Source: Phaeobacter sp. 22II1-1F12B (lineage in GTDB: Bacteria; Pseudomonadota; Alphaproteobacteria; Rhodobacterales; Rhodobacteraceae). From it: a stretch of 64,000 nucleotides of DNA. The notes below the pieces were generated by a model. The model made no database searches. It saw only the letters and a list, made by a program, of their open reading frames with translations, and was not told where the DNA came from. Positions 1-64,000 of this stretch are shown here, piece by piece. The first letter of the stretch is position 1; every line of letters starts with the position of its first letter. The translations under genes were made by a program, and so were the position numbers. The stretch covers positions 124,001-188,000 of the forward strand of contig NZ_AQQP01000012.1 in NCBI RefSeq assembly GCF_002210165.1, read 5' to 3'.

Positions 1-425
1 ATCAAACCCAGCCGGGTTTCGGTAAAGCCAAGCTTGGCGTGATCGACCGCGATGGCGACGTCACAGACGCTGATCAGGCCCAGCCCCCCGCCAAAGGCGT
101 TGCCCTGAACGGCGCCGATCACGGGTTGCGGCAGCGTGTTCATCGCAAAAAGCATATCTGCGAGCTTGCGCGCTTCGCGGTAGCGGGTTTCGCCATCTGC
201 CGCCATCTGCTCTTGCATCCATTTCAGGTCGCCGCCAGCGCAAAAGGTTTTACCCGCACCGGTGAGCACGACAACCCGGATCGCGGAATCGGCAGCGATG
301 GTTGCGGCGGCCTCGGTCAGCTCGGCGATCATCCGGGCTGACATCGCGTTGTGCTTTCCCGAGCGTTCCAGCGTCAGGTGCGCGACGCCGCGTTCATCCG
401 TCGTAAGCGCAATCTCTTCAAACAT
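1..425 (-). CDS. liuC: Enoyl-CoA hydratase/isomerase, probable methylglutaconyl-CoA hydratase (3' end outside window)
   Basis: Crotonase-fold enzyme, partial: the first 141 residues are in the window and the C-terminus lies beyond base 1. Reading from the ATG at 425 gives MFEEIALTTDERG, then the oxyanion-hole segment FCAGGDLKWM (about residues 62-71) and the second signature NAFGGGLGLISVCD (about 110-123), both typical of crotonases. The start overlaps the liuE stop by 8 bases, so the two are translationally coupled. As last gene of a liuA-B-D-E-C set, the likely reaction is hydration of 3-methylglutaconyl-CoA to HMG-CoA. Crotonases vary in substrate, so the specific activity is inferred from the operon. 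Confidence 0.85.
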   Translation of the reverse strand, partial: MFEEIALTTDERGVAHLTLERSGKHNAMSARMIAELTEAAATIAADSAIRVVVLTGAGKTFCAGGDLKWMQEQMAADGETRYREARKLADMLFAMNTLPQPVIGAVQGNAFGGGLGLISVCDVAIAVDHAKLGFTETRLGL

Positions 426-1287
426 GCGCTTCCTGCTCTCCGCGCATGGAGCGGGCCATCTGGGCCGCCTGGTTGATCACGTCCATATCGAGGCCGGTAT
501 CGTAGCCGAGCCTTTCAAGATGCGCCGCAACAGCCTCGGTCGCCACATTGCCCGCCGCGCCGGGTGCGTATGGGCAGCCGCCAAGCCCGCCAACGGCCGC
601 GTCGAAGACCCTCACGCCAAGGGACAGAGCGGCGTCGATATTCGCGAGCGCGCGCCCGGAAGTGTCGTGGAAATGCCCGGCCAGACGCCCGACCGGGATG
701 ACATCTCGCACTTTGAGCAGCATGCGGGCGATACTGTCGGGTGTGGCCTTACCCAACGTGTCGCCCAGCGAGATCTCGTAGCATCCCATTGCAAAGAGGC
801 GGTCCGCAACCGCGGCCACCTGCGATGGTGCGGTGGGACCGTCAAACGGGCAGTCCGTCACACAGGAAACATATCCACGAACCGGGAGGTCGATATGGCG
901 CGCGGCCTCGAGGATCGGCGCGAAGCGGTCGAGCGATTCCTCGATGCTGGCATTGATATTGGCGCGGCTGAAACCTTCACTGGCCGAGGCAAAGACAGCA
1001 ATTTCATCAGCCTTTGCAGCAAGCGCATCCTCGTAGCCACGCATGTTGGGCGTCAAAGCGGCATATCGCACGCCATTGGCACGCTTGATGCCCATGAGAA
1101 CCTCGCCACTGCCTGCCATCTGCGGCACCCACTTGGGGCTGACGAAACTGGCGCATTCGATGCGCTTGAAGCCAGCGTTGCTCAGGCAATCGACGAGTTC
1201 GATCTTTTCCGAGACCGGAATTTCGCGTTTTTCGTTCTGCAGACCGTCGCGCGGACCGACCTCAAAGATTTCAACATATCCCGTCAT
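418..1287 (-). CDS. liuE: Hydroxymethylglutaryl-CoA lyase
   Basis: Cleaves HMG-CoA to acetoacetate and acetyl-CoA, the last step of leucine catabolism. The 289-residue protein is a full-length TIM-barrel HMG-CoA lyase: GPRDGLQNE at residues 11-19, the metal-binding HFHDT at 205-209, and the active-site loop GGLGGCPYAPGAAGN with the catalytic cysteine at 238. It lies 63 bases downstream of liuD and overlaps liuC by 8 bases. The symbol mvaB is also used for this family. Confidence 0.95.
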   Translation of the reverse strand: MTGYVEIFEVGPRDGLQNEKREIPVSEKIELVDCLSNAGFKRIECASFVSPKWVPQMAGSGEVLMGIKRANGVRYAALTPNMRGYEDALAAKADEIAVFASASEGFSRANINASIEESLDRFAPILEAARHIDLPVRGYVSCVTDCPFDGPTAPSQVAAVADRLFAMGCYEISLGDTLGKATPDSIARMLLKVRDVIPVGRLAGHFHDTSGRALANIDAALSLGVRVFDAAVGGLGGCPYAPGAAGNVATEAVAAHLERLGYDTGLDMDVINQAAQMARSMRGEQEAHV

Positions 1288-1350
1288 GTCAGGTTCTCCC
1301 TCTCTGGGCCGGTCCGTCGGATTACCTCCGAGCGCGCACCGCCATCTTGA

Positions 1351-3285
1351 TCATTCCAACGCTTCCAGCCGGACCAGCGCTGCACCGCTGTCGACCTGAT
1401 CGCCCGCCTTGGCAAGCACTTCTGCCACGACGCCATCGCGGGCGGCCAGCAGTGAATGCTCCATTTTCATCGCTTCCAGAACCGCCAGCCGATCTCCTTC
1501 GCTGACAGAGGCACCTGCCTCGGCGTAGATCGCCTTGACGAGTCCCGGCATCGGCGCTTCGATCAGATTTCCATCGCCGTGGCTGCCTGCCACGCGATCA
1601 AACGGATCGACTGCTTCGAAAGCGAACCCATACCCATCAAACACGGTTACCGTTGATCCGGCAATGGCGAAATCCGGTATCGCCCGGTCGTCCACCAGCC
1701 ACGTCCCCGAGATGCGTTCGGCAGTGACTGTGGTGCCATCCACATCCCAGTTTTGACGGTTCTGCCCTTCGACATCGACTTTCAGGGTCAGGATTTCTCC
1801 CTGCCATGAGAGCCGGACAGTTTGCGACAAAGGTGACCAGAGCGAAAAGCCCCTCTCCCAGTTCGAGTCGACCAGATTGGTTACAGCCATGGCTGCCACC
1901 ACCGCATGACGCGGATCCGGTTCAGGCGCGGAGACGAGTGCGTCGATGTCGCGACCGATCAAGCCGGTATCGACGTCGCCTTTGGCGAAACCTGCATGAC
2001 CCGCGAGGGCGCCCAGAAAGGCGAGGTTGGTGACGGTTCCGCCGACTCTCGTGTTCGCAAGGGCGCGGGAAAGGCGTTTCAGCGCGACAGCGCGGGTCGG
2101 TCCATGCACGATCACCTTGGCAATCATAGGATCGTACCAGGGGCTGATCACGTCCCCTGCCCGCACGCCGCTGTCGGCGCGGGCGTCGGCCGGAAATTCC
2201 AGATAGGTCAGTTCACCCGTAGCGGGCAGGAACCCCTTTGGGACGTCCTCGGCGTAAAGGCGGGCCTCGAAGGCGTGCCCGTTGATGGCCAGTTCATCCT
2301 GTTTTTTCGGAAGTTCCTCTCCGGCGGCAACCCTCAACTGCCATTCCACGAGATCGACGCCTGTAATCGCCTCTGTCACCGGGTGTTCGACCTGAAGCCG
2401 GGTATTCATCTCCATGAAATAAAATCTGTCGCTGCGCAGCCCCTCAGAGGCATCGACGATGAATTCCACCGTGCCTGCGCCTTTGTAGCCTATGGCTTCG
2501 GCGGCGCGCACGGCGGCATCCCCCATGGCAGAGCGCATTTCATCGGTCATGCCCGGTGCCGGGGCTTCCTCGATGACTTTCTGGTGGCGGCGCTGCAAGG
2601 AACAATCCCGTTCGAAAAGATGCACCGCCTTGCTGCCGTCACCAAAGACCTGAACTTCGATATGGCGGGGTTTGGATACAAATTTTTCGACCAGAACATC
2701 CGTGTTTCCAAAAGCGGTGCGGGCCTCACCACGGGCGCTTTCCAGCGCGGCGACAAAATCGCCGGGCTTTTCAACCTGGCGCATGCCTTTGCCACCACCG
2801 CCGGCGACCGCCTTGATCAGAACCGGATAGCCGATTTCATAGGCGCGTTCCGACAGGAAGGTGTCATCCTGATCGCTGCCGTGATAGCCGGGCACGACCG
2901 GGACACCGGCCTTTTCCATCAACGCTTTTGCCGCGTCCTTGAGACCCATCGCCCGGATCGCTTTCGCCGACGGACCGATAAAGACGAGACCGGCGGCCTC
3001 TACCGCTTCGACGAAATCGGGGTTCTCGGAGAGAAACCCATAGCCCGGATGGATCGCCTGCGCGCCGGTTTCAAGGGCGGCGCGAATAATCACATCGGAT
3101 TTGAGATAGCTCTCGGACGGAGCTGCGCCGCCGATATGGACCGCGTGATCGGCCATCTGGACATGGCGGGATCCGGCATCCGCGTCAGAATAGACCGCCA
3201 CGCATCTGACACCCATGCTACGTGCGGTCTCTATGACCCGGCAGGCGATTTCGCCGCGATTGGCAATCAGAATCGTGTCAAACAT
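1351..3285 (-). CDS. liuD: Methylcrotonyl-CoA carboxylase, biotin-containing alpha subunit
   Basis: ATP-dependent biotin carboxylase plus biotin carrier subunit of 3-methylcrotonyl-CoA carboxylase (644 residues). Domains in order: biotin carboxylase N-domain (IANRGEIACRVI at the start), ATP-grasp with the glycine-rich loop AVAGGGGKGMRQV, the EMNTRLQVEHPVTE active-site region, BC C-domain, a linker, and a C-terminal biotinyl domain with EAMKMEH whose Lys607 should carry biotin. Pairing with the carboxyltransferase subunit upstream and HMG-CoA lyase downstream favours methylcrotonyl-CoA over propionyl-CoA as substrate. Confidence 0.93.
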   Translation of the reverse strand: MFDTILIANRGEIACRVIETARSMGVRCVAVYSDADAGSRHVQMADHAVHIGGAAPSESYLKSDVIIRAALETGAQAIHPGYGFLSENPDFVEAVEAAGLVFIGPSAKAIRAMGLKDAAKALMEKAGVPVVPGYHGSDQDDTFLSERAYEIGYPVLIKAVAGGGGKGMRQVEKPGDFVAALESARGEARTAFGNTDVLVEKFVSKPRHIEVQVFGDGSKAVHLFERDCSLQRRHQKVIEEAPAPGMTDEMRSAMGDAAVRAAEAIGYKGAGTVEFIVDASEGLRSDRFYFMEMNTRLQVEHPVTEAITGVDLVEWQLRVAAGEELPKKQDELAINGHAFEARLYAEDVPKGFLPATGELTYLEFPADARADSGVRAGDVISPWYDPMIAKVIVHGPTRAVALKRLSRALANTRVGGTVTNLAFLGALAGHAGFAKGDVDTGLIGRDIDALVSAPEPDPRHAVVAAMAVTNLVDSNWERGFSLWSPLSQTVRLSWQGEILTLKVDVEGQNRQNWDVDGTTVTAERISGTWLVDDRAIPDFAIAGSTVTVFDGYGFAFEAVDPFDRVAGSHGDGNLIEAPMPGLVKAIYAEAGASVSEGDRLAVLEAMKMEHSLLAARDGVVAEVLAKAGDQVDSGAALVRLEALE

Positions 3286-3314
3286 CGATCATTCCTTCGA
3301 GGCTGCGGGCTGGA

Positions 3315-3366
3315 CCGGGGGCTGTCTGCCCCCGGACCCCCGAGAGTATTTCGTGCAAGAGGAAAA
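3315..3366. repeat. GC-hairpin intergenic element typical of Rhodobacteraceae
   Basis: Between liuB and liuD lies a perfect 8-bp stem (arms 3315-3322 and 3328-3335, loop TGTCT), followed by GACCCCCGAGAGTATTT and a purine-rich tail ending near 3366. This arrangement (a hairpin of G and C runs, then ACCCCCGAG-A/G-TATTT and an AAGA-rich tail) recurs between genes in many Rhodobacteraceae genomes, from general recollection. No T-run follows the stem in the liu direction, so it is not a clear terminator and may act as an mRNA structure inside the operon. Confidence 0.6.
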
Positions 3367-3385
3367 GGCGGGTCATGAACCGGCC

Positions 3386-4990
3386 CTACATGCGGAAGAC
3401 GCCGAAACGCGTCTCTTCGATCGGGGCGTTGAGCGTGGCCGACAAAGAAAGCGCAAGGACGTCGCGGGTCTTGCGTGGATCGATGATGCCATCATCCCAG
3501 AGGCGTGCGCTGGCATAAAGCGGATGCGATTGGCGGGCAAACATCTCGAGCGTGGGGCGCTTGAATTCCGCCTCTTCCGCTTCGGACCATGTCCCACCCG
3601 AGCGTTCGATGGAATCGCGTCTGACAGTTGCGAGGACACCGGCGGCCTGTTCGCCGCCCATGACAGAGATGCGCGAGTTCGGCCAGGTCCAGAGGAAGCG
3701 CGGGTCATAGGCGCGACCACACATGCCATAATTTCCGGCACCGTAGGAGCCTCCGACAAGCATGGTAATCTTGGGGACTTTTGTCGTTGCAACGGCGGTC
3801 ACGAGCTTGGCGCCGTGACGGGCGATGCCTTCGGCCTCGTATTTGCGTCCGACCATGAAGCCGGTAATGTTCTGCAGGAAGATCAGCGGGATGCCGCGCT
3901 GGCTGCAAAGTTCGACGAAATGCGCGCCCTTGGCAGCGCTTTCCGAGAATAGGACACCGTTATTGGCGATGATGCCGATCGGGCAGCCACGGAGGTGAGC
4001 GAAGCCGCAGACGAGGGTTTCTCCGAAGCGGGATTTGAATTCGTCGAAGCGGGAGCCATCGACGGTCCGGGCGATCACTTCGCGGATGTCGTAGGGCGTG
4101 CGCAGATCCTTTGGGACCACGCCCAGAATTTCGTCGGGATCATAGGCAGGCTCTTCGGATGTTTGCCAGGCGACGTTGCTGATCTCTTTGCGGTTCAGGC
4201 CGCCAACCGCACGTCGGGCCAGTGCAAGAGCGTGGGTATCATCTTCGGCGAGATAGTCCGCAACGCCGGAGAGGCGCGTATGGATATCGCCGCCGCCGAG
4301 GTCTTCGGCGGTGACGACCTCGCCGATGGCTGCCTTGACCAGCGGGGGACCGGCAAGAAAGATCGTGCCCTGTTCCTTGACGATGATCGTGACATCGGAC
4401 ATGGCCGGGACATAGGCCCCGCCCGCCGTGCAGGAGCCCATTACGACGGCAATCTGCGGAATGCCCTTTGCGCTCATGTTCGCCTGGTTGAAAAAAATCC
4501 GTCCGAAATGCTCTCGGTCGGGAAACACTTCGTCCTGGTTCGGCAGGTTGGCCCCGCCGGAGTCGACAAGATAGACACAAGGCAGGCAATTGGTTTCAGC
4601 AATTTCCTGCGCCCGCAGGTGTTTCTTGACGGACATCGGGTAATAAGTGCCGCCCTTAACCGTCGCGTCGTTGCAGACAACCATGACATCGCGACCATGA
4701 ATACGCCCGATGCCGGCAATCAGGCCTGCCGCCGGTGCCGCATCGTCATACATGCCATGGGCCGCCGTTGCCCCGATTTCCAGAAAGGGAGACCCGGGAT
4801 CGAGGAGGTTTGCAACCCTTTCGCGCGGCGGCATTTTACCCCTGCTGACATGGCGCTCGCGCGCCTTTTCGCCGCCGCCTTCGGCCGCTTTGGCGGCAGC
4901 TTCGCGGATCTCGGCCAGCGCATCCAGATGGGCCGCGACATTGGCCTTGAAATCATCGGAGGCAGGAAGGGCTTTCGATTGCAGTTTCAT
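3386..4990 (-). CDS. liuB: Methylcrotonyl-CoA carboxylase, carboxyltransferase beta subunit
   Basis: Transfers the carboxyl group from biotin to 3-methylcrotonyl-CoA. The 534-residue protein has the two crotonase-like carboxyltransferase halves. The N-terminal half begins around [21 protein letters not shown]; the C-terminal half contains the oxyanion-type glycine stretch [18 protein letters not shown] and ends with [15 protein letters not shown], a common ending for MCC and PCC beta chains. The length matches bacterial MCC beta. It sits between liuA (80 bases upstream) and liuD (100 bases downstream) on the same strand. Confidence 0.94.
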
Positions 4991-5070
4991 GTGATCTCCA
5001 GATCGGTCCGATCGCTGGCGTCATGGCGCCAAAGTTTCGAGGAGCCGGGAAAGCCGACGTCCTGTGCCGT

Positions 5071-6234
5071 TCAGGCCATCGCCGACATGAGTTCCCGGCC
5101 AACCAGCATCCGGCGGATTTCCGACGTGCCAGCCCCGATTTCCATGAGCTTGGCATCCCGGAAAATACGGGCGACCGGCGCATCATTGAGGAACCCTGCG
5201 CCGCCAAGGGCCTGAACTGCCTGATGGGCCTGTTTCATTGCCTCCTCGGAAGCGTATAGACAGCAGGCTGCTGCATCCTGACGGGTGACGTCGCCGCGGT
5301 CACAGGCCTTGGCGACCTCGTAAACATAGGCGCGGGCGGAGTTCATCGCGGTATACATATCCGCGATCTTACCCTGCATCAGCTGGAAGTTCCCGATCGG
5401 CTGACCGAATTGCTTGCGTTCGGCCATATACGGCATGATCTCATCCATGCAGGCGGCCATGATACCGGTTCCGATCCCGGCAAGGACGACGCGTTCGTAG
5501 TCGAGACCGGACATCAGGACCTTGACGCCCTTGCCCTCTTCTCCGAGCACGTTTTCAAACGGAACTTCGCAGTCGTCGAAAATCAGCTCGGCCGTGTTCG
5601 ACCCGCGCATGCCCAGCTTGTCGAAATGCGGCGAGGTCGAGAATCCCTTGAAGCTTTTTTCCACGAGGAACGCGGTAATGCCCTTGGACCCCGCCTCTGG
5701 ATCCGTCTTGGCATAAACGACCAGCGTATCTGCGTCGGGGCCGTTGGTGATCCAGTACTTGTTACCGTTCAGCCGGTAGTGATCGTTGCGCTTTTCGGCG
5801 TGGAGCTTCATCGAAACAACGTCCGATCCGGCGCCTGCCTCGCTCATCGCGAGCGCGCCGACATGTTCGCCGGACACCAGTTTCGGCAGGTATTTCTCTT
5901 TCTGCTCCTGCGATCCGTTCAGCTTGATCTGATTGACGCAGAGGTTCGAATGGGCGCCGTAGGACAGTGAGACCGACGCGCTGGCCCGTGCGACCTCTTC
6001 CACGGCGACCGTATGGGCAAGGTAGGACATGCCCGCGCCGCCGAATTCCTCGGGCACCGTAACCCCCAGCATGCCGAGTTCGCCCATCTCGCGCCAGAGT
6101 TCGGCAGGGAAATTGTTCGACCGGTCGATTTCGGCGGCCATCGGCTTGACGCGGTCCTGCGCCCAGCGGTGAACCATTTCGCGTAGCGCGTTCACGTCCT
6201 CGCCAAGATCGAATTGCATAGCTGCTGTGAACAT
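5071..6234 (-). CDS. liuA: Isovaleryl-CoA dehydrogenase
   Basis: FAD-dependent acyl-CoA dehydrogenase converting isovaleryl-CoA to 3-methylcrotonyl-CoA. I place the start at the ATG at 6234 ([13 protein letters not shown], 387 residues): GGGAGG lies a few bases upstream, whereas the longer GTG start at 6261 would fall inside the palindromic operator. [10 protein letters not shown] near residues 244-253 carries the glutamate that is the base in isovaleryl-CoA dehydrogenases (in other acyl-CoA dehydrogenases the base is near the C-terminus). [13 protein letters not shown] and QALGGAGFL are general family motifs. It is the first gene of the liu operon. Confidence 0.93.
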
Positions 6235-6254
6235 ACGCCGCCTCCCCGGTTTAT

Positions 6255-6268
6255 TGAACACTTGTTCA
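6255..6268. promoter_or_regulatory. Palindromic operator upstream of liuA (TetR-type)
   Basis: TGAACA-CT-TGTTCA is a perfect inverted repeat with a 2-base centre, 20 bases upstream of the chosen liuA ATG, where a repressor would block transcription of the leucine operon. The same half-sites with a TT centre occur just upstream of the TetR gene at 62041. The two 14-mers differ at one base. The palindrome is seen directly; the regulator is inferred. Confidence 0.75.
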
Positions 6269-6364
6269 TATCCTACGCTCCCGGTTTGCGCCGGTCAAGC
6301 AGAAGGAACAAGAGCGCCTATCGCGACGTTGTCAGGAAAGATCGAAAGCTGAAAGGAATGAATC

Positions 6365-6835
6365 ATGGCAAAGGATCTGAAAGCCGACTTCTGGAAACGG
6401 ATCGATGATGTTCAGGCGGGTCTCTTGACGGCCACCGGAGAACGCCCCGTGCCGATGGCCCCGCAAGCCGACCCGGACAATAATGCAATCTGGTTCATCA
6501 CCGCTGCAGGCACCGCGCCCGAGAAAGCCGCCCACGGCGGCGCCGAAGCCGCATTCTATGTGGCAGACCCCAAGGCGAACATCTACGCAGACGTCGAAGG
6601 CCGCCTGGAGGTCTCCAACGACAGCGCGAAGTTGGACGAGGTGTGGAACGCTTTCGCCGCTGCGTGGTTCGAAGATGGCCGCGAAGATAAAGACGTTCGC
6701 CTGATCAAGCTGACACCCAAGCATGCCGAAGTCTGGCTGACAGAAAATTCCGCCGCGTTCCTTTACGAAGTCGCTAAGGCGAATTTAACGGATGACACGC
6801 CGGACGGCGGCGAGCATGGTCAGATCACCTTTTGA
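6365..6835 (+). CDS. Pyridoxamine 5'-phosphate oxidase-like (general stress protein 26 type) flavoprotein
   Basis: A 156-residue split-barrel protein resembling the general stress protein 26 branch of the PNPOx-like family. It opens MAKDLKADFWKRIDDVQAGLLTA, and has the central IWFITAAGTAPEKAAHGGAEAAFYVADPK-type segment (about residues 42-70) and the VEGRLEVSND strand that normally contact flavin. The substrate is unknown; relatives bind FMN, FAD or F420. It is divergent from the liu operon and 20 bases upstream of creA, so the two may be cotranscribed. Confidence 0.8.
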   Translation: MAKDLKADFWKRIDDVQAGLLTATGERPVPMAPQADPDNNAIWFITAAGTAPEKAAHGGAEAAFYVADPKANIYADVEGRLEVSNDSAKLDEVWNAFAAAWFEDGREDKDVRLIKLTPKHAEVWLTENSAAFLYEVAKANLTDDTPDGGEHGQITF

Positions 6836-6855
6836 ATAAAACGAAAGTCTGACCA

Positions 6856-7311
6856 ATGAAGAATATCCGCGCCGTTTTCGCCGCCCTGCTGATCTGTGCA
6901 GGCCCCGTCCGGGCCGAAGAAGTCGGCGAAGTCGGCGTGGACTGGGTTGGCAATGACATCATGATCGAAGCCATTGCCGACCCCAAGGTCGAGGGCGTGA
7001 CCTGCCACATCGCCTATTTTGAACGCGGGCTTTTCGACCGGTTGTCCAAGGGAAATTGGTTCGAAGATCCATCGAATGCGTCCATATCGTGCCGTCAAAC
7101 CGGACCGATCACGATTGGAGATATCGACCGTGATGAAGACGGTGAAGACGTGTTTCGAACCTCCCGCTCCATTATTCTGAAATCACTGCGGGTCAAACGG
7201 ATCTTTGACGAGAAGAACCAGACGTTGATCTACCTTGCCCATGCGGCTGAATTGACCGACGGCTCTGCCAAGCTGTCGATGTCGACAGTCCCGCTTTACA
7301 ATTCCGACTGA
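6856..7311 (+). CDS. creA: CreA family periplasmic protein
   Basis: A 151-residue exported protein with a signal peptide cleaved near Ala20 (ALLICAGPVRA-EEV). The body matches the CreA family: VGVDWVGNDIMIEAI, ADPKVEGVTCHIAYFERG, and ASISCRQTGPITIGD with two conserved cysteines (in VTCHI and ISCRQ), probably paired in the periplasm. CreA has no established biochemical role. It is convergent with the aminotransferase gene, with only 4 bases between the stop codons, so no separate terminator fits. Confidence 0.9.
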   Translation: MKNIRAVFAALLICAGPVRAEEVGEVGVDWVGNDIMIEAIADPKVEGVTCHIAYFERGLFDRLSKGNWFEDPSNASISCRQTGPITIGDIDRDEDGEDVFRTSRSIILKSLRVKRIFDEKNQTLIYLAHAAELTDGSAKLSMSTVPLYNSD

Positions 7312-7315
7312 AGGC

Positions 7316-8515
7316 TCAGGCCGGTTCCGACTGGAAAACCGCGCTGACTTCGGACCGGATGATCCGTGCGATCAGGTCGCAATCTTCTTCGCTGAATGTC
7401 AGTGGCACGCGCATGTCGAGAATTGCGGACAACACGCGATCACTTTCCGGCATCGGCGAAGAAGGTGCGTATTTCCAGCTATCATATCGCGAGGTGAATG
7501 CCTTGGGTTCCGCCGCGCCGAACCATTTCAGCTCGACACCGCGCTGAGCGCAGCCCGAAACCACATTCTCGACCTTTTCCGCAGGCCAGCCTGACAGAAG
7601 AAACTGGATCGACGAGCCGACGAAATGCTCTTCCGGGGGACGCTCGACCACCGTAAGGCCCGGCGTTTCCCGTAGACCGGCCTCGATGACCCTGTAGCGC
7701 TCGTTCCAGCGCTGGACCTGTTCGGGCAGCGCCGCCAGCTGCGGGCGCAGAAGAGCCGCCCTCAGGTTGTCCATGCGACCGGAAACGTTCGGCGTTTCGT
7801 ACTTGATCTGCGCAAAGGCCTCGGGCGCGGGTGCTGCTAGATGGCGTTCGTAAAGCATGTAAGAACCGGACAGGATGATGGCCCGCGCGGCCAGTTCTTC
7901 ATCATCGGTAACAAGGAACCCGCCCTCGCCCGAGTTGATGTGCTTATACGTCTGGCAGGAGTATGCGGCGGCGAGACCGTGACGCCCGGATGGGACATCG
8001 CGCCAATGCGCCCCCATCGTATGAGCGCAATCTTCGATGACGGCGATGCCGTTCTCATCACAGATCGCCATCAGCCGATCCATGTCACAGATATGACCAC
8101 GCATATGGGACAAAAGCAGATAATCCGCCTGATCCGCCTTGGCCGCGAGATCCGCAAGGTCTATCGTAAGACTCTCGGACACGCCGACGAAAACCGGCAC
8201 AGCCCCCAGCGAAGCGATGGCGCCGGGCACAGGCGCCAGCGTGAAGGTATTTGTTAGCACCTTGTCGCCCGGTCGCACCCCCGCCGCTCGAAGCGCGGTC
8301 GATATGGCGTAGCCACCCGAAGCGACAGCGACGCAGTACTTGGCACCGGTAAACGCTGCGAACTCCTGTTCCAGAAGCGCGGTTTCGCCAAGCTCGCCAT
8401 CGGCGACGTTGTACCGATGCAATCTCCCGCTTTGCATAATGCGCACGGCGGCAGCTATGGCCGCTTCGGGGATCGGTTCCTGCTGGGTAAAGCTACCCGT
8501 GAAAATCTCTTTCAT
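7316..8515 (-). CDS. DegT/DnrJ/EryC1/StrS-type PLP aminotransferase
   Basis: Fold-type I PLP enzyme of the sugar-aminotransferase (DegT/StrS) class, 399 residues. Features: ASGGYAISTALRAAGV for cofactor phosphate contact (about residues 65-80), IEDCAHTMGA (160-169) for the ring-stacking region, and SCQTYKHINSGEGG where Lys191 is the expected Schiff-base lysine. Such enzymes usually aminate nucleotide-linked keto-sugars. The substrate cannot be read here. Its place next to glmU-glmS makes an amino-sugar role plausible, but that is inference. Confidence 0.8.
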   Translation of the reverse strand: MKEIFTGSFTQQEPIPEAAIAAAVRIMQSGRLHRYNVADGELGETALLEQEFAAFTGAKYCVAVASGGYAISTALRAAGVRPGDKVLTNTFTLAPVPGAIASLGAVPVFVGVSESLTIDLADLAAKADQADYLLLSHMRGHICDMDRLMAICDENGIAVIEDCAHTMGAHWRDVPSGRHGLAAAYSCQTYKHINSGEGGFLVTDDEELAARAIILSGSYMLYERHLAAPAPEAFAQIKYETPNVSGRMDNLRAALLRPQLAALPEQVQRWNERYRVIEAGLRETPGLTVVERPPEEHFVGSSIQFLLSGWPAEKVENVVSGCAQRGVELKWFGAAEPKAFTSRYDSWKYAPSSPMPESDRVLSAILDMRVPLTFSEEDCDLIARIIRSEVSAVFQSEPA

Positions 8516-8606
8516 GCCTCTTTCTGCGCCCGGGCCAAACCTGCGTCAAGTGACCTTGCGGGGTTGATCGAGGAACACTTCCCGAACGCACGAATGTCGC
8601 GCATTT

Positions 8607-9299
8607 CTATGCCGTTGCCTGACCGGCATTCCCGTTGCGTCCGATCAAATTGCCCACCACGTCGGCAAGGTCAGCAAAGTCGTGAAGCAACGCTTCGGGT
8701 TCGAGTGCGGCCATGTCATCGCCCGCCGGTCCAAAGGTCACGAGAACCGAGGGAACACCGGCAGCCCGCGCCGTGTTCCGGTCCGTGTCGCTATCCCCGA
8801 TAAGAACGCAATGCGCCGGGTCGCCCCCTGCCCTCCGTGCCGCTTCGCGCAGAGGCTCCGGGTCGGGTTTGCGCACCGGCAGCGTGTCGGCACCGACTAT
8901 CGACGCAAAGGCGTCACGAACGCCAAGGCTTTGCAACAGCTTCTCGGCAAGGGCTTCGGGCTTGTTCGTGCAGATGCCGACGCCGTACCCAAGTTGGCGC
9001 AGGTTTTCTACAGCGTCCATCGCGCCGGGATACAGCGTGGTATGGCTTGCGATATCCTGATCATAGGCTTCCAGCAGGATCGGGTAATACTGATCAACCG
9101 TTGCCGCATCGAAAAGCGTAAGACGGTCCAGACCCTCGCTCAGCATCCGGCGGCCGCCCCGCAAGGCAATCGCCGCATCCTTGACCGGATCCAGTATGTC
9201 GCCGAGGCCCATTTCGCGAAAACAATAGTTGGCCGAGGCGATCAAATCGCGCGAGGTATCGGCAAGCGTTCCATCAAGGTCGAAAATGACCGTCCGCAT
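8607..9299 (-). CDS. gph: Phosphoglycolate phosphatase-like HAD hydrolase
   Basis: HAD subfamily IA phosphatase, 230 residues from the ATG at 9299 (AAGGGA upstream; an upstream in-frame start would add 17 residues that do not resemble the family). Motif I is FDLDGTLADTS (residues 6-16, nucleophile Asp7), motif II is CTNK, motif III is the lysine of RKPDPEP, and motif IV is GDSDTD. The expected reaction is 2-phosphoglycolate to glycolate, but HAD enzymes of this type vary in substrate. It faces away from glmU across a 133-base shared upstream region. Confidence 0.8.
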   Translation of the reverse strand: MRTVIFDLDGTLADTSRDLIASANYCFREMGLGDILDPVKDAAIALRGGRRMLSEGLDRLTLFDAATVDQYYPILLEAYDQDIASHTTLYPGAMDAVENLRQLGYGVGICTNKPEALAEKLLQSLGVRDAFASIVGADTLPVRKPDPEPLREAARRAGGDPAHCVLIGDSDTDRNTARAAGVPSVLVTFGPAGDDMAALEPEALLHDFADLADVVGNLIGRNGNAGQATA

Positions 9300-9336
9300 G
9301 AAATCCCTTTCTGTCGGCGTGAATCCGCCTCTGCCT

Positions 9337-9351
9337 GTTGCAACGTGCAAC
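9337..9351. promoter_or_regulatory. Inverted repeat in the gph/glmU divergent promoter region
   Basis: GTTGCA-ACG-TGCAAC is a perfect 6+6 inverted repeat in the 133 bases between the divergent gph and glmU starts. It looks like a site for a dimeric regulator. No regulator is identified and no second copy was found by eye. Confidence 0.35.
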
Positions 9352-9365
9352 CTAGATTGATCCCG

Positions 9366-9383
9366 GCGCGGCTTGCGCCGCGC
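9366..9383 (+). promoter_or_regulatory. GC-rich hairpin in the glmU leader
   Basis: Perfect 7-bp stem GCGCGGC / GCCGCGC with a TTGC loop, about 50 bases before the glmU ATG. No U-run follows, so it is unlikely to be a factor-independent terminator. It would be in the leader of a transcript starting upstream. Confidence 0.35.
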
Positions 9384-9432
9384 TAATCAGCGGATAAAAC
9401 GGTCGGAATCGAAATACAAAGAGAAAACAACC

Positions 9433-10785
9433 ATGGACACCGCACTTGTCATCCTCGCCGCCGGAAAAGGGACGCGGATGAACTCAGATCTGCCAAAGGT
9501 GCTGCATCCGATTGCACAGGCCCCGATGCTGGCCCATGCGATGCGTGCCGGGGCGGCGATAGATCCGGTGCGGACAGTCATCGTGGCAGGCCATGGCGCG
9601 GATCAGGTCCGAGCTGCGGTAGAAGAGATCGACGAAGACGCGGTTGTTGTTCTCCAGCATGAGCAGAAGGGAACGGCCCATGCGGTGGATCAGGCCCGCG
9701 ACGCGCTGACCGGGTTTTCTGGCGATATCATGGTCCTCTACGGCGATACGCCGTTCATTACTGCCGAGACACTGAACGCAATGACCGAGGCACGCGAACA
9801 TCATGACCTCGTTGTGCTGGGTTTTGACACCGCGGATATCACCGCCCGATATGGCAGGCTTGTCCTCGAAGGCGACACCCTGCAGAAGATCGTCGAGTAC
9901 AAGGATGCCTCGGATGAAGAGCGCGCCCTAACTCTTTGCAATAGCGGCCTCTTGGTCTGCGACGCCGATACACTTTTCGAGCTGATCGCCGAAGTCGGCA
10001 ATGAAAATGCCTCGGGTGAATACTACCTGACCGATGTGGTCGAACATGCGAATGCGGGGGGCTTGAGCGTTACGGCTGTCAAATGCGATGAGGCCGAAAC
10101 GCTTGGCGTGAATTCCCGCGCAGATCTAGCGGCCGCCGATGCGGTTTTCCAGACACGGGCACGCGGCGCCTTGCTCGAAGACGGGATCACCCTGCTTGCG
10201 CCGGAAACCGTTTACCTTGCCTATGACACGGTGATCGGTCGGGACAGTGTGATTGAGCCGAACGTCGTCTTTGGCCCTGATGTGACAATTGAATCCGGCG
10301 TCACGATCCGCGCTTTTTCGCACCTCGAAGGCTGCCACGTCAGCCGTGGTGCTATTGTCGGGCCTTTTGCACGGCTCCGCCCCGGCGCGGAACTTGCGGA
10401 AAACACCCACATCGGCAACTTTGTCGAAATCAAGCAGGCGAACATTGCCGAAGGCGCCAAGATCAACCATCTGAGCTATATCGGCGATGCGGATATCGGC
10501 GAGAAAACGAATATCGGCGCAGGTACGATCACCTGCAACTACGACGGCGTGATGAAGCATCGCACCGTGATCGGTGCAAACGCCTTTATCGGTTCGGACA
10601 CGATGCTGGTCGCACCGGTGACGCTGGGTGACGGCGCCATGACAGCATCCGGTTCGGTGATTACAAAAGACGTCGAAGCAGAGGCAATGGCCGTGGCTCG
10701 GGCCCGTCAGGTCAATAAACCGGGATTTGCGCGCAAATTGTTCGAAATATTAAAGGCGCGTAAAGCTCAGCAGGGAAAAGGGTAA
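9433..10785 (+). CDS. glmU: Bifunctional GlcNAc-1-P uridylyltransferase / GlcN-1-P acetyltransferase
   Basis: Makes UDP-GlcNAc, precursor of peptidoglycan and lipid A. The 450-residue protein starts at the ATG at 9433 (MDTALVILAAGKGTRM); the in-frame region further upstream is leader. N-terminal nucleotidyltransferase domain: LAAGKGTRMNSDLPKVLH (residues 8-25), YGDTPF and EYYLTDVV. The C-terminal half is a left-handed beta-helix of hexapeptide repeats (IGNFVEIK, GAGTITCNYDG, IGSDTMLVAPV) that carries the acetyltransferase. Five bases separate it from glmS, forming a complete amino-sugar pair. Confidence 0.96.
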   Translation: MDTALVILAAGKGTRMNSDLPKVLHPIAQAPMLAHAMRAGAAIDPVRTVIVAGHGADQVRAAVEEIDEDAVVVLQHEQKGTAHAVDQARDALTGFSGDIMVLYGDTPFITAETLNAMTEAREHHDLVVLGFDTADITARYGRLVLEGDTLQKIVEYKDASDEERALTLCNSGLLVCDADTLFELIAEVGNENASGEYYLTDVVEHANAGGLSVTAVKCDEAETLGVNSRADLAAADAVFQTRARGALLEDGITLLAPETVYLAYDTVIGRDSVIEPNVVFGPDVTIESGVTIRAFSHLEGCHVSRGAIVGPFARLRPGAELAENTHIGNFVEIKQANIAEGAKINHLSYIGDADIGEKTNIGAGTITCNYDGVMKHRTVIGANAFIGSDTMLVAPVTLGDGAMTASGSVITKDVEAEAMAVARARQVNKPGFARKLFEILKARKAQQGKG

Positions 10786-10790
10786 GAAAG

Positions 10791-12614
10791 ATGTGCGGAA
10801 TTGTTGGCGTTCTCGGCAAGCATGAAGCCGCCCCGATCCTTGTCGAGGCTCTGAAACGCCTCGAGTATCGCGGATATGACAGCGCCGGTATCGCCACGGT
10901 GAATGACGGCGTGCTCGACCGTCGCCGTGCGGTCGGCAAACTCGTCAATCTGTCCGACCTCTTGGTTCACGAGCCCCTGACAGGCAAGGCTGGCATCGGT
11001 CATACCCGCTGGGCCACGCACGGTGCACCGAGCGTTACAAACGCCCACCCGCATCAGGCCGGCAAAGTGGCGGTCGTCCACAACGGTATCATCGAGAACT
11101 TTCGCGAGTTGCGCAGCGAGTTGGCTAAGGCCGGAGTTCAGTTCGTCACCGAAACGGACACGGAAACCGTCGCGCTGCTGGCCGAGCAATACATGCGTAA
11201 CGGGGACAGCCCGACTGATGCCGTGTTCAAGACGCTTGACCGGCTGCAGGGTGCATTTGCGCTCGCATTCCTTTTTGAAGGTCAGGACGATCTCATCATC
11301 GCCGCGCGCAAGGGATCGCCGCTTGCCATCGGACATGGCGACGGCGAGATGTACGTGGGATCGGACGCTATCGCCCTCTCGCCGCTAACCGACCGGATTA
11401 CCTATCTCGAAGAAGGTGACCGCGCCGTTGTGACCCGGAGTTCGCTGCAAATCTACGATTTGAATGGCGCATCGGTCGAACGCGATATCCAGGAAATCCA
11501 GATTGCTTCCGCCCGCATCGACAAGGCGGGGCATAAACATTTCATGGCAAAGGAAATCTCGGAGCAACCCCATGTCATCGCCGAAGCTCTGGGCCATTAT
11601 CTGCCCGCAGGCGGTGGATCGGTCGAATTGCCGGACCCCAGCATCGATTTTTCCAAGATCCAGCGCATGACGATGGTCGGCTGCGGCACCGCCTATTACG
11701 CCTGCCTCACGGCGAAATACTGGTTCGAGCAACTCGCCCGCCTCCCCGTCGAGGTCGATATTGCCTCGGAATTCCGCTATCGCGAACCGCCGGTCACCGA
11801 TGGCACGCTTGCCCTATTTGTCAGCCAGTCCGGCGAAACCGCCGATACGCTCGCTGCGCTGCGTTACGTTTCGGGAAAGGCGGATAAGATCGTTTCGGTC
11901 GTGAACGTGCCCCAAAGCTCGATTGCGCGCGAAAGCGATCTGGTGCTTCCCATTCACGCCGGAGTGGAAATCGGCGTGGCCTCGACCAAGGCATTCACCT
12001 GCCAGCTTACTGTTTTGTTGATGCTTGCGCTGAAAGCTGCAGCGGACCGAGGAACGCTGAGCGAGGATGAACTAGCCGATCACGTAGCCGCCTTGCGCGG
12101 TCTCCCTGCCGTTCTTGGCTCAGCGCTGGATGAAAGCGAAAACATCCGACGCGCCGCCCAACAGCTGAGCGAAGCGCGGGATGTCCTGTTCCTCGGGCGC
12201 GGGCCGATGTATCCTCTCGCACTGGAAGGCGCGCTGAAACTAAAGGAAATCAGCTATATCCACGCCGAAGCTTATGCCTCTGGAGAATTGAAACACGGCC
12301 CAATCGCGCTGATCGACAAGCATATGCCTGTCGTAGTCATGGCCCCTTGCGACGCGCTTTTCGACAAGACCGTTTCGAACATGCAGGAAGTCATGGCACG
12401 CAAGGGACAGGTCGTGCTAATTTCCGACAGCGACGGTATTGCCGAGGCGAGCGACGGCGTATGGCTATCGATCAAGATGCCGAAAATCGCACCGGCCCTG
12501 ACACCAATTCTTTATGCGATCCCGGCCCAGTTGCTCGCCTATCACACGGCGGTAGCCAAAGGCACAGACGTGGACCAGCCCCGCAACTTGGCGAAATCCG
12601 TTACCGTGGAGTGA
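10791..12614 (+). CDS. glmS: Glutamine--fructose-6-phosphate aminotransferase (isomerizing)
   Basis: Converts fructose-6-phosphate and glutamine to glucosamine-6-phosphate. At 607 residues it is full length: MCGIVGVLG with Cys2 as the N-terminal glutaminase nucleophile, TRWATHGAPS and HNGIIENF in the glutaminase domain, two SIS sugar-isomerase domains (CGTAYYAC and SQSGETADTLAALR in the first, FLGRGPMYPLALEGALKLKE in the second), and the ending AKSVTVE. It is directly downstream of glmU. No glmS ribozyme was seen; those are a Gram-positive feature. Confidence 0.97.
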   Translation: MCGIVGVLGKHEAAPILVEALKRLEYRGYDSAGIATVNDGVLDRRRAVGKLVNLSDLLVHEPLTGKAGIGHTRWATHGAPSVTNAHPHQAGKVAVVHNGIIENFRELRSELAKAGVQFVTETDTETVALLAEQYMRNGDSPTDAVFKTLDRLQGAFALAFLFEGQDDLIIAARKGSPLAIGHGDGEMYVGSDAIALSPLTDRITYLEEGDRAVVTRSSLQIYDLNGASVERDIQEIQIASARIDKAGHKHFMAKEISEQPHVIAEALGHYLPAGGGSVELPDPSIDFSKIQRMTMVGCGTAYYACLTAKYWFEQLARLPVEVDIASEFRYREPPVTDGTLALFVSQSGETADTLAALRYVSGKADKIVSVVNVPQSSIARESDLVLPIHAGVEIGVASTKAFTCQLTVLLMLALKAAADRGTLSEDELADHVAALRGLPAVLGSALDESENIRRAAQQLSEARDVLFLGRGPMYPLALEGALKLKEISYIHAEAYASGELKHGPIALIDKHMPVVVMAPCDALFDKTVSNMQEVMARKGQVVLISDSDGIAEASDGVWLSIKMPKIAPALTPILYAIPAQLLAYHTAVAKGTDVDQPRNLAKSVTVE

Positions 12615-12617
12615 GCG

Positions 12618-13181
12618 ATGGCCAAGCAATTCCCTGCACTTACCGCAGATCATCGTAAGTTCATCGAAGAACAGCACATGTTCTTTTCCGGTTCGGCAGG
12701 GCCGAGCGGACGGGTAAACATCTCGCCCAAGGGCATGGATTCATTACGCATCATGGGCGAGAACCGCATATTGTGGATGAACCTGACCGGGTCCGGCAAT
12801 GAAACGGCGGGTCACCTGAAACAGGATCCGCGCATGACGCTGATGTGGTGTTCTTACACGCGGCGTCCCCTGATCCTTCGCTGCTATGGCACCGCAAAGA
12901 CCTACCACCCCGGCGATGACGGATGGGACAGCCGCGCCGTCGAATTTCCAGCCCATCGAGTCGAATTTCCAGCCCATCGAAGTGCGCGGCAGATCTATGA
13001 CGTGACCGTCGATATGGTTCAGACGTCCTGCGGTTACGCCGTGCCGTTCATGGATTTCGTGCAGGACCGGGACACCATGCAAACTTGGGTCGACGGAAAA
13101 TCCGACGAAGACCTGCGCCAATACTGGCGTGACAAGAACACCACTACGTTGGACGGGCAGGAAACCGGTATCCCGGTTTGA
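12618..13181 (+). CDS. Pyridoxamine 5'-phosphate oxidase family protein with an in-frame tandem duplication
   Basis: A 187-residue PNPOx-like split-barrel protein: FFSGSAGPSGRVNISPKG near residues 22-39, RPLILRCYGTAKTYHPGDDGW in the middle, and VDMVQTSCGYAVPFMDF near the end, as in a common proteobacterial family of uncharacterised flavoproteins. The segment VEFPAHR is encoded twice in a row by a 21-base exact tandem repeat (12939-12980), adding seven residues to a loop. It follows glmS by 3 bases and may be cotranscribed. Its last base abuts the stop codon of the opposing S4-domain gene. The substrate is unknown. Confidence 0.8.
   Translation: MAKQFPALTADHRKFIEEQHMFFSGSAGPSGRVNISPKGMDSLRIMGENRILWMNLTGSGNETAGHLKQDPRMTLMWCSYTRRPLILRCYGTAKTYHPGDDGWDSRAVEFPAHRVEFPAHRSARQIYDVTVDMVQTSCGYAVPFMDFVQDRDTMQTWVDGKSDEDLRQYWRDKNTTTLDGQETGIPV
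12939..12980 (+). repeat. Exact 21-bp tandem duplication inside a coding region
   Basis: Bases 12939-12959 and 12960-12980 are identical. The unit is a multiple of three, so the frame is kept and seven residues (VEFPAHR) are repeated. Perfect identity at all positions, including third codon positions, suggests a recent slippage or duplication event. Confidence 0.95.
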
Positions 13182-13550
13182 TCACTCACCACCCTCTTGC
13201 TTGAAAGCGTCCAGAGCGCGCCGGTCTTTCTTGGTGGGCCTCTCTCCAACCCTTTCGACAGGCTTGGCCTGTTCCTCCGGTTCAGTGAGATCTTCGTAGA
13301 GTGTCTGCGCTTCGGGCGCCGGTCCGCGTCTGTTCCCAATTGCAACCACGCGAACAACCCGGACACGCGAACCTTGGGTAAAGGTCAGCACGTCATCGGG
13401 CGAAATCACCTGTGATGCCTTGGTGACGCGCGTGCCATTCAGCCTGAGATTGCCGCTGCCGACTTCTTTCGTCGCCAGCGACCTTGTTTTGAAAAACCGG
13501 GCATACCAAAGCCACTTGTCAACGCGCAGCTTTTCCAACGCGCCGTTCAT
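13182..13550 (-). CDS. S4-domain RNA-binding protein (Hsp15/HslR type)
   Basis: A small basic protein of 122 residues with an N-terminal S4 fold: LRVDKWLWYARFFKTRSLA (residues 8-26) and LRLNGTRVTKASQVISPDDVLTF (about 35-57). This is the layout of Hsp15, which in E. coli binds 50S subunits carrying stalled peptidyl-tRNA. The C-terminal 50 residues are charged and probably disordered. It lies 5 bases downstream of the Suv3-like helicase on the same strand, so an RNA-related pairing is likely. Its stop codon touches the stop of the convergent PNPOx-like gene. Confidence 0.85.
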   Translation of the reverse strand: MNGALEKLRVDKWLWYARFFKTRSLATKEVGSGNLRLNGTRVTKASQVISPDDVLTFTQGSRVRVVRVVAIGNRRGPAPEAQTLYEDLTEPEEQAKPVERVGERPTKKDRRALDAFKQEGGE

Positions 13551-13555
13551 GGCGA

Positions 13556-16492
13556 TTACTTCTTGTCCTTGAGCCCCATGAGAGCGGCGGCAAAAGGATT
13601 GTCCGGATCGATTTTCTTTTCGTTCTTCGGCGGACGAGCGGAGTAATTGCCACCGGACTGGGGTTTGCCTTTACCCTGCGGTTTCTTCCCGCGCGGCTTG
13701 CCTTTACCCTGCGGCGCCTTGCCTGCCCCTCTCGGGCCTTTGGAACGTGCGTTCTGATTGGGCGTCCGGCCCCAGGTGAAGGTAAAGTAGACTTCGGTTT
13801 CGGGACCGGCGATCTCTGCATCTGCCGCCGTTCCGGGCGCAACCTCGGTTTCCGACATCTCCGGAATTTCAGCCGGAACTTCGGGCTCTTCGGCCTTTTC
13901 CTCGGCAATCGGGGCAACACCGTCCTCGGGAATGTCCGCAGTCTCTTCGACAACATCTGCCGGTGCCGGGGTTTCCGGTGCTTCGACGACCCCGCCAGCC
14001 GGCACATCCTCGCCGCGATCCATCACGGGCGTATCCTCGGATACGGTTTCGTCCTCGGTTCCCGTGCCTGCGGGAGCCTCTACCGGGTCCGGCATGACCT
14101 TGTCCGCCGGCTTGACCTTTTCGCGTTCGCCCCGTTCGGCGCGGTAACCCAGACCGCCCATGAGATCCGCGAACTGTTCCAGTGTCATGCCGGTGATCGA
14201 CAGCATGTCTGGCTTCGCTTCAAAGCCGGCACGGCTATTTTCCGCCCGCAACATGTCGGCGAGACGTTCCAGCATATCGATCCGGATCGCCCGTTCGCCT
14301 GCCTCGCGGTAACCGCACATGGTGTGATACCCCTCGGGCGCATCCTTGACCGACGGCACGGTGACCAGTCCCGGCGGCGGCGCTTCGGGGAATTCCTGCA
14401 GGTTCTTCGCCAGCGACCAGAGGACAAGCCGAAGGCGTGTCGGCGCAGGCTTGAGCAGAAACGGCATGAAAATAGTGAACTGACCAAACCGCATGCCGTG
14501 CTTGCGCAGCGCGGCCCGTGCATCCTGATCAAGGTCTTTGACTTCCTGCGCCACTTCGGACCGGGGCAGAATGCCGTAGGCTTCGACCATGCGGAATGCA
14601 AAGCCCCGTGCGAGGCCGTTCAAAGTTTCATCACGCTGAAGATTCAGCAGCGGTTCAAACAGCGCGGCGATCTTGCGGTCGATGAAATGCTGAAGGCGGC
14701 GTTCGACTTTCTGGGTAACTTCGGGACCGGCGACGTCATCGACAAAAACCTCGATGCGCGGTTTAAGCGGCTCCGACCCGGCGACCAGTTTGCCGATGGC
14801 ACTGTCGCCCCACATAAGGCCACCCTGCTCGGTAAAATCGATCTCGGTATCGGGGGCATTGTAGAAACGGTCAGCCCTCAGATGGAACTGTGGCGCAAGC
14901 GCCTGAAGCGACGCCGATTTCAGCGCTTTCTCTTCTGCACCTGCCGCGCCTTTGTCAGCACGGAAACGGAAACCCTCAAGACGTCCGACAAATTCGCCTT
15001 CGACGGTTACATCACCTTTTTCGTTCACCTCGGCCAAAAGGGCCTCCTTTTGCTTGAGCCGGCGCAAAAGCACAGAAGTGCGCCGGTCCACAAATCTTTG
15101 CGTCAAACGCTCATGCAAAGCATCCGACACCCTATCTTCTACAGCGCGTGTTTCACCGCGCCAATGGCTTTCGTCCCGCGTCCAGCCCTTGCGTTGAGCC
15201 ACATAAGTCCATGTGCGGATAAATGCCAGACGTTTGCTTAACGCATCGATATCCCCATCGGTTCGATCGATACGTTTGATTTGCCGGGCAATCCAGTCAT
15301 CGGGCACCTGACCGTTCTGATGCAGGTGGTTAAAAATGACCTCAAGCAACGCGGCATGTTCAGCATGGCTGATGCCACGAAAATCCGGGATACGGCATAC
15401 GTCCCACAGCAGGCGAACGGATACGGCATCGCTGGCGCGGGCCGCGACCTCGGCACTGGCAGACAGCGTACGCAGCGCCACCAGATCGTCCGCATCGCGC
15501 GCCTTGACGAGATTCTCATTGTCCGGCGAGGTTTCGAGCGACCGGATCAGAGCATCGCAGGAACCGAATTGCAGACCCGCGTTACGCCAAATGAGCTTTT
15601 TCAAGGGCGTGAAACGATGTTCCATGATCGCCTGCGCGACACCGTCATCCAGCGGACGCGCCTCGCCCGTGACACCGAATGTCCCGTTCGACATGCCCCG
15701 TCCTGCCCGACCCGCGATCTGTGCCAGTTCGTTCGGTGCCAGCGGGCGCATGCGTCGGCCATCGAATTTGGTCAGCGAGGAAAATGCCACGTGGTCGATA
15801 TCAAGGTTCAAGCCCATCCCGATCGCATCCGTCGCGACAAGGTAATCGACTTCGCCATTCTGGTAGAGCGCGACCTGCGCGTTTCTGGTTCGCGGGCTAA
15901 GCGCGCCCATCACCACGGCCGCGCCGCCTTTCTGACGGCGGATCAGCTCTGCAATGGCATAGACGTTGTCGACAGAGAACCCGACGATGGCGCTTCGCGG
16001 CGGCATCCGGCTGACCTTTTTCGCGCCGGAATAGACCAGTTGCGACATACGTTCACGCTGGACGAAACGCGCCTCGGGCACCAGTTCGGCAATCGGCCCC
16101 CGCATCGTGTCCGACCCCAGAAACAGGGTCTCATGCAGCCCCCGCGAGCGCAGCAGACGGTCGGTAAACACATGCCCTCGCTCGGGATCGGCACATAGCT
16201 GTATCTCATCAACCGCAAGGAAATCGCAGCCCATGCCCTCGGGCATCGCTTCGACCGTACACACCCAGTATTGCGTACGAGGCGGCACGATACGTTCTTC
16301 GCCGGTGACAAGCGCCACAACCGAAGGCCCGCGGATCGCCACGATACGGTCGTACACCTCACGCGCCAGCAGGCGAAGCGGCAGTCCGATCACCCCGGTA
16401 CGGTGACCCAGCATGCGTTCGATAGCGTAATGTGTCTTGCCGGTATTCGTGGGGCCAAGGACCGCCACGACCCGGGATGATCCTGTCACCAT
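13556..16492 (-). CDS. Suv3-like superfamily 2 RNA/DNA helicase with a long charged C-terminal tail
   Basis: A 978-residue helicase resembling mitochondrial SUV3. Motif I is GPTNTGKT (residues 13-20); motif II is DEIQ (95-98) in place of DEAD/DEAH; the second RecA domain has VATDAIGMGLNLDIDHV and QIAGRAGRG (motifs V and VI). From about residue 790 there is an acidic Glu/Pro/Ala-rich linker, then a strongly basic Lys/Gly/Arg/Pro tail (about 905-965), probably a flexible RNA-binding extension. Alphaproteobacteria carry this helicase; mitochondrial Suv3 works with an RNA-degrading partner. Whether the bacterial protein acts in RNA turnover is inference. Confidence 0.85.
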   Translation of the reverse strand: MVTGSSRVVAVLGPTNTGKTHYAIERMLGHRTGVIGLPLRLLAREVYDRIVAIRGPSVVALVTGEERIVPPRTQYWVCTVEAMPEGMGCDFLAVDEIQLCADPERGHVFTDRLLRSRGLHETLFLGSDTMRGPIAELVPEARFVQRERMSQLVYSGAKKVSRMPPRSAIVGFSVDNVYAIAELIRRQKGGAAVVMGALSPRTRNAQVALYQNGEVDYLVATDAIGMGLNLDIDHVAFSSLTKFDGRRMRPLAPNELAQIAGRAGRGMSNGTFGVTGEARPLDDGVAQAIMEHRFTPLKKLIWRNAGLQFGSCDALIRSLETSPDNENLVKARDADDLVALRTLSASAEVAARASDAVSVRLLWDVCRIPDFRGISHAEHAALLEVIFNHLHQNGQVPDDWIARQIKRIDRTDGDIDALSKRLAFIRTWTYVAQRKGWTRDESHWRGETRAVEDRVSDALHERLTQRFVDRRTSVLLRRLKQKEALLAEVNEKGDVTVEGEFVGRLEGFRFRADKGAAGAEEKALKSASLQALAPQFHLRADRFYNAPDTEIDFTEQGGLMWGDSAIGKLVAGSEPLKPRIEVFVDDVAGPEVTQKVERRLQHFIDRKIAALFEPLLNLQRDETLNGLARGFAFRMVEAYGILPRSEVAQEVKDLDQDARAALRKHGMRFGQFTIFMPFLLKPAPTRLRLVLWSLAKNLQEFPEAPPPGLVTVPSVKDAPEGYHTMCGYREAGERAIRIDMLERLADMLRAENSRAGFEAKPDMLSITGMTLEQFADLMGGLGYRAERGEREKVKPADKVMPDPVEAPAGTGTEDETVSEDTPVMDRGEDVPAGGVVEAPETPAPADVVEETADIPEDGVAPIAEEKAEEPEVPAEIPEMSETEVAPGTAADAEIAGPETEVYFTFTWGRTPNQNARSKGPRGAGKAPQGKGKPRGKKPQGKGKPQSGGNYSARPPKNEKKIDPDNPFAAALMGLKDKK

Positions 16493-16525
16493 CTGCTTCC
16501 TGACATTGACGTGAGTGGATCGCTC

Positions 16526-17095
16526 TTAGAGAGACGTACCTTCGATACGCCCCTGTAACCGTTCCACTGCGGCAGCAACAGGTTCGCTATGCGGATTTAA
16601 CGCTAGGGCACGCACATAGGCATCATACGCGCGCTGGGGGTAGTCGAAAGTTTCCAGCATTGCCCCCAATCCGTAGATCGCGTCGTAATTATTCGGGTTC
16701 AGCGCCAGCGCCCGCTCGATATCCGCCATGGCGGGACCGAACAGTTCCTTGGCGAAATAGGCCGACGCACGCGCGTGGTACCCTTCGGCGAATTCCGGCG
16801 CGTGATCCGTCAAGGCCGTCAGGTGTTCGATCGCTGCATCCACATCTTCCTGTTCCAGTGCTTCCCGCCCACGCTTAAGCAACAGGTCCATCGCCGGAGA
16901 GCCGCTTTTGCTCCAGATCGCCTGAAGCTGCCGATCCAGCCGCTTTGCCTCGGCCGAATCGGCCTCTTTCAGCTGTTCGAGAAGCGCCGCTTCGTCTGTT
17001 AAATCAGCGGTTTGACTACTCAAAGGTAAGGAATACATGACTAGAGCGAAAGCTGCCGCCACGGTACGTTTGAGATTGGGATGATGAATGCTCAT
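16526..17095 (-). CDS. TPR-repeat protein, probably exported
   Basis: A 189-residue protein with an N-terminal hydrophobic stretch (TVAAAFALVMYSLPLSS, residues 11-27) that fits a signal peptide, then tetratricopeptide repeats: DAAIEHLTALTDHAPEFAEGY, GPAMADIERALALNPNNYDAI and RAYDAYVRALALNPHSEPV (residues about 83-170), with the usual Ala/Leu/Asn-Pro spacing. Such proteins scaffold protein contacts; no partner is suggested by the neighbours. It lies upstream of, and on the same strand as, the helicase, with a 33-base gap. Confidence 0.75.
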   Translation of the reverse strand: MSIHHPNLKRTVAAAFALVMYSLPLSSQTADLTDEAALLEQLKEADSAEAKRLDRQLQAIWSKSGSPAMDLLLKRGREALEQEDVDAAIEHLTALTDHAPEFAEGYHARASAYFAKELFGPAMADIERALALNPNNYDAIYGLGAMLETFDYPQRAYDAYVRALALNPHSEPVAAAVERLQGRIEGTSL

Positions 17096-17170
17096 AACAA
17101 ATCATAGTGTAACGTGACGCGCGGCGAAGGCCAGAGATAAGCGGGTCAAATTTTCAGCGAGAGGTAAAAT

Positions 17171-17461
17171 ATGAGCGAGTTTATGGAGCAGGCAACGGCG
17201 GAACTGAATGCCAAGATGGCAGCCGCTGATTTCGACGGCACTGCGAAACTGAACATTTCGGATATGGGCGCGATCATGCTCGACGGCACCGGCGCACGGG
17301 TTGGCGATGAAGAGGCCGACGTGACGCTGACGGCAGATTCGGAAACCTTCAAATCGATCTTCGAGGGCGACACCAACCCCACAAGCGCTTTCATGACCGG
17401 CAAGCTGTCTGTCGACGGCGATATGGGCATGGCGATGAAACTGGCATCGGTGCTGGGCTGA
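17171..17461 (+). CDS. SCP2 sterol-binding-domain protein
   Basis: A 96-residue single-domain SCP2-like lipid-binding protein. SCP2 features are an amphipathic start (MSEFMEQATAELNAKM), the central beta strands (DVTLTADSETFKSIFEGDTNP) and the closing FMTGKLSVDGDMGMAMKLASVL. These small proteins bind hydrophobic ligands such as fatty acyl groups; the ligand here is unknown. Its stop TGA overlaps the ATG of the following hydrolase by one base (TGATG), so the two are almost certainly co-translated and a lipid-related partnership is plausible. Confidence 0.9.
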   Translation: MSEFMEQATAELNAKMAAADFDGTAKLNISDMGAIMLDGTGARVGDEEADVTLTADSETFKSIFEGDTNPTSAFMTGKLSVDGDMGMAMKLASVLG

Positions 17462-18432
17462 TGGCACTTTCGCAGGCCCCCTTCTTTGCAGAACTCGCAG
17501 ACGGCCCCGAAGGCGGGGCCGCCTATTGGTGCACTGCCGAAGACGGGGTTCGCCTGCGTGTCGGCTATTGGCCGTGTGAAAATGCGCGGGGGACGGTTCT
17601 GTTGTTCCCCGGGCGTACCGAATTCGTGGAAAAATACGGACGCACCGCCGGTGAATTCGCCGAGCATGGATATGCGACCCTTGCGATCGACTGGCGCGGT
17701 CAGGGGATGGCGGACCGCTTGATCGAAGATCGTCGCGTCGGCCATGTCATCAAATTCACCGACTACCAACGCGACGTACGTGCTGCCCTCGAAGTTGCCG
17801 AAGAACTCGGCGCGCCTAAGGGCTGGCACCTCCTTGGTCATTCGATGGGCGGTGCCATTGGCATGCGCGCGGCGCTTGAGGGGCTGCCGGTCGAAACCTG
17901 CAGCTTTACCGGACCGATGTGGGGCATCTATATGTCCACCCTCGTTCGTCCTTTTGGCTGGGCGCTGCCGCGCATGGCAAACCTCGTCGGCATGGGCACC
18001 CGCCTGCCCCCCAGCACTCGCTATGAAAGCTACGTGCTGGTCAACCAGTTCGAAGACAACGTGCTGACCCGCGACCTTGAAACCTATGAATTCATGCGCA
18101 ATCAGCTGGTCGACAAACCGGAACTGGCGCTTGGCGGGCCAAGCATGATCTGGCTGCGCGAAGGTCTGGAAGAATGCAAATTCCTTGCACGCCAACCCTC
18201 GCCCGACCTGCCCTGTCTGACCTTCATTGGCGACAATGAGCGCATCATCGACACGGCTGCCGTTCACGACCGGATGCGCCGGTGGCCGAATGGCACGCTG
18301 GATGTCGTTCCGAATGCCGAGCACGAAGTGCTGATGGAACGCCCGGAAACCCGCAAGCGGATCATGGAGATGCTTCAGGCGCATTTCGACGGCGATTTCG
18401 ATCACGGCCAGAACAAGGCGCACTGCGCTTAG
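17461..18432 (+). CDS. Alpha/beta hydrolase, lysophospholipase (PldB/monoglyceride lipase) type
   Basis: A 323-residue alpha/beta hydrolase. VLLFPGRTEFVEKYGRTAGEFAEHGY matches the oxyanion strand of PldB-like lysophospholipases, IDWRGQGMADRL follows, and the nucleophile elbow GHSMGG sits near residues 123-128. The later acid and histidine are probably within FIGDNERIIDTAAVHD and NAEHEVLME. No signal peptide is evident, so action in the cytosol or at the inner membrane is likely. It is translationally coupled to the SCP2 protein; lipid or monoacyl ester hydrolysis is the best guess. Confidence 0.85.
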   Translation: MALSQAPFFAELADGPEGGAAYWCTAEDGVRLRVGYWPCENARGTVLLFPGRTEFVEKYGRTAGEFAEHGYATLAIDWRGQGMADRLIEDRRVGHVIKFTDYQRDVRAALEVAEELGAPKGWHLLGHSMGGAIGMRAALEGLPVETCSFTGPMWGIYMSTLVRPFGWALPRMANLVGMGTRLPPSTRYESYVLVNQFEDNVLTRDLETYEFMRNQLVDKPELALGGPSMIWLREGLEECKFLARQPSPDLPCLTFIGDNERIIDTAAVHDRMRRWPNGTLDVVPNAEHEVLMERPETRKRIMEMLQAHFDGDFDHGQNKAHCA

Positions 18433-18476
18433 ATCTCCGGGATTGCTCTCCACCCGCGGCGACCTAGGTTTGCCGC

Positions 18477-19490
18477 ATGAGCAAGTCGCAAGTTCTGACC
18501 TTCACGGATCGCGGGATCTATTGCCCCGCCGGGGATTTCTATATCGACCCTTGGCGTCCGGTTAACCGGGCGCTGATCACCCACGGTCACGCGGATCATG
18601 CGCGCCCCGGTCACAACCGATACCTTGCCACGCAGGCCGCCGCGCCGATCCTGAGGCACCGCCTTGGCGACATTCAGCTTGAAACGATCTCCTACGGAGA
18701 AACCCGTAATCTCGACGGGGCCAAGGTATCGTTTCATCCTGCCGGTCATGTCCCCGGTTCCGCGCAGATACGCGTCGAAGTGGATGGGGAAATCTGGGTT
18801 GTTTCGGGCGACTACAAGCTCGAACCCGACGGGCTGAGCGAGCCTTTCGAGCCCGTCAAATGCCACAGCTTCGTGACCGAAAGCACTTTTGGCCTGCCGA
18901 TATTCAACTGGCAGGCGCAGGATGAAGTCGCGGCTCAGATCAACGCGTGGTGGCGCAATTCGATTGCCAACGGGATTACCCCGATGCTGGGCGCCTACTC
19001 TCTTGGCAAGGCGCAGCGCCTTTTGTCGCTGCTCGATACGGACATAGGCCCCATTCTCAGCCACGGCGCGGTCGAAAACACGACGGCAATCCTGCGCGAA
19101 CAGGGCTACTCGCTGCCCGATACAGTTCTGGTCCAGCCTGACACGAAAGGCGCGGAATATCCCGACGCCCTTGTCATCGCGCCCCCCGGTGCGCTTGGCA
19201 GCACATGGGCGCGGCGGTTCGGCAAGGTTTCCACCGGGTTTGCCAGTGGCTGGATGCAGATGCGCGGCGTGCGTCGTCGCCGTTCGGTGGACCGAGGCTT
19301 CGTCATCTCGGACCACGCCGACTGGGACGGACTTAACCGCGCGGTGACGGAAACCGGCGCAGAAAATGTCTTTGTCACGCATGGCTACACCGACATTTTC
19401 GCGCGATGGCTGAAGGATCGAGGCCTGAACGCAGGTATCGTCAGCACCGAATACGAAGGCGAAGCGGCGGAAGGCGCAGAGGCCGAATGA
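18477..19490 (+). CDS. Ligase-associated DNA exonuclease (metallo-beta-lactamase/beta-CASP type)
   Basis: A 337-residue metallo-beta-lactamase fold nuclease. The zinc-binding motif HGHADH occurs in LITHGHADHARPGH (about residues 35-48), further ligands in HPAGHVPGSAQ and SGDYKLE, and the beta-CASP-type histidine in ISDHADWDGL near residue 281. This is the exonuclease usually encoded beside ATP-dependent DNA ligase in bacteria, implicated in DNA end processing. Its stop overlaps the ligase start in ATGA. Confidence 0.9.
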   Translation: MSKSQVLTFTDRGIYCPAGDFYIDPWRPVNRALITHGHADHARPGHNRYLATQAAAPILRHRLGDIQLETISYGETRNLDGAKVSFHPAGHVPGSAQIRVEVDGEIWVVSGDYKLEPDGLSEPFEPVKCHSFVTESTFGLPIFNWQAQDEVAAQINAWWRNSIANGITPMLGAYSLGKAQRLLSLLDTDIGPILSHGAVENTTAILREQGYSLPDTVLVQPDTKGAEYPDALVIAPPGALGSTWARRFGKVSTGFASGWMQMRGVRRRRSVDRGFVISDHADWDGLNRAVTETGAENVFVTHGYTDIFARWLKDRGLNAGIVSTEYEGEAAEGAEAE

Positions 19491-21076
19491 AACGCTTCGC
19501 AAGGCTCTTCAGGGAAATCGACGGCAGCACCAAAACAACGGTCAAGGTGGCCGCCCTTGCGTCGTATTTCCAGGATGCGCCGGATGACGACAGGTTGTGG
19601 ACGATCGCGCTCTTTTCAGGCCGCCGCCCGAAACGGGCGATCACGACGACCCGCCTCAGGGAGTGGGCTGCGGAAAAAGCGGGCCTGCCGCTCTGGCTTC
19701 TCGAAGAATGTTACCCGGCGGTCGGGGATCTGGCGGAAACCATCGCGCTTTTGCTGCCGGAACCGGATGCGGCGCTCGACCTCAGCCTGACGGAATGGAT
19801 CAACAGGCTGCGCGATCTTGCGCAACAGCCCGAAGAAACGCGCAAAGCCATCATCCTCGACGCCTGGGACAAGCTGGACACGACAGAGCGGTTTCTGTTC
19901 AACAAGCTGATCACTGGCGGTTTCCGGATTGGCGTCAGCCAGAAACTGATGACCCGCGCCCTGTCTCAGGCGACCGGCAAACCCGAGGCGGAACTTGCGC
20001 ATCGCCTCATGGGCAACTGGTCCCCGGACGACACAAACTGGCATGACCTGATCGAATCCGAAGATGGCTCGACGGACGATTCCAGGCCCTACCCGTTCTA
20101 TCTTGCCTACGCGCTGGAAGATGAGCCCGATGCGCTCGGATCACCCGAGGACTGGCATGCCGAATGGAAATGGGATGGCATTCGCGGCCAGCTCATCCTG
20201 CGCGGCGGTGAGCAATATCTCTGGTCACGCGGCGAAGAACTGATCACCGACACCTTTCCCGAATTCTCCCGCGCAAAGGATTTTGTGCCCGAAGGCACGG
20301 TTCTGGATGGCGAAATTCTCGTCTGGAATGACGGACCCGAACCGTTCAACGCCCTGCAGAAACGGCTTGGGCGGAAAACCGTTTCGCGCAAAATGCTCAG
20401 TGATTTGCCCGTGGTGCTTTATGCCTACGATTTGCTGGAACTCGCGGGCGACGACATGCGCCAGCGGCCGCTTGAAGATCGCCGTGCGAAACTGGCCACG
20501 CTCTTTGATCAACTGCCGGAGGAAGCTCCCCTCCGTCTTTCTCCGCGACTGCCATTTGCCGAGTGGGACGAGTTGGGGGACATCCGGAAAACAGCCCGTG
20601 ACAACCGGGCCGAAGGCCTCATGCTCAAACGCAACGACAGCCCTTATCTCGCTGGACGCAAAAAGGGCGACTGGTGGAAATGGAAACTCGCCCCCCTGAC
20701 CATCGACGCGGTGATGATCTATGCGCAATCGGGCAGCGGACGTCGCGCCAATCTGTTCACCGACTTCACCTTTGCGGTGTGGAACGGCAACGATCTCGTG
20801 CCGTTCACGAAAGCCTATTCCGGGCTAAGCGATGAAGAATTCCGCAAGATTACCGCCTGGGTCCGCAAGAACACGCAACAGCGTTTCGGCCCCGTGCGGC
20901 AGGTAACACCCGAGCATGTCTTTGAAATCGCTTTCGAAGGCATCCACGCCAGTCCGCGCCACAAGTCCGGCGTCGCATTGCGTTTTCCGCGCATCTCCCG
21001 ATGGCGGCAGGACAAACCCTTGCAAGAGGCCAACACGCTCGATGACCTCAAGGAAATGCTTGCCATCTATGGTTAA
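19487..21076 (+). CDS. ATP-dependent DNA ligase (cisplatin-resistance/ligase-associated type)
   Basis: A 529-residue ATP-dependent DNA ligase. The ATG at 19487 overlaps the exonuclease stop (ATGA) and gives MKRFARLFREIDGST, a normal family start. An N-terminal DNA-binding domain is followed by the adenylation domain with motif I EWKWDGIRG (Lys228 the predicted AMP acceptor), motif III around VLDGEILVW, motif IV EGLMLKR, motif V WWKWKL, and a C-terminal OB fold. It differs from the NAD-dependent LigA used in replication and probably acts in DNA repair. The Lhr-like helicase and PdeM phosphoesterase often found with this pair are not adjacent. Confidence 0.92.
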   Translation: MKRFARLFREIDGSTKTTVKVAALASYFQDAPDDDRLWTIALFSGRRPKRAITTTRLREWAAEKAGLPLWLLEECYPAVGDLAETIALLLPEPDAALDLSLTEWINRLRDLAQQPEETRKAIILDAWDKLDTTERFLFNKLITGGFRIGVSQKLMTRALSQATGKPEAELAHRLMGNWSPDDTNWHDLIESEDGSTDDSRPYPFYLAYALEDEPDALGSPEDWHAEWKWDGIRGQLILRGGEQYLWSRGEELITDTFPEFSRAKDFVPEGTVLDGEILVWNDGPEPFNALQKRLGRKTVSRKMLSDLPVVLYAYDLLELAGDDMRQRPLEDRRAKLATLFDQLPEEAPLRLSPRLPFAEWDELGDIRKTARDNRAEGLMLKRNDSPYLAGRKKGDWWKWKLAPLTIDAVMIYAQSGSGRRANLFTDFTFAVWNGNDLVPFTKAYSGLSDEEFRKITAWVRKNTQQRFGPVRQVTPEHVFEIAFEGIHASPRHKSGVALRFPRISRWRQDKPLQEANTLDDLKEMLAIYG

Positions 21077-21167
21077 CACTTTCCTTCTATTTAACCCCAA
21101 GCCACGCGCCATTGTTATCCGATCCGGTGGCGACTAGATGTTGGTCGAACGATGAAAGAGGATTCAG

Positions 21168-22988
21168 ATGTTTCAGCTGCCCTTCCCTGTCCGTGATGCA
21201 AATGCCGCCGGTGGTGACAAGAACCTTGGCGACCTGCCCGAATGGGATCTGACCGATCTTTACAGCGACGCAGACGCGCCGGAACTCAAGCGTGATCTCG
21301 ACTGGCTCGAGCAGGCCTGCGCGTCTTTCGCGACGGATTACGAAGGCAAGCTGGCCGAACTGGATGCCAAGGGCATGCTCGATTGTGTGCTGCGGAATGA
21401 GCGTATCAACGCCGTGGCCGGTCGCATCATGTCTTTTGCAGGTCTGCGCTATTACCAGCTCACGACCGATGCAAGCCGGGCCAAGTTCCTGTCGGACATG
21501 CAGGAGAAGATCACCAATTTCACAACCCCGCTGGTGTTCTTCACGCTCGAATTGAACCGTCTCGACGACGGCCATCTCGACAAGCTTTTTGCCGAAAATC
21601 AGGACCTCGCCCGCTACAAGCCGGTCTTTGACCGCATCCGCGCGATGAAGCCCTATCAGCTGAGCGACGAGCTGGAAAAGTTCCTGCACGATCTCGGCGT
21701 GGTCGGCGACGCATGGGAGCGGCTCTTCGACGAAACCATCGCCGGTCTTGAATTCATGGTCGACGGCGAACCGCTAAACATCGAAGGCACCCTGAACCTG
21801 CTGACCGACCAGAACCGCGACAAGCGCGAAGCCGCCGCGCGCGAACTGGCAGATGTCTTTGCCGACAACATCAAGACCTTTGCCCGTGTCCACAACACGC
21901 AGGCCAAGGAGAAAGAGGTTCTCGACCGCTGGCGTGGCATGCCCACCCCGCAAACCGGTCGGCACCTCTCCAACCATGTCGAACCCGAAGTGGTCGAAGC
22001 CCTGCGCACTGCCGTGGTCAATGCCTACCCGAAGCTCAGCCACCGCTATTACGAGTTGAAGCGGAAATGGCTGGGGCTCGACAAGATGCAGGTCTGGGAC
22101 AGAAACGCCCCACTGCCGATGCAGACCGAGCGCACGGTGACGTGGAGCGAGGCCGAAGAAATGGTCATGTCCGCCTATAACGCTTTCGATCCGCGCATGG
22201 GCGAAATTGCCGAGCCGTTCTTTCGCAAGGGCTGGATCGATGCAGGCGTAAAACCCGGCAAGGCACCCGGCGCCTTCGCCCACCCGACCGTGACCGAGGT
22301 TCACCCCTACGTGATGCTGAACTACCTTGGCAAACCTCGGGACGTGATGACGCTGGCGCATGAACTGGGTCATGGCGTCCATCAGGTTCTGGCCGCCGGT
22401 CAGGGCGAAATGCTGTCCTCCACGCCGCTGACCCTTGCCGAGACAGCTTCGGTCTTTGGCGAAATGCTGACCTTCCGCAAGATGCTGGACAACGCCAAGA
22501 CAAATGCCGAGCGCAAGGTCATGCTGGCCGGCAAGGTCGAGGACATGATCAACACGGTCGTGCGCCAGATCGCGTTTTATGATTTCGAATGTAAACTGCA
22601 TGAGGCCCGCCGCAGCGGAGAACTGGTGCCCGAAGACATCAATGCCCTGTGGATGAGCGTGCAAGGCGAAAGCCTTGGGCCGGCGTTCGAATTCATGGAC
22701 GGCTATGAAACCTTCTGGTGCTACGTGCCGCATTTTGTCCACTCGCCGTTCTACGTCTATGCCTACGCCTTTGGTGACGGTCTCGTGAATGCGCTCTACT
22801 CTGTCTATGCGGAAGGCAACGAAGGCTTCGAAGAAAAGTATTTCGACATGCTTCGCGCAGGCGGCTCCAAGCACCATAAAGAGCTTCTGGCCCCCTTCGG
22901 TCTAGATGCCTCGGATCCGAAATTCTGGGACAAGGGTCTCGACATGATCTCGGGCTTCATCGACGAACTGGAAGCGATGGAAGACTGA
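21168..22988 (+). CDS. pepF: Oligoendopeptidase F (M3 family metallopeptidase)
   Basis: A cytosolic zinc oligopeptidase of 606 residues, the standard length for PepF. The active site is HELGHGVHQ with zinc ligands His398 and His402 and catalytic Glu399; further ligand context is in LAETASVFGEMLTF. It degrades short peptides released by other proteases. A 91-base gap separates it from the DNA ligase, and the GNAT gene begins 2 bases after its stop, so pepF and the acetyltransferase are probably one unit. Confidence 0.93.
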   Translation: MFQLPFPVRDANAAGGDKNLGDLPEWDLTDLYSDADAPELKRDLDWLEQACASFATDYEGKLAELDAKGMLDCVLRNERINAVAGRIMSFAGLRYYQLTTDASRAKFLSDMQEKITNFTTPLVFFTLELNRLDDGHLDKLFAENQDLARYKPVFDRIRAMKPYQLSDELEKFLHDLGVVGDAWERLFDETIAGLEFMVDGEPLNIEGTLNLLTDQNRDKREAAARELADVFADNIKTFARVHNTQAKEKEVLDRWRGMPTPQTGRHLSNHVEPEVVEALRTAVVNAYPKLSHRYYELKRKWLGLDKMQVWDRNAPLPMQTERTVTWSEAEEMVMSAYNAFDPRMGEIAEPFFRKGWIDAGVKPGKAPGAFAHPTVTEVHPYVMLNYLGKPRDVMTLAHELGHGVHQVLAAGQGEMLSSTPLTLAETASVFGEMLTFRKMLDNAKTNAERKVMLAGKVEDMINTVVRQIAFYDFECKLHEARRSGELVPEDINALWMSVQGESLGPAFEFMDGYETFWCYVPHFVHSPFYVYAYAFGDGLVNALYSVYAEGNEGFEEKYFDMLRAGGSKHHKELLAPFGLDASDPKFWDKGLDMISGFIDELEAMED

Positions 22989-22990
22989 AA

Positions 22991-23464
22991 ATGCAGATCT
23001 CGTTCGGCCCGCTTGGGCCGGGCGACTATCACAAGGTCGCCCATATCGCGGTCGCACCTGAACAGGTGCGGTTCTCCGGCACGATCGAGGAGGCTTTTGC
23101 CTCGCCCAGCCCCACGCTCGATTTCTACGCCACCGAACTCGATGGAAACCCCGTGGGGTTCTTCAAGATCGATCTCGATTACCAGCGCGAGCACGACTTT
23201 GCCCTTCCGGGCGAACTGGGCCTGCGCACTGTCATGCTGGAGATCGCTCACCAGGGAAAAGGCGTTGCCAGCCAAAGCCTGCGCGCCCTGCCCGCGTTTC
23301 TGAAAAAGCAGTACCCCGAGGCCACCAGCCTCGCCCTCACGGTCAATACGGCAAATGCGGGCGCGATCAGGAGCTATATCTCAAGCGGGTTCAGCGATAC
23401 GGGCGGGTTGTACCTTGGCGGCGATCAGGGGCCACAGCACATCATGCGGATGGCACTGACCTAA
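22991..23464 (+). CDS. GNAT family N-acetyltransferase
   Basis: A 157-residue single-domain GNAT protein. The acetyl-CoA binding loop is HQGKGVASQSL (about residues 83-93; usual form Q/R-x-x-G-x-G/A), and the later strand-helix NTANAGAIRSYISSGF is the typical motif B. The acceptor is unknown. It follows pepF by 2 bases. Its last 4 bases overlap the end of the convergent DksA-type gene. Confidence 0.85.
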   Translation: MQISFGPLGPGDYHKVAHIAVAPEQVRFSGTIEEAFASPSPTLDFYATELDGNPVGFFKIDLDYQREHDFALPGELGLRTVMLEIAHQGKGVASQSLRALPAFLKKQYPEATSLALTVNTANAGAIRSYISSGFSDTGGLYLGGDQGPQHIMRMALT

Positions 23465-23730
23465 CGCAGCTGGCTGTCCTTGCTGCCGCGCCGGTTGATG
23501 CCGCCGCGCGCCTTGTAAGAGCCATCGCGTTCCTGCTGGCAATCGATGCACAGTTTCACGCCCGGCAAGGCAACACGGCGCTTTTCCGGGATGGGTTCCT
23601 CACATTCGGCGCAATGGGTCAGGCTTTCGCCCGACGGCCCGCGACGCGATTTCATCCGCGCCAGTTCGTCATTGATCGAATCTTCGATCTGTTCGCTTAC
23701 AGCGCCATCGCGCGCCCATCCGCCTGCCAT
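23461..23730 (-). CDS. DksA/TraR-type C4 zinc finger protein
   Basis: A short, 89-residue protein starting at the ATG at 23730 (AGGAGG lies 8 bases upstream), beginning MAGGWARDGAVSEQIEDSI. A DksA-type zinc finger is formed by CAECEEPIPEKRR and CIDCQQ (Cys-x2-Cys twice). It lacks the long N-terminal coiled coil of full DksA, as in TraR/YbiI-like small members that may contact the RNA polymerase secondary channel. It ends in a basic glycine-rich tail. The target genes are unknown. Confidence 0.85.
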   Translation of the reverse strand: MAGGWARDGAVSEQIEDSINDELARMKSRRGPSGESLTHCAECEEPIPEKRRVALPGVKLCIDCQQERDGSYKARGGINRRGSKDSQLR

Positions 23731-23785
23731 GACCAATCCTCCTGAGATTTGAATGTAAGCCTGACCTTGGGTCTTTCCAAGACCG

Positions 23786-24757
23786 TCATTTCACACCGGC
23801 CTTGGCATAGACGGCATCGATCAGCGCCTGAGTTGCACGCGCGTCTTCCAGTGACCACGCAAAGGGTACCCCTTCGGCAACGTATCGGCCAAAGGCTTCG
23901 ACCTGCAGCACGTATTGATTTACACCCGGGAACCGTTCGACGGTCACCACCTTGTCACCGCGATGCAGTTCGACCTGAGCTTCACCGAACACGCCCGCGT
24001 TAAAAGGGGCGCTTAACCGGATCGCTCCGGTGTCACCCACGAATGTCATCATCTGGGCCGGGTGCATCCGCATCGAATTCACCCAGCTTGCCGAGAATGT
24101 CTTGAACCGCGCTTCGACCCGCGCCAGCGTATCGACGCCGTTCTCGTAATCGAGATCCGCGTGTGTGATCGCGGTAATCTCCTCCCCGCTGGCGAACCTT
24201 GTCGATCCATAGGTATAGACGCCGATATCCGGTATCGCCCCGCCGCCCGTTTCGGCCGTATTGCGGATGTTTCCGGGCTGATCAGCGTTGTTGTAGCTGA
24301 ACACCCCCTGTACATGCACCAGCTTGCCTATGGCCCCGTCGGTAATCAGCGCTCTTGCGCGCTGCCACTGTGGATGGTGCACGATCATGTAAGCCTCGGT
24401 CGCAAGCAGCCCAGTCTGGTCGCGCATCCCAATCAGCGCATCGATTTCCGCGGCCGTCATCGCGATAGGTTTTTCGCACAAGACATGCTTGCCCGCCTGC
24501 ATCGCCTTCATCGTCCATTCGACGTGAAGCGTATTTGGCAAAGGTATATAGACCGCGTCGATGCCCGGATCTTCAAGCAGATCGTCGTAAGACTGATGTA
24601 TGCGCAGATCCGGGAAATACGCCTGAAACGCCGATGCCTTTTCGCTGGATGACGTCGCGAGGGCCGCAAGACGGGCGCCTTTGGCCGCATGGATTGCCGG
24701 CGCCATCTGCGCCAGGGCGAAAGCCGATCCGCCAAGTATTCCCCAGTTCAATGACAT
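23786..24757 (-). CDS. Gfo/Idh/MocA family NAD(P)-dependent oxidoreductase
   Basis: A 323-residue sugar-dehydrogenase-like protein from the ATG at 24757 (GGAG upstream), the natural start because MSLNWGILGGSAFA begins the Rossmann strand. The dinucleotide loop GILGGSAFA replaces the usual GxGxxG with a slightly altered version. CEKPIAMT (about residues 94-101) is the family's catalytic-lysine motif, and a C-terminal alpha/beta domain follows. The substrate is probably a sugar or cyclitol but cannot be read. It stands alone on the minus strand. Confidence 0.85.
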   Translation of the reverse strand: MSLNWGILGGSAFALAQMAPAIHAAKGARLAALATSSSEKASAFQAYFPDLRIHQSYDDLLEDPGIDAVYIPLPNTLHVEWTMKAMQAGKHVLCEKPIAMTAAEIDALIGMRDQTGLLATEAYMIVHHPQWQRARALITDGAIGKLVHVQGVFSYNNADQPGNIRNTAETGGGAIPDIGVYTYGSTRFASGEEITAITHADLDYENGVDTLARVEARFKTFSASWVNSMRMHPAQMMTFVGDTGAIRLSAPFNAGVFGEAQVELHRGDKVVTVERFPGVNQYVLQVEAFGRYVAEGVPFAWSLEDARATQALIDAVYAKAGVK

Positions 24758-24870
24758 CGCAGCACTCCAATATTTCACTTGCCGCACAGACTGGAGCATT
24801 TCACCCCGGGTAACCATTGCCTTTTTCCCATTTCCCAATAGCCTGAGAAAAAAACCGGGGTGGTGTTTGC

Positions 24871-26052
24871 ATGCGCAGTGTTGGGAAATGGCTGGGAAGA
24901 ATTCTTCTGGTTCTCGTGGCGGCAGTCATTGCCCTGCTCTATTTTGGTCCGGGCTACGTTGAACGGTCGCGGAACTCGGTCATCGAGCATGATCCCTACC
25001 CGGTCAGCCCCGAGGCCCGCGCGCTTCACGACACGCTGATCGTCGGGGACTGGCACGCTGACAGCCTTCTGTGGAACCGCGACCTGCTTGCCCGTGGCAG
25101 CTATGGGCAGGTCGATATCCCCCGGCTTCTCGAAGGCGGCGTTGCGATACAGGCTTTCACGGTCGTCACGAAAAGCCCCTCCGGTCAAAACTATGACAGC
25201 AACTCTGCCGAAGCTTCGGATAACATCACACCGCTGGCAATTGCCCAGCTCTGGCCCATTCGGACTTGGGACAGCCTGTTGCAAAGGGCGCTTTATCAGG
25301 CTGAAAAGCTTCGCGAATTTGAAAACCGCGCGCCCGACCTGCTGAAGATCATCCGCACGCGGAAAGACCTTGAAACCATGCTCGACCTGCGCGACCGCGG
25401 CGTCATCATGGTCGGCGGCATCCTTGGGATTGAGGGCGCCCACCCGCTCGAAGGCAATCTTGAAAATCTGGATGCCATTCAGGCGGCGGGCTACCGTATC
25501 GTTGGCCTTCAGCATTTCTTTGACAATGAACTTGGCGGCTCATTGCACGGCGAGAGCGATAATGGATTGACCGAATTCGGACGGTCCGTCGTTGCCGAAA
25601 TTGAAAGCCGGAACATGATCCTCGACCTTGCGCATTCCAGCCCTCAGGTTGCGCGCGATGTTCTTGCGATGACCGACATGCCGCTCGTCGTCAGTCACTC
25701 CGGGATACACGGTTTCTGCCCGGCAAAGCGCAACTTTCCCGACGACCTGATGCAGGAAATCGCCGCAACCGGCGGCGTCATCGGAATGGGCTACTGGGCC
25801 GAGGTGGCCTGTGACCGCATCGACCCGGCCGGTATTGCCGCGATGATCGTGACGGCCATTGAAACCGTCGGCGAAGATCATGTCTCGCTTGGTTCCGATT
25901 TCGACGGTTCTGTCGAGACCGCTTTTGACACGTCCGAACTGCCCGCCCTGACAAGTGCGCTGCTCGACGCAGGCCTGAACCAGACGCAGATCGCCAAGGT
26001 CATGGGGGAAAACATGCTGCGCGTCCTGCGGGAACGGCTTCCCGCAGAATAG
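24871..26052 (+). CDS. Membrane dipeptidase (M19, renal dipeptidase type), membrane-anchored
   Basis: A 393-residue M19 metallopeptidase. Residues 8-28 (LGRILLVLVAAVIALLYFGPG) form one N-terminal membrane segment or uncleaved signal, placing the enzyme in the periplasm. Zinc-binding features: WHAD with His62 and Asp64, the bridging glutamate Glu188 in LGIEGAHPL, later histidines in LDLAHSS and VVSHSG, and LGSDFDGS near the C-terminus. Family members hydrolyse dipeptides, including those with a D-residue at the C-terminal side. It is convergent with pssA. Confidence 0.9.
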   Translation: MRSVGKWLGRILLVLVAAVIALLYFGPGYVERSRNSVIEHDPYPVSPEARALHDTLIVGDWHADSLLWNRDLLARGSYGQVDIPRLLEGGVAIQAFTVVTKSPSGQNYDSNSAEASDNITPLAIAQLWPIRTWDSLLQRALYQAEKLREFENRAPDLLKIIRTRKDLETMLDLRDRGVIMVGGILGIEGAHPLEGNLENLDAIQAAGYRIVGLQHFFDNELGGSLHGESDNGLTEFGRSVVAEIESRNMILDLAHSSPQVARDVLAMTDMPLVVSHSGIHGFCPAKRNFPDDLMQEIAATGGVIGMGYWAEVACDRIDPAGIAAMIVTAIETVGEDHVSLGSDFDGSVETAFDTSELPALTSALLDAGLNQTQIAKVMGENMLRVLRERLPAE

Positions 26053-26060
26053 TCCGCCGC

Positions 26061-26870
26061 TCAGATCTTGGTATCGTCCGCCTCAAGCGCCGGGGGACGA
26101 AACGCAAAGCGCGCGAGCAATGCAAGGTAAGCAAGCTCGGTCGCCAGCACGACCAGCCAGGGCCAGGTGAAAAATGCCGCGACGAAGGCGATCAGCGCCA
26201 CCATCAGATAGGCTGCCTTGTCGCGGGAAATGCGCAGCATTTTCAGCGATGGCGTCGGCACACGCGAAATCATCATCAGACCGACCGCGCACAGCCAGAA
26301 GCCGGTGAACAGGGTAAGGCCCGTGCTCTTCATCTCGGGGAAGACGCGCGACAGAACCAGCGGCATGAGCACAAGAAGCGCCCCGCCCGGCGCAGGCACG
26401 CCTGAAAAGGTTTTGCGCGGTGTGCCAGGCGCGGCGGCACGTGACATCACGTTGTACCTTGCCAAACGCAGTGCGCAGCAGATGCCAAAGATAAGAACGG
26501 CGATCCATCCGACGCTGCGGCTCTCCTGCAGGGCCCAGAGGTAAAGCAGCACCCCGGGCGCGACCCCGAAGTTCAGGAAATCCGCAAGGCTGTCCAGCTC
26601 GGCACCAATCGCGCTTTCACTGCTGAGAAGCCTCGCCATCATACCGTCGAGCCCATCCAGCACGGCCGCCAGAACGATCAGCGACATCGACAGAACCACG
26701 TCCCCGTCAAAAGCCGCGCGCATCGAAGTCATACCGGCGCAGATCGCGCCGAGCGTCATCAGATTGGGCAGCAGGTAAAGCGGCCCGATCGCACGGGTCC
26801 TTTTCGCGGGTTTGTCGGTGAGGTTCTCGTCAGTCAATCTATTCGCTCCGGGCCTGTCGCGCGTGTTCAT
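26061..26870 (-). CDS. pssA: CDP-diacylglycerol--serine O-phosphatidyltransferase
   Basis: An integral membrane enzyme that makes phosphatidylserine from CDP-diacylglycerol and serine (269 residues). The CDP-alcohol phosphatidyltransferase signature DG-x2-AR-x8-G-x3-D-x3-D is present as [19 protein letters not shown] with ADF following (about residues 94-117). Several hydrophobic segments fill the rest, including [12 protein letters not shown] and [16 protein letters not shown]. Its start lies 32 bases inside psd, so the two steps of phosphatidylethanolamine synthesis are translationally coupled. Confidence 0.94.
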
Positions 26871-27531
26871 CGGCGGCCAGATCGGCCAGAACCGTTTCCC
26901 CTGCCACCATGGTTTGCCCCAGCGCGACCAGCGGTTTCACCCCTTCCGGCAGGTAAACGTCAAGACGCGACCCGAACCGGATCAGGCCAAAACGCTCGCC
27001 GGTCTGAAGGAACTCTCCCTCGCTGACGAACGGAACGATCCGACGCGCAACAAGTCCCGCGATCTGCACCACCGGCAGAACACGCCCGTCTTCGAGACGC
27101 AGCAACAAGCTGTTGCGTTCATTATCTTCGCTGGCCTTGTCGAGCGATGCGTTCAGAAACTTGCCGGGCCGGTAGGCCATTTTTTCAAGCGTCGAGGCGA
27201 TTGGCGTCCGGTTCACATGGCAGTTGAAAACCGACATAAAGACGCTGACGCGCAGCAATGGCGTATCGCCCAGACCAAGCTCGGTCGGGGGCGCGGCATG
27301 TTCGATCAGCGACACGATACCGTCAGCCGGCGAAACGATCAGCCCATCGCGGACTGGCACGCTGCGCTTCGGATCGCGGAAAAAGTAGTAGCACCAGACC
27401 GTGACACCAACGCCAATCCAGCCCAACGGCTCCCACAGGAGGAAAAGTACAAGCGCGATAACCGCGAAAATCGCCACGAAGCGTCGCCCTTCCGGGTGCA
27501 TCGGCTTGATGAATGTTTCGTGCATTTTCAC
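26839..27531 (-). CDS. psd: Phosphatidylserine decarboxylase (short proenzyme type)
   Basis: Converts phosphatidylserine to phosphatidylethanolamine. The 230-residue protein is of the short bacterial type. It has an N-terminal hydrophobic hairpin ([16 protein letters not shown], then [14 protein letters not shown]), [10 protein letters not shown] near residue 102, and the self-cleavage site within [11 protein letters not shown]: Gly187-Ser188, with Ser188 expected to become the pyruvoyl group. It is the first gene of the psd-pssA pair. Confidence 0.93.
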
Positions 27532-27605
27532 GGGTGGTGTTCCTTTCCTTCGGGTGTCTCTAGCTACAGGTCACTTGGAACAGGATCAACGGGTATCGAT
27601 GTCAC

Positions 27606-27645
27606 AAAAAGGAAAGGGCCGACGACAGTGCCGCCAGCCCTTTCC
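27606..27645 (-). terminator. Factor-independent terminator of rpoH
   Basis: Arms 27611-27619 and 27637-27645 form a perfect 9-bp stem (GGAAAGGGC / GCCCTTTCC) around a 17-base loop. Reading on the minus strand, the stem is followed by TTTTTG, just past the rpoH stop. Confidence 0.85.
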
Positions 27646-27666
27646 GAATTCGATTTATGCCCGGAC

Positions 27667-28563
27667 TTACGCCTTGGTCAGCATGCCCTTTTCACGGGCC
27701 AAGTCGCGCATTTCCTTTTGTAGCTTTTCAAACGCCCGCACCTCGATCTGACGAATGCGCTCACGGCTCACGCCGTATTCAGCAGAAAGGTCCTCAAGCG
27801 TCACGTTTTCCTCGGCCAGACGGCGCTGGGTGAGAATGTCTTTCTCACGGTCGTTAAGGACGCTCATCGCCTGAGCAAGCAACTCCCGGCGTGCGCCGAG
27901 TTCATCGCGTTCCTCGTAATCCGTGGCCTGGTTGGCGTCTTCGTCTTCAAGCCAATCCTGCCACTCCATCGTGCCTTCGCCTTCGGAGCCAACCGTCGCG
28001 TTCAGGGACGCGTCGCCGCCCGACATGCGCCGGTTCATCGAGATGACCTCGTCCTCGGTCACGCCAAGATCGGTCGCGATCTGCTTGACGTTATCGGGGT
28101 GCAGATCGCCCTCTTCAAGCGCGCCGATACGGGCCTTGGCCTTGCGCAGGTTGAAGAAAAGCTTTTTCTGCGCTGAGGTCGTGCCCAGTTTCACAAGGCT
28201 CCAAGACCGCAGGATGTATTCCTGGATCGAAGCCCTGATCCACCACATCGCATAGGTCGCCAGCCGGAAACCGCGTTCCGGGTCGAACCGTTTTACAGCC
28301 TGCATCAGACCGACATTGGCCTCGGAAATGACTTCGGCCTGCGGCAGACCGTATCCGCGATAGCCCATCGCGATCTTGGCCGCGAGCCGCAGGTGCGACG
28401 TCACCATCTTGTGCGCAGCCTCGGTGTCCTGCTCTTCGACCCAACGCTTGGCAAGCATGTACTCTTCTTCAGGCTCGAGAAGCGGAAACTTCCGAATTTC
28501 CTGCATATACCGGTTCAGACCGCCTTCGGGGGTCGGGGCCGGGAGATTTGCATAATTAGCCAT
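27667..28563 (-). CDS. rpoH: RNA polymerase sigma-32 factor
   Basis: Heat-shock sigma factor, 298 residues. Region 2 contains EVISEANVGLMQAVKRFDPERGFRLATYAMWWIR (about 77-110). The RpoH box QKKLFFNLR (132-140) is diagnostic for sigma-32 rather than sigma-70. Region 4 has [24 protein letters not shown] near the end. Rhodobacteraceae often have two RpoH paralogues; which one this is cannot be told here. A CTTGAA-N16-CCCAT promoter-like pair upstream suggests sigma-32-type control of its own gene. Confidence 0.94.
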   Translation of the reverse strand: MANYANLPAPTPEGGLNRYMQEIRKFPLLEPEEEYMLAKRWVEEQDTEAAHKMVTSHLRLAAKIAMGYRGYGLPQAEVISEANVGLMQAVKRFDPERGFRLATYAMWWIRASIQEYILRSWSLVKLGTTSAQKKLFFNLRKAKARIGALEEGDLHPDNVKQIATDLGVTEDEVISMNRRMSGGDASLNATVGSEGEGTMEWQDWLEDEDANQATDYEERDELGARRELLAQAMSVLNDREKDILTQRRLAEENVTLEDLSAEYGVSRERIRQIEVRAFEKLQKEMRDLAREKGMLTKA

Positions 28564-28604
28564 GAGATCAGTCCCCCTTGCTTATGTTTATTCTCTTAAC
28601 ATCC

Positions 28605-28634
28605 CATATGGGTGGCCCACCATGGCGGTTCAAG
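28605..28634 (-). promoter_or_regulatory. Sigma-32-like promoter upstream of rpoH
   Basis: On the minus strand CTTGAA (28634-28629) is followed after 16 bases by CCCATATG (28612-28605), close to the sigma-32 pattern CTTGAA-N13/17-CCCCAT, and 41 bases before the rpoH start codon. This suggests autoregulation or control by a second RpoH. Confidence 0.5.
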
Positions 28635-28658
28635 AGACAGGCATCATATGGACCTTAA

Positions 28659-28680
28659 TTTCGGGTAAACATACCCGAAA
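28659..28680. promoter_or_regulatory. Perfect 9-bp palindrome between rpoH and rluD
   Basis: TTTCGGGTA-AACA-TACCCGAAA sits upstream of the rpoH promoter-like site and downstream of rluD (both genes on the minus strand). Only ATT follows the stem on the minus strand, so a terminator role for rluD is possible but weak; an operator role is equally open. Confidence 0.4.
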
Positions 28681-28734
28681 CTATGTGCTCTCACACACAT
28701 GGGAAGTTCATTTCAGACCCGCACAATCCGATGG

Positions 28735-29769
28735 TCAGTTCTGCACAGTCGCAAGCTGCTCGATCAACTGCGCCATGTCGTCGGGCAAGGATGCCTCAAA
28801 GCGCAACTCCTCACTCGTCACCGGATGTGTAAAGCCAAGCACCGCCGCATGCAGTGCCTGTCGTGAAAACGCCTGTACCGCCGCTGCGGTTTCATCGCTC
28901 AGCGCGCCTTTGGGAAGTTTCCGCCGACCGCCATAGATCGGGTCACCAACCAGACCATGCCCGGCATGCGCCATATGAACCCTGATCTGGTGCGTCCGCC
29001 CAGTTTCAAGCCAGCACTCGATCCGCGCGATCACCGGTGGCGTTCCAAAGCGTTCGACAACGCGCGCCCGCGTCACCGCATGGCGTCCACCCTGAAATAG
29101 GACCGCCTGCCGTTGCCGGTCGGTCTTGTGTCGCGCCAGTTGCGTCGTCAGACAGAGAATGTTGCCGGCCTCAAAACGCGCGCCCTTGACCCCGCGCAGG
29201 CGCGGATCGTTCGCATCCGGCACGCCATGGCACAAGGCTTGGTAATATCTTTCGACACTATGAGCTTCAAACTGCCCCGCAAGCCCGTGATGCGCCGCGT
29301 CGGTCTTGGCAACGACCAGAAGCCCGCTTGTTTCCTTGTCGATCCGATGGACGATACCCGGACGTTTCACGCCCCCGACCCCAGAGAGTTCGCCGCCAAA
29401 GTGATGCAGCAGCGCATTCACAAGCGTACCCGAAGGCGACCCCGGCGCCGGATGCACCACCATGCCAGCCGGTTTGTTCACAACGATCAGGTCGTCATCT
29501 TCATGGACGATATCCAGCGGAATTTCTTCGGGACCGATATGGCTTTCCTCGGCCTCTTCCAGCGCGATGGAAATCTCCGCCCCCTCCTCGACCCGCGCCT
29601 TTGCGTTCACCACGGCGACACCGTCCACCTGCACCGATCCCTCTTCGATCAAACGTGCGATACGCGTGCGCGACAGCGCCGCCTCGTCTGGCACATCCCG
29701 GGAAAGAGCCTTATCAAGGCGGGGTGGCGGGTTGTCCGCGATAACGAAAGTAATCTGACGGGTGGCCAT
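28735..29769 (-). CDS. rluD: 23S rRNA pseudouridine synthase, RluD type
   Basis: Pseudouridylates helix 69 of 23S rRNA (positions 1911/1915/1917 in E. coli numbering). I choose the ATG at 29769 (AAAGGA upstream; MATRQITFVIADNPPPRLDKAL), giving 344 residues; the frame stays open further upstream but those 96 residues are antisense to the neighbouring gene. It has an N-terminal S4 domain (about 16-70), then the catalytic domain with HRIDKETSGLLVVAKT, where Asp144 is the expected catalytic residue. Its ATG and the neighbour's ATG overlap back to back in CATG. Confidence 0.92.
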   Translation of the reverse strand: MATRQITFVIADNPPPRLDKALSRDVPDEAALSRTRIARLIEEGSVQVDGVAVVNAKARVEEGAEISIALEEAEESHIGPEEIPLDIVHEDDDLIVVNKPAGMVVHPAPGSPSGTLVNALLHHFGGELSGVGGVKRPGIVHRIDKETSGLLVVAKTDAAHHGLAGQFEAHSVERYYQALCHGVPDANDPRLRGVKGARFEAGNILCLTTQLARHKTDRQRQAVLFQGGRHAVTRARVVERFGTPPVIARIECWLETGRTHQIRVHMAHAGHGLVGDPIYGGRRKLPKGALSDETAAAVQAFSRQALHAAVLGFTHPVTSEELRFEASLPDDMAQLIEQLATVQN

Positions 29770-30079
29770 GAATGATCCTTTGAATACGGAATCGGAACCG
29801 GCCAACCTGCGCCTCTTGCGGGTGCTGGTCACGGTACTGACGACGGTAATGATTGGCGGGCTTTTAGTGATAGTCGCGCTGTTTGTCATCCGTTTCTCGG
29901 CCAGCGCGCCGGTTGTCCCACAGTCGATCACTTTGCCCGACGGTGTAACCGCCGAATCCTTTACCATGACACCGGGTTGGTATGCCGTCGTCGTCGATGG
30001 CGGAACACGTATCCTGATCTTCGACCGCAACAGCGGCGAACTGAAACAAACGGTCAATGTGAACGTCGCAGGCGACTGA
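29768..30079 (+). CDS. DUF6476 family small membrane protein
   Basis: A 103-residue protein of unknown function, recognised as the DUF6476-type gene usually found divergent from rluD in Rhodobacteraceae. One transmembrane helix (about residues 17-40, LRVLVTVLTTVMIGGLLVIVALFVI) is followed by a small periplasmic domain ending GTRILIFDRNSGELKQTVNV, which reads like a short beta hairpin. A GTG two codons earlier (29762) could also be the start. The tRNA-His gene follows on the other strand. Confidence 0.75.
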   Translation: MNDPLNTESEPANLRLLRVLVTVLTTVMIGGLLVIVALFVIRFSASAPVVPQSITLPDGVTAESFTMTPGWYAVVVDGGTRILIFDRNSGELKQTVNVNVAGD

Positions 30080-30114
30080 CAGTGTCAGCGATCGCATTGG
30101 CAGTTTTCGGAAGA

Positions 30115-30191
30115 TGGTACCGCCTCCCTGGCTTGAACAGGGGACCTCTGGATCCACAATCCAGCGCTCTAACCAACTGAGCTAAGGCGGC
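30115..30191 (-). tRNA. tRNA-His (anticodon GTG), no G-1
   Basis: A complete 77-base cloverleaf including an encoded CCA (30115-30117). The anticodon stem-loop is CTGGA-TTGTGGA-TCCAG, anticodon GTG. The acceptor stem is GCCGCCT paired with AGGCGGT, so the first pair is G1-U72 and the discriminator is A73. The base before G1 is T, not G, so the usual extra G-1 opposite C73 is absent. Loss of G-1 in tRNA-His is a known alphaproteobacterial trait. Confidence 0.95.
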
Positions 30192-30252
30192 ACTGAGGGG
30201 CGATGTACTCAAGCCGGAAATCGAATGCAAGACCCCCAGCGCAAGTTCCTGT

Positions 30253-30735
30253 TCAAAGATCGATACGCCAGTGCTGTTCCACGACGTCAACGCCAAAGGA
30301 GCGCGCCGGTTCGCTCGACATCAGCGTCCACCCGTTGCGCCTGTATAACGCGCAAGCCGCGCGATGGCTTTCATGGGTCCAAAGAACCATTTCCCTGCAC
30401 CCGATATCGCGCGCAAACCCCGTGCATGTCTCAAGAAGTGTCTGGGCAAGCCCACTGCCCCGCGCCTCTGGTGTCACAAGGAACAGGCGCAGCTTTGCGG
30501 TTTCCTCGCTGAGCGATACGCAGAAAATACTGCCCAGCCGCTCTCCGTCGCGCTCGGCAATCCAGCCTGCCTCGCGGTTTGGGTCATGGTTCGCGACGAA
30601 TTCCTGCAGTATTTCCGCGACCAGATCGCCAAAGCTTTCGTCAAAGCCTTCGTCGCGCGCATAAAGCATACGATGCTGCGCGACGAGCCACTCGGCGTCG
30701 GATGGCTCAAAAGATCGAATCACGACTTCGGACAT
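30253..30735 (-). CDS. GNAT family N-acetyltransferase
   Basis: A 160-residue GNAT protein starting at the ATG at 30735 (MSEVVIRSFEPSD). The acetyl-CoA loop is VTPEARGSGLAQTLLE (about residues 86-101), with the usual R-G-x-G/A pattern, followed by THESHRAACALYRRNGW as motif B. Many GNAT proteins of this size are encoded as, or fused to, partners of MarR regulators; none is adjacent here. The substrate is unknown. Confidence 0.85.
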   Translation of the reverse strand: MSEVVIRSFEPSDAEWLVAQHRMLYARDEGFDESFGDLVAEILQEFVANHDPNREAGWIAERDGERLGSIFCVSLSEETAKLRLFLVTPEARGSGLAQTLLETCTGFARDIGCREMVLWTHESHRAACALYRRNGWTLMSSEPARSFGVDVVEQHWRIDL

Positions 30736-30815
30736 GCCGGATGAAACACCCAAGACCGCTTGATTCTCAAGACAACGCGGGATAGCACCCTCGCTTATTC
30801 ACGCGAGAGGGACTC

Positions 30816-31004
30816 ATGGGTATCAACAGCGAACGCGACGTCGAGGCGAATCTTCAGATCGGACCGACGGACAAAGGCATGGTGCGCATCTTTGTCGAAG
30901 CACAGGGCGTCGAAATACCGATGGATTTCGAACCGGACGAAGCCGAGGAAATCGCAGAAGAGATTCGTTCAGCGGCAAAAGCCGCCCAGTCGATCAAGAA
31001 GTAA
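30816..31004 (+). CDS. DUF6324 family small acidic protein
   Basis: A 62-residue conserved protein of unknown function, probably the DUF6324 family of Rhodobacteraceae: NLQIGPTDKGMVRIFVEAQG, then MDFEPDEAEEIAEEIRSAA. It has beta strands followed by an acidic helix, no signal peptide and no cysteines. GAGAGG lies a few bases before the ATG. Its last 11 bases overlap the end of the convergent mmcB gene, so transcription through one gives antisense of the other's 3' end. Confidence 0.75.
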   Translation: MGINSERDVEANLQIGPTDKGMVRIFVEAQGVEIPMDFEPDEAEEIAEEIRSAAKAAQSIKK

Positions 31005-31458
31005 ATCCGCCCGTCACGAACCCCGGGTCGCGCAGCGCATGCAACCGCCGCGCGGCATGGGTCGCAAATTTCTGAACGATGACTTTCCGGCGGGCCGGTG
31101 CAACCTTGTCTTCGGGCGCCATGCGGATGATCTCGGCATCGTAGGAATCCGCGATGATCAGGCCCGTCCCGCCAGGAAGAAGGTCGGTCGGAAAATCCTG
31201 ATCGACCGCCCAGAAATACCGGTCGCACCATTCCAGATATCCCTGCCACTTGAAATCCGACTGGAAATCGGCGCGCGAGGATTTGCATTCCACCACCCAG
31301 ATTTCACCTTTGGGCCCTAATCCGATCACATCGACTCGCAAACCGCGCGCGGGCACGAACTCTTCTACGGACACGAACCCGTGCCCGTGCAGGAACCGGG
31401 CTACGCCGCGCGCCAAGAGCTGGCCGGGTTTGATATCGGTGGCGAGTAGATTGCTCAT
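30994..31458 (-). CDS. mmcB: MmcB family DNA repair protein
   Basis: A 154-residue PD-(D/E)xK nuclease-like protein of the MmcB family, first described as an SOS gene for mitomycin C resistance in Caulobacter. VDVIGLGPKGEIWVVECKSS (about residues 43-62) holds the D...E-x-K core (Asp44, Glu58, Lys60), and WCDRYFWAVDQDFP follows. No signal peptide; it acts on DNA in the cytosol. A consensus SOS box lies 11 bases upstream of the start codon, so LexA control is very likely. Confidence 0.88.
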   Translation of the reverse strand: MSNLLATDIKPGQLLARGVARFLHGHGFVSVEEFVPARGLRVDVIGLGPKGEIWVVECKSSRADFQSDFKWQGYLEWCDRYFWAVDQDFPTDLLPGGTGLIIADSYDAEIIRMAPEDKVAPARRKVIVQKFATHAARRLHALRDPGFVTGGFTS

Positions 31459-31469
31459 AACTCAAACAT

Positions 31470-31484
31470 GAACAATACGTGAAC
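31470..31484. promoter_or_regulatory. LexA (SOS) box upstream of mmcB
   Basis: GAAC-AATACGT-GAAC, an exact match to the alphaproteobacterial LexA direct repeat GAAC-N7-GAAC (GTTC-N7-GTTC on the other strand), 11 bases before the mmcB ATG. Confidence 0.85.
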
Positions 31485-31561
31485 AAAATTCAAGCCCAAG
31501 CTCGGATCATGATATGAACTGACGGTGCGAAGGTGCGTGATGTAGTTTTTTAGCTGGCCCC

Positions 31562-31590
31562 TTGTCCCGTCGCTCGCCTCAGCCTATGTC
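31562..31590 (+). promoter_or_regulatory. Sigma-70 promoter for the putative 6S RNA
   Basis: TTGTCC (31562-31567), a 17-base spacer and TATGTC (31585-31590). This predicts a start near 31595-31597, which coincides with the 5' side of the terminal stem of the RNA called below. The 75 bases between the SOS box and this promoter hold nothing I can identify. Confidence 0.5.
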
Positions 31591-31593
31591 ATG

Positions 31594-31760
31594 CGATGGC
31601 GGGTTCTGCCCTTCCCGTGAATGGTAGCATTCCGGTGGCCTTAAGCAAATCCGAGGGAACTGGCTCTGTTCGGATCCTGGTCCGTTTACCTGGTGCCCAC
31701 CTGTATACACAGGTCCTCGGGAATCAAAACCTAACGGTTGCGGTGGTCCCGCCACATCGC
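31594..31760 (+). ncRNA. ssrS: Probable 6S RNA
   Basis: A non-coding stretch of about 167 bases that folds as a long closed rod. The ends pair: GCGATGGCGGG near 31593-31603 with CCCGCCA and TCGC at 31748-31760. The apical part contains a perfect hairpin ACCTGT-ATAC-ACAGGT, and CCTTAAGC, GGGAACTGG and CAGGTCCTCGGGAATC resemble alphaproteobacterial 6S RNAs as I remember them. 6S RNA binds the sigma-70 holoenzyme and lowers transcription in stationary phase. The length and a well-spaced promoter fit; identity needs a covariance search. Confidence 0.65.
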
Positions 31761-31792
31761 GTCTTCAATGACCGAATATCCACGACAGTTGG

Positions 31793-31827
31793 AAAACAAA
31801 AAAGGCGCGATCATCATGTCGCGCCTT
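31793..31827 (-). terminator. Factor-independent terminator of the small membrane protein gene
   Basis: A 9-bp perfect stem (AAGGCGCGA / TCGCGCCTT, arms 31802-31810 and 31819-31827), followed on the minus strand by TTTTTTGTTTT. It ends the gene at 31854-32165. There is no T-run in the plus direction, so the 6S-like RNA is not terminated here. Confidence 0.85.
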
Positions 31828-31853
31828 GTCTACGTACTATCTCGTGTTTTGGC

Positions 31854-32165
31854 TCAGAACGGCCGACGCTTGTCTTCCACCGGCACGGGAATGGCGACCT
31901 CATCCCGGCGCAGACGCAGGCGCATGCCGCCGCGCGGCTTGTTGTTCTCGCTCATCGACATCACCGCCCAAGCGAACTGCACACCGGCGAACACGATGCC
32001 GTTCATGAACCAAAGGAGGAAGAGAGCCAGCAGACCGTCCTGCGAACCAAAGATCAGGGGCCGGAGGTTCTGCACATCGAAGCCTAGCAGGAGAGCCACG
32101 AAACCAGCCGCAATGGCGAACCCGATGGCCGTATGACGCATGTAGAGTTTGACGAGTTCGGGCAT
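31854..32165 (-). CDS. Small integral membrane protein of unknown function
   Basis: A 103-residue protein with two predicted transmembrane helices (about residues 12-28, HTAIGFAIAAGFVALLL, and 44-68, LLALFLLWFMNGIVFAGVQFAWAVM) and a basic arginine-rich C-terminal tail (RGGMRLRLRRDEV). A good ribosome-binding site, AAAAAGGAGGC, lies before the ATG. It has its own terminator and no operon partner. I do not recognise a named family. Confidence 0.7.
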   Translation of the reverse strand: MPELVKLYMRHTAIGFAIAAGFVALLLGFDVQNLRPLIFGSQDGLLALFLLWFMNGIVFAGVQFAWAVMSMSENNKPRGGMRLRLRRDEVAIPVPVEDKRRPF

Positions 32166-32231
32166 TGCAGCCTCCTTTTTCGTAAAATCTTACCTGTCTT
32201 GACTACAATCTAATGCGTCGGCGGTCCGAAA

Positions 32232-32266
32232 AAAGGGCAAAATTGTGAAAGCGGCAGAATGCCGCT
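32232..32266 (-). terminator. Probable terminator of the rib-nusB operon
   Basis: A perfect 7-bp stem AGCGGCA / TGCCGCT with a 3-base loop (32250-32266), followed on the minus strand by TTTCACAATTTT and a later T-run, about 75 bases past the nusB stop. A second, imperfect GC-rich hairpin lies closer to nusB at about 32310-32335. Confidence 0.55.
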
Positions 32267-32338
32267 GCGTCATTTGAATGGATATGAACCCGCTCGTACC
32301 CACCCACCGGCGGAATACCCGAAGGTACTCCCGCGGCT

Positions 32339-32818
32339 TCAGAAAGCCTCTGGCCGAGCCTCGCGCGCCATGTGGTCAAGAACAGCATTGACGAATTTCG
32401 TTTCCTTGCCTTCAGGAAAGAAAGCGCCAGCGATCTGTACGAACTCAGAGATAATGACACGCGGCGGCGTCTTTGTCTGGGTGATTTCTGCCCCCGCGGC
32501 CCGGAACAGGCCCCGCAGCGTCGGGTCGATACGACCAATCGGCCATTTGGCGACCAGCGCCCGATCGGTCATCTGGTCGATCAGCGCCTGATTATTCACG
32601 GCATCCTCGACCAACTGACGGAACAGGTCGATATCCCCATCCAGCATCTCTTCGCCCTCGTAAGTGGCGCCGAAACGGTGGTCGAGAAATTCACGAATGA
32701 CGGCTTCTGTCGTCATCCCCGAATGCTCCATCTGGAAGAGCGCCTGCACCGCATAGAAACGGGAAGCGGATTTCATCTTGCGTTTCTGATTCCCCGACAG
32801 GGTCTGGTCCGATGTCAT
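32339..32818 (-). CDS. nusB: Transcription antitermination factor NusB
   Basis: An all-helical RNA-binding protein of 159 residues that, with NusE (S10), binds boxA RNA in rRNA antitermination. SASRFYAVQALFQMEHSG (about residues 17-34), VNNQALIDQMTD, and the C-terminal TPPRVIISEFVQIAGAF followed by FVNAVLDHMA are standard NusB motifs. Its ATG overlaps the ribH stop (ATGA); the ribH-nusB arrangement is common in bacteria. Confidence 0.95.
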   Translation of the reverse strand: MTSDQTLSGNQKRKMKSASRFYAVQALFQMEHSGMTTEAVIREFLDHRFGATYEGEEMLDGDIDLFRQLVEDAVNNQALIDQMTDRALVAKWPIGRIDPTLRGLFRAAGAEITQTKTPPRVIISEFVQIAGAFFPEGKETKFVNAVLDHMAREARPEAF

Positions 32819-33366
32819 GCGCTTTGGCTCCCGTCATTGCTGCCAGCGATGCGGTAGGACTCCGAAGACGGCTTGAAACCGACGCCCTTGGACTGGCCCC
32901 GCCACTTACGGCTCAACGCGATCAGGTGCAATGCCGCCGCTGCGGCGCCACCACCCTTGTTCTGCTGGTCAGGATCGGCACGCACATCGGCCTGGTCTTT
33001 GTTTTCAACCGTCAGGATACCGTTGCCGATGCAGAGCCCTTGCAGCCCCATCAGCTGCAAAGCCCGGCTCGAGTCATTGCAGACCGTATCGTAATGGGTG
33101 GTTTCCCCCCGGATGACACAGCCCAGCGCGACAAAGCCGTCAAAGTTCGAGGTACGATCAGCAATAGCGATAGCCGTCGGCACTTCCAGCGCACCGGGCA
33201 CTTCGATCAACTCGCAAGTCGCGCCGACGGATTCGATTTCAGCCTTTGCCCCGGCAACAAGGTTGTCGGCGATGTCCTTGTAATAAGGCGCGACGACGAT
33301 CAGCAGCTTTACCGGCTTGTCGAATTCCGGACGCGGCAGGATGTAATGTGTTTCGGTTCCGGCCAT
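32815..33366 (-). CDS. ribH: 6,7-dimethyl-8-ribityllumazine synthase
   Basis: Condenses 5-amino-6-ribitylaminouracil with 3,4-dihydroxybutanone 4-phosphate, the penultimate riboflavin step. The start is taken as the ATG at 33366 (GGAGAG upstream, one base after the ribBX stop), giving 183 residues. Typical features are IVVAPYYKDIADNLVAGA, the substrate loop VPGALEVP (about residues 57-64), and CVIRGETTHYDTVCNDSSRAL with the catalytic histidine. The length is slightly above the usual 155-160 because of a C-terminal extension (SRKWRGQSKGVGFKPSSES). Confidence 0.95.
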   Translation of the reverse strand: MAGTETHYILPRPEFDKPVKLLIVVAPYYKDIADNLVAGAKAEIESVGATCELIEVPGALEVPTAIAIADRTSNFDGFVALGCVIRGETTHYDTVCNDSSRALQLMGLQGLCIGNGILTVENKDQADVRADPDQQNKGGGAAAAALHLIALSRKWRGQSKGVGFKPSSESYRIAGSNDGSQSA

Positions 33367-33367
33367 T

Positions 33368-34489
33368 TCAGCTCTCCGACATGATGGGGCGGGTGCCGAT
33401 AATCGAAAGCCCGTAGGCATCCAATCCGACATACTTGGTTTGCGGGGAATCGGTCAACAAGACCAACTCGTGCAGCCCCAGCTTGGACAGGATCTGCGCG
33501 CCTAGACCTGTCTGCTTGATCGTACGCGGCCCGTCATCCTCGCGGGCATAAAGCGTCTTGCGCGGTTCGCGGAACAGGCAAACGACCCCCCGCCCCTCAC
33601 GCGCGATGATTTCCATGGCCCGTGGCACCTCATGCACCGAACGCGGGCCAATGCCCAAAATGTCAGACGCTTCGTGCATCGCATGTGTACGGGTAATGAC
33701 AGGCTCTGGCGTGGTGATATCGCCCTTGATCAACACCACATGTTCGATGCCGTGGATCTGGTCGGTATAAAGCCGCATATCCCATTCGCCGCCGAATTCT
33801 GACTGAACCTTTTCGCGGCTGGTTTCTACCACAAGGTTGTCGTTGCGGCTGCGAAAGGCGATCAGATCCGAGATCGTCCCGATCTTCAGCCCATGTTCAG
33901 CTGCAAAGCCGACCAGTTCAGGCAGCCGCGCCATCGTCCCGTCCGGGTTCATGATCTCACAGATCACACCGGCGGGTTTAAGACCGGCGAGGCGTGAGAT
34001 ATCGACAGCGGCTTCGGTATGACCGGCACGCACCAGCACGCCACCCCGGCGCGCGCGCAGAGGAAAGATATGTCCCGGGGTCGCCAGCGATGCCATCGTA
34101 TTCTGTTCATTGATCGCCGTCGCCACGGTCAGGGCGCGGTCGGCGGCGGAAATCCCGGTGCTCACACCTTCCCGCGCCTCGATGGACACGGTGAAGGGTG
34201 TTTCGTGACGCGAAGAGTTGTTGACCGCCATCATCGGCAATCCAAGGCTGTCGACGCGCTCGGCGGTCATCGGCAAGCAGATCAGGCCGCGCCCGTGGGT
34301 CGCCATGAAATTGATCGCTGCCGCATCGGCAAACTCTGCCGCAATAACAAGATCGCCTTCATTCTCGCGATCTTCGTGATCGACCAGAATGAACATCCGC
34401 CCCTTGCGCGCCTCTTCGATGATCTCCTCGATGGGGCTGATCGAATCGCGAAGATTGGCTTCGACGGGACCGGGGGTTTCAAAACTCAT
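33368..34489 (-). CDS. ribB: 3,4-dihydroxy-2-butanone 4-phosphate synthase with a degenerate GTP cyclohydrolase II domain (RibBX type)
   Basis: A 373-residue RibBA-architecture protein. The N-terminal DHBP synthase domain is intact: [11 protein letters not shown] (residues 36-46), [12 protein letters not shown], and [19 protein letters not shown]. The C-terminal half has the GTP cyclohydrolase II fold, but where the zinc-binding Cys-x10-Cys-x-Cys motif should be it reads [17 protein letters not shown] with no cysteine. Only DHBP synthesis is therefore expected. This form is known in other proteobacteria as RibBX, so an independent RibA should exist elsewhere in the genome. Confidence 0.88.
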
Positions 34490-34614
34490 GGCGCAGCCTT
34501 TCAGGACAGGGTGCGGCGCAGATAAACCAGCCCCGCAACGATTGCCAGACCTCAGCGCATCATATGCTGTGTTTCAATGCAGACCAAACCAAACGTCACT
34601 ACACAGTCGCGGTG

Positions 34615-35187
34615 CTATCCCGCGCGCTGGTCAAAGTATTGATCGGCCGAAACATACCCGCCAGCTTTGGCCGCTGCCGTCCAGCTGTCCTCAAGCGGCG
34701 CGTCCCCGATCACGAGCACCTGGTTGCCCGGCAACCGCCGCGCCCGCATGAAACTCTGCAGCCGGGCCCGCATATCCGACCAGCTGTCGGTAAAGAGAGG
34801 TGCCGCTTCGGTCGCGTCAATGACCGGGTTGGCGGCAAGGGCGTCCTCGGGCCGGACCGGTCGATGCACGAGAGAGAGCTTTTGCGCCGACTTGATCGCT
34901 TCGAGCGCGCGATTGCGATCTTCGGGCATTTTTGCCCCGTTCGCCATGATCCGAAGCGCGTTCGAAGAGAACAGCAGCCCCATGATATCCTGCCCCGACG
35001 TCTGCCGGATCGACGCGTAGGTCTTGTAATCGAGACCAAGCTCTGCAGCGCGTCTGACCCGCATCCGCACGATCATCAGCGGGATGGTATTGGGCATCAG
35101 CTTTTGCTGAGCGCGCCGCCACTGGTAACTGCGCCACGTGTGGCCCCGCTCCATTGCCGGGCCGTTGTTGTGACCAATACTCGCCAT
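34615..35187 (-). CDS. Conserved protein of unknown function inside the riboflavin operon
   Basis: 190 residues from the ATG at 35187, which overlaps the ribE stop (TGATG), so it is co-translated with riboflavin synthase. It is basic at the start (WRSYQWRRAQQKL), with a mid-region GLDYKTYASIRQTSGQDIMGLLFSSNALRI and an end NQVLVIGDAPLEDSWTAAAKAGGYVSADQYF. I recognise it as a protein seen at this place in other Rhodobacteraceae but know no function. There is no signal peptide or membrane segment. A link to flavin supply or use is inferred only from position. A 125-base gap without evident genes separates it from ribBX. Confidence 0.75.
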   Translation of the reverse strand: MASIGHNNGPAMERGHTWRSYQWRRAQQKLMPNTIPLMIVRMRVRRAAELGLDYKTYASIRQTSGQDIMGLLFSSNALRIMANGAKMPEDRNRALEAIKSAQKLSLVHRPVRPEDALAANPVIDATEAAPLFTDSWSDMRARLQSFMRARRLPGNQVLVIGDAPLEDSWTAAAKAGGYVSADQYFDQRAG

Positions 35188-35780
35188 CACTCCATCTCCT
35201 TGAGCCGCGCGACATAGCGCGCCAGAGTGTCGATCTCGAGGTTGATGGCGTCACCAACGGCCACCTCGCCCCAGGTCGTCACTTCCTTGGTATGCGGGAT
35301 GAGATTGACGCCGAAATCGCAATCCGAGACTTCATTGACGGTCAGCGATGTTCCGTTCAGCGCCACAGACCCCTTCGGCGCAATGAAACGCGCAAGCTCA
35401 CGCGGGGCGCGAAAGGTAAAGCGGGTACTGTCGCCTTCGTCCCGGATATCCAGCACTTCGGCGGTGCCGTCCACATGCCCCGACACCACGTGCCCGCCCA
35501 ATTCATCACCGACCTTGAGCGCCCGTTCGAGGTTAAGCCGTTTGCCGACCTTCCAGCCATTCTTGCCGATATTCGTCTTTGACACGGTCTCGGCACTGAT
35601 CTGCACGTCATACCAGTCAGGCCCAAGATCGATCACCGTAAGACAGACGCCATCGCTGGCGATCGATGCGCCCATGTCGATGCGTGAGGTATCGTAAGAC
35701 GTAGAAATCCGCGCCCGCAGATCGCCCTGCTGATCCAGTTTTGCGACCGTTCCAATATCGGTGACGATACCCGTGAACAT
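35187..35780 (-). CDS. ribE: Riboflavin synthase (alpha chain)
   Basis: Dismutates two dimethylribityllumazine molecules to riboflavin. The 197-residue protein has the two tandem lumazine-binding barrels: MFTGIVTDIGTV at the start, ASIASDGVCLTVIDLG and NLERALKVGDELGGHVVSGHVDG in the first, and GSVALNGTSLTVNEV and NLIPHTKEVTTW in the second. It now heads the ribE-hyp-ribBX-ribH-nusB unit, since ribD is separated from it by the capsule genes. No FMN riboswitch was seen in the 141 bases upstream. Confidence 0.95.
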   Translation of the reverse strand: MFTGIVTDIGTVAKLDQQGDLRARISTSYDTSRIDMGASIASDGVCLTVIDLGPDWYDVQISAETVSKTNIGKNGWKVGKRLNLERALKVGDELGGHVVSGHVDGTAEVLDIRDEGDSTRFTFRAPRELARFIAPKGSVALNGTSLTVNEVSDCDFGVNLIPHTKEVTTWGEVAVGDAINLEIDTLARYVARLKEME

Positions 35781-35921
35781 GCAAATTACTCCTTAACCTC
35801 TGTCCTTCATCACGTAACTACAGGACGCCAAGGCGGCAAGTCTGCATCTTGCCAGAATTTGCTGAAGCGGCCATAGTTTCTTTCAACGGGCACAATAAGT
35901 GTCGATAACCAAGAATAAGAC

Positions 35922-37229
35922 GTGAGCAGTCAGCAAATGCCAGGCACCAACCCGCAGGACCGGGTCTTTCTCTTTTTGCAGGGACCCCATGGGCCTTTCT
36001 TTGACAGTCTCGCGCAGATGCTGGAATCTGCCGGAAGCGAAGTCTGGCGCATCGGTTTTAATACGGGCGACCGCGTATTCTGGTCACGCCGTGAGCGTTA
36101 CATCCCATACCACGGCACCCCGGATGAGTGGGTCCAGACATTCGCCGAACATATCGACGAACACAGTATCACAGATATCGTCCTCTACGGCGATACCCGC
36201 CCGATCCATGCCCGAGCCGTGACCGAGGCAAAACGCATGGGCGTAAGAGTGCATGTATTCGAAGAAGGGTACATGCGACCCTACTGGGTTACCTATGAAC
36301 GGGACGGCTCGAACGGCAACTCGCGGCTCATGGATATGGACGTGGTCGGGATGCGCGCGGCTCTCGATATGCACGACATAGAAAGCCCACTGCCGCCGTC
36401 GCATTGGGGCGACATGCGCCAGCATGTATTCTACGGCGCTCTATACCACTTCTTTGTCATGTTCCTGAACCGCCAGTACCGGAACTTTGCGCCGCATCGC
36501 AGCTTGCCGGTGTCACAGGAATTCAAGCTATACATGCAACGACTTCTGCTCATGCCGCTTCACAGCCTGGAACGGCGGATTGCGACCCGGCGCATATGCA
36601 ATGGCGGCTTCCCCTATCACCTTGCGCTTCTGCAACTCGAACATGACAGCTCGTTCCAGCAGCATTCGCCTTTCTCCACCATGACCGACTTCCTCGAAGA
36701 GATCTTCGAAGGTTTCGCCAACGGCGCTCCGCAACACCATCATCTGGTGATCAAGGCCCACCCTCTTGAAGACGGCCGCCGACCTCTCAGAAAAGAAACT
36801 TACAGGCTGGCCCGTAAACACGGCCTCGAAGGACGAATTCACTATGTGCGGGGCGGCAAGCTGGCCCGGCTTCTGAACGATGCGCGCAGCGCTGTCACCG
36901 TGAATTCCACTGCCGCACAGCAGGTTCTCTGGCGCGGGATTCCGCTTAAGGTTTTTGGCCGCGCCGTTTACGACAAACCCGAATTCGTATCGAGCCAACC
37001 CCTGCGTGATTTCTTTCGCGGCGCCTCACGCCCCGATACCCGGGCCTATCGGGATTATCGCCGCTATCTTCTTGAAACCAGTCAGGTTCCCGGCGGTTTC
37101 TACTCATCGCGCGGTCGCCGTCAGTTGCTCCGATTGGTCGTGGATATGATGCTTGCTGCCGAAGACCCTTACGACGCGTTGAAATCCGGCACAGCGGCCC
37201 CGCGGCAACAGTTGCAGGTCGTCAAATGA
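35922..37229 (+). CDS. kpsS: Capsular polysaccharide Kdo-linker transferase, KpsS-like
   Basis: A 435-residue protein of the KpsS/LipB capsule family. RVFLFLQGPHGPFFDSLAQML near the N-terminus and the central IVLYGDTRPIHARAVTEAK and VHVFEEGYMRPYWVTYE are family hallmarks; KAHPLEDGRR and VNSTAAQQVLWRGIP lie in the C-terminal domain. In group 2 capsule systems KpsS starts a beta-Kdo linker on phosphatidylglycerol, which KpsC extends. It is the first of three plus-strand capsule genes placed between ribE and ribD. The start has no strong Shine-Dalgarno sequence. Confidence 0.88.
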   Translation: MSSQQMPGTNPQDRVFLFLQGPHGPFFDSLAQMLESAGSEVWRIGFNTGDRVFWSRRERYIPYHGTPDEWVQTFAEHIDEHSITDIVLYGDTRPIHARAVTEAKRMGVRVHVFEEGYMRPYWVTYERDGSNGNSRLMDMDVVGMRAALDMHDIESPLPPSHWGDMRQHVFYGALYHFFVMFLNRQYRNFAPHRSLPVSQEFKLYMQRLLLMPLHSLERRIATRRICNGGFPYHLALLQLEHDSSFQQHSPFSTMTDFLEEIFEGFANGAPQHHHLVIKAHPLEDGRRPLRKETYRLARKHGLEGRIHYVRGGKLARLLNDARSAVTVNSTAAQQVLWRGIPLKVFGRAVYDKPEFVSSQPLRDFFRGASRPDTRAYRDYRRYLLETSQVPGGFYSSRGRRQLLRLVVDMMLAAEDPYDALKSGTAAPRQQLQVVK

Positions 37230-37323
37230 GCTTTCTCCTCTAGGTGCTGGATTTTTATGCATGAATCCGGTATTCACTCGGCAAAAGACTGAGGCAGAAA
37301 AAACAGGTCGAGGAGACCGGGCA

Positions 37324-38454
37324 GTGGCACTCCTGAATAAACGATGGGGACGACCCGTCGCCATTCTCGTTGCGTTGACGATTCTGGCCGCTTGCGGCCT
37401 GCCTCAAGTCGGCCCGAACAAACGCCAGATTTTCGCAGGTTCTGTCCAGAAAGAAGGCGACGCATTCATCGTCGCCGTCAATGACCGGGTTACGCGCGCC
37501 ACCGCAGTTGTCCCCGCCCTTGGCTTTTCGCAATCCCTGATCAGCGCCGGTCAGTTGACCTCGGACACCATCCGGCCCGGCGACGTGCTGGGCATGACCA
37601 TCTGGGAAAACGTCGACGACGGCCTGATTGTCGGCCCCACGGGAAATTCCACAGCGCTTGAAGAAGTGCAGGTCGACAGCTCCGGCTTTATCTTCGTCCC
37701 TTACGCGGGCCGCGTGCGTGCTGCCGGGAATACCCCGAACCAACTGCGCGAGATCATTACCTCGAAACTCGAAGACCAGACGCCCGATCCGCAGGTCGAG
37801 GTGCGCCGGATGGCCGGTGACGGATCGACCGTCTCACTGGTTGGTGCGGTGGGTGCGCAGGGTGTCTACCCGATTGAGCGCCCGACAAGAACCCTCAGCG
37901 CGATGCTGGCAAAGGCGGGCGGCGTAACGATCGAACCGGAAATCGCGCAGGTCAAACTGCTTCGCAACGGTCAGACCGGGACAATCTGGTTTCAGGATCT
38001 TTACAACAATCCGCATCTCGACGTCGCCCTGCGCGGCGGCGACCGCATTCTGGTCGAGGAAGATACACGTTCCTTCACTGCCCTTGGCGCGACCAGCCAG
38101 CAGGCCCGCGTGGGATTTGAATCGCAGGATCTGTCCGCACTCGAAGCCATCGCACAGGTGGGCGGTCTGGTGCCAAGCGCCTCTGATCCTACCGGCGTTT
38201 TCGTCCTTCGGAACGAGCCACCGGAAATCGCCAATCAGGTCCTTGGCCGCACCGACCTGCAAGGCGCACAACGCATCGTTTACGTTCTTGATCTTACCGA
38301 GCCCAACGGACTTTTCCTTGCCCGGGATTTCGTGATCCGGGATGCGGACACGCTCTACGTCACCGAAGCGCCCTATGCACAGTGGAGCAAGACCATCAGC
38401 CTGATTACAGGTGCCCTGACCCCCGTCGCCAACGTCGCGACCCTGACCGAGTAA
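37324..38454 (+). CDS. Outer-membrane polysaccharide export lipoprotein (Wza/KpsD-like)
   Basis: I choose the GTG at 37324: GAGGAG lies 8 bases upstream and the protein then opens with a clean lipoprotein signal (RWGRPVAILVALTILAAC, lipid-bearing Cys24). The ATG at 37261 has no ribosome-binding site and would add 21 hydrophilic residues. Mature features: RPGDVLGMTIWENVDDG (polysaccharide export domain), VDSSGFIFVPYAGRVRAAG, then two SLBB-type segments (VSLVGAVGAQGVYPIE and FTALGATSQQARVGFE). It would form the outer-membrane exit channel for capsule. 376 residues. Confidence 0.88.
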   Translation: MALLNKRWGRPVAILVALTILAACGLPQVGPNKRQIFAGSVQKEGDAFIVAVNDRVTRATAVVPALGFSQSLISAGQLTSDTIRPGDVLGMTIWENVDDGLIVGPTGNSTALEEVQVDSSGFIFVPYAGRVRAAGNTPNQLREIITSKLEDQTPDPQVEVRRMAGDGSTVSLVGAVGAQGVYPIERPTRTLSAMLAKAGGVTIEPEIAQVKLLRNGQTGTIWFQDLYNNPHLDVALRGGDRILVEEDTRSFTALGATSQQARVGFESQDLSALEAIAQVGGLVPSASDPTGVFVLRNEPPEIANQVLGRTDLQGAQRIVYVLDLTEPNGLFLARDFVIRDADTLYVTEAPYAQWSKTISLITGALTPVANVATLTE

Positions 38455-38464
38455 AGGTCAAGGC

Positions 38465-40474
38465 GTGGCCCGACGCCCCGGCAACAGGAAATCTGACAGC
38501 AACAAACGGCTTTACGTCTACAACGGGGGGTTTCTGGCTCAGAAGCGGCTGCGGCGGATGCTGCATCTGGCCGGATACGACATCCGCATAGGTATGCCCT
38601 CCGACGGCGGCATGGTCGGCATCTGGGGCAACAGCCCAACCGCCCACCGCGGACTTTCCATCGCGGAAAAACGGCAGGTGCCTGTGTTAAGGGTCGAGGA
38701 CGCTTTCCTGCGTTCTCTCCACCCCGGGCGCAGCGGCGACGCGCCACAGGGGCTTCTTCTGGATCGCGCTGGCGTCCATTTTGATCCAAGTGTTCCCTCT
38801 GACCTTGAAGAGATCCTTGCCAAGGACCCGCTCGACGATTCAGCACTGCTCGACCGTGCCCGCGATGCGATCACCCGCATTCAGGAAAGCCATCTGAGCA
38901 AGTACAACGCCTTTGATCCAGATCAGCCTGCGCCAGCGCCGGGTTATGTTCTGGTCGTCGACCAGACGCGCGGCGATGCATCGGTAACGGCGAGCGGTGC
39001 GGATCGGGCCGATTTCATTGAAATGCTGGTCTTCGCACAGGAAGAAAACCCCGGTGCGAAAATCCTGATCAAGACCCACCCCGAGACGGCTGCAGGCTAC
39101 CGCCCCGGCTATTTCGATGAAACGGACACGTCTGACAGAATCAGCCTGTTCTCCAAAACCGTCAGTCCATGGAGCCTGCTTCAGGGCGCGGTGGGCGTTT
39201 ACACCATGTCGTCACAGCTTGGGTTCGAGGCCATTCTCGCCGGGCACAAGCCGCGCGTCTTCGGACAACCCTTTTATACGGGTTGGGGCCTGACACAGGA
39301 CGAAAACCCGGTCCCTCGGCGGGAAAGACGTCTCACCCGGTCACAACTGTTTGCGGCAGCGATGATCCTTTATCCGATCTGGTATGACCCGTATCGCGAC
39401 CGGCTTTGCGAAATCGAGGATGTGCTGGCAACGCTCGAGGCTCAGTCGCGGGCATGGCGCGAGGATCATCGCGGCTGGGTCGCCAGCGGCATGCGCCTGT
39501 GGAAACGGAACCACCTGCAAAAGATGTTTGGCCGCCAGAAGCGGGTGATATTCAGCAACGACGCCAAGTACAGCCAGCCGGACGGGCGCCGACACATGGC
39601 TTGGGCAAGCAACTTGTCCGAGCAGCAAGGCGCGATCACCCGTGTCGAAGATGGCTTTCTGCGGTCGCGGGGGCTTGGGGCGGAACTGGTGCCGCCACTG
39701 TCGCTGATCACCGATGACACGGGCATCTATTATGACCCCCGTCACCCCAGCCGGCTGGAAGAACTGATTGCCAAACGCAGCACCCTCACCGCCGGTCAGG
39801 AACGCCGCGCGGAACGGCTGATTTCGGCCTTGGTTTCGCAAAAGCTCAGCAAGTACAACCTTGGTGGCGGTCTCCACGACCTCCCCGAAGGGCGGCGCAT
39901 CCTTGTGCCCGGACAGGTAGAAGACGATGCGTCGATCCTGACAGGAGCCAGCGCAATACGTGACAACCTCACCTTGTTGCAGGAGGTTCGCGCATCCGCC
40001 CCCGAGGCCATTATCGTCTACAAACCGCACCCGGACGTCGAAGCATCGCTGCGCAAGGGGGCGATAGAGGCCGGTCCTCTGGCCGATGTGATTGCCACCA
40101 AGGCGGATGCAGCCGCGCTCCTTGGCGTGGTCGATGAAGTCTGGACCATGACCTCGCTTCTGGGGTTCGAAGCGCTCTTGCGGGGCCTACCCGTCACCAC
40201 CTTGGGCGCGCCCTTCTACGCAGGTTGGGGGCTGACGAGGGATCTTGGCGAAGCGCCAAATCGTCGACGTGCCCGGCCAAGTCTTAACGGTCTCGTCCAC
40301 GCGGCCCTGATCGACTATCCAAGGTACCGGGACCCGGTCACCGGCCAGCCCTGCCCTGTCGAAGTGATCGTCGAACGCCTTGCGAGCGGCGATATCCCGA
40401 CACCCGGACCATTCAACCGCACGATTTCGAAACTTCAGGGTCTCTTCGCCAGCGCGTCGCCGTGGTGGCGCTAG
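38465..40474 (+). CDS. kpsC: Capsular polysaccharide beta-Kdo transferase, KpsC-like (two-domain)
   Basis: 669 residues from a GTG start. The protein is an internal duplication. GVHFDPSVPSDLEEIL, LSKYNAF, GVYTMSSQLGFEAILAG and GQPFYTGWGLTQDE in the first half recur as GIYYDPRHPSRLEELI, LSKYNLG, VWTMTSLLGFEALLRG and GAPFYAGWGLTRDL in the second, the usual KpsC layout in which two transferase modules build alternating beta-Kdo linkages. The last 4 bases overlap the end of ribD on the other strand. The polymerisation and ABC-transporter genes of the capsule locus are not in this window. Confidence 0.9.
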   Translation: MARRPGNRKSDSNKRLYVYNGGFLAQKRLRRMLHLAGYDIRIGMPSDGGMVGIWGNSPTAHRGLSIAEKRQVPVLRVEDAFLRSLHPGRSGDAPQGLLLDRAGVHFDPSVPSDLEEILAKDPLDDSALLDRARDAITRIQESHLSKYNAFDPDQPAPAPGYVLVVDQTRGDASVTASGADRADFIEMLVFAQEENPGAKILIKTHPETAAGYRPGYFDETDTSDRISLFSKTVSPWSLLQGAVGVYTMSSQLGFEAILAGHKPRVFGQPFYTGWGLTQDENPVPRRERRLTRSQLFAAAMILYPIWYDPYRDRLCEIEDVLATLEAQSRAWREDHRGWVASGMRLWKRNHLQKMFGRQKRVIFSNDAKYSQPDGRRHMAWASNLSEQQGAITRVEDGFLRSRGLGAELVPPLSLITDDTGIYYDPRHPSRLEELIAKRSTLTAGQERRAERLISALVSQKLSKYNLGGGLHDLPEGRRILVPGQVEDDASILTGASAIRDNLTLLQEVRASAPEAIIVYKPHPDVEASLRKGAIEAGPLADVIATKADAAALLGVVDEVWTMTSLLGFEALLRGLPVTTLGAPFYAGWGLTRDLGEAPNRRRARPSLNGLVHAALIDYPRYRDPVTGQPCPVEVIVERLASGDIPTPGPFNRTISKLQGLFASASPWWR

Positions 40475-41571
40475 GTCATCGCGCGCTGCCAGCGATGCAT
40501 GACGTCGGGACCGACCGCGCGGGTTTCCAGTAGCTCATACCGCGCAGCCTCTTCAAGCTTGTCCAGCCCAAGCGCGCCAAGCGCGGGCGTCCCCTCGGCA
40601 CCGATTGCGAGTCCGGCAGTAAAACCGATAAGCTCGTCCACCACGTCCGCCGCCAGAAGAGAGGCTGACAAAGCCGCGCCGCCTTCACAAAAAACACGCG
40701 TTAGACCGGCCTCGCCCAGCTTGCGTAGCATATCCGCGGCATCGATCTGGGCGCCATCCAAGGCACAGGGAATGAGCTTGGCCTTCATCCCCTCCCACGC
40801 CCGCATGCGCTCGGGATCCACCCCTTCGCCATAGCAAAGCCACAGGGGGATATCGGCAGCCGTCCGCGCAAGGTTTCCCAGCAACGGCACATCCAGACGC
40901 CGCGACACGACAACCCGCACGGGTTGATGCTCGACACCCAAATCGCGCACGGTCAGCGAAGGATCATCGGCGCGCGCCGTCCCTGCACCGACAAGAACAG
41001 CATCGTGCCGGGCGCGCATCGCATGCACCATCCGGCGCGTGGCCGGGCCGGTGATCCACTTGCTCTGCCCCGTCGCGGTCGCGATGCGCCCGTCAAGGCT
41101 GCCTGCGAATTTCAGTGTGACAAAGGGACGAGACATCTCGGTGCGCAGCAAAAACCCGGCATGATCCCGATAGGCTTCTTCCGACAGGACATCTGTCGTG
41201 ACTTCGATCCCGGCGTCGCGCAGCTTGGCAAAGCCGCGCCCTGCAACCCGCATGTCGCTGTCTTCAAACGGCGCCACAACACGGGACACGCCCGCCGCGA
41301 TTAAAGCCTCCGCGCAGGGCGGCGTCTTGCCGTGATGCGCGCAGGGTTCAAGAGTGACAAAGGCGGTGGCACCCTTTGCCGCCGCACCCGCCTGACGCAA
41401 GGCTTCGGTTTCCGCATGCGGCCGACCGCCTGGCTGTGTCCAGCCACGCCCGACGATCCGGCCATCCTTGACGATCACGCAACCGACCGCCGGATTAGGC
41501 CAGCAACGCCCCATGCCGCGCCGCCCCAGTGTCAGGGCCAGCGCCATGTATCTTTCGTCGTGTCGGCTCAC
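40471..41571 (-). CDS. ribD: Bifunctional riboflavin deaminase/reductase
   Basis: Deaminates and then reduces the pyrimidine intermediate of riboflavin synthesis. 366 residues: N-terminal cytidine-deaminase domain with [11 protein letters not shown] and [17 protein letters not shown] (zinc ligands His, Cys, Cys), then a dihydrofolate-reductase-like domain with [23 protein letters not shown] and [14 protein letters not shown]. Its ATG overlaps the nrdR stop (ATGA). Downstream, the rest of the rib genes are cut off by the oppositely oriented kps genes, and ribD and kpsC overlap by 4 bases tail to tail. Confidence 0.95.
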
Positions 41572-42035
41572 TCTTCCGGCATCACCGGCGGGCGAAGTTC
41601 GTGCACGAAGTCTTCGAAATCATCCGCTGCCTGGAAGTTTTTGTAAACGCTGGCAAAACGGACATAGGCGACGGTATCTATCCGGGCGAGCGCTTCCATG
41701 ACGATCTCGCCAATCTTGCTCGACGGGATGTCTGTCTCGCCCATGCTTTCCAGACGCCGCACAATGCCAGAGATCATCTGGTCGATGCGCTCGGGTTCAA
41801 TCGGGCGTTTCTGCATGGAAATCCGGATGGACCGTTCCAGCTTGTCGCGGTCGAAATCCTCGCGTTTCCCAGAGGACTTGATGACGACCAGATCGCGAAG
41901 CTGAACGCGTTCATAGGTGGTGAAACGTCCCCCACAGGCGGGGCAGAACCGCCGCCGTCTGATCGAAACATGGTCTTCCGCCGGACGGCTGTCTTTCACC
42001 TGAGTATCGATATTGCCGCAAAACGGACAACGCAT
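41568..42035 (-). CDS. nrdR: Transcriptional repressor NrdR
   Basis: Nucleotide-sensing repressor of ribonucleotide reductase genes, 155 residues, the standard length. Zinc ribbon MRCPFCGN and [16 protein letters not shown], followed by an ATP-cone domain ([20 protein letters not shown]). An NrdR-ribD pair is a common arrangement in alphaproteobacteria. No convincing NrdR box was recognised in the 143 bases upstream. Confidence 0.96.
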
Positions 42036-42178
42036 GCCGGTCCCCTATTGTCTGCTTTTGGGGCCGTGCCCCCATTGCTACACATCGACTATAGGGCGCA
42101 GGTCACGCATTGTGTAGTGCAATTTGTTCCCCACCATATCCTGTGGCGATCCTGCGACTTTTGGGCCAACAACGGCCT

Positions 42179-42601
42179 CTAAACCCCCAGATGCGCGGCA
42201 ACTTTCCGGTTATGCGCGGCGTGGCGATGTTCAAAAAGATAGATGCCCTGCCAAGTGCCAAGCACCATTTTGCCGTCGCGGACAGGAATGCTCAGTGAGA
42301 TCGGAAGCATCGCCGCCTTGATATGGGCGGGCATGTCATCGGGCCCCTCATAGGTATGGCGGAGATACGACATCGAGGGATCGGTCGACGGCGGCACCAG
42401 CTTGTGAAAAAACGCCGCTAGATCGTCGCAGACTTCGGGATCGGCATTCTCCTGAATCAGCAGCGAACAGGAGGTATGGCGCACGAAAAGGGTCAGCAAC
42501 CCGTCCTGCGCTCCCTGCCCGTGCAGCCATTTCGCGACCGGACGGGTGAATTCGTAAAGCGCGGCTCCCCGCGTTTCGATGGTGAATTCGGTCTGCATCA
42601 T
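42179..42601 (-). CDS. YjbQ/UPF0047 family protein
   Basis: A 140-residue single-domain protein of the YjbQ (UPF0047) family. FVRHTSCSLLIQENADPEV (about residues 40-58) and the closing GTWQGIYLFEHRHAAHNRKV include the conserved histidines. E. coli YjbQ shows weak thiamine-phosphate-synthase activity, but the physiological role is unsettled. The first two codons are both ATG; either may be used. It stands alone between nrdR and the secreted pair. Confidence 0.88.
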   Translation of the reverse strand: MMQTEFTIETRGAALYEFTRPVAKWLHGQGAQDGLLTLFVRHTSCSLLIQENADPEVCDDLAAFFHKLVPPSTDPSMSYLRHTYEGPDDMPAHIKAAMLPISLSIPVRDGKMVLGTWQGIYLFEHRHAAHNRKVAAHLGV

Positions 42602-42632
42602 CGCGTCGCTGGACCGCCGTCACACCGGCAGA

Positions 42633-43031
42633 TCAAAACTCAAGGTTCTTGCGGTCGTAGCAATAGTTGCGCGCAAAGGACGCGTTCAGATTGTCGCCCA
42701 CCTTTTTCATCGACAGGAAAATGCCGGTTTCAGCTTCTTCCCCCGCTGGCAGCGAAAGCGAGAACTGGACACTGGATTTCCGATCCGATGTTTCCGGCTC
42801 TCCCCGGCCCCGGGTAATGAAAATGCGGTCATTGTTCTGAGCCCCAAGCACCGTCAGCGCATAATCCCCAGCCGCGCACCAATAGTCCGATCCGGCGGAA
42901 CCGGGCACCCCGATGACTTCAAAGGACCCATCAGGAAGCGGGTTCACCGTCAGCCGGTTGTCGGCGACCCAGGCCATTGCCAGACCAGGAAGGAGCGACA
43001 GCAAGATCGCAGATGTGAGGGTTTTCTTCAT
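42633..43031 (-). CDS. Small secreted cysteine-containing protein, paralogue B
   Basis: 132 residues from the ATG at 43031 (AGGAG upstream). Signal peptide MKKTLTSAILLSLLPGLAMA, then a mature domain with SDYWCAAGDYALTVLG, VQFSLSLPAGEE and KVGDNLNASFARNYCYD. The two cysteines (in YWC and YCY) are shared with the upstream neighbour and could form a periplasmic disulfide. The gene starts 11 bases after the stop of its paralogue, whose stop codon overlaps this gene's ribosome-binding site. I do not recognise a named family; function unknown. Confidence 0.8.
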   Translation of the reverse strand: MKKTLTSAILLSLLPGLAMAWVADNRLTVNPLPDGSFEVIGVPGSAGSDYWCAAGDYALTVLGAQNNDRIFITRGRGEPETSDRKSSVQFSLSLPAGEEAETGIFLSMKKVGDNLNASFARNYCYDRKNLEF

Positions 43032-43041
43032 TTGCTCGCTC

Positions 43042-43461
43042 CTAGGGGTGCCAGATGCCCGGGTCTTCCGGCCCGTTGCCAAAGCAGTATTGCTGCGCCG
43101 ATCCGGCTCTCATGTTGTCGCCTTCTGCCTTTACCGAAAGCGTATATCCCGGCTCAGTGCTGACACCTTCGGGAGGGGTTAGCGAGAACTGGACCGCCTT
43201 CTTGCCCGGCCGGTTCACGCTGGGGCCGATACCGCGCCAGATATAGACGCGCTGCACTGCTTCGGTGCGCATCTCGCGATAGGCGTAGTCCCCTGCGGAA
43301 CACCAGAAATCAGCGGCGCTGGACGCGACATCGTTCACGACTTCGAACACACCTTCGGATACCGGCAATACTTCTTGCCGATTAAACGACCGCCACGCCT
43401 GCCCGGCTTCGGGTATCAGGATCAGGGATGCGCAGGTCAGGGCAACCAGATGTCGGATCAT
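43042..43461 (-). CDS. Small secreted cysteine-containing protein, paralogue A
   Basis: 139 residues from the ATG at 43461 (AAAGGAGG upstream). Signal peptide MIRHLVALTCASLILIPEAGQA, then ADFWCSAGDYAYREM, VQFSLTPPEGVS and KAEGDNMRAGSAQQYCFG. These blocks line up in order with the downstream gene (WC-A/S-AGDYA; VQFSL; GDN; YC), so the pair arose by tandem duplication, now quite diverged. No catalytic motif is evident. It is likely periplasmic; the role is unknown. Confidence 0.8.
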   Translation of the reverse strand: MIRHLVALTCASLILIPEAGQAWRSFNRQEVLPVSEGVFEVVNDVASSAADFWCSAGDYAYREMRTEAVQRVYIWRGIGPSVNRPGKKAVQFSLTPPEGVSTEPGYTLSVKAEGDNMRAGSAQQYCFGNGPEDPGIWHP

Positions 43462-43610
43462 CGTGAACCTCCTTTGGCGTCGCATTCAAAACAACCTGAA
43501 AGGTAATGGCGTTTCAAGGCAAAGCAATATGATCTGCTTCACTTCTTTGGCAGCCATTTGCGGTTGGCTACCATCCGGCACCGACGATTTGCCCTGCAAC
43601 GGTATCGCAA

Positions 43611-43654
43611 TTACAAAAGAAAACCGCGCCCCGTATGGATGCCGGGGCGCGGTT
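43611..43654 (-). terminator. Factor-independent terminator of rpoD
   Basis: A perfect 12-bp GC-rich stem (arms 43622-43633 and 43643-43654, loop of 9) begins about 20 bases past the rpoD stop and is followed on the minus strand by TTTTCTTTTG. Confidence 0.92.
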
Positions 43655-43673
43655 CGCAGTGTTTCAGTTCGGC

Positions 43674-45668
<1,995 letters not shown>

Positions 45669-45799
45669 TCATTGCTCCTGCACAGTCTACGGCGACTCGG
45701 GTCATTCTCTGATTCGTTGTGCTGCGAATCAATAGCTTGATCTAGTGATTCGGCCACCCGTTTACCGAGTTTTCTTTTGTTTTTCCTTACAAACAGGCG

Positions 45800-47749
45800 C
45801 TACTGTTGCGATTTGGAGTAACCAATTTGCTCGAGAAGTGCCTCAAAGGCGCTGCGTTCGTCGCGACTGATTCGCGCTCCGTTGTCGCCCGTGTCGTATT
45901 CAGTCTTGTCCTGATGCTGCGATCGCATCGCCATGTTCTTCGCTTCTGCAGCCTGGCTCAGGCGCCAGGTCAAAGCCTCATCCGCGAAATGCGAAATGTC
46001 TTCGACGGCTTCTGCAATCTCATCGTCCAATCCGCGTCGGGCACGCAGTTTCGCCAGCTCCTCATCAACTGTCATCTCGGCGAGTTCAACGTCGCCTGCC
46101 CTTCGTATCGCAGGATTGATTGCCACATGGCGAAGCGCAAAGAGGTTTTCAAGAGCCTCCTCGCCAATCCGCGCGATTAATTCGTCGCGCAGCTCCTGCG
46201 GTCTGGACGACCCCACCCGCAGGATTGCCTCGCGCAGATCGGCGTTCAGCGGATCGGCGCATTCCATCATCTCGACGCCTGCCTCGAATTTCTGGATCAC
46301 ATGCGGCGTCGCGATCAGCGTGGCCAGAATGACGGTCTCGCGCAGGTGGATCTCGGCCTGCTCTCCTGACGCGACCAGAGGCGAACTGCGGGTCGTCAGC
46401 CGGGCGGTCGCGATCGGTTTGCGCCCCGGCACCCACGGCTTGCGCGGTCCGGCCTTTTCCTTACGGGGGTTGAACAGCTCCCAGCGGAGGTTCTTGATCT
46501 CCTGCCCGTAATGCGCGCGGATCGACGGGTCACGGATCAGCTTGATCTTTTCCCGCAGAACCTTGTCGAGCGCGGCCTTGCGCTCGGGGCTATCGAAAAC
46601 GCGCCCTTCGGTTTCGCGCTGCCACAACAGGCGCACCATCGGCAGCGCCTCGTCCAGAACAGCACGCACCGCGTCCGGCCCCTTGGCGCGCAGCAGATCG
46701 TCCGGGTCCTGCCCTTCCGGCATCAGCGCAAAGCGCAGCGACTGCCCGGCCTCAAGCAACGGCAGGGCAAGGTCGATCAGGCGCATGGCAGCGCGGAGAC
46801 CCGCCGTATCGCCATCGAGCGCGATGATCGGCTCAGGCGAAATGCGCCACAACAGCTGCAACTGGTTTTCGGTAATCGCGGTGCCCAGCGGCGCGACCGA
46901 AGCCCCGAACCCACCGGTGTCGAGCGCGATCACATCCATGTAGCCTTCGGCCACGATCAGCGGCTGGCCCTTTCCAGCAGCCTCTCGCGCAGGGCCGTGG
47001 TTGAACAGGGTCCGGCCCTTGTCGAAAAGCTCGGTCTCGGGCGAATTCAGGTATTTCGCGTTGTCGTCGGGGTCCATGGCGCGGCCACCGAAGGCCACGC
47101 ATCGCCCGCGCGCATCGCGGATCGGGAACATGATCCGGTTGCGGAACGTGTCATAGGGCTTGCCGCCCTTGGACGACGGCTTGGCCAGCCCTGCCCCAAG
47201 GATCAGGTCCTCGGCGATGCCCTTGCCCCGCAGGTGATCCCAGAGAACCTGCCAGCCATTCGGCGCAAAACCGATTTCCCAGCGTTTGAGCGCCTCTTCC
47301 CCCAGCCCCCGGCCTGCAAGGTAATCCCGCGCCGGCCCCGCGATCCCGGTATTGAGCTGAAGCCGGAAGAACCGCACGACTTCTTCCATGACCTCCGCCA
47401 ACTCGCTGCGGCGGTCCATCTTTTTCTGCGCCTGCGGGTCGCGGGCGGGCACGGGCATGCCGACCTCACGTGCAAGGATCTCGACCGCCTCCATGAAGCT
47501 GACGTTTTCCGTGTCCTTTATGAACCCGATCGCGTCGCCCTTGGCGTGACAGCCAAAGCAGTAATAAAAGCCCTTGCGGTCATCGACGTGAAAACTTGCC
47601 GTCTTCTCGTGATGGAACGGGCAAGGCGACCACATGTCCCCCTTGCCCTGATTGGATTTGCGCGTATCCCACACGACTTTGCGCCCCACCACCTGTGAAA
47701 GGCTGGCGCGGCTGCGCAATTCGTCGAGGAAGCCGGGTGGAAGACTCAT
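45800..47749 (-). CDS. dnaG: DNA primase
   Basis: Synthesises RNA primers for replication. The 649-residue protein has a CHC2-type zinc finger with Cys43, His46, Cys64 and Cys67 (CPFH...YYCFGC), a Toprim core with VAEGYMDVIAL and ALDGDTAGLRAAMR (about residues 255-330), and a divergent C-terminal helicase-binding domain. It lies upstream of rpoD on the same strand, as in the conserved macromolecular-synthesis arrangement, but without rpsU. Confidence 0.96.
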   Translation of the reverse strand: MSLPPGFLDELRSRASLSQVVGRKVVWDTRKSNQGKGDMWSPCPFHHEKTASFHVDDRKGFYYCFGCHAKGDAIGFIKDTENVSFMEAVEILAREVGMPVPARDPQAQKKMDRRSELAEVMEEVVRFFRLQLNTGIAGPARDYLAGRGLGEEALKRWEIGFAPNGWQVLWDHLRGKGIAEDLILGAGLAKPSSKGGKPYDTFRNRIMFPIRDARGRCVAFGGRAMDPDDNAKYLNSPETELFDKGRTLFNHGPAREAAGKGQPLIVAEGYMDVIALDTGGFGASVAPLGTAITENQLQLLWRISPEPIIALDGDTAGLRAAMRLIDLALPLLEAGQSLRFALMPEGQDPDDLLRAKGPDAVRAVLDEALPMVRLLWQRETEGRVFDSPERKAALDKVLREKIKLIRDPSIRAHYGQEIKNLRWELFNPRKEKAGPRKPWVPGRKPIATARLTTRSSPLVASGEQAEIHLRETVILATLIATPHVIQKFEAGVEMMECADPLNADLREAILRVGSSRPQELRDELIARIGEEALENLFALRHVAINPAIRRAGDVELAEMTVDEELAKLRARRGLDDEIAEAVEDISHFADEALTWRLSQAAEAKNMAMRSQHQDKTEYDTGDNGARISRDERSAFEALLEQIGYSKSQQ

Positions 47750-47785
47750 GCTTTGCTATACCATGGTTACAGGCAGCAGGGTCGA

Positions 47786-48085
47786 TTAGTTGGCGAGACA
47801 GACTTCTTTCCACGCCGCGCCAAGGTCTTCATTGCGCACGATGCGCATTTTTTTCTCATAGACCCAGGGCGTGATCAGCGGAATCGCCGCGTTGTAATTC
47901 GCGGGCCATGTCGGATTCGTCTGGGCAATGGCATCGGGCACTTCACGTTCCCGGACCCGGTCAAGGCGCGCCTGCTGAATCGCGGCAACCACTTGTGACT
48001 GGTAGATGCAGCTCTGTTCCTTGCTGTCCTCGGCCATGACCGGCGAGGCAAGAAGGGCAGCGGCAAGTACAAGGCGGATATTCAT
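47786..48085 (-). CDS. Small secreted protein of unknown function
   Basis: 99 residues with a signal peptide (MNIRLVLAAALLASPVMA-EDS). The mature part is about 80 residues, with two cysteines (in EQSCIYQ and KEVCLAN), one near each end, that could form a disulfide. The segment QSQVVAAIQQARLDRVRERE is probably helical. It stands between soxG and dnaG on the same strand. I do not recognise a family. Confidence 0.7.
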   Translation of the reverse strand: MNIRLVLAAALLASPVMAEDSKEQSCIYQSQVVAAIQQARLDRVREREVPDAIAQTNPTWPANYNAAIPLITPWVYEKKMRIVRNEDLGAAWKEVCLAN

Positions 48086-48120
48086 TAGGTCACTCCGGAA
48101 TCAGTTGAACGTTCGCTACC

Positions 48121-48666
48121 TTAGCCGCGCGCGCCGACAGCTTCCATCGCCCCTTTCAAATCGTGAACGAGTGTCTGCGCCATCGAACGGAAGACCATGA
48201 TCTGAAAGCTGTCGTGTCCAAGCCGCGTGATCGACGCCATCATATGCATCAAGTCCGTCCGGACAGTGGATTTTTCCGGAAAGGCGCTCAGCCGCATATC
48301 CACCGGCACCAGCCGCGCCAGAACATCGACCGCCTTGGCCCCAGACAGGCGAACGACCGCCCAGGCATCGCTTTGCTCTGTGACGGCGGCAAGATCGCTC
48401 AGGCCAGCATCAGGCGCTGCCCCCCGCAACAGGAACTGCCCCTGCCCGAACCAGAGAACCGATGTCTCGCCATCGATTTCCGCCTTGTTGACCGAAGGCA
48501 AGGCAAGACCATGCGCCTTTTGCAAAGCGGTACCCACCGCTTCTGCCTTGCCCGCGTAAGGCATGATAACCGACATGGGCAGCATCTCGCATTCTTCGAG
48601 CCGCAAATCCCCAACCGATACCGGCAGCAATCCCGCGCAGGGTGTTTTCGCAACAAGCTCAACCAC
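48121..48666 (-). CDS. soxG: Sarcosine oxidase, gamma subunit
   Basis: Structural subunit of heterotetrameric sarcosine oxidase. I choose the GTG at 48666 (MVELVAKTPCAGLLPVSVG), which has AGGAGG 8 bases upstream and overlaps the soxA stop by 8 bases; this gives 181 residues. SVLWFGQGQFLLRG and VRLSGAKAVDVLARLVPVD fit the family, which is related in fold to folate-binding GcvT domains. It is the last gene of soxBDAG. Confidence 0.88.
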   Translation of the reverse strand: MVELVAKTPCAGLLPVSVGDLRLEECEMLPMSVIMPYAGKAEAVGTALQKAHGLALPSVNKAEIDGETSVLWFGQGQFLLRGAAPDAGLSDLAAVTEQSDAWAVVRLSGAKAVDVLARLVPVDMRLSAFPEKSTVRTDLMHMMASITRLGHDSFQIMVFRSMAQTLVHDLKGAMEAVGARG

Positions 48667-51592
48667 GGACACGGCCTCCTTCCGGATCGAACACAACCGG
48701 TCCGGTCACTTCGCAAATACATTCGATACCACGCAGGTGATCCACCATCTTGATCTTTTCCCCGTGTCTTTCGGACCCGTTTTTCAGAAAGCCCATTCCC
48801 ATCATCCGCCCCATAGTCGGCGAATAGGCAACCGAGGTGACATAGCCCTGATCGTTCTCGCGCTCGGGCGCATCCTCGGCGCAGAACAGATGTGCCCCCG
48901 CCGTGACCTGTTTCACCTCGCCAACCGGTTTCAAGCCGACAAGCTGTTCGCGACCGGGAACGCACAGGCCGGGGCGTTCGGACATGGTCTTGCCGATACA
49001 GTCCTTCTTGGCCGAAACCATCCGCCCCATCCCGATGTCAAAGGCTGTCGTGCGCCCGTGGATTTCCGCATGGGTGATGAACCCCTTTTCAACCCGCAGC
49101 ACGTTCAGTGCCTCCATCCCGTAGGCGCCGCCGCCCATCTCTTCGGCGCGTTTCACGAGTTCGCGGAACAGGCTGTCGCCATAGCGCGAAGCAACCGCCA
49201 GTTCATAGGCATGCTCGCCCGAGAAAGAGATCCGGAACAGCCGCGCCGCGATACCGCCCAGCGCAACAGGCCCACATGCCATGAAGGGCCAGTCTTCATC
49301 TTTCAGCGGCGCGTCCAGCAAGCCATCGAGCAAGGCGCGCGATTGCGGCCCTGCCACGGCAAACTGCGCCCATTGCTCGGTGACTGAAACAAAGGCCACG
49401 TCAAGCTCGGGACAAAGCCCCTGATGCACGAATTCCAGATGCCGCATGACCTCTCCGGCCGCCGCCGTCGTGGTGGTCATCAGGAAATGGTTTTCCCCCA
49501 GTCGCGCGGTCGTGCCATCATCCATCACATGCCCGTCCTCGCGCAGCATCAGCCCATAGCGGGTCCGCCCCACCTTGAGCGTCGAGAACATGTTGCAATA
49601 GACGAAATCGAGGAATTTGGCCGCGTCGGCGCCCTGAATGTCGATCTTGCCAAGGGTCGAGACATCGCAGACGCCCACCGCCTCGCGCACCATTCCGACC
49701 TCGCGATCACAGGATTCCCGCCATGTGTTTTCGCCCGCCCGCGGGAAATAGCTTGGCCGGTACCAAAGCCCCGCCTCGATCATCGGCGCGCCCATTTCCA
49801 CGCTGGCTGCATGGCTGGTGGTGAACCGCTGCGGTGCGAACCCCTTGCCCTGCGCCCCTGCCCCCATCGCGGCGATGGACACCGGGCTGTAGGGCGGGCG
49901 GAAGGTCGTCGTTCCCGTTTCCGGGATCGCGCGCCCCGTCACATCGGCCAGAACCGCCAGCGCCGCCACGTTGGAATTCTTGCCCTGATCGGTCGCCATA
50001 CCCTGCGTCGTGTACCGCTTCATATGTTCGACCGAGCGGAAGTTTTCCAGAGCGGCCTGTTTCACGTCCTTCACAGTCACATCGTTCTGGAAATCGAGCC
50101 AGGCGCGTCCCTTGCCCGGCACCGCCCAGAGCGGCGCGATGCGATAGGCCCCGTCCTCCGCCGCGGGCAGCGCGACATCGGCGGCTTTCACCCCGATCGC
50201 CTCCAGCGCGCGTTTGGCCGCCTCGACACCTTCGCGCAGGCAGGCAGTCGTTGAAAAGGCCCCGTTGCAGGCCCCGGCCACATGCATGCCCGGCACCGCA
50301 TCCGGACTGGGAACGAAACTCTGGATACTCTCCCGCCATGTCGGCCGCCCGTTCATATGGCAGGTCAGATGCACGATCGGGTTCCAGCCGCCTGACATGG
50401 CGAGGCAATCGGTCTGGATGCGATCCTCGCCCCCGACTGAGCGGATCGTGACATGCTCAAGCCCGGTCCGTCCGCCCGCATCCGATACCATCGCGCCCTT
50501 GAACATGCGCACGCCCGGCACGGTTTCGGCGTCGTGGCGGCTGTCGATCAGCGCCGCCACATGCACACCCGCCGCAAGCATATCGCGCACAGTCCGATGT
50601 CCATCGTCATTGTTGCAAAACACCGTGACACGCCGCCCCGCGCTTACGCCCCAGCGGTTGAGATAGGCCCGCACGGCCCCCGCCGTCATGATCCCGGGCC
50701 GGTCATTGTTCCGAAAGGCGACCGGCCGCTCAAGCGATCCGGCAGCCAGCACCGACTGTTTCGCGACGATGCGCCAGAAACATTCCAGCGGCAGCGCATC
50801 CCCGCGCCGCTTCTTGTGATGCCCGACACGTTCAAGCGCCCCGAATGTGCCCTGATCATAAGCGCCCGTAACAGTGGTCCGCGTCATCAGCCGCACGTTT
50901 TCCATCGCTTCCAGCTCGGCGATGATCTCAGCCGCCCAGACATGGCCCGGCTTGCCGTCAATCTCCTCGACCTCGCCCAGCAGACGCCCGCCCATCTGGC
51001 TGTCCTCATCGGCAAGAACCACGTCAGCCCCCGCCCGGCCCGCTTCCAGTGCCGCCATCAGCCCCGCAGGCCCAGCGCCGATCACCAAGAGATCGCAAAA
51101 GGCAAAGGCCCGCTCGTAACGGTCGGCATTATTCTCTCCCGACAAGGCGCCAAGCCCCGCCGCCCGCCGGATCACCGGCTCATAAAGCTTCTCCCAGAAA
51201 CTCTTTGGCCACATGAAGGTCTTGTAATAGAACCCGGCCCCCAGAAAGGGCGAGACAAGATCGTTCACTCCCATGAGATCGACGCCAAGGCTCGGCCACC
51301 GGTTCTGGCTCGTCGCCGAAAGCCCCGGATAGATCTCCTGAACTGTGGCCCGCACGTTCGGCTCCTGCGCCGCCCCGGACCCGACCGTCACCAGCGCATT
51401 CGGCTCCTCGCTCCCGGCGGTCAGCACGCCGCGGGGACGGTGATACTTGAACGACCGCCCCATCAGGCGCACATCATTCGCCAGCAGCGCCGAGGCCAGC
51501 GTATCGCCCTTGAACCCGCGATAGCGCGCCCCGTCGAACTGGAAAGCGACCTCTTGACCGCGGTCGATCAATCCTTTGCCTTCAACCCTCAT
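48659..51592 (-). CDS. soxA: Sarcosine oxidase, alpha subunit
   Basis: The large subunit, 977 residues. N-terminal ferredoxin-like fold (GFKGDTLASALLANDVRLMGRS), NAD-binding Rossmann domain (LLVIGAGPAGLMAALEAGRAG, about residues 170-190), and a C-terminal GcvT-like aminomethyl-folate domain (GVCDVSTLGKIDIQG, then RVEKGFITHAEIHGRTTAFD). With beta, gamma and delta it demethylates sarcosine to glycine, giving methylene-tetrahydrofolate and peroxide. It overlaps soxD (4 bases) and soxG. Confidence 0.95.
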   Translation of the reverse strand: MRVEGKGLIDRGQEVAFQFDGARYRGFKGDTLASALLANDVRLMGRSFKYHRPRGVLTAGSEEPNALVTVGSGAAQEPNVRATVQEIYPGLSATSQNRWPSLGVDLMGVNDLVSPFLGAGFYYKTFMWPKSFWEKLYEPVIRRAAGLGALSGENNADRYERAFAFCDLLVIGAGPAGLMAALEAGRAGADVVLADEDSQMGGRLLGEVEEIDGKPGHVWAAEIIAELEAMENVRLMTRTTVTGAYDQGTFGALERVGHHKKRRGDALPLECFWRIVAKQSVLAAGSLERPVAFRNNDRPGIMTAGAVRAYLNRWGVSAGRRVTVFCNNDDGHRTVRDMLAAGVHVAALIDSRHDAETVPGVRMFKGAMVSDAGGRTGLEHVTIRSVGGEDRIQTDCLAMSGGWNPIVHLTCHMNGRPTWRESIQSFVPSPDAVPGMHVAGACNGAFSTTACLREGVEAAKRALEAIGVKAADVALPAAEDGAYRIAPLWAVPGKGRAWLDFQNDVTVKDVKQAALENFRSVEHMKRYTTQGMATDQGKNSNVAALAVLADVTGRAIPETGTTTFRPPYSPVSIAAMGAGAQGKGFAPQRFTTSHAASVEMGAPMIEAGLWYRPSYFPRAGENTWRESCDREVGMVREAVGVCDVSTLGKIDIQGADAAKFLDFVYCNMFSTLKVGRTRYGLMLREDGHVMDDGTTARLGENHFLMTTTTAAAGEVMRHLEFVHQGLCPELDVAFVSVTEQWAQFAVAGPQSRALLDGLLDAPLKDEDWPFMACGPVALGGIAARLFRISFSGEHAYELAVASRYGDSLFRELVKRAEEMGGGAYGMEALNVLRVEKGFITHAEIHGRTTAFDIGMGRMVSAKKDCIGKTMSERPGLCVPGREQLVGLKPVGEVKQVTAGAHLFCAEDAPERENDQGYVTSVAYSPTMGRMMGMGFLKNGSERHGEKIKMVDHLRGIECICEVTGPVVFDPEGGRVRG

Positions 51593-51852
51593 GACCGCGC
51601 CTCCGAGGCCAGTGCCACGCCGGAAATTTCATGGCTCACCGTATTGCGCGTCACCACGAGCCAGCCATTGCAGCCACTCTCGTGATACCAGAGCTCCCGC
51701 GTCTCCCCGGCCGGGTTCTCACGCAGATGCACATAGGCGTCCCATGCCGCTTCGCCCGCATCTGGTGCCGGGCGTTCAAGCGCCACCGCCGCGCCCTTGT
51801 AATAAAACTCGCGCCGATCCCGTTCGCCACATACCGGACAGTTGATCCTCAT
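51589..51852 (-). CDS. soxD: Sarcosine oxidase, delta subunit
   Basis: A small zinc-binding subunit of 87 residues. Ligands are readable as Cys5 and Cys8 (INCPVCGE) and His57 and Cys61 (WYHESGCNGW), matching the Cys-x2-Cys ... His-x3-Cys zinc site of the known heterotetramer. Its end overlaps the soxA start by 4 bases. A 61-base gap to soxB contains a stretch at 51863-51885 resembling the tail of the intergenic element at 3315. Confidence 0.93.
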   Translation of the reverse strand: MRINCPVCGERDRREFYYKGAAVALERPAPDAGEAAWDAYVHLRENPAGETRELWYHESGCNGWLVVTRNTVSHEISGVALASEARS

Positions 51853-51913
51853 CGCACAGGCCCCTGCTTCTTCTCGTCAAAAATACGGAAATTCCGCCCT
51901 CACGGCTCCCGGC

Positions 51914-53167
51914 TCAGTGCAGATTATGCTGCGCGCCGGTGCCTTCCTCGTCCATCAGCCCCACACCGCTCCGGAACCGGTCCAGCCGCAGCTTCTCCGC
52001 CGCCGGGTGCGGGCGATCGGTTGCGATCAGATGGGCAAGACAATTGCCCGATCCCGGCACCGCCTTGAAACCGCCATAACACCAGCCGCAATCAAGATAG
52101 AGCCCCTCGGTATCGGTCTTGTCGATGATCGGCGATCCATCGGGCGTCATATCCATGATCCCGCCCCATGACCTCAAGACCTTCGCCTTGCCGATCATCG
52201 GCATCAGCGTCATGCCCGCTTCCATCACGTGTTCGACCAGCGGCAGGTTCCCCCGCGCCGCATAGGACGCGTACATGTCGAGATCGCCGCCAAACACCAG
52301 CCCGCCCTTGTCGGACTGGCTGATATAGAAATGCCCCATGCCAAAGCTCACCACGTGATCGATCACCGGCTTCAGGCCTTCGGAAACGAAAGCCTGCAAC
52401 ACGTGGCTTTCAATCGGCAGCCGCATACCCGCCATCGCCGCCACCTGCCCCGACCTCCCGGCCACAACGATCGCGACCTTCTTGGCGCGGATCGCCCCGC
52501 GCGAGGTCTGGACACCGCGCACCTTGCCGTTTTCGATATCGATTCCGGTGACCTCGCAATTCTGGATCAGATCGACGCCGCGCTGGTCCGCGCCCCGCGC
52601 ATATCCCCAGGCCACCGCATCGTGACGCGCCGTACCGCCGCGCGGATGCAGCAATCCGCCAAAGACCGGAAAGCGGACATTGTCGAAATCGAGATAGGGC
52701 AGATGTTTGCGCACGCCCTCCCGGTCGAGCAGGATTGCATCGTCGCCCTGGTTGATCATCGCGTTGCCGCGCCGGGCAAAGGCATCGCGCTGCCCGTCCG
52801 AATGGAACAGGTTGATTAGCCCGCGCTGCGAATGCATCACGTTGTAATTCAACTCTTCTTCGAGCCCTTCCCAGAGCTTGAGCGAATGCGAATAGAATTC
52901 GGAGTTGCCCGGCAGGAAATAGTTGGCCCGCACGATAGTCGTGTTCCGGCCCACGTTGCCGCCGCCGATATAGCCTTTTTCCAGCACCGCGATGTTTTTC
53001 AGCCCATATTCGGCGGCAAGGTAATACGCCGTCGAAAGCCCATGTCCGCCGCCGCCGATGATCACGATGTCATATTCGGATTTCGGCTCAGGATCGCGCC
53101 AGTGAGGTTTCCACCCCTTGTTACCGGTCAGCCCCTCTTTCAGGACCTTCAGGCCGGAAAAACGCAT
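51914..53167 (-). CDS. soxB: Sarcosine oxidase, beta subunit
   Basis: The catalytic flavoprotein subunit, 417 residues, carrying FAD and covalent FMN in known enzymes. FAD-binding motif DIVIIGGGGHGLSTAYYLA near residues 33-51, then GYIGGGNVGRNTTIVRANY. LHPRGGTARHDAVAWGYARGA carries the histidine region expected for FMN attachment. GGIMDMTPDGSPIIDKT and LDCGWCYGGFKAVPGSG close the substrate domain. It is the first gene of the sox operon. Confidence 0.95.
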   Translation of the reverse strand: MRFSGLKVLKEGLTGNKGWKPHWRDPEPKSEYDIVIIGGGGHGLSTAYYLAAEYGLKNIAVLEKGYIGGGNVGRNTTIVRANYFLPGNSEFYSHSLKLWEGLEEELNYNVMHSQRGLINLFHSDGQRDAFARRGNAMINQGDDAILLDREGVRKHLPYLDFDNVRFPVFGGLLHPRGGTARHDAVAWGYARGADQRGVDLIQNCEVTGIDIENGKVRGVQTSRGAIRAKKVAIVVAGRSGQVAAMAGMRLPIESHVLQAFVSEGLKPVIDHVVSFGMGHFYISQSDKGGLVFGGDLDMYASYAARGNLPLVEHVMEAGMTLMPMIGKAKVLRSWGGIMDMTPDGSPIIDKTDTEGLYLDCGWCYGGFKAVPGSGNCLAHLIATDRPHPAAEKLRLDRFRSGVGLMDEEGTGAQHNLH

Positions 53168-53397
53168 GTCTTACTCCTTGATCGATCGCTGGCGATAGAA
53201 CCAACTCACACGCCAAGTATCAATGCCTTGCTGTCGCTGCCCTCTGCCTTTTCGACAAATAATTGTCCGCCTGCGACCGATAGAGGCGCAGACGGATTTT
53301 CCTGCTATCTGTCCAGACGCGCAGCGCATCCTCCGTAAGGCCTTGCCGATCCGGGGCGTAAGCCCCGAAACGGAACCGCCTTACCTTTCGCGGCGCA

Positions 53398-54831
53398 TCA
53401 AAGGCCCTTGGCGCGATAGCTCGCCGCGACCTTGCCGATGCTTACGAGGTAAGCCGCCGTGCGCAGATCGTGGACATCATCGCGCGCATGCCAGACCTCG
53501 CGCATCGCCTGGTAGGCAACGCGCATCGTGTCGTCCAGGCCCGACCGCACCAGTTCCAGTTCATCTGCGCCACGCAGGTACTTGGTCTTGAAATCCGGCG
53601 ACAGGCTCCAGCCCAGTTCCTTGTCCTTCGAGAGCCGTTCGAGTTCTTCGACGATCAGTTGGTGGCGGGCCTCTTCCTGACGCCGCCCCATGCGGCCAAA
53701 ACGAATGTGGCTGAGGTTCTTGACCCATTCGAAATAAGACACCGTCACACCACCGGCGTTGGCATACATGTCAGGAATAATGACTACCCCCTTGTCGCGC
53801 AGGATCTCGTCCCCGCCCGCCGTGACCGGCCCGTTCGCGGCCTCGATGATCAGGGGCGCCTTGATCTTGTCGGCGTTGCCCATGTTGATCACTCCCTCCA
53901 TCGCGGCGGGGATGAGAATGTCGCAGGCCGATTCAAGAACCTTGTTGCCCTGCTCTACATAAGTGCCGTCGCCAAAGCCTTTCACGCCGCCATGGGTGGC
54001 AATCCAGGATCTGACCGCTTCGACATTCAGCCCCTTTTCATCGACCAGCGCACCGTCTCGTTCGATAACGCCCGTAATCAGGGCGCCGTCCTCCTCCGAC
54101 AAGAACTTGGCCGCGTGATAGCCGACATTGCCAAGACCCTGCACGATGATGCGCTTGCCCTGCAGACCGCCACTCAGGCCGGTCTTTGCCACATCTTCGG
54201 AATGGCGAAAGAATTCCTGAAGCGCATATTGCACGCCACGCCCCGTTGCCTCGACCCGGCCCTGAATGCCGCCTGCATTGATCGGCTTGCCGGTGACACA
54301 GGCGCGCGCGTTGATATCGGTCGTGTTCATCCGTGCATATTGATCCGAAATCCATGCCATCTCGCGCTCGCCCGTGCCCATGTCGGGCGCAGGCACGTTC
54401 TGGCTTGGATGGATCAGGTCGCGCTTGGCCAGTTCATAGGCGAAACGCCGGGTAATCAGTTCCAGCTCATGTTCCTCGTATTCGCGCGGGTCGATGCAGA
54501 GGCCGCCCTTGGAGCCGCCGAACGGCGCATCCACCAGAGCACATTTATAGGTCATAAGTGCGGCCAGCGCCTCGACCTCGTCCTGGTTCACGCCCAGCGA
54601 ATAGCGGATGCCGCCCTTGACCGGCTCCATATGTTCGGAATGCACCGAGCGATAGCCGGTAAAGGTATGGATCTGCCCCCGCAGCCGGACCCCGAAGCGG
54701 ACCGTATAGGTTGCATTGCAAACGCGGATCTTTTCCTCAAGCCCGGCGGGCAGCTTCATCAGGGCGACAGCCCTGTTGAACATGAGATCCACGCTCTCGC
54801 GAAAGCTCGGTTCCTTGGAATGCTGCAACAT
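53398..54831 (-). CDS. gdhA: Glutamate dehydrogenase (Glu/Leu/Phe/Val dehydrogenase family)
   Basis: Oxidative deamination of glutamate or the reverse amination. 477 residues: GGIRYSLGVNQDEVEALAALM near residue 77 and PFGGSKGGLCIDPREY, containing the catalytic-lysine loop; PAPDMGTGEREMAWI; a Rossmann domain with VQGLGNVGYHAAKFL; and EAANGPVT. Coenzyme preference cannot be read with certainty. It lies upstream of soxB with 230 bases between. That gap contains a GC hairpin at 53352-53367 that may end gdhA transcription, and no gene I can see. Confidence 0.92.
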   Translation of the reverse strand: MLQHSKEPSFRESVDLMFNRAVALMKLPAGLEEKIRVCNATYTVRFGVRLRGQIHTFTGYRSVHSEHMEPVKGGIRYSLGVNQDEVEALAALMTYKCALVDAPFGGSKGGLCIDPREYEEHELELITRRFAYELAKRDLIHPSQNVPAPDMGTGEREMAWISDQYARMNTTDINARACVTGKPINAGGIQGRVEATGRGVQYALQEFFRHSEDVAKTGLSGGLQGKRIIVQGLGNVGYHAAKFLSEEDGALITGVIERDGALVDEKGLNVEAVRSWIATHGGVKGFGDGTYVEQGNKVLESACDILIPAAMEGVINMGNADKIKAPLIIEAANGPVTAGGDEILRDKGVVIIPDMYANAGGVTVSYFEWVKNLSHIRFGRMGRRQEEARHQLIVEELERLSKDKELGWSLSPDFKTKYLRGADELELVRSGLDDTMRVAYQAMREVWHARDDVHDLRTAAYLVSIGKVAASYRAKGL

Positions 54832-55154
54832 GGTGCCTCCCTTTCATTCTCCTCAAGGTCAAGTTGAGCCCAGATTTGGCAATCAAACAATGACGACTTA
54901 GTGAAAATCCGCCGAATTCCGGCAGCGATTCGCTGATTTGCGGGCGAAGGGGTGGCCGGGCGACGCCCTCTTTCTGTCGCTGTTGCCGATCCAGAAACAG
55001 AGCGGGATCAACCGGTTGATAGTCCCGCCCCGGTCCGTAAACCCCCTGTTTTAGGCGGTCTTCCGCCCAAATTCGGCCATTATCGACCCGCAGAAAGACT
55101 GGGACGGATTGCACCCGAACGACTTGAGCTGCCCGAGGTCGAAAGAGGTAAGTT
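54832..55154. other. Intergenic region between gdhA and the tad genes
   Basis: 323 bases separating divergent gdhA and the TadG-like gene, so it must hold both promoters. Visible: a small hairpin GGCGG-TCTT-CCGCC at 55054-55067 and a ribosome-binding site AAAGAGG before the TadG-like ATG. Short open frames exist on both strands (a proline-rich one at 54952-55158), but none has a convincing start or resemblance, so I call no gene here. Confidence 0.6.
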
Positions 55155-56750
55155 ATGATCACAAACGATGACTCGAAAACTACCCTGAAGTTTCCGACGC
55201 CCGAAATTGCAAAGGGCAGATTGGCCCGCCGACTATCCCGTTTCAAACGGGATGAGAGCGGATCAATCATGATTCTAGCCGTATACATGCTCATCATGCT
55301 TTTCATGGTGGCAGGGATCGGCATTGACCTGATGCGCTTTGAACGTGACCGCTCCGCGCTTCAATATACGCTGGACCGCGCGGTTCTTGCCGCAGCCGAC
55401 CTTGAGCAGACACTGGATCCGACCGCAGTCGTCGAGGACTATTTTGCCAAATCCGGTTACTCCCAGTACCTGACAGGCGTCTACCCGACAGAAGGCTTCG
55501 GATACCGCTCGGTCTCCGCGACAGCCACGGCAGATGTCGCCACCCAGTTCATGCACATGACAGGCGTCGACTCGCTATCTGCCGGCGCAAGAGGCACGGC
55601 GGAAGAACGCATCGGGGCCATCGAGATTTCGCTGGTCCTGGATCTCTCCGGCTCGATGAACCGCAACAACCGTCTGAACAACCTCAAGGTATCCGCAAAA
55701 CAATTCGTCACCACGCTGCTGGGCGGTGTCGACGAACACGGCGCCTCGTCCATTTCGATCATCCCCTACGCCACACAGGTCAACGTGGGTGAATCCCTGC
55801 TGAACAAGTTCAATGTTTCGCAAGAGCATAACTACTCCCATTGCGTGAACTTCATCGCGGAACAATTCAAGAAAGCGGATCTTCTGACCACGGACGCGCT
55901 TGAACGCACCGCGCATTTCGACCCGTTCACCTATAGCGAAACGCCGATTTCGATGCCGGTCTGCCCGGTTCGCCCCGGCACCGCGATCCTGCCGCTGAAC
56001 AACAACCTCTCGGAACTGCACGACTATATCGACAGCATGACCGCCCAGGGGAACACCTCGATCGACATGGGCATGAAGTGGGGCGCGGTGATGCTTGACC
56101 CGAGCATCCGTGAACCCGTCAACGACCTGATCGACGAAGGCGTGATCGTGGGAGAATTCGCCGGCCGCCCACTGGCCTACAATAACGGCGAAGTGCTCAA
56201 GATCATCGTGCTGATCTCGGATGGTGAGAACACCGATCAGTACTACCTGAACCCATCCCTGCGCACCGGCGACTCGGATGTCTGGTACAACGCGGATGCC
56301 AACCGCTACAGCACCTATCATTCCGAAGGTAATCCCAACTTTTACTGGCCGCATCGCGACGACTGGGAAGACCACCCTTACGGCGACGAGGAATGGGGCG
56401 ACGCGGTACGTCTGACCTACCCCGAACTGCTTAACCGTGCCTCGCTCTCGTACATTGCCTATAACATGTACGGCCATACAAACAGCGCCCCGGGCCGGTG
56501 GTTCTCGGCGGCCTATGCCAAGCGCGAAGCCTCGGCCAAGAACCAGTTCACCAAGCAGGTCTGCCGGGCGACCAAGGATCAGGGCGTGATCGTCTACACC
56601 ATCGGTCTCGAAGCGCCCAAGGTCGGTCTCAAGACGCTCAAGGACTGCGCAAGCTCCGACAGTCATTTCTTCGAGGTTCAAGGCCTTGATATTGCTGACG
56701 CATTCTCGGCAATCGCGACCTCGATCCGCAAGCTGAGGTTGACCCAATGA
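55155..56750 (+). CDS. TadG-like pilus-assembly protein with von Willebrand factor A domain
   Basis: A 531-residue protein of the TadG type. A basic N-terminus (RLSRFKRDESGSI) leads into a prepilin-like hydrophobic helix (about 38-60, IMILAVYMLIMLFMVAGIGIDL); then a large periplasmic vWA domain with the metal-ion site DLSGS (163-167), the threonine in QGNTSIDMG, and LISDGEN. A long Asp/Tyr/Trp-rich insertion (YWPHRDDWEDHPYGDEEWGD) follows. It overlaps the next gene by 4 bases. The Tad secretion ATPase and Flp pilin are not in the window. Confidence 0.85.
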   Translation: MITNDDSKTTLKFPTPEIAKGRLARRLSRFKRDESGSIMILAVYMLIMLFMVAGIGIDLMRFERDRSALQYTLDRAVLAAADLEQTLDPTAVVEDYFAKSGYSQYLTGVYPTEGFGYRSVSATATADVATQFMHMTGVDSLSAGARGTAEERIGAIEISLVLDLSGSMNRNNRLNNLKVSAKQFVTTLLGGVDEHGASSISIIPYATQVNVGESLLNKFNVSQEHNYSHCVNFIAEQFKKADLLTTDALERTAHFDPFTYSETPISMPVCPVRPGTAILPLNNNLSELHDYIDSMTAQGNTSIDMGMKWGAVMLDPSIREPVNDLIDEGVIVGEFAGRPLAYNNGEVLKIIVLISDGENTDQYYLNPSLRTGDSDVWYNADANRYSTYHSEGNPNFYWPHRDDWEDHPYGDEEWGDAVRLTYPELLNRASLSYIAYNMYGHTNSAPGRWFSAAYAKREASAKNQFTKQVCRATKDQGVIVYTIGLEAPKVGLKTLKDCASSDSHFFEVQGLDIADAFSAIATSIRKLRLTQ

Positions 56751-57286
56751 TCCGCTCCCTCTCTGCCACAATGGGCAAATTCTGGCGCAAGGAAGACGGC
56801 CACGCCGTTGTCGAATTCGCGCTCACCTTCCCCGCCATGCTTGTCCTGATGCTCTCGGGTGTCGAACTGGGCATGGTCTCTCTCCAGCACGCCATGCTGG
56901 AACGTGCGATGGACCAGACGGTGCGCGACATTCGCCTCAGTACCGGCGTTGCGCCGCAGCACGACGATATCAAGCAGCTGCTTTGCGACCGCTCCGGTTT
57001 CATTTCGAACTGCAGCAACAACATGCTGCTCGAGATGGTTCAGGTGAACCCGCGCAACTGGACAGGCATCTCAGCCACGGCAAGCTGCACCGACCAGTCG
57101 GAAGAGGTTCAGCCCAAGGTCGAATTCAAGAACGACGCGCTGGAAAATGACCTCATGATCCTGCGGGCCTGCGTAAAGGTCGATCCGATCTTTCCGACAA
57201 CCGGACTGGGTAACAACGTTGCCAAGGACGGTGCAGGTCAGTTCGCGCTCGTTTCCATCTCTGCTTTCGTTCAGGAGCCCAACTAG
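56747..57286 (+). CDS. TadE-like pseudopilin
   Basis: 179 residues. The GHAVVEFALTFPAMLVLMLSGVELGM segment (about 19-44) is the TadE signature: a glutamate in a hydrophobic N-terminal helix after a short basic/charged lead. The C-terminal periplasmic part has four cysteines (LLCDRSG, SNCSNN, ASCTDQ, RACVKV), probably two disulfides. It overlaps the TadG-like gene by 4 bases and is followed after 3 bases by a second TadE-like gene, so the three form one operon. Confidence 0.85.
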   Translation: MIRSLSATMGKFWRKEDGHAVVEFALTFPAMLVLMLSGVELGMVSLQHAMLERAMDQTVRDIRLSTGVAPQHDDIKQLLCDRSGFISNCSNNMLLEMVQVNPRNWTGISATASCTDQSEEVQPKVEFKNDALENDLMILRACVKVDPIFPTTGLGNNVAKDGAGQFALVSISAFVQEPN

Positions 57287-57289
57287 GTC

Positions 57290-57883
57290 ATGACACGTTC
57301 TATCCTAAAAGCCCGCGCCAAAGCATTTTTTGACGACCAGTCCGGCAACATCACCGTCGAATTCGTCCTTGCCATGCCCATCCTCTTCTGGGCGTTCATG
57401 GCCTGCTACGTCTTCTTCGACGGGTATCGCCAGAGTGCGGCCAACCTCAAGGCGGCCTACACGATCAGCGACCTCGTTTCGCGTGAGACCGAAGGCATCA
57501 ACGACGCATATGTCGACAGCATGTCCAACGTTCTCCAGCTGATGACTCGCGAAAATGCCAAGGTCGACCTGCGCCTGTCGGTCATCCGCTGGGATGAAGA
57601 GGACGACCGTTATTACCTCGACTGGTCCGCGAACCGTGGTTTTGAAAGCGCCCTGACCAACGCGAATATCGCCGAGATCGAAGACCGGCTTCCGACGATG
57701 CCCGACAACGAACGGGTGATCCTTGTCGAGACCCACAACCAGTTCATGCCGCTCTTCAATGTCGGGCTGGGTGAGGTCAACCTCGACAACTTCGTCTTTA
57801 CCCGTCCCCGTTTCGTTTCGCAGCTCGTCTGGGAAACGCCTGACGACTACCTTGAAGACAACGCAACCGACGACCCGATCTAA
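57290..57883 (+). CDS. Second TadE-like pseudopilin
   Basis: 197 residues. After a basic start (MTRSILKARAKAFFDDQ) comes SGNITVEFVLAMPILFWAFMACYVFFDG (about 18-45), again the TadE hydrophobic helix with its conserved glutamate. The periplasmic domain is acidic (RWDEEDDRYYLDW) and lacks cysteines apart from one in the membrane helix, unlike the gene before it, so the two have different partners or roles. It is the last gene of the tad operon, ending at a terminator. Confidence 0.82.
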   Translation: MTRSILKARAKAFFDDQSGNITVEFVLAMPILFWAFMACYVFFDGYRQSAANLKAAYTISDLVSRETEGINDAYVDSMSNVLQLMTRENAKVDLRLSVIRWDEEDDRYYLDWSANRGFESALTNANIAEIEDRLPTMPDNERVILVETHNQFMPLFNVGLGEVNLDNFVFTRPRFVSQLVWETPDDYLEDNATDDPI

Positions 57884-57906
57884 ACCTTCAAATCACGCCC
57901 ATGATC

Positions 57907-57940
57907 ACACCCGCGCCCTTTGGTGCGGGTGTTTTCATTT
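57907..57940 (+). terminator. Factor-independent terminator of the tad operon
   Basis: Stem ACACCCGC (57907-57914) with GCGGGTGT (57925-57932), followed by TTTTCATTT, 24 bases past the last tad gene. Confidence 0.88.
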
Positions 57941-58405
57941 GCGGTCCGCGATCATTGCCGCAAGCAGATCGGCCATGACGCGGGACTGGTGCCCCGGAAC
58001 GACGCCCCCGATCCCGATCCGGCGGCCGAGGCACCACCAGAGGCCGGGCTGCCAGCGTCGCTGACCGGGCGATTTCAGCGTGATCAGAAAGCCGTTCGAG
58101 GGTTTGAACGCAAGGAACCCCCGGTCGATTGCCTCAACCTCGCTTACCTTGGCGATGGTTTCGCCTTCGCTGCTGCGCAGTTCGGTTTCCGTCAGTTCAA
58201 GGCTCTGACCGGTCGCGCGCTGCATCTTGCGCGCCGACCAGAACGCCGCCCCGCCGATGACGATTAGGGCGAATTGCCATTTCGGCTCGGGCGGCGAGGC
58301 AAAGGCGACATAGATCGAGATCATGCCGATCAGGGATTGCATCAGCACCCCCATCCAACGCCGCACCGGCGATGGTGTCACGACCGCGAGAATTTCCCCG
58401 TTCAT
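57935..58405 (-). CDS. Membrane protein of unknown function
   Basis: 156 residues. Two hydrophobic segments (about 16-36, WMGVLMQSLIGMISIYVAFA, and 43-58, WQFALIVIGGAAFWSA) form a hairpin, then a cytosolic beta-rich domain (LELTETELRSSEGETIAKVSEVEAIDRG) resembling small PH-like domains of bacterial membrane proteins. I do not recognise the family. It is convergent with the tad operon, and its 3' end overlaps the T-run of the tad terminator. Confidence 0.7.
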   Translation of the reverse strand: MNGEILAVVTPSPVRRWMGVLMQSLIGMISIYVAFASPPEPKWQFALIVIGGAAFWSARKMQRATGQSLELTETELRSSEGETIAKVSEVEAIDRGFLAFKPSNGFLITLKSPGQRRWQPGLWWCLGRRIGIGGVVPGHQSRVMADLLAAMIADRK

Positions 58406-58463
58406 CCAAGTCTCCTGCCCTGTATCGCCGCGCGTTTAACGTGAATGGCGCGGGGCGAACAGG

Positions 58464-59420
58464 CTAATTCGCGGTGCCGCGACGGACCGTGACCTCGGCG
58501 CCCCGCTCTTCGGGTTCGTCATCGACCATTTCCGCCGGAAAGCCCGGGGCGCGAACGTCGAGCGCGGTCGCGTCCTCGAGCCGACGGATGATGTTCGGCG
58601 ACAACTCACGCGGGCCATAGCGGTCGATCCCGTCCTGAAAGATCGAGATCAGCAAGGGGTTGAGATCAAGCGGCACCCCTGCCCTGTCCGCCACCGACTG
58701 GAACAGGCCGATGTCCTTGGCGACCAGATCCATGGTAAAGGATATGTCGCGGCTGCCGTTCAGGATCACCTGGCTTTCGGTTTCATGCACAAAGCTGGTG
58801 CCCGAGGAGATACGGATTGCCTCGTAGGCGGTGGCAAGGTCCATGCCTGCGCCCTTGGCGACGGTCAGCGCCTCGGCGCAGCTTACGAGGTTGGCCGTGG
58901 CAAGGTAATTGGTGATCACCTTGAGAATGCTGGCGCTGCCGAGTGCGCCGGTGTGCAGCACCCGCCGCCCCATGATCGTCAGGAGGGGCAGCACCCGTTC
59001 AAAGGTTTCGCGATCACAGCCCGCGAAGATCGATATATTGCCGGTATCCGCCCGGTGGCAGCCGCCCGAGACCGGGCAATCCACCGCCGCGCCGCCCTTT
59101 TCGATCACCAACGCGCCAAGGCGACGGATCTCGGCCTCGTCCGTGGTGGACATTTCTAGCCATATCTTGCCTTGCGTGACCTCGGGCAGCATTTCGTTCA
59201 TCACAGCGTCCGATGCTGCCGGGCTTGGCAGACAGGTGATGACCACGTCGCTGTCGCGCATGATCGCCGCCGCGTCTGCCGCTTTTGTCGCGCCCTTTTC
59301 CACTGCCTTGTCGACCAGCGCCGGGTTCAGATCGAAAACGCTGACCTTGACCCCGTTTCTGATGAGGCTGCCCGACAGCTTGCCCCCGACATTGCCCAAC
59401 CCGATGAATCCGACCCGCAT
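58464..59420 (-). CDS. 3-hydroxyisobutyrate dehydrogenase-family oxidoreductase
   Basis: 318 residues, beta-hydroxyacid dehydrogenase family. It has an N-terminal Rossmann motif GFIGLGNVGGKLSGSL (residues 4-19), the substrate-binding DCPVSGGCHRADTGN (about 114-128), and the catalytic lysine in ILKVITNYLATANLVSCAEAL (about 165-185). Members reduce or oxidise 3-hydroxyisobutyrate, tartronate semialdehyde or related beta-hydroxy acids; the exact substrate is not readable. It stands alone; the 400-base AT-rich gap lies upstream. Confidence 0.85.
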   Translation of the reverse strand: MRVGFIGLGNVGGKLSGSLIRNGVKVSVFDLNPALVDKAVEKGATKAADAAAIMRDSDVVITCLPSPAASDAVMNEMLPEVTQGKIWLEMSTTDEAEIRRLGALVIEKGGAAVDCPVSGGCHRADTGNISIFAGCDRETFERVLPLLTIMGRRVLHTGALGSASILKVITNYLATANLVSCAEALTVAKGAGMDLATAYEAIRISSGTSFVHETESQVILNGSRDISFTMDLVAKDIGLFQSVADRAGVPLDLNPLLISIFQDGIDRYGPRELSPNIIRRLEDATALDVRAPGFPAEMVDDEPEERGAEVTVRRGTAN

Positions 59421-59820
59421 ATTCCGTCTCCTGAACCTGTTTCACGGTTCAGACTGCGGGGGGCTGTGCAGCGGTTCACCTCTGTTTGCGACTTTTCCTG
59501 TCAGCTAGGCGAGAATTTTAACTTTCTGCCTCTCTTATAACCGATCCCAAATTTGGCAGGATTAAGGCAGCGTTCGGTACGATTGACTGGAACTGGATAA
59601 ACCATCAATCGCATTCGACCGTACTGTTTCCAAAACCATTATAAATAACTGGAAAATACGGCCAAAATTGCCATAATCCTCGCAACTGAAACGCTGACCG
59701 CGTAGACAGAGAGCGTGAGTTTTTCACGAGTTTCTTTGTTATTGGCGCGCGGCGGGACGGATATTTACCGGCCCCGCCGCACGGTCAGAAAATTAAAGCC
59801 GAAACCCTTTGGAGAGCGGT
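59421..59820. other. AT-rich intergenic region upstream of the Hint protein
   Basis: 400 bases without a convincing gene. The part from about 59515 to 59800 is visibly richer in A and T than the surroundings, with A/T runs (AACTTTCTG, TTATAAATAACTGG, GAGTTTTTCACGAG) and a 10-base palindrome CCAAATTTGG at 59547-59556. It must contain the promoters for the dehydrogenase (minus) and the Hint gene (plus). No repeat, integrase or RNA gene was recognised. Confidence 0.55.
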
Positions 59821-60387
59821 ATGATTTCTGTGCACAACCCGTACACCCCCCGTACAGCGGCCGAGGATAATTCGATCCTTAATTCGGTCCTCGCGCAGGT
59901 TTCAACCGATGTGGAAAGCACGCCCGAAACGCCGCCAGCCGCAAAGCCGGTGCAATGGCGCCTGCCCGGTTTCGAGGGCAAATGCCGGGTTGCGACGAAT
60001 TTCGGCGATCTGCCGATCGAGGCGCTGCGCAAGCGCGACATGGTCAGAACCCTATCGGGGGCCTATCGCGAGGTGAAATGGGTCGATGCGATCCGGCTCG
60101 ATGTCGATTTCCTTGAACGCCACCCCGAGGCCGCGCCGATTCAGCTGCAACCGAAATCGCTGGCCGGTGCCTTTCCGCGCGAAACGATGCTGGTGTCGCC
60201 GGGTCAGAGCATCTGTGCGCCGCGCGACGGGGGCAGCAACAGCGTCATGCGGGCGGGTGATCTGCTGAGCCGTCCCAACATCATGCGCGCCCAGCGGGCC
60301 GAGGTGACCTATTACCGGTTCCACTGTGGACAGGATGAGATCATCAGCATCGGCGGCGCGTGGTTCGCAACCGGTCCCGAAGACTGA
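59821..60387 (+). CDS. Hint (Hedgehog/intein) domain protein, probably without self-cleavage
   Basis: 188 residues from the ATG at 59821 (GGAGAG upstream). Residues about 49-130 resemble the Hint fold used in Rhodobacteraceae Hint_2 proteins: CRVATNFGDLPIEALRKRDMVRTLSG then VKWVDAI and MLVSPGQSICAP. Where active Hint domains begin with a nucleophilic cysteine (CFTPGT-x-IAT), this protein reads GFEGKCRVAT, so that cysteine is replaced by glycine. The protein is short and lacks the repeat or adhesin part seen in larger members. No signal peptide. Function unknown. Confidence 0.7.
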   Translation: MISVHNPYTPRTAAEDNSILNSVLAQVSTDVESTPETPPAAKPVQWRLPGFEGKCRVATNFGDLPIEALRKRDMVRTLSGAYREVKWVDAIRLDVDFLERHPEAAPIQLQPKSLAGAFPRETMLVSPGQSICAPRDGGSNSVMRAGDLLSRPNIMRAQRAEVTYYRFHCGQDEIISIGGAWFATGPED

Positions 60388-60493
60388 TCCCACCTGCGCG
60401 ATTGCGCACAGATGGGGTGAAATCGCGCGGATTGATCTGCGCCATTGCAGGTATATCTTGGCATCAACTGCACTCTTTGAGAGGTTGACCATC

Positions 60494-61405
60494 ATGTCCC
60501 TGAGACCAACGCTAGAGACCCGCAAAGCCGTTCCGACAATGGAAGGCGCGGGTGTGAAACTGCACCGGGCCTTCGGTTTTCAGGACCCGTCCGAACTGGA
60601 CCCGTTCCTGCTTTTCGATGACTTCCGGAATGAACGCCCCGAGGATTTCCTGCGCGGATTTCCGTGGCACCCGCATCGCGGGATCGAGACCATCACCTAT
60701 GTGCTGTCCGGCACCGTTGAACATGGCGATTCACTGGGCAACACCGGCACGCTTGGCGCGGGCGACGTTCAGTGGATGACTGCCGGGTCCGGGATCATGC
60801 ACCAGGAGATGCCGCAAGGGAACGCGCAGGGCCAGATGCACGGGTTCCAGCTTTGGGGGAACCTGCCCGCCGCGCAGAAGATGACCGCGCCGCGGTATCA
60901 GGACGTGCAGTCGAAAGAGATCCCCGAGGTGATCGACGACGACGGCACCGTGGTGCGCGTGGTCGTGGGTGAATTCTGGGGCAAGACCGGTCCGGTCGAC
61001 GGGATCGCCGCCGATCCGCAGTATCTTGATATCTCGATCCCTGCCGGGGTGAAGAAGACATTCAAGATCGACACCTATCGCCGGGCTTTCGCCTATATTT
61101 TCGAAGGTGCTGCGGCTTTTGCGGATGCTTCCGATCCGTCGGGCGTGCTGCTTGAAAAGGAAGTCGCGGGCGAAGAGGTGAACATCCGCGACATGTCGGG
61201 AAACCGGACCTTGGTGCGGTTTGGCACCGGTGACGAGGTGACGGTTCAGGCCGGTGAGGAAGGCGTGCGCTTTCTGCTGATCTCGGGCGCGCCGATCGCC
61301 GAGCCGGTCGCATGGCACGGGCCGATCGTGATGAACACGCGCGAAGAACTGCGTCAGGCGATGGCCGAGTTGCGCAACGGCACGTTCATCCGGCCCGCAC
61401 ACTGA
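60494..61405 (+). CDS. Pirin family protein
   Basis: A bicupin iron-binding protein, 303 residues from the ATG at 60494 (GAGAGG upstream). FPWHPHRGIETITYVLSGTVEHGDSLG (about 56-82), in which the HPHRG motif supplies metal ligands, and MTAGSGIMHQEMP (about 95-107) form the metal site. Bacterial pirins have quercetinase or regulatory roles; which applies here is unknown. It is followed by a good terminator and then the convergent TetR gene. Confidence 0.9.
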   Translation: MSLRPTLETRKAVPTMEGAGVKLHRAFGFQDPSELDPFLLFDDFRNERPEDFLRGFPWHPHRGIETITYVLSGTVEHGDSLGNTGTLGAGDVQWMTAGSGIMHQEMPQGNAQGQMHGFQLWGNLPAAQKMTAPRYQDVQSKEIPEVIDDDGTVVRVVVGEFWGKTGPVDGIAADPQYLDISIPAGVKKTFKIDTYRRAFAYIFEGAAAFADASDPSGVLLEKEVAGEEVNIRDMSGNRTLVRFGTGDEVTVQAGEEGVRFLLISGAPIAEPVAWHGPIVMNTREELRQAMAELRNGTFIRPAH

Positions 61406-61414
61406 TACAACCTG

Positions 61415-61451
61415 CCGCCGTGCCGGAGTGATCAGGCGCGGCGGTTTTGTT
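61415..61451 (+). terminator. Factor-independent terminator of the pirin gene
   Basis: A 10-bp stem CCGCCGTGCC / GGCGCGGCGG with one G-U pair (61415-61424 and 61435-61444), followed by TTTTGTT, 10 bases past the pirin stop. Confidence 0.85.
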
Positions 61452-62041
61452 CAGGCGTGGCCCATGGCCTGCCGGACCATGTTCCAGTAGATCGTTTCGA
61501 CCTCTTCCAGCGAGAGGCGCCCGCTGTCGCGATACCATGTATTGATGCCGTTCAGCATGGCGATCACCGCCAGCGTAGCGATCTTGGTATCGGGTATACT
61601 GAAAATCTCCGCCTCGACGCCCGTCCGAAGGATGGCTTCAAGCTCCATCTCGTAGGTGCGGCGCAGATCCTCGATGGCGGCAAAGTTCTCATCCGTCAGG
61701 TTGCGCAGTTCCATATAGGCGATGAAAACCGCCTCGGGCCGGGCAAGGTGGAACCGGATGTGGAAACGCACGAAATCCTCAAGCCGGGCGAGCGTATCAT
61801 CCGGTTTCTTCCGCGCGGTGCGGGTTTCGAGAAGCTCGCGCAGGTGCTCTTCCATCAGCGAAAACAGAAGCGTCTGCTTGTCGGGGATGTAGTTATAGAG
61901 CGCCCCCGCCTGCACGCCCACCTCGCCTGCGATCTGGCGCATGGACACGGCGGCAAACCCGTGTCGGGCAAAAAGGCTAAGCGCCGTCTTGCGGATACGG
62001 GGGCCGGTTATGTCGGAATGTGATCCCTGCGTGCGTGCCAT
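61451..62041 (-). CDS. TetR/AcrR family regulator, candidate repressor of the liu operon
   Basis: 196 residues from the ATG at 62041 (MARTQGSHSDITGP). The N-terminal TetR helix-turn-helix is AAVSMRQIAGEVGVQAGALYNYIPDKQTLL, in the expected region at about residues 31-60. The C-terminal ligand domain has FHIRFHLARPEAVFIAYMELRNLT, a pattern frequent in acyl-CoA-related regulators. A palindrome identical in half-sites to the one before liuA lies 14 bases upstream, implying autoregulation and control of leucine catabolism. The ligand (perhaps an acyl-CoA of the pathway) is not visible. Confidence 0.82.
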   Translation of the reverse strand: MARTQGSHSDITGPRIRKTALSLFARHGFAAVSMRQIAGEVGVQAGALYNYIPDKQTLLFSLMEEHLRELLETRTARKKPDDTLARLEDFVRFHIRFHLARPEAVFIAYMELRNLTDENFAAIEDLRRTYEMELEAILRTGVEAEIFSIPDTKIATLAVIAMLNGINTWYRDSGRLSLEEVETIYWNMVRQAMGHA

Positions 62042-62055
62042 GGCGTGACGATAAC

Positions 62056-62069
62056 TGAACATTTGTTCA
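62056..62069. promoter_or_regulatory. Palindromic operator upstream of the TetR gene
   Basis: TGAACA-TT-TGTTCA, a perfect inverted repeat extended by C/G on each side, 14 bases before the TetR start codon. The same half-sites, with a CT centre, lie at 6255-6268 before liuA. It may also affect the divergent lipoprotein gene at 62148. Confidence 0.78.
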
Positions 62070-62147
62070 GAAAGAAGCCTCGCTTGCCTATTGCCGTAGA
62101 AAGGTTCAGAAAACGGATGGTCACCAGTGAATATCAGGGCATGTCAC

Positions 62148-62456
62148 ATGCGGTTTTCTATCCTTTGCGGGCGGGTCGGTATTTTGTTTCTGACGGGCCT
62201 TGCACTGACAGGCTGTATCAATGTGCCGGAGCTGGGCGAGCGTAACCTTGGCGCGCTGCGGGATGCGGATTACCCGGAGCTTCGCCCGCTAGGTCCGCTA
62301 CTTGGCACCCAGACCGACCCGAGAGAGCAATCGCAGGATCTGAGCGACAATCTGATCGCGCGACGTGCCTCGCTTGAGGCGCGGGCGGCGAGCCTGCGTG
62401 GCGAAGTCCTGAGCCCCGAGGACGAAGAGCGCCTGAAACAGGGCGTCACTGAATAA
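62148..62456 (+). CDS. Small lipoprotein of unknown function
   Basis: 102 residues from the ATG at 62148 (an in-frame GTG at 62127 would add 7 residues). The lipoprotein signal MRFSILCGRVGILFLTGLALTGC has the lipobox LTGC with the lipid-bearing Cys23. The mature protein is hydrophilic and Arg/Leu/Glu-rich (LGERNLGALRDADYPELRPLGPLL; ARRASLEARAASLRGEVLS), with a probable C-terminal helix. Family not recognised. Divergent from the TetR gene; 75 bases upstream of hom. Confidence 0.75.
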   Translation: MRFSILCGRVGILFLTGLALTGCINVPELGERNLGALRDADYPELRPLGPLLGTQTDPREQSQDLSDNLIARRASLEARAASLRGEVLSPEDEERLKQGVTE

Positions 62457-62531
62457 ACCAAAGCGCTGCCACGTTGCACCCTTACGCCGAACCGGCTAAG
62501 GCACGTCGAAACGTGGAAAAGAGGATGAAAC

Positions 62532-63818
62532 ATGACGACACCATTGCGCCTGGGTATTGCGGGATTGGGCACGGTTGGTGTTGGCGTGGTGCGGATCGTG
62601 CGGACCCATGCAGCGCTGCTGCAGGCGCGGACCGGGCGCGACATCCAGATCACCGCCGTATCGGCTCGCGACCAGTCGCGTGACCGGGGCATCAACCTGA
62701 GCCATTACGCATGGGAGAGCGATCCCGTGGCGCTGGCCAAGCGCGACGATATCGACATCTATGTCGAGCTGATGGGCGGCGCTGACGGCCCCGCGCTGGA
62801 CTCGGTTCGCGCAGCGCTCGAGACCGGCAAGGACGTGGTGACGGCGAACAAGGCGATGCTGGCGATGCATGGCCATGAGCTGGCGAAACTGGCCGAGGAA
62901 AAGGGTCGAATCATCCGTTTCGAAGCGGCGGTCGCAGGCGGTATACCGGTGATCAAGGCGCTGAACGAGGGCCTTGCGGGGAACGAGATCACCCGTGTCA
63001 TGGGCGTGATGAATGGTACCTGCAACTATATCCTGACCCGAATGGAAAGCGCGGGGCTTCCTTACGCGACGGTTTTTCAGGAAGCCAACGATCTTGGCTA
63101 TCTCGAAGCCGATCCGACGCTGGACGTGGGCGGGATCGACGCCGGACACAAGCTGGCGCTCTTGTCGGCCATCGCCTTTGGCACCCGCCCCGATTTCAGC
63201 GGCATGGAGCTGGAGGGGATCGAGCGGATTTCAATCGACGATATCCGGCAGGCGGCGGACATGGGCTATCGCATCAAGCTTTTGGGCGTGGCGCAACGCA
63301 CCGGTCGCGGGCTGGAACAACGGATGCAGCCCTGCCTTGTGCCGATGGAATCGCCGCTGGGTCAGCTTGAGGGCGGCACCAACATGGTGGTGATCGAAGG
63401 CGACGCGGTCGAGCAGATCGTGTTGCGCGGCCCCGGCGCCGGTCAGGGGCCGACGGCAAGCGCGGTGATGGGCGATGTCTGCGATCTGGCGCGCGGTTTC
63501 CGCATGCCGACCTTCGGCCGCCCCGCCGATATGCTTGACGAATTGCCCGCCGCCATGTCGAGCCTGCCCGCGCCCTATTACCTGCGCATGGGTCTGATCG
63601 ACAAACCCGGCGCGCTGGCCAAGATCGCGATGATCCTTGGCAATTCCGGCGTTTCGATCGACCGGATGCGGCAATATTCACATTCCGCGACCTCGGCCCC
63701 GGTGCTGATCGTCACACACAAGACGACGCGCTCTGCCCTCGATGAGGCACTGGCCGCGATGGAAAGCACCGATGTCATCGCTTCGGCCCCTGTCGCGTTG
63801 CGGATTGAAAGCGTATAG
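62532..63818 (+). CDS. hom: Homoserine dehydrogenase
   Basis: Reduces aspartate semialdehyde to homoserine for threonine and methionine synthesis. 428 residues: Rossmann motif GIAGLGTVGVGVVRIV (residues 8-23), ANKAMLAMHGHEL, GIPVIKAL, and GVMNGTCNYILTRM with LEADPTLDVGGIDAGHKLALL, which holds the catalytic region. A C-terminal ACT domain (LRMGLIDKPGALAKIAMILGNSGVSID) suggests feedback inhibition by threonine. GAAAAGAGG lies before the ATG. glpX follows 39 bases downstream, as in other Rhodobacteraceae. Confidence 0.96.
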   Translation: MTTPLRLGIAGLGTVGVGVVRIVRTHAALLQARTGRDIQITAVSARDQSRDRGINLSHYAWESDPVALAKRDDIDIYVELMGGADGPALDSVRAALETGKDVVTANKAMLAMHGHELAKLAEEKGRIIRFEAAVAGGIPVIKALNEGLAGNEITRVMGVMNGTCNYILTRMESAGLPYATVFQEANDLGYLEADPTLDVGGIDAGHKLALLSAIAFGTRPDFSGMELEGIERISIDDIRQAADMGYRIKLLGVAQRTGRGLEQRMQPCLVPMESPLGQLEGGTNMVVIEGDAVEQIVLRGPGAGQGPTASAVMGDVCDLARGFRMPTFGRPADMLDELPAAMSSLPAPYYLRMGLIDKPGALAKIAMILGNSGVSIDRMRQYSHSATSAPVLIVTHKTTRSALDEALAAMESTDVIASAPVALRIESV

Positions 63819-63857
63819 ACATCAATAAGATGATGATTGCCCTTCAGGAGATTGCAA

Positions 63858-64000
63858 ATGACCAGTACTGTCGAATTTCATGACCGCATGTTATCGCTGG
63901 GCCTTGCCCGTGTCGCGGAACAGGCGGCGCTGGCCTCGGCCTCGCTTGTCGGGCGCGGCGACGAAAAAGCCGCCGACCAGGCTGCGGTAAACGCGATGCG
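63858..64000 (+). CDS. glpX: Fructose-1,6-bisphosphatase class II (5' part only)
   Basis: The gene runs off the window; 47 residues are visible after AGGAG: MTSTVEFHDRMLSLGLARV, then EQAALASASLVGRGDEKAADQAAVNAM. This matches the N-terminus of GlpX-type fructose bisphosphatases, where the helix ending GRGDEKAAD is well conserved. The enzyme functions in gluconeogenesis. Called from the N-terminus and from the position after hom. Confidence 0.88.
   Translation, partial: MTSTVEFHDRMLSLGLARVAEQAALASASLVGRGDEKAADQAAVNAM

Follow-up and report, generated by a model that had tools for sequence, protein, structure and literature searches.

The DNA analysed here, a 64 kb stretch of the Phaeobacter sp. 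22II1-1F12B genome (referred to as the window), carries two nearly identical palindromes, one before a gene for a TetR-family protein and the other before the leucine catabolic (liu) operon, and raises the question of whether this protein represses both its own gene and the operon. Two regulators of branched-chain amino acid utilization are described in excerpts of one published study: LiuR, a MerR-family protein that controls these genes and was reported for 103 genomes and 15 taxa, and LiuQ, a TetR-family protein described as unique to betaproteobacteria (PMC5343134). As far as those excerpts go, LiuR and the window protein would have branched-chain amino acid genes as a common target, whereas the former is a MerR and the latter a TetR protein. 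A sequence-only reading of the window had predicted that this TetR represses tetR and the liu genes and is a regulator different from LiuR. The features concerned are listed in Table 1.

Table 1. Candidate regulatory sites and genes of the tetR and liu loci in the window.
Feature	Coordinates	Strand	Basis and remarks
tetR-family repressor gene, 196 aa	61451..62041	-	TetR_N and TetR_C_24 domains
Putative tetR promoter	62048..62075	-	weak -35-like 62070-62075; -10-like TATCGT 62048-62053; O1 fills the spacer
Candidate operator O1	62056..62069	.	reads TGAACATTTGTTCA; before tetR, 14 nt to ATG 62041
Candidate operator O2	6255..6268	.	reads TGAACACTTGTTCA; before liuA, 20 nt to ATG 6234
liuA promoter-like site, TTGACC-17-TAGGAT	6270..6298	-	consensus match only; 1 found vs 0.1 expected in shuffles
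liuA, isovaleryl-CoA dehydrogenase	5071..6234	-	Pfam acyl-CoA dehydrogenase domains; name from operon context
liuB, 3-methylcrotonyl-CoA carboxylase beta (carboxyltransferase) subunit	3386..4990	-	domains and operon context
liuD, 3-methylcrotonyl-CoA carboxylase alpha (biotin carboxylase and carrier) subunit	1351..3285	-	domains and operon context
liuE, hydroxymethylglutaryl-CoA (HMG-CoA) lyase	418..1287	-	NF004283, 452.5 bits, cut-off 246
liuC, enoyl-CoA hydratase-like, partial at window edge	1..419	-	open frame only; named by eye

O1 and O2 are both 14-bp palindromes that are one centre base apart, reading TGAACAAATGTTCA before tetR and TGAACAAGTGTTCA before liuA on the gene strand. The window sequence bears out what had been claimed of them, namely identical half-sites with one differing centre base and a location 14-20 bases upstream of start codons (14 nt for tetR and 20 nt for liuA). 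Longer open reading frames obtained mechanically start at 62062 (tetR) and 6261 (liuA), within the O1 and O2 palindromes; both starts are unlikely, and that of tetR was put at MARTQ by conservation rather than at 62062. In the 5.53 Mb genome, a perfect TGAACANNTGTTCA occurs in exactly two places, O1 and O2, compared with 0 places for a reversed-pattern control and with 0.12 occurrences expected under a base-composition model; the genome scan, which had been set as a refutation test, thus yielded no copies beyond these two. When one mismatch is allowed, TGAACANNTGTTCA is found in 13 genome places versus 3 for the control. The consensus derived from the family, TGAACRNNYGTTCA, is present exactly in 3 genome places versus 1 for the control, the third being C24:39314, where no ORF start was found close downstream. 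With one mismatch, this consensus matches 41 places versus 25 in the control, so the single-mismatch sites in Phaeobacter sp. 22II1-1F12B are mostly background.

The liu genes follow one another on the minus strand in the order liuA, beta subunit, alpha subunit, HMG-CoA lyase, and partial enoyl-CoA hydratase, and their names, except that of the HMG-CoA lyase, were taken from domains and operon context. One base separates the liuA promoter-like site from O2, and transcription would therefore start inside O2. With regard to the regulator, the protein contains the N-terminal helix-turn-helix of the family (PF00440 TetR_N, 45.4 bits, cut-off 24) and a C-terminal ligand-binding-type domain (PF17932 TetR_C_24, 102.2 bits, cut-off 26.4), with no MerR domain reported by Pfam. 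No NCBIfam model scored above its cut-off, and neither the Pfam nor the NCBIfam library yielded a specific name for the gene. At 1e-20, a single match to this TetR is found in the window's genome.

The consensus promoter scan reported no site at tetR in the window. In the family profile (78 genomes), a TTGATC-like word precedes the tetR site and TAnnnT comes after it, and the operator would occupy the spacer of the tetR promoter. The site starts 28 bases before the ATG in 43 of these genomes and 29 bases before it in 15 more, and the distance lies between 26 and 32 bases in 73/78 site-bearing genomes. A Shine-Dalgarno-like word was seen before tetR in 10/78 genomes versus 70/78 for liuA, and positions 62041-62055 of the window contain no clear Shine-Dalgarno word before tetR. 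Since such words are rare and the distance between operator and ATG is nearly fixed across the family, the tetR transcript is possibly leaderless. The positions of O1 and O2 over promoter and start fit repression by blocking of RNA polymerase.

To what extent these sites are kept in relatives was assessed in 120 genomes of the family Rhodobacteraceae (membership judged from named matches), in which TetR was found in 83 at 1e-20 and isovaleryl-CoA dehydrogenase in 99 at 1e-150, and the 250 bases upstream of each tetR and liuA match were read for the operator. The comparison of the two regions in relatives was also part of the refutation test, and the palindrome proved to be kept: TGAACRNNYGTTCA with at most one mismatch is present before tetR in 78/82 genomes and before liuA in 78/97. 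With at most two mismatches to TGAACANNTGTTCA, sites occur at 78/86 tetR loci and 82/101 liuA loci (a few duplicates are included) versus 0.3 and 0.8 in single-base shuffles. Four genomes (G114, G062, G024, and G018) have no site within one mismatch before tetR. Among named contigs, which include Ruegeria, Phaeobacter, Leisingera, and Roseovarius, 79/80 tetR loci carry a site with at most one mismatch (best 80 of at least 587 relatives); the nearest named relative in this set, Heliomarina baculiformis, has a TetR that is 94% identical and the site TGAACGAATGTTCA. The same-genus genome G001 contains no perfect TGAACANNTGTTCA, and a G variant like TGAACGAATGTTCA may explain this. The variable bases of the tetR and liuA operators show no co-variation (72 genomes, Spearman 0.08, p 0.51).

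The presence of tetR and of the liuA operator could be compared in 97 genomes with a readable liuA upstream region, of which 75 have both, 4 have tetR without the site, 3 have the site without tetR, and 15 have neither. The liuA site is thus found in 75/79 genomes with tetR versus 3/18 genomes without it (Fisher p 1.8e-11, shared ancestry ignored). In three of the four genomes with tetR and no liuA site (G126, G018, and G132), tetR immediately precedes liuA in the same orientation, with 29, 81, and 29 bases between the matched stretches, and the best site before tetR has 1, 2, and 0 mismatches, respectively. The sole unexplained genome of this class is G107, with a site at tetR and none at liuA. 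In the three genomes with the liuA site and no tetR match at 1e-20 (G021, G120, and G094), the absent tetR possibly reflects gaps. No common replacement operator was seen by eye before liuA in the tetR-less genomes. In a tree of the 97 dehydrogenases, 10/94 inner branches are firm, and on the best tree tetR changes 15 times and the site 9 times; a paired sign test on this single-gene tree has 4 firm pairs, too few to reach significance. Because of common ancestry, the co-occurrences of tetR and operator across genomes do not count as independent events.

In other families of the class, a tetR homologue adjoins liuA (within about 1.5 kb) at 6/13 and 10/14 loci in two sets, and adjacency goes with identity, being found for 16/19 homologues at 41-47% and for 0/8 at 30-34%. 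A site within two mismatches precedes tetR at all 11 adjacent loci where tetR and liuA are on the same strand; it is exact in L414, L416, and L417 and reads TGAACGTTCGTTTT in L439-L446. Five homologues divergent from liuA (L415, L418, L419, L447, and L449) gave no TGAACRNNYGTTCA-type (TGAACR) site, and the promoter shared by such divergent alphaproteobacterial tetR/liuA pairs is expected to carry another operator. The simplest reading is an old functional link between tetR and liuA that was later separated in most Rhodobacteraceae. A profile of the window TetR group at 1e-25 detected 30/299 genomes of the phylum, all from the same class, the class mix of the 299 being unstated.

At loci from other classes, a MerR gene, presumed to be LiuR, is located directly upstream of liuA in 4/14 (L459, L460, L465, and L467), and two more such loci with a MerR gene upstream of liuA were noted by eye. 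LiuR-like MerR proteins are also present in 110/120 family genomes at 1e-15. Among the 91 matches listed, nearly one per genome, none is seen within 20 kb of liuA: 17 are on the liuA contig, the nearest at 114 kb, and 74 are on other contigs, at no defined distance. On these grounds, MerR LiuR was set aside as the liu regulator in the family, and action of a LiuR-like MerR on liuA from a distance is possible. The earlier claim of a regulator other than LiuR is supported by the MerR-liuA distances listed and falls short of proof. In the window's genome, tandem LiuR-like MerR genes were seen by eye before FadE-type acyl-CoA dehydrogenases (L510:4198-5179, contig 2), which suggests that LiuR relatives in the family serve fatty-acid genes.

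Two other-class genomes (L462 and L470) have a TetR gene divergent from liuA; both proteins are presumed to be LiuQ, and their class is likewise presumed. The former is 25% identical to the window TetR over 173 residues, and the latter gave no BLASTP match to it. Profile comparison indicates the common TetR fold. Orthology to LiuQ gains no support from the 25% identity of one presumed LiuQ (L462) but may nonetheless exist, and no clear operator was found among the inverted repeats of L462 and L470. Like LiuQ, the window TetR would control genes of branched-chain amino acid catabolism, judged from the operator sequences ahead of liuA and of valine-type and isoleucine-type genes.

Beyond liuA, two recurring genes were traced in relatives, each chosen on account of one copy with the site. 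A short-chain dehydrogenase (SDR) gene has a match in 30/61 genomes, 19 of which carry the exact consensus site, while the three tetR-less ones among the 30 have none; the gene is read as the isoleucine-pathway 3-hydroxy-2-methylbutyryl-CoA type, a name given by context with no curated equivalog. A valine-type acyl-CoA dehydrogenase has a match in 49/61 genomes, and a site with at most one mismatch precedes 27 of the best 30. By eye, its operon consists of the acyl-CoA dehydrogenase, then a hydratase/hydrolase-like gene, and then a 3-hydroxyisobutyrate dehydrogenase-like gene; this operon, too, is named by context with no curated equivalog. In single relatives, the site was found before HMG-CoA lyase, 3-oxoacid CoA-transferase subunit A, and a carboxyltransferase, and several acyl-CoA synthetases carry it as well (L242, L243, and L040, assigned by protein-family scan, and, assigned by eye, L228 and L029). 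In Phaeobacter sp. 22II1-1F12B itself, the SDR gene and the valine-type operon (L277 and L313; contig 33) are without the site; its regulon therefore appears to consist of tetR and liu only, an apparent shrinkage compared with many relatives. The leucine-operon regulon expected earlier would hold for the window's genome and be too narrow for many relatives.

In three further loci (L245, L261, and L025, site near 1501-1554), TGAACRNNYGTTCA is located in a promoter shared by a second TetR and a divergent flavin monooxygenase-like gene. This second TetR has a different C-terminal domain (PF17939 in L245, which was scanned; L261 and L025 look alike by eye), and its site is possibly a case of cross-talk or of a convergent operator.

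The AlphaFold model of the window TetR (pLDDT 94.0, pTM 0.87) is all-helical, and its closest folds are 3him (Z 22.3), AibR with isovaleryl-CoA (22.1), 3ccy (21.1), KstR2 (20.9), and BkaR (20.1), Z scores within 1 being counted as tied. Other TetR folds score high too, such as QacR (Z 17.9), and the inference of a ligand is therefore soft. Among solved structures, PfmR (3vpr) is the best sequence match, with Bacillus-type FadR further down; PfmR and Bacillus FadR have fatty-acid or phenylacetate regulons. The NCBIfam FadR equivalog NF053878 gave 55.5 bits against the window TetR, far below its cut-off of 200. According to excerpts of published work, AibR of Myxococcus xanthus belongs to alternative isovaleryl-CoA biosynthesis and downregulates its operon when isovaleryl-CoA-bound (PMC9131029). 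It is similar to the window TetR in fold, is the fourth PDB match of the profile, and is 23% identical; on this partial account, AibR serves biosynthesis, whereas the window TetR is linked to catabolic genes. BkaR (Rv2506/MSMEG_4718) of mycobacteria is described, again in excerpts, as a TetR protein that represses its own gene and branched-chain keto-acid genes, acts mainly on an adjacent divergent operon, and also has a site at M. tuberculosis scoA (PMC3920632). It is 22% identical to the window TetR over the aligned fold, and its operator core, given there as GTTA(N)T(N4)A(N)TAAC (PMC3920632), is unlike TGAACRNNYGTTCA. Fold and pathway together point to a short branched acyl-CoA as the likely ligand, and isovaleryl-CoA is slightly favoured as the main inducer. 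The window TetR would work like BkaR and LiuQ and represent a known kind of TetR repressor.

Very probably, the window TetR represses branched-chain amino acid catabolism as well as its own gene and is released, probably by a CoA thioester of the pathway. At the level of sequence, conservation, the tracking of tetR and liuA site, and adjacency to liuA elsewhere support the predicted repression of tetR and liu. DNA contact, repression, and ligand are what we infer for this protein, as follows: a TetR dimer would bind TGAACRNNYGTTCA, sit in its own promoter and where transcription from the liuA promoter starts, and block tetR and liu transcription. A pathway CoA thioester, first of all isovaleryl-CoA, or else a relative of it with a short branched acyl group, would probably bind the C-terminal domain and release the dimer. 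The same operator would, in many relatives, extend control to valine and isoleucine-type catabolic genes.

The regulator and operator might be as stated and the true signal a general fatty acyl-CoA, as in FadR- or PfmR-like proteins, with leucine catabolism as one branch of a fatty-acid regulon. The nearest solved sequences do include PfmR and Bacillus-type FadR, and a few relatives have the site at acyl-CoA synthetases whose substrate is uncertain; however, the targets that recur belong to leucine, valine, and isoleucine-type catabolism, and it is tandem MerR genes that precede the FadE-type dehydrogenases in the window's genome by eye, which leaves this signal rather unlikely. The protein could also be active with its ligand as a co-repressor, like AibR, a close fold neighbour that, in the excerpts available, downregulates when bound to isovaleryl-CoA (PMC9131029), or be an activator. 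End-product co-repression suits the biosynthetic route of AibR, whereas a catabolic operon calls for induction, and an operator over promoter and start fits repression, so that co-repression or activation is improbable here.

Another DNA-binding protein might recognise both palindromes and the link to tetR be indirect, and the same motif before the second TetR (L245; L261 and L025 by eye) would agree with this. Such a protein is nonetheless very improbable in view of the near-fixed spacing of the own-gene site, the lack of the liuA site in 15/18 genomes without this tetR, the adjacency of this tetR to liuA elsewhere, and the single TetR match in the window's genome at 1e-20. As for mere chance resemblance, the window alone holds 3 matches with two mismatches versus 1.65 expected, which is unremarkable and not significantly above chance, and two matches with one mismatch to TGAACRNNYGTTCA are reached in 9/100 shuffles; yet a single perfect TGAACANNTGTTCA is expected just 0.0013 times in 64 kb, and the window has a pair. 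Chance resemblance, which retains next to no probability, is ruled out by the conservation before tetR (78/82) and liuA (78/97).

A switch of this type is ordinary; the window TetR would be a candidate repressor for branched-chain amino acid breakdown in roseobacter-type marine bacteria. Roseobacters are abundant marine heterotrophs. It seems reasonably probable that this TetR is a third, non-orthologous regulator beside LiuR and LiuQ, which arose next to liuA in Alphaproteobacteria and moved away in Rhodobacteraceae. Its operator would have been retained at, or have spread to, genes for leucine, valine, and isoleucine, so that much of the family has a regulon that senses acyl-CoA and includes a leaderless, autoregulated tetR; some lineages, including that of the window, would have shrunk it to leucine, and others would have lost the regulator and the liuA operator together. 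One conserved pathway would thereby provide a further example of non-orthologous replacement of a regulator. Compared with the earlier idea, the family-wide conservation, the joint absence of regulator and operator, the liuA adjacency outside the family, and the leucine-valine-isoleucine regulon in relatives are additions. No published description of this TetR was found by title or abstract among open-licence papers, and an earlier prediction in curated regulon databases is possible. In excerpts of one paper, the isovaleryl-CoA dehydrogenase of R. sphaeroides appears among the genes that change when another regulator is mutated; this TetR is unnamed there (PMC4344238). With a predicted regulator, a defined 14-bp operator, and a list of targets, the control of branched-chain amino acid use in roseobacters becomes directly testable, and the 15 tetR-less genomes without the liuA operator are natural controls.

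A minor observation concerns three loci (L017, L027, and L250) in which the palindrome lies inside a transporter-like coding sequence whose protein sequence is similar in the three genomes; these intragenic sites are probably due to chance or coding constraint.
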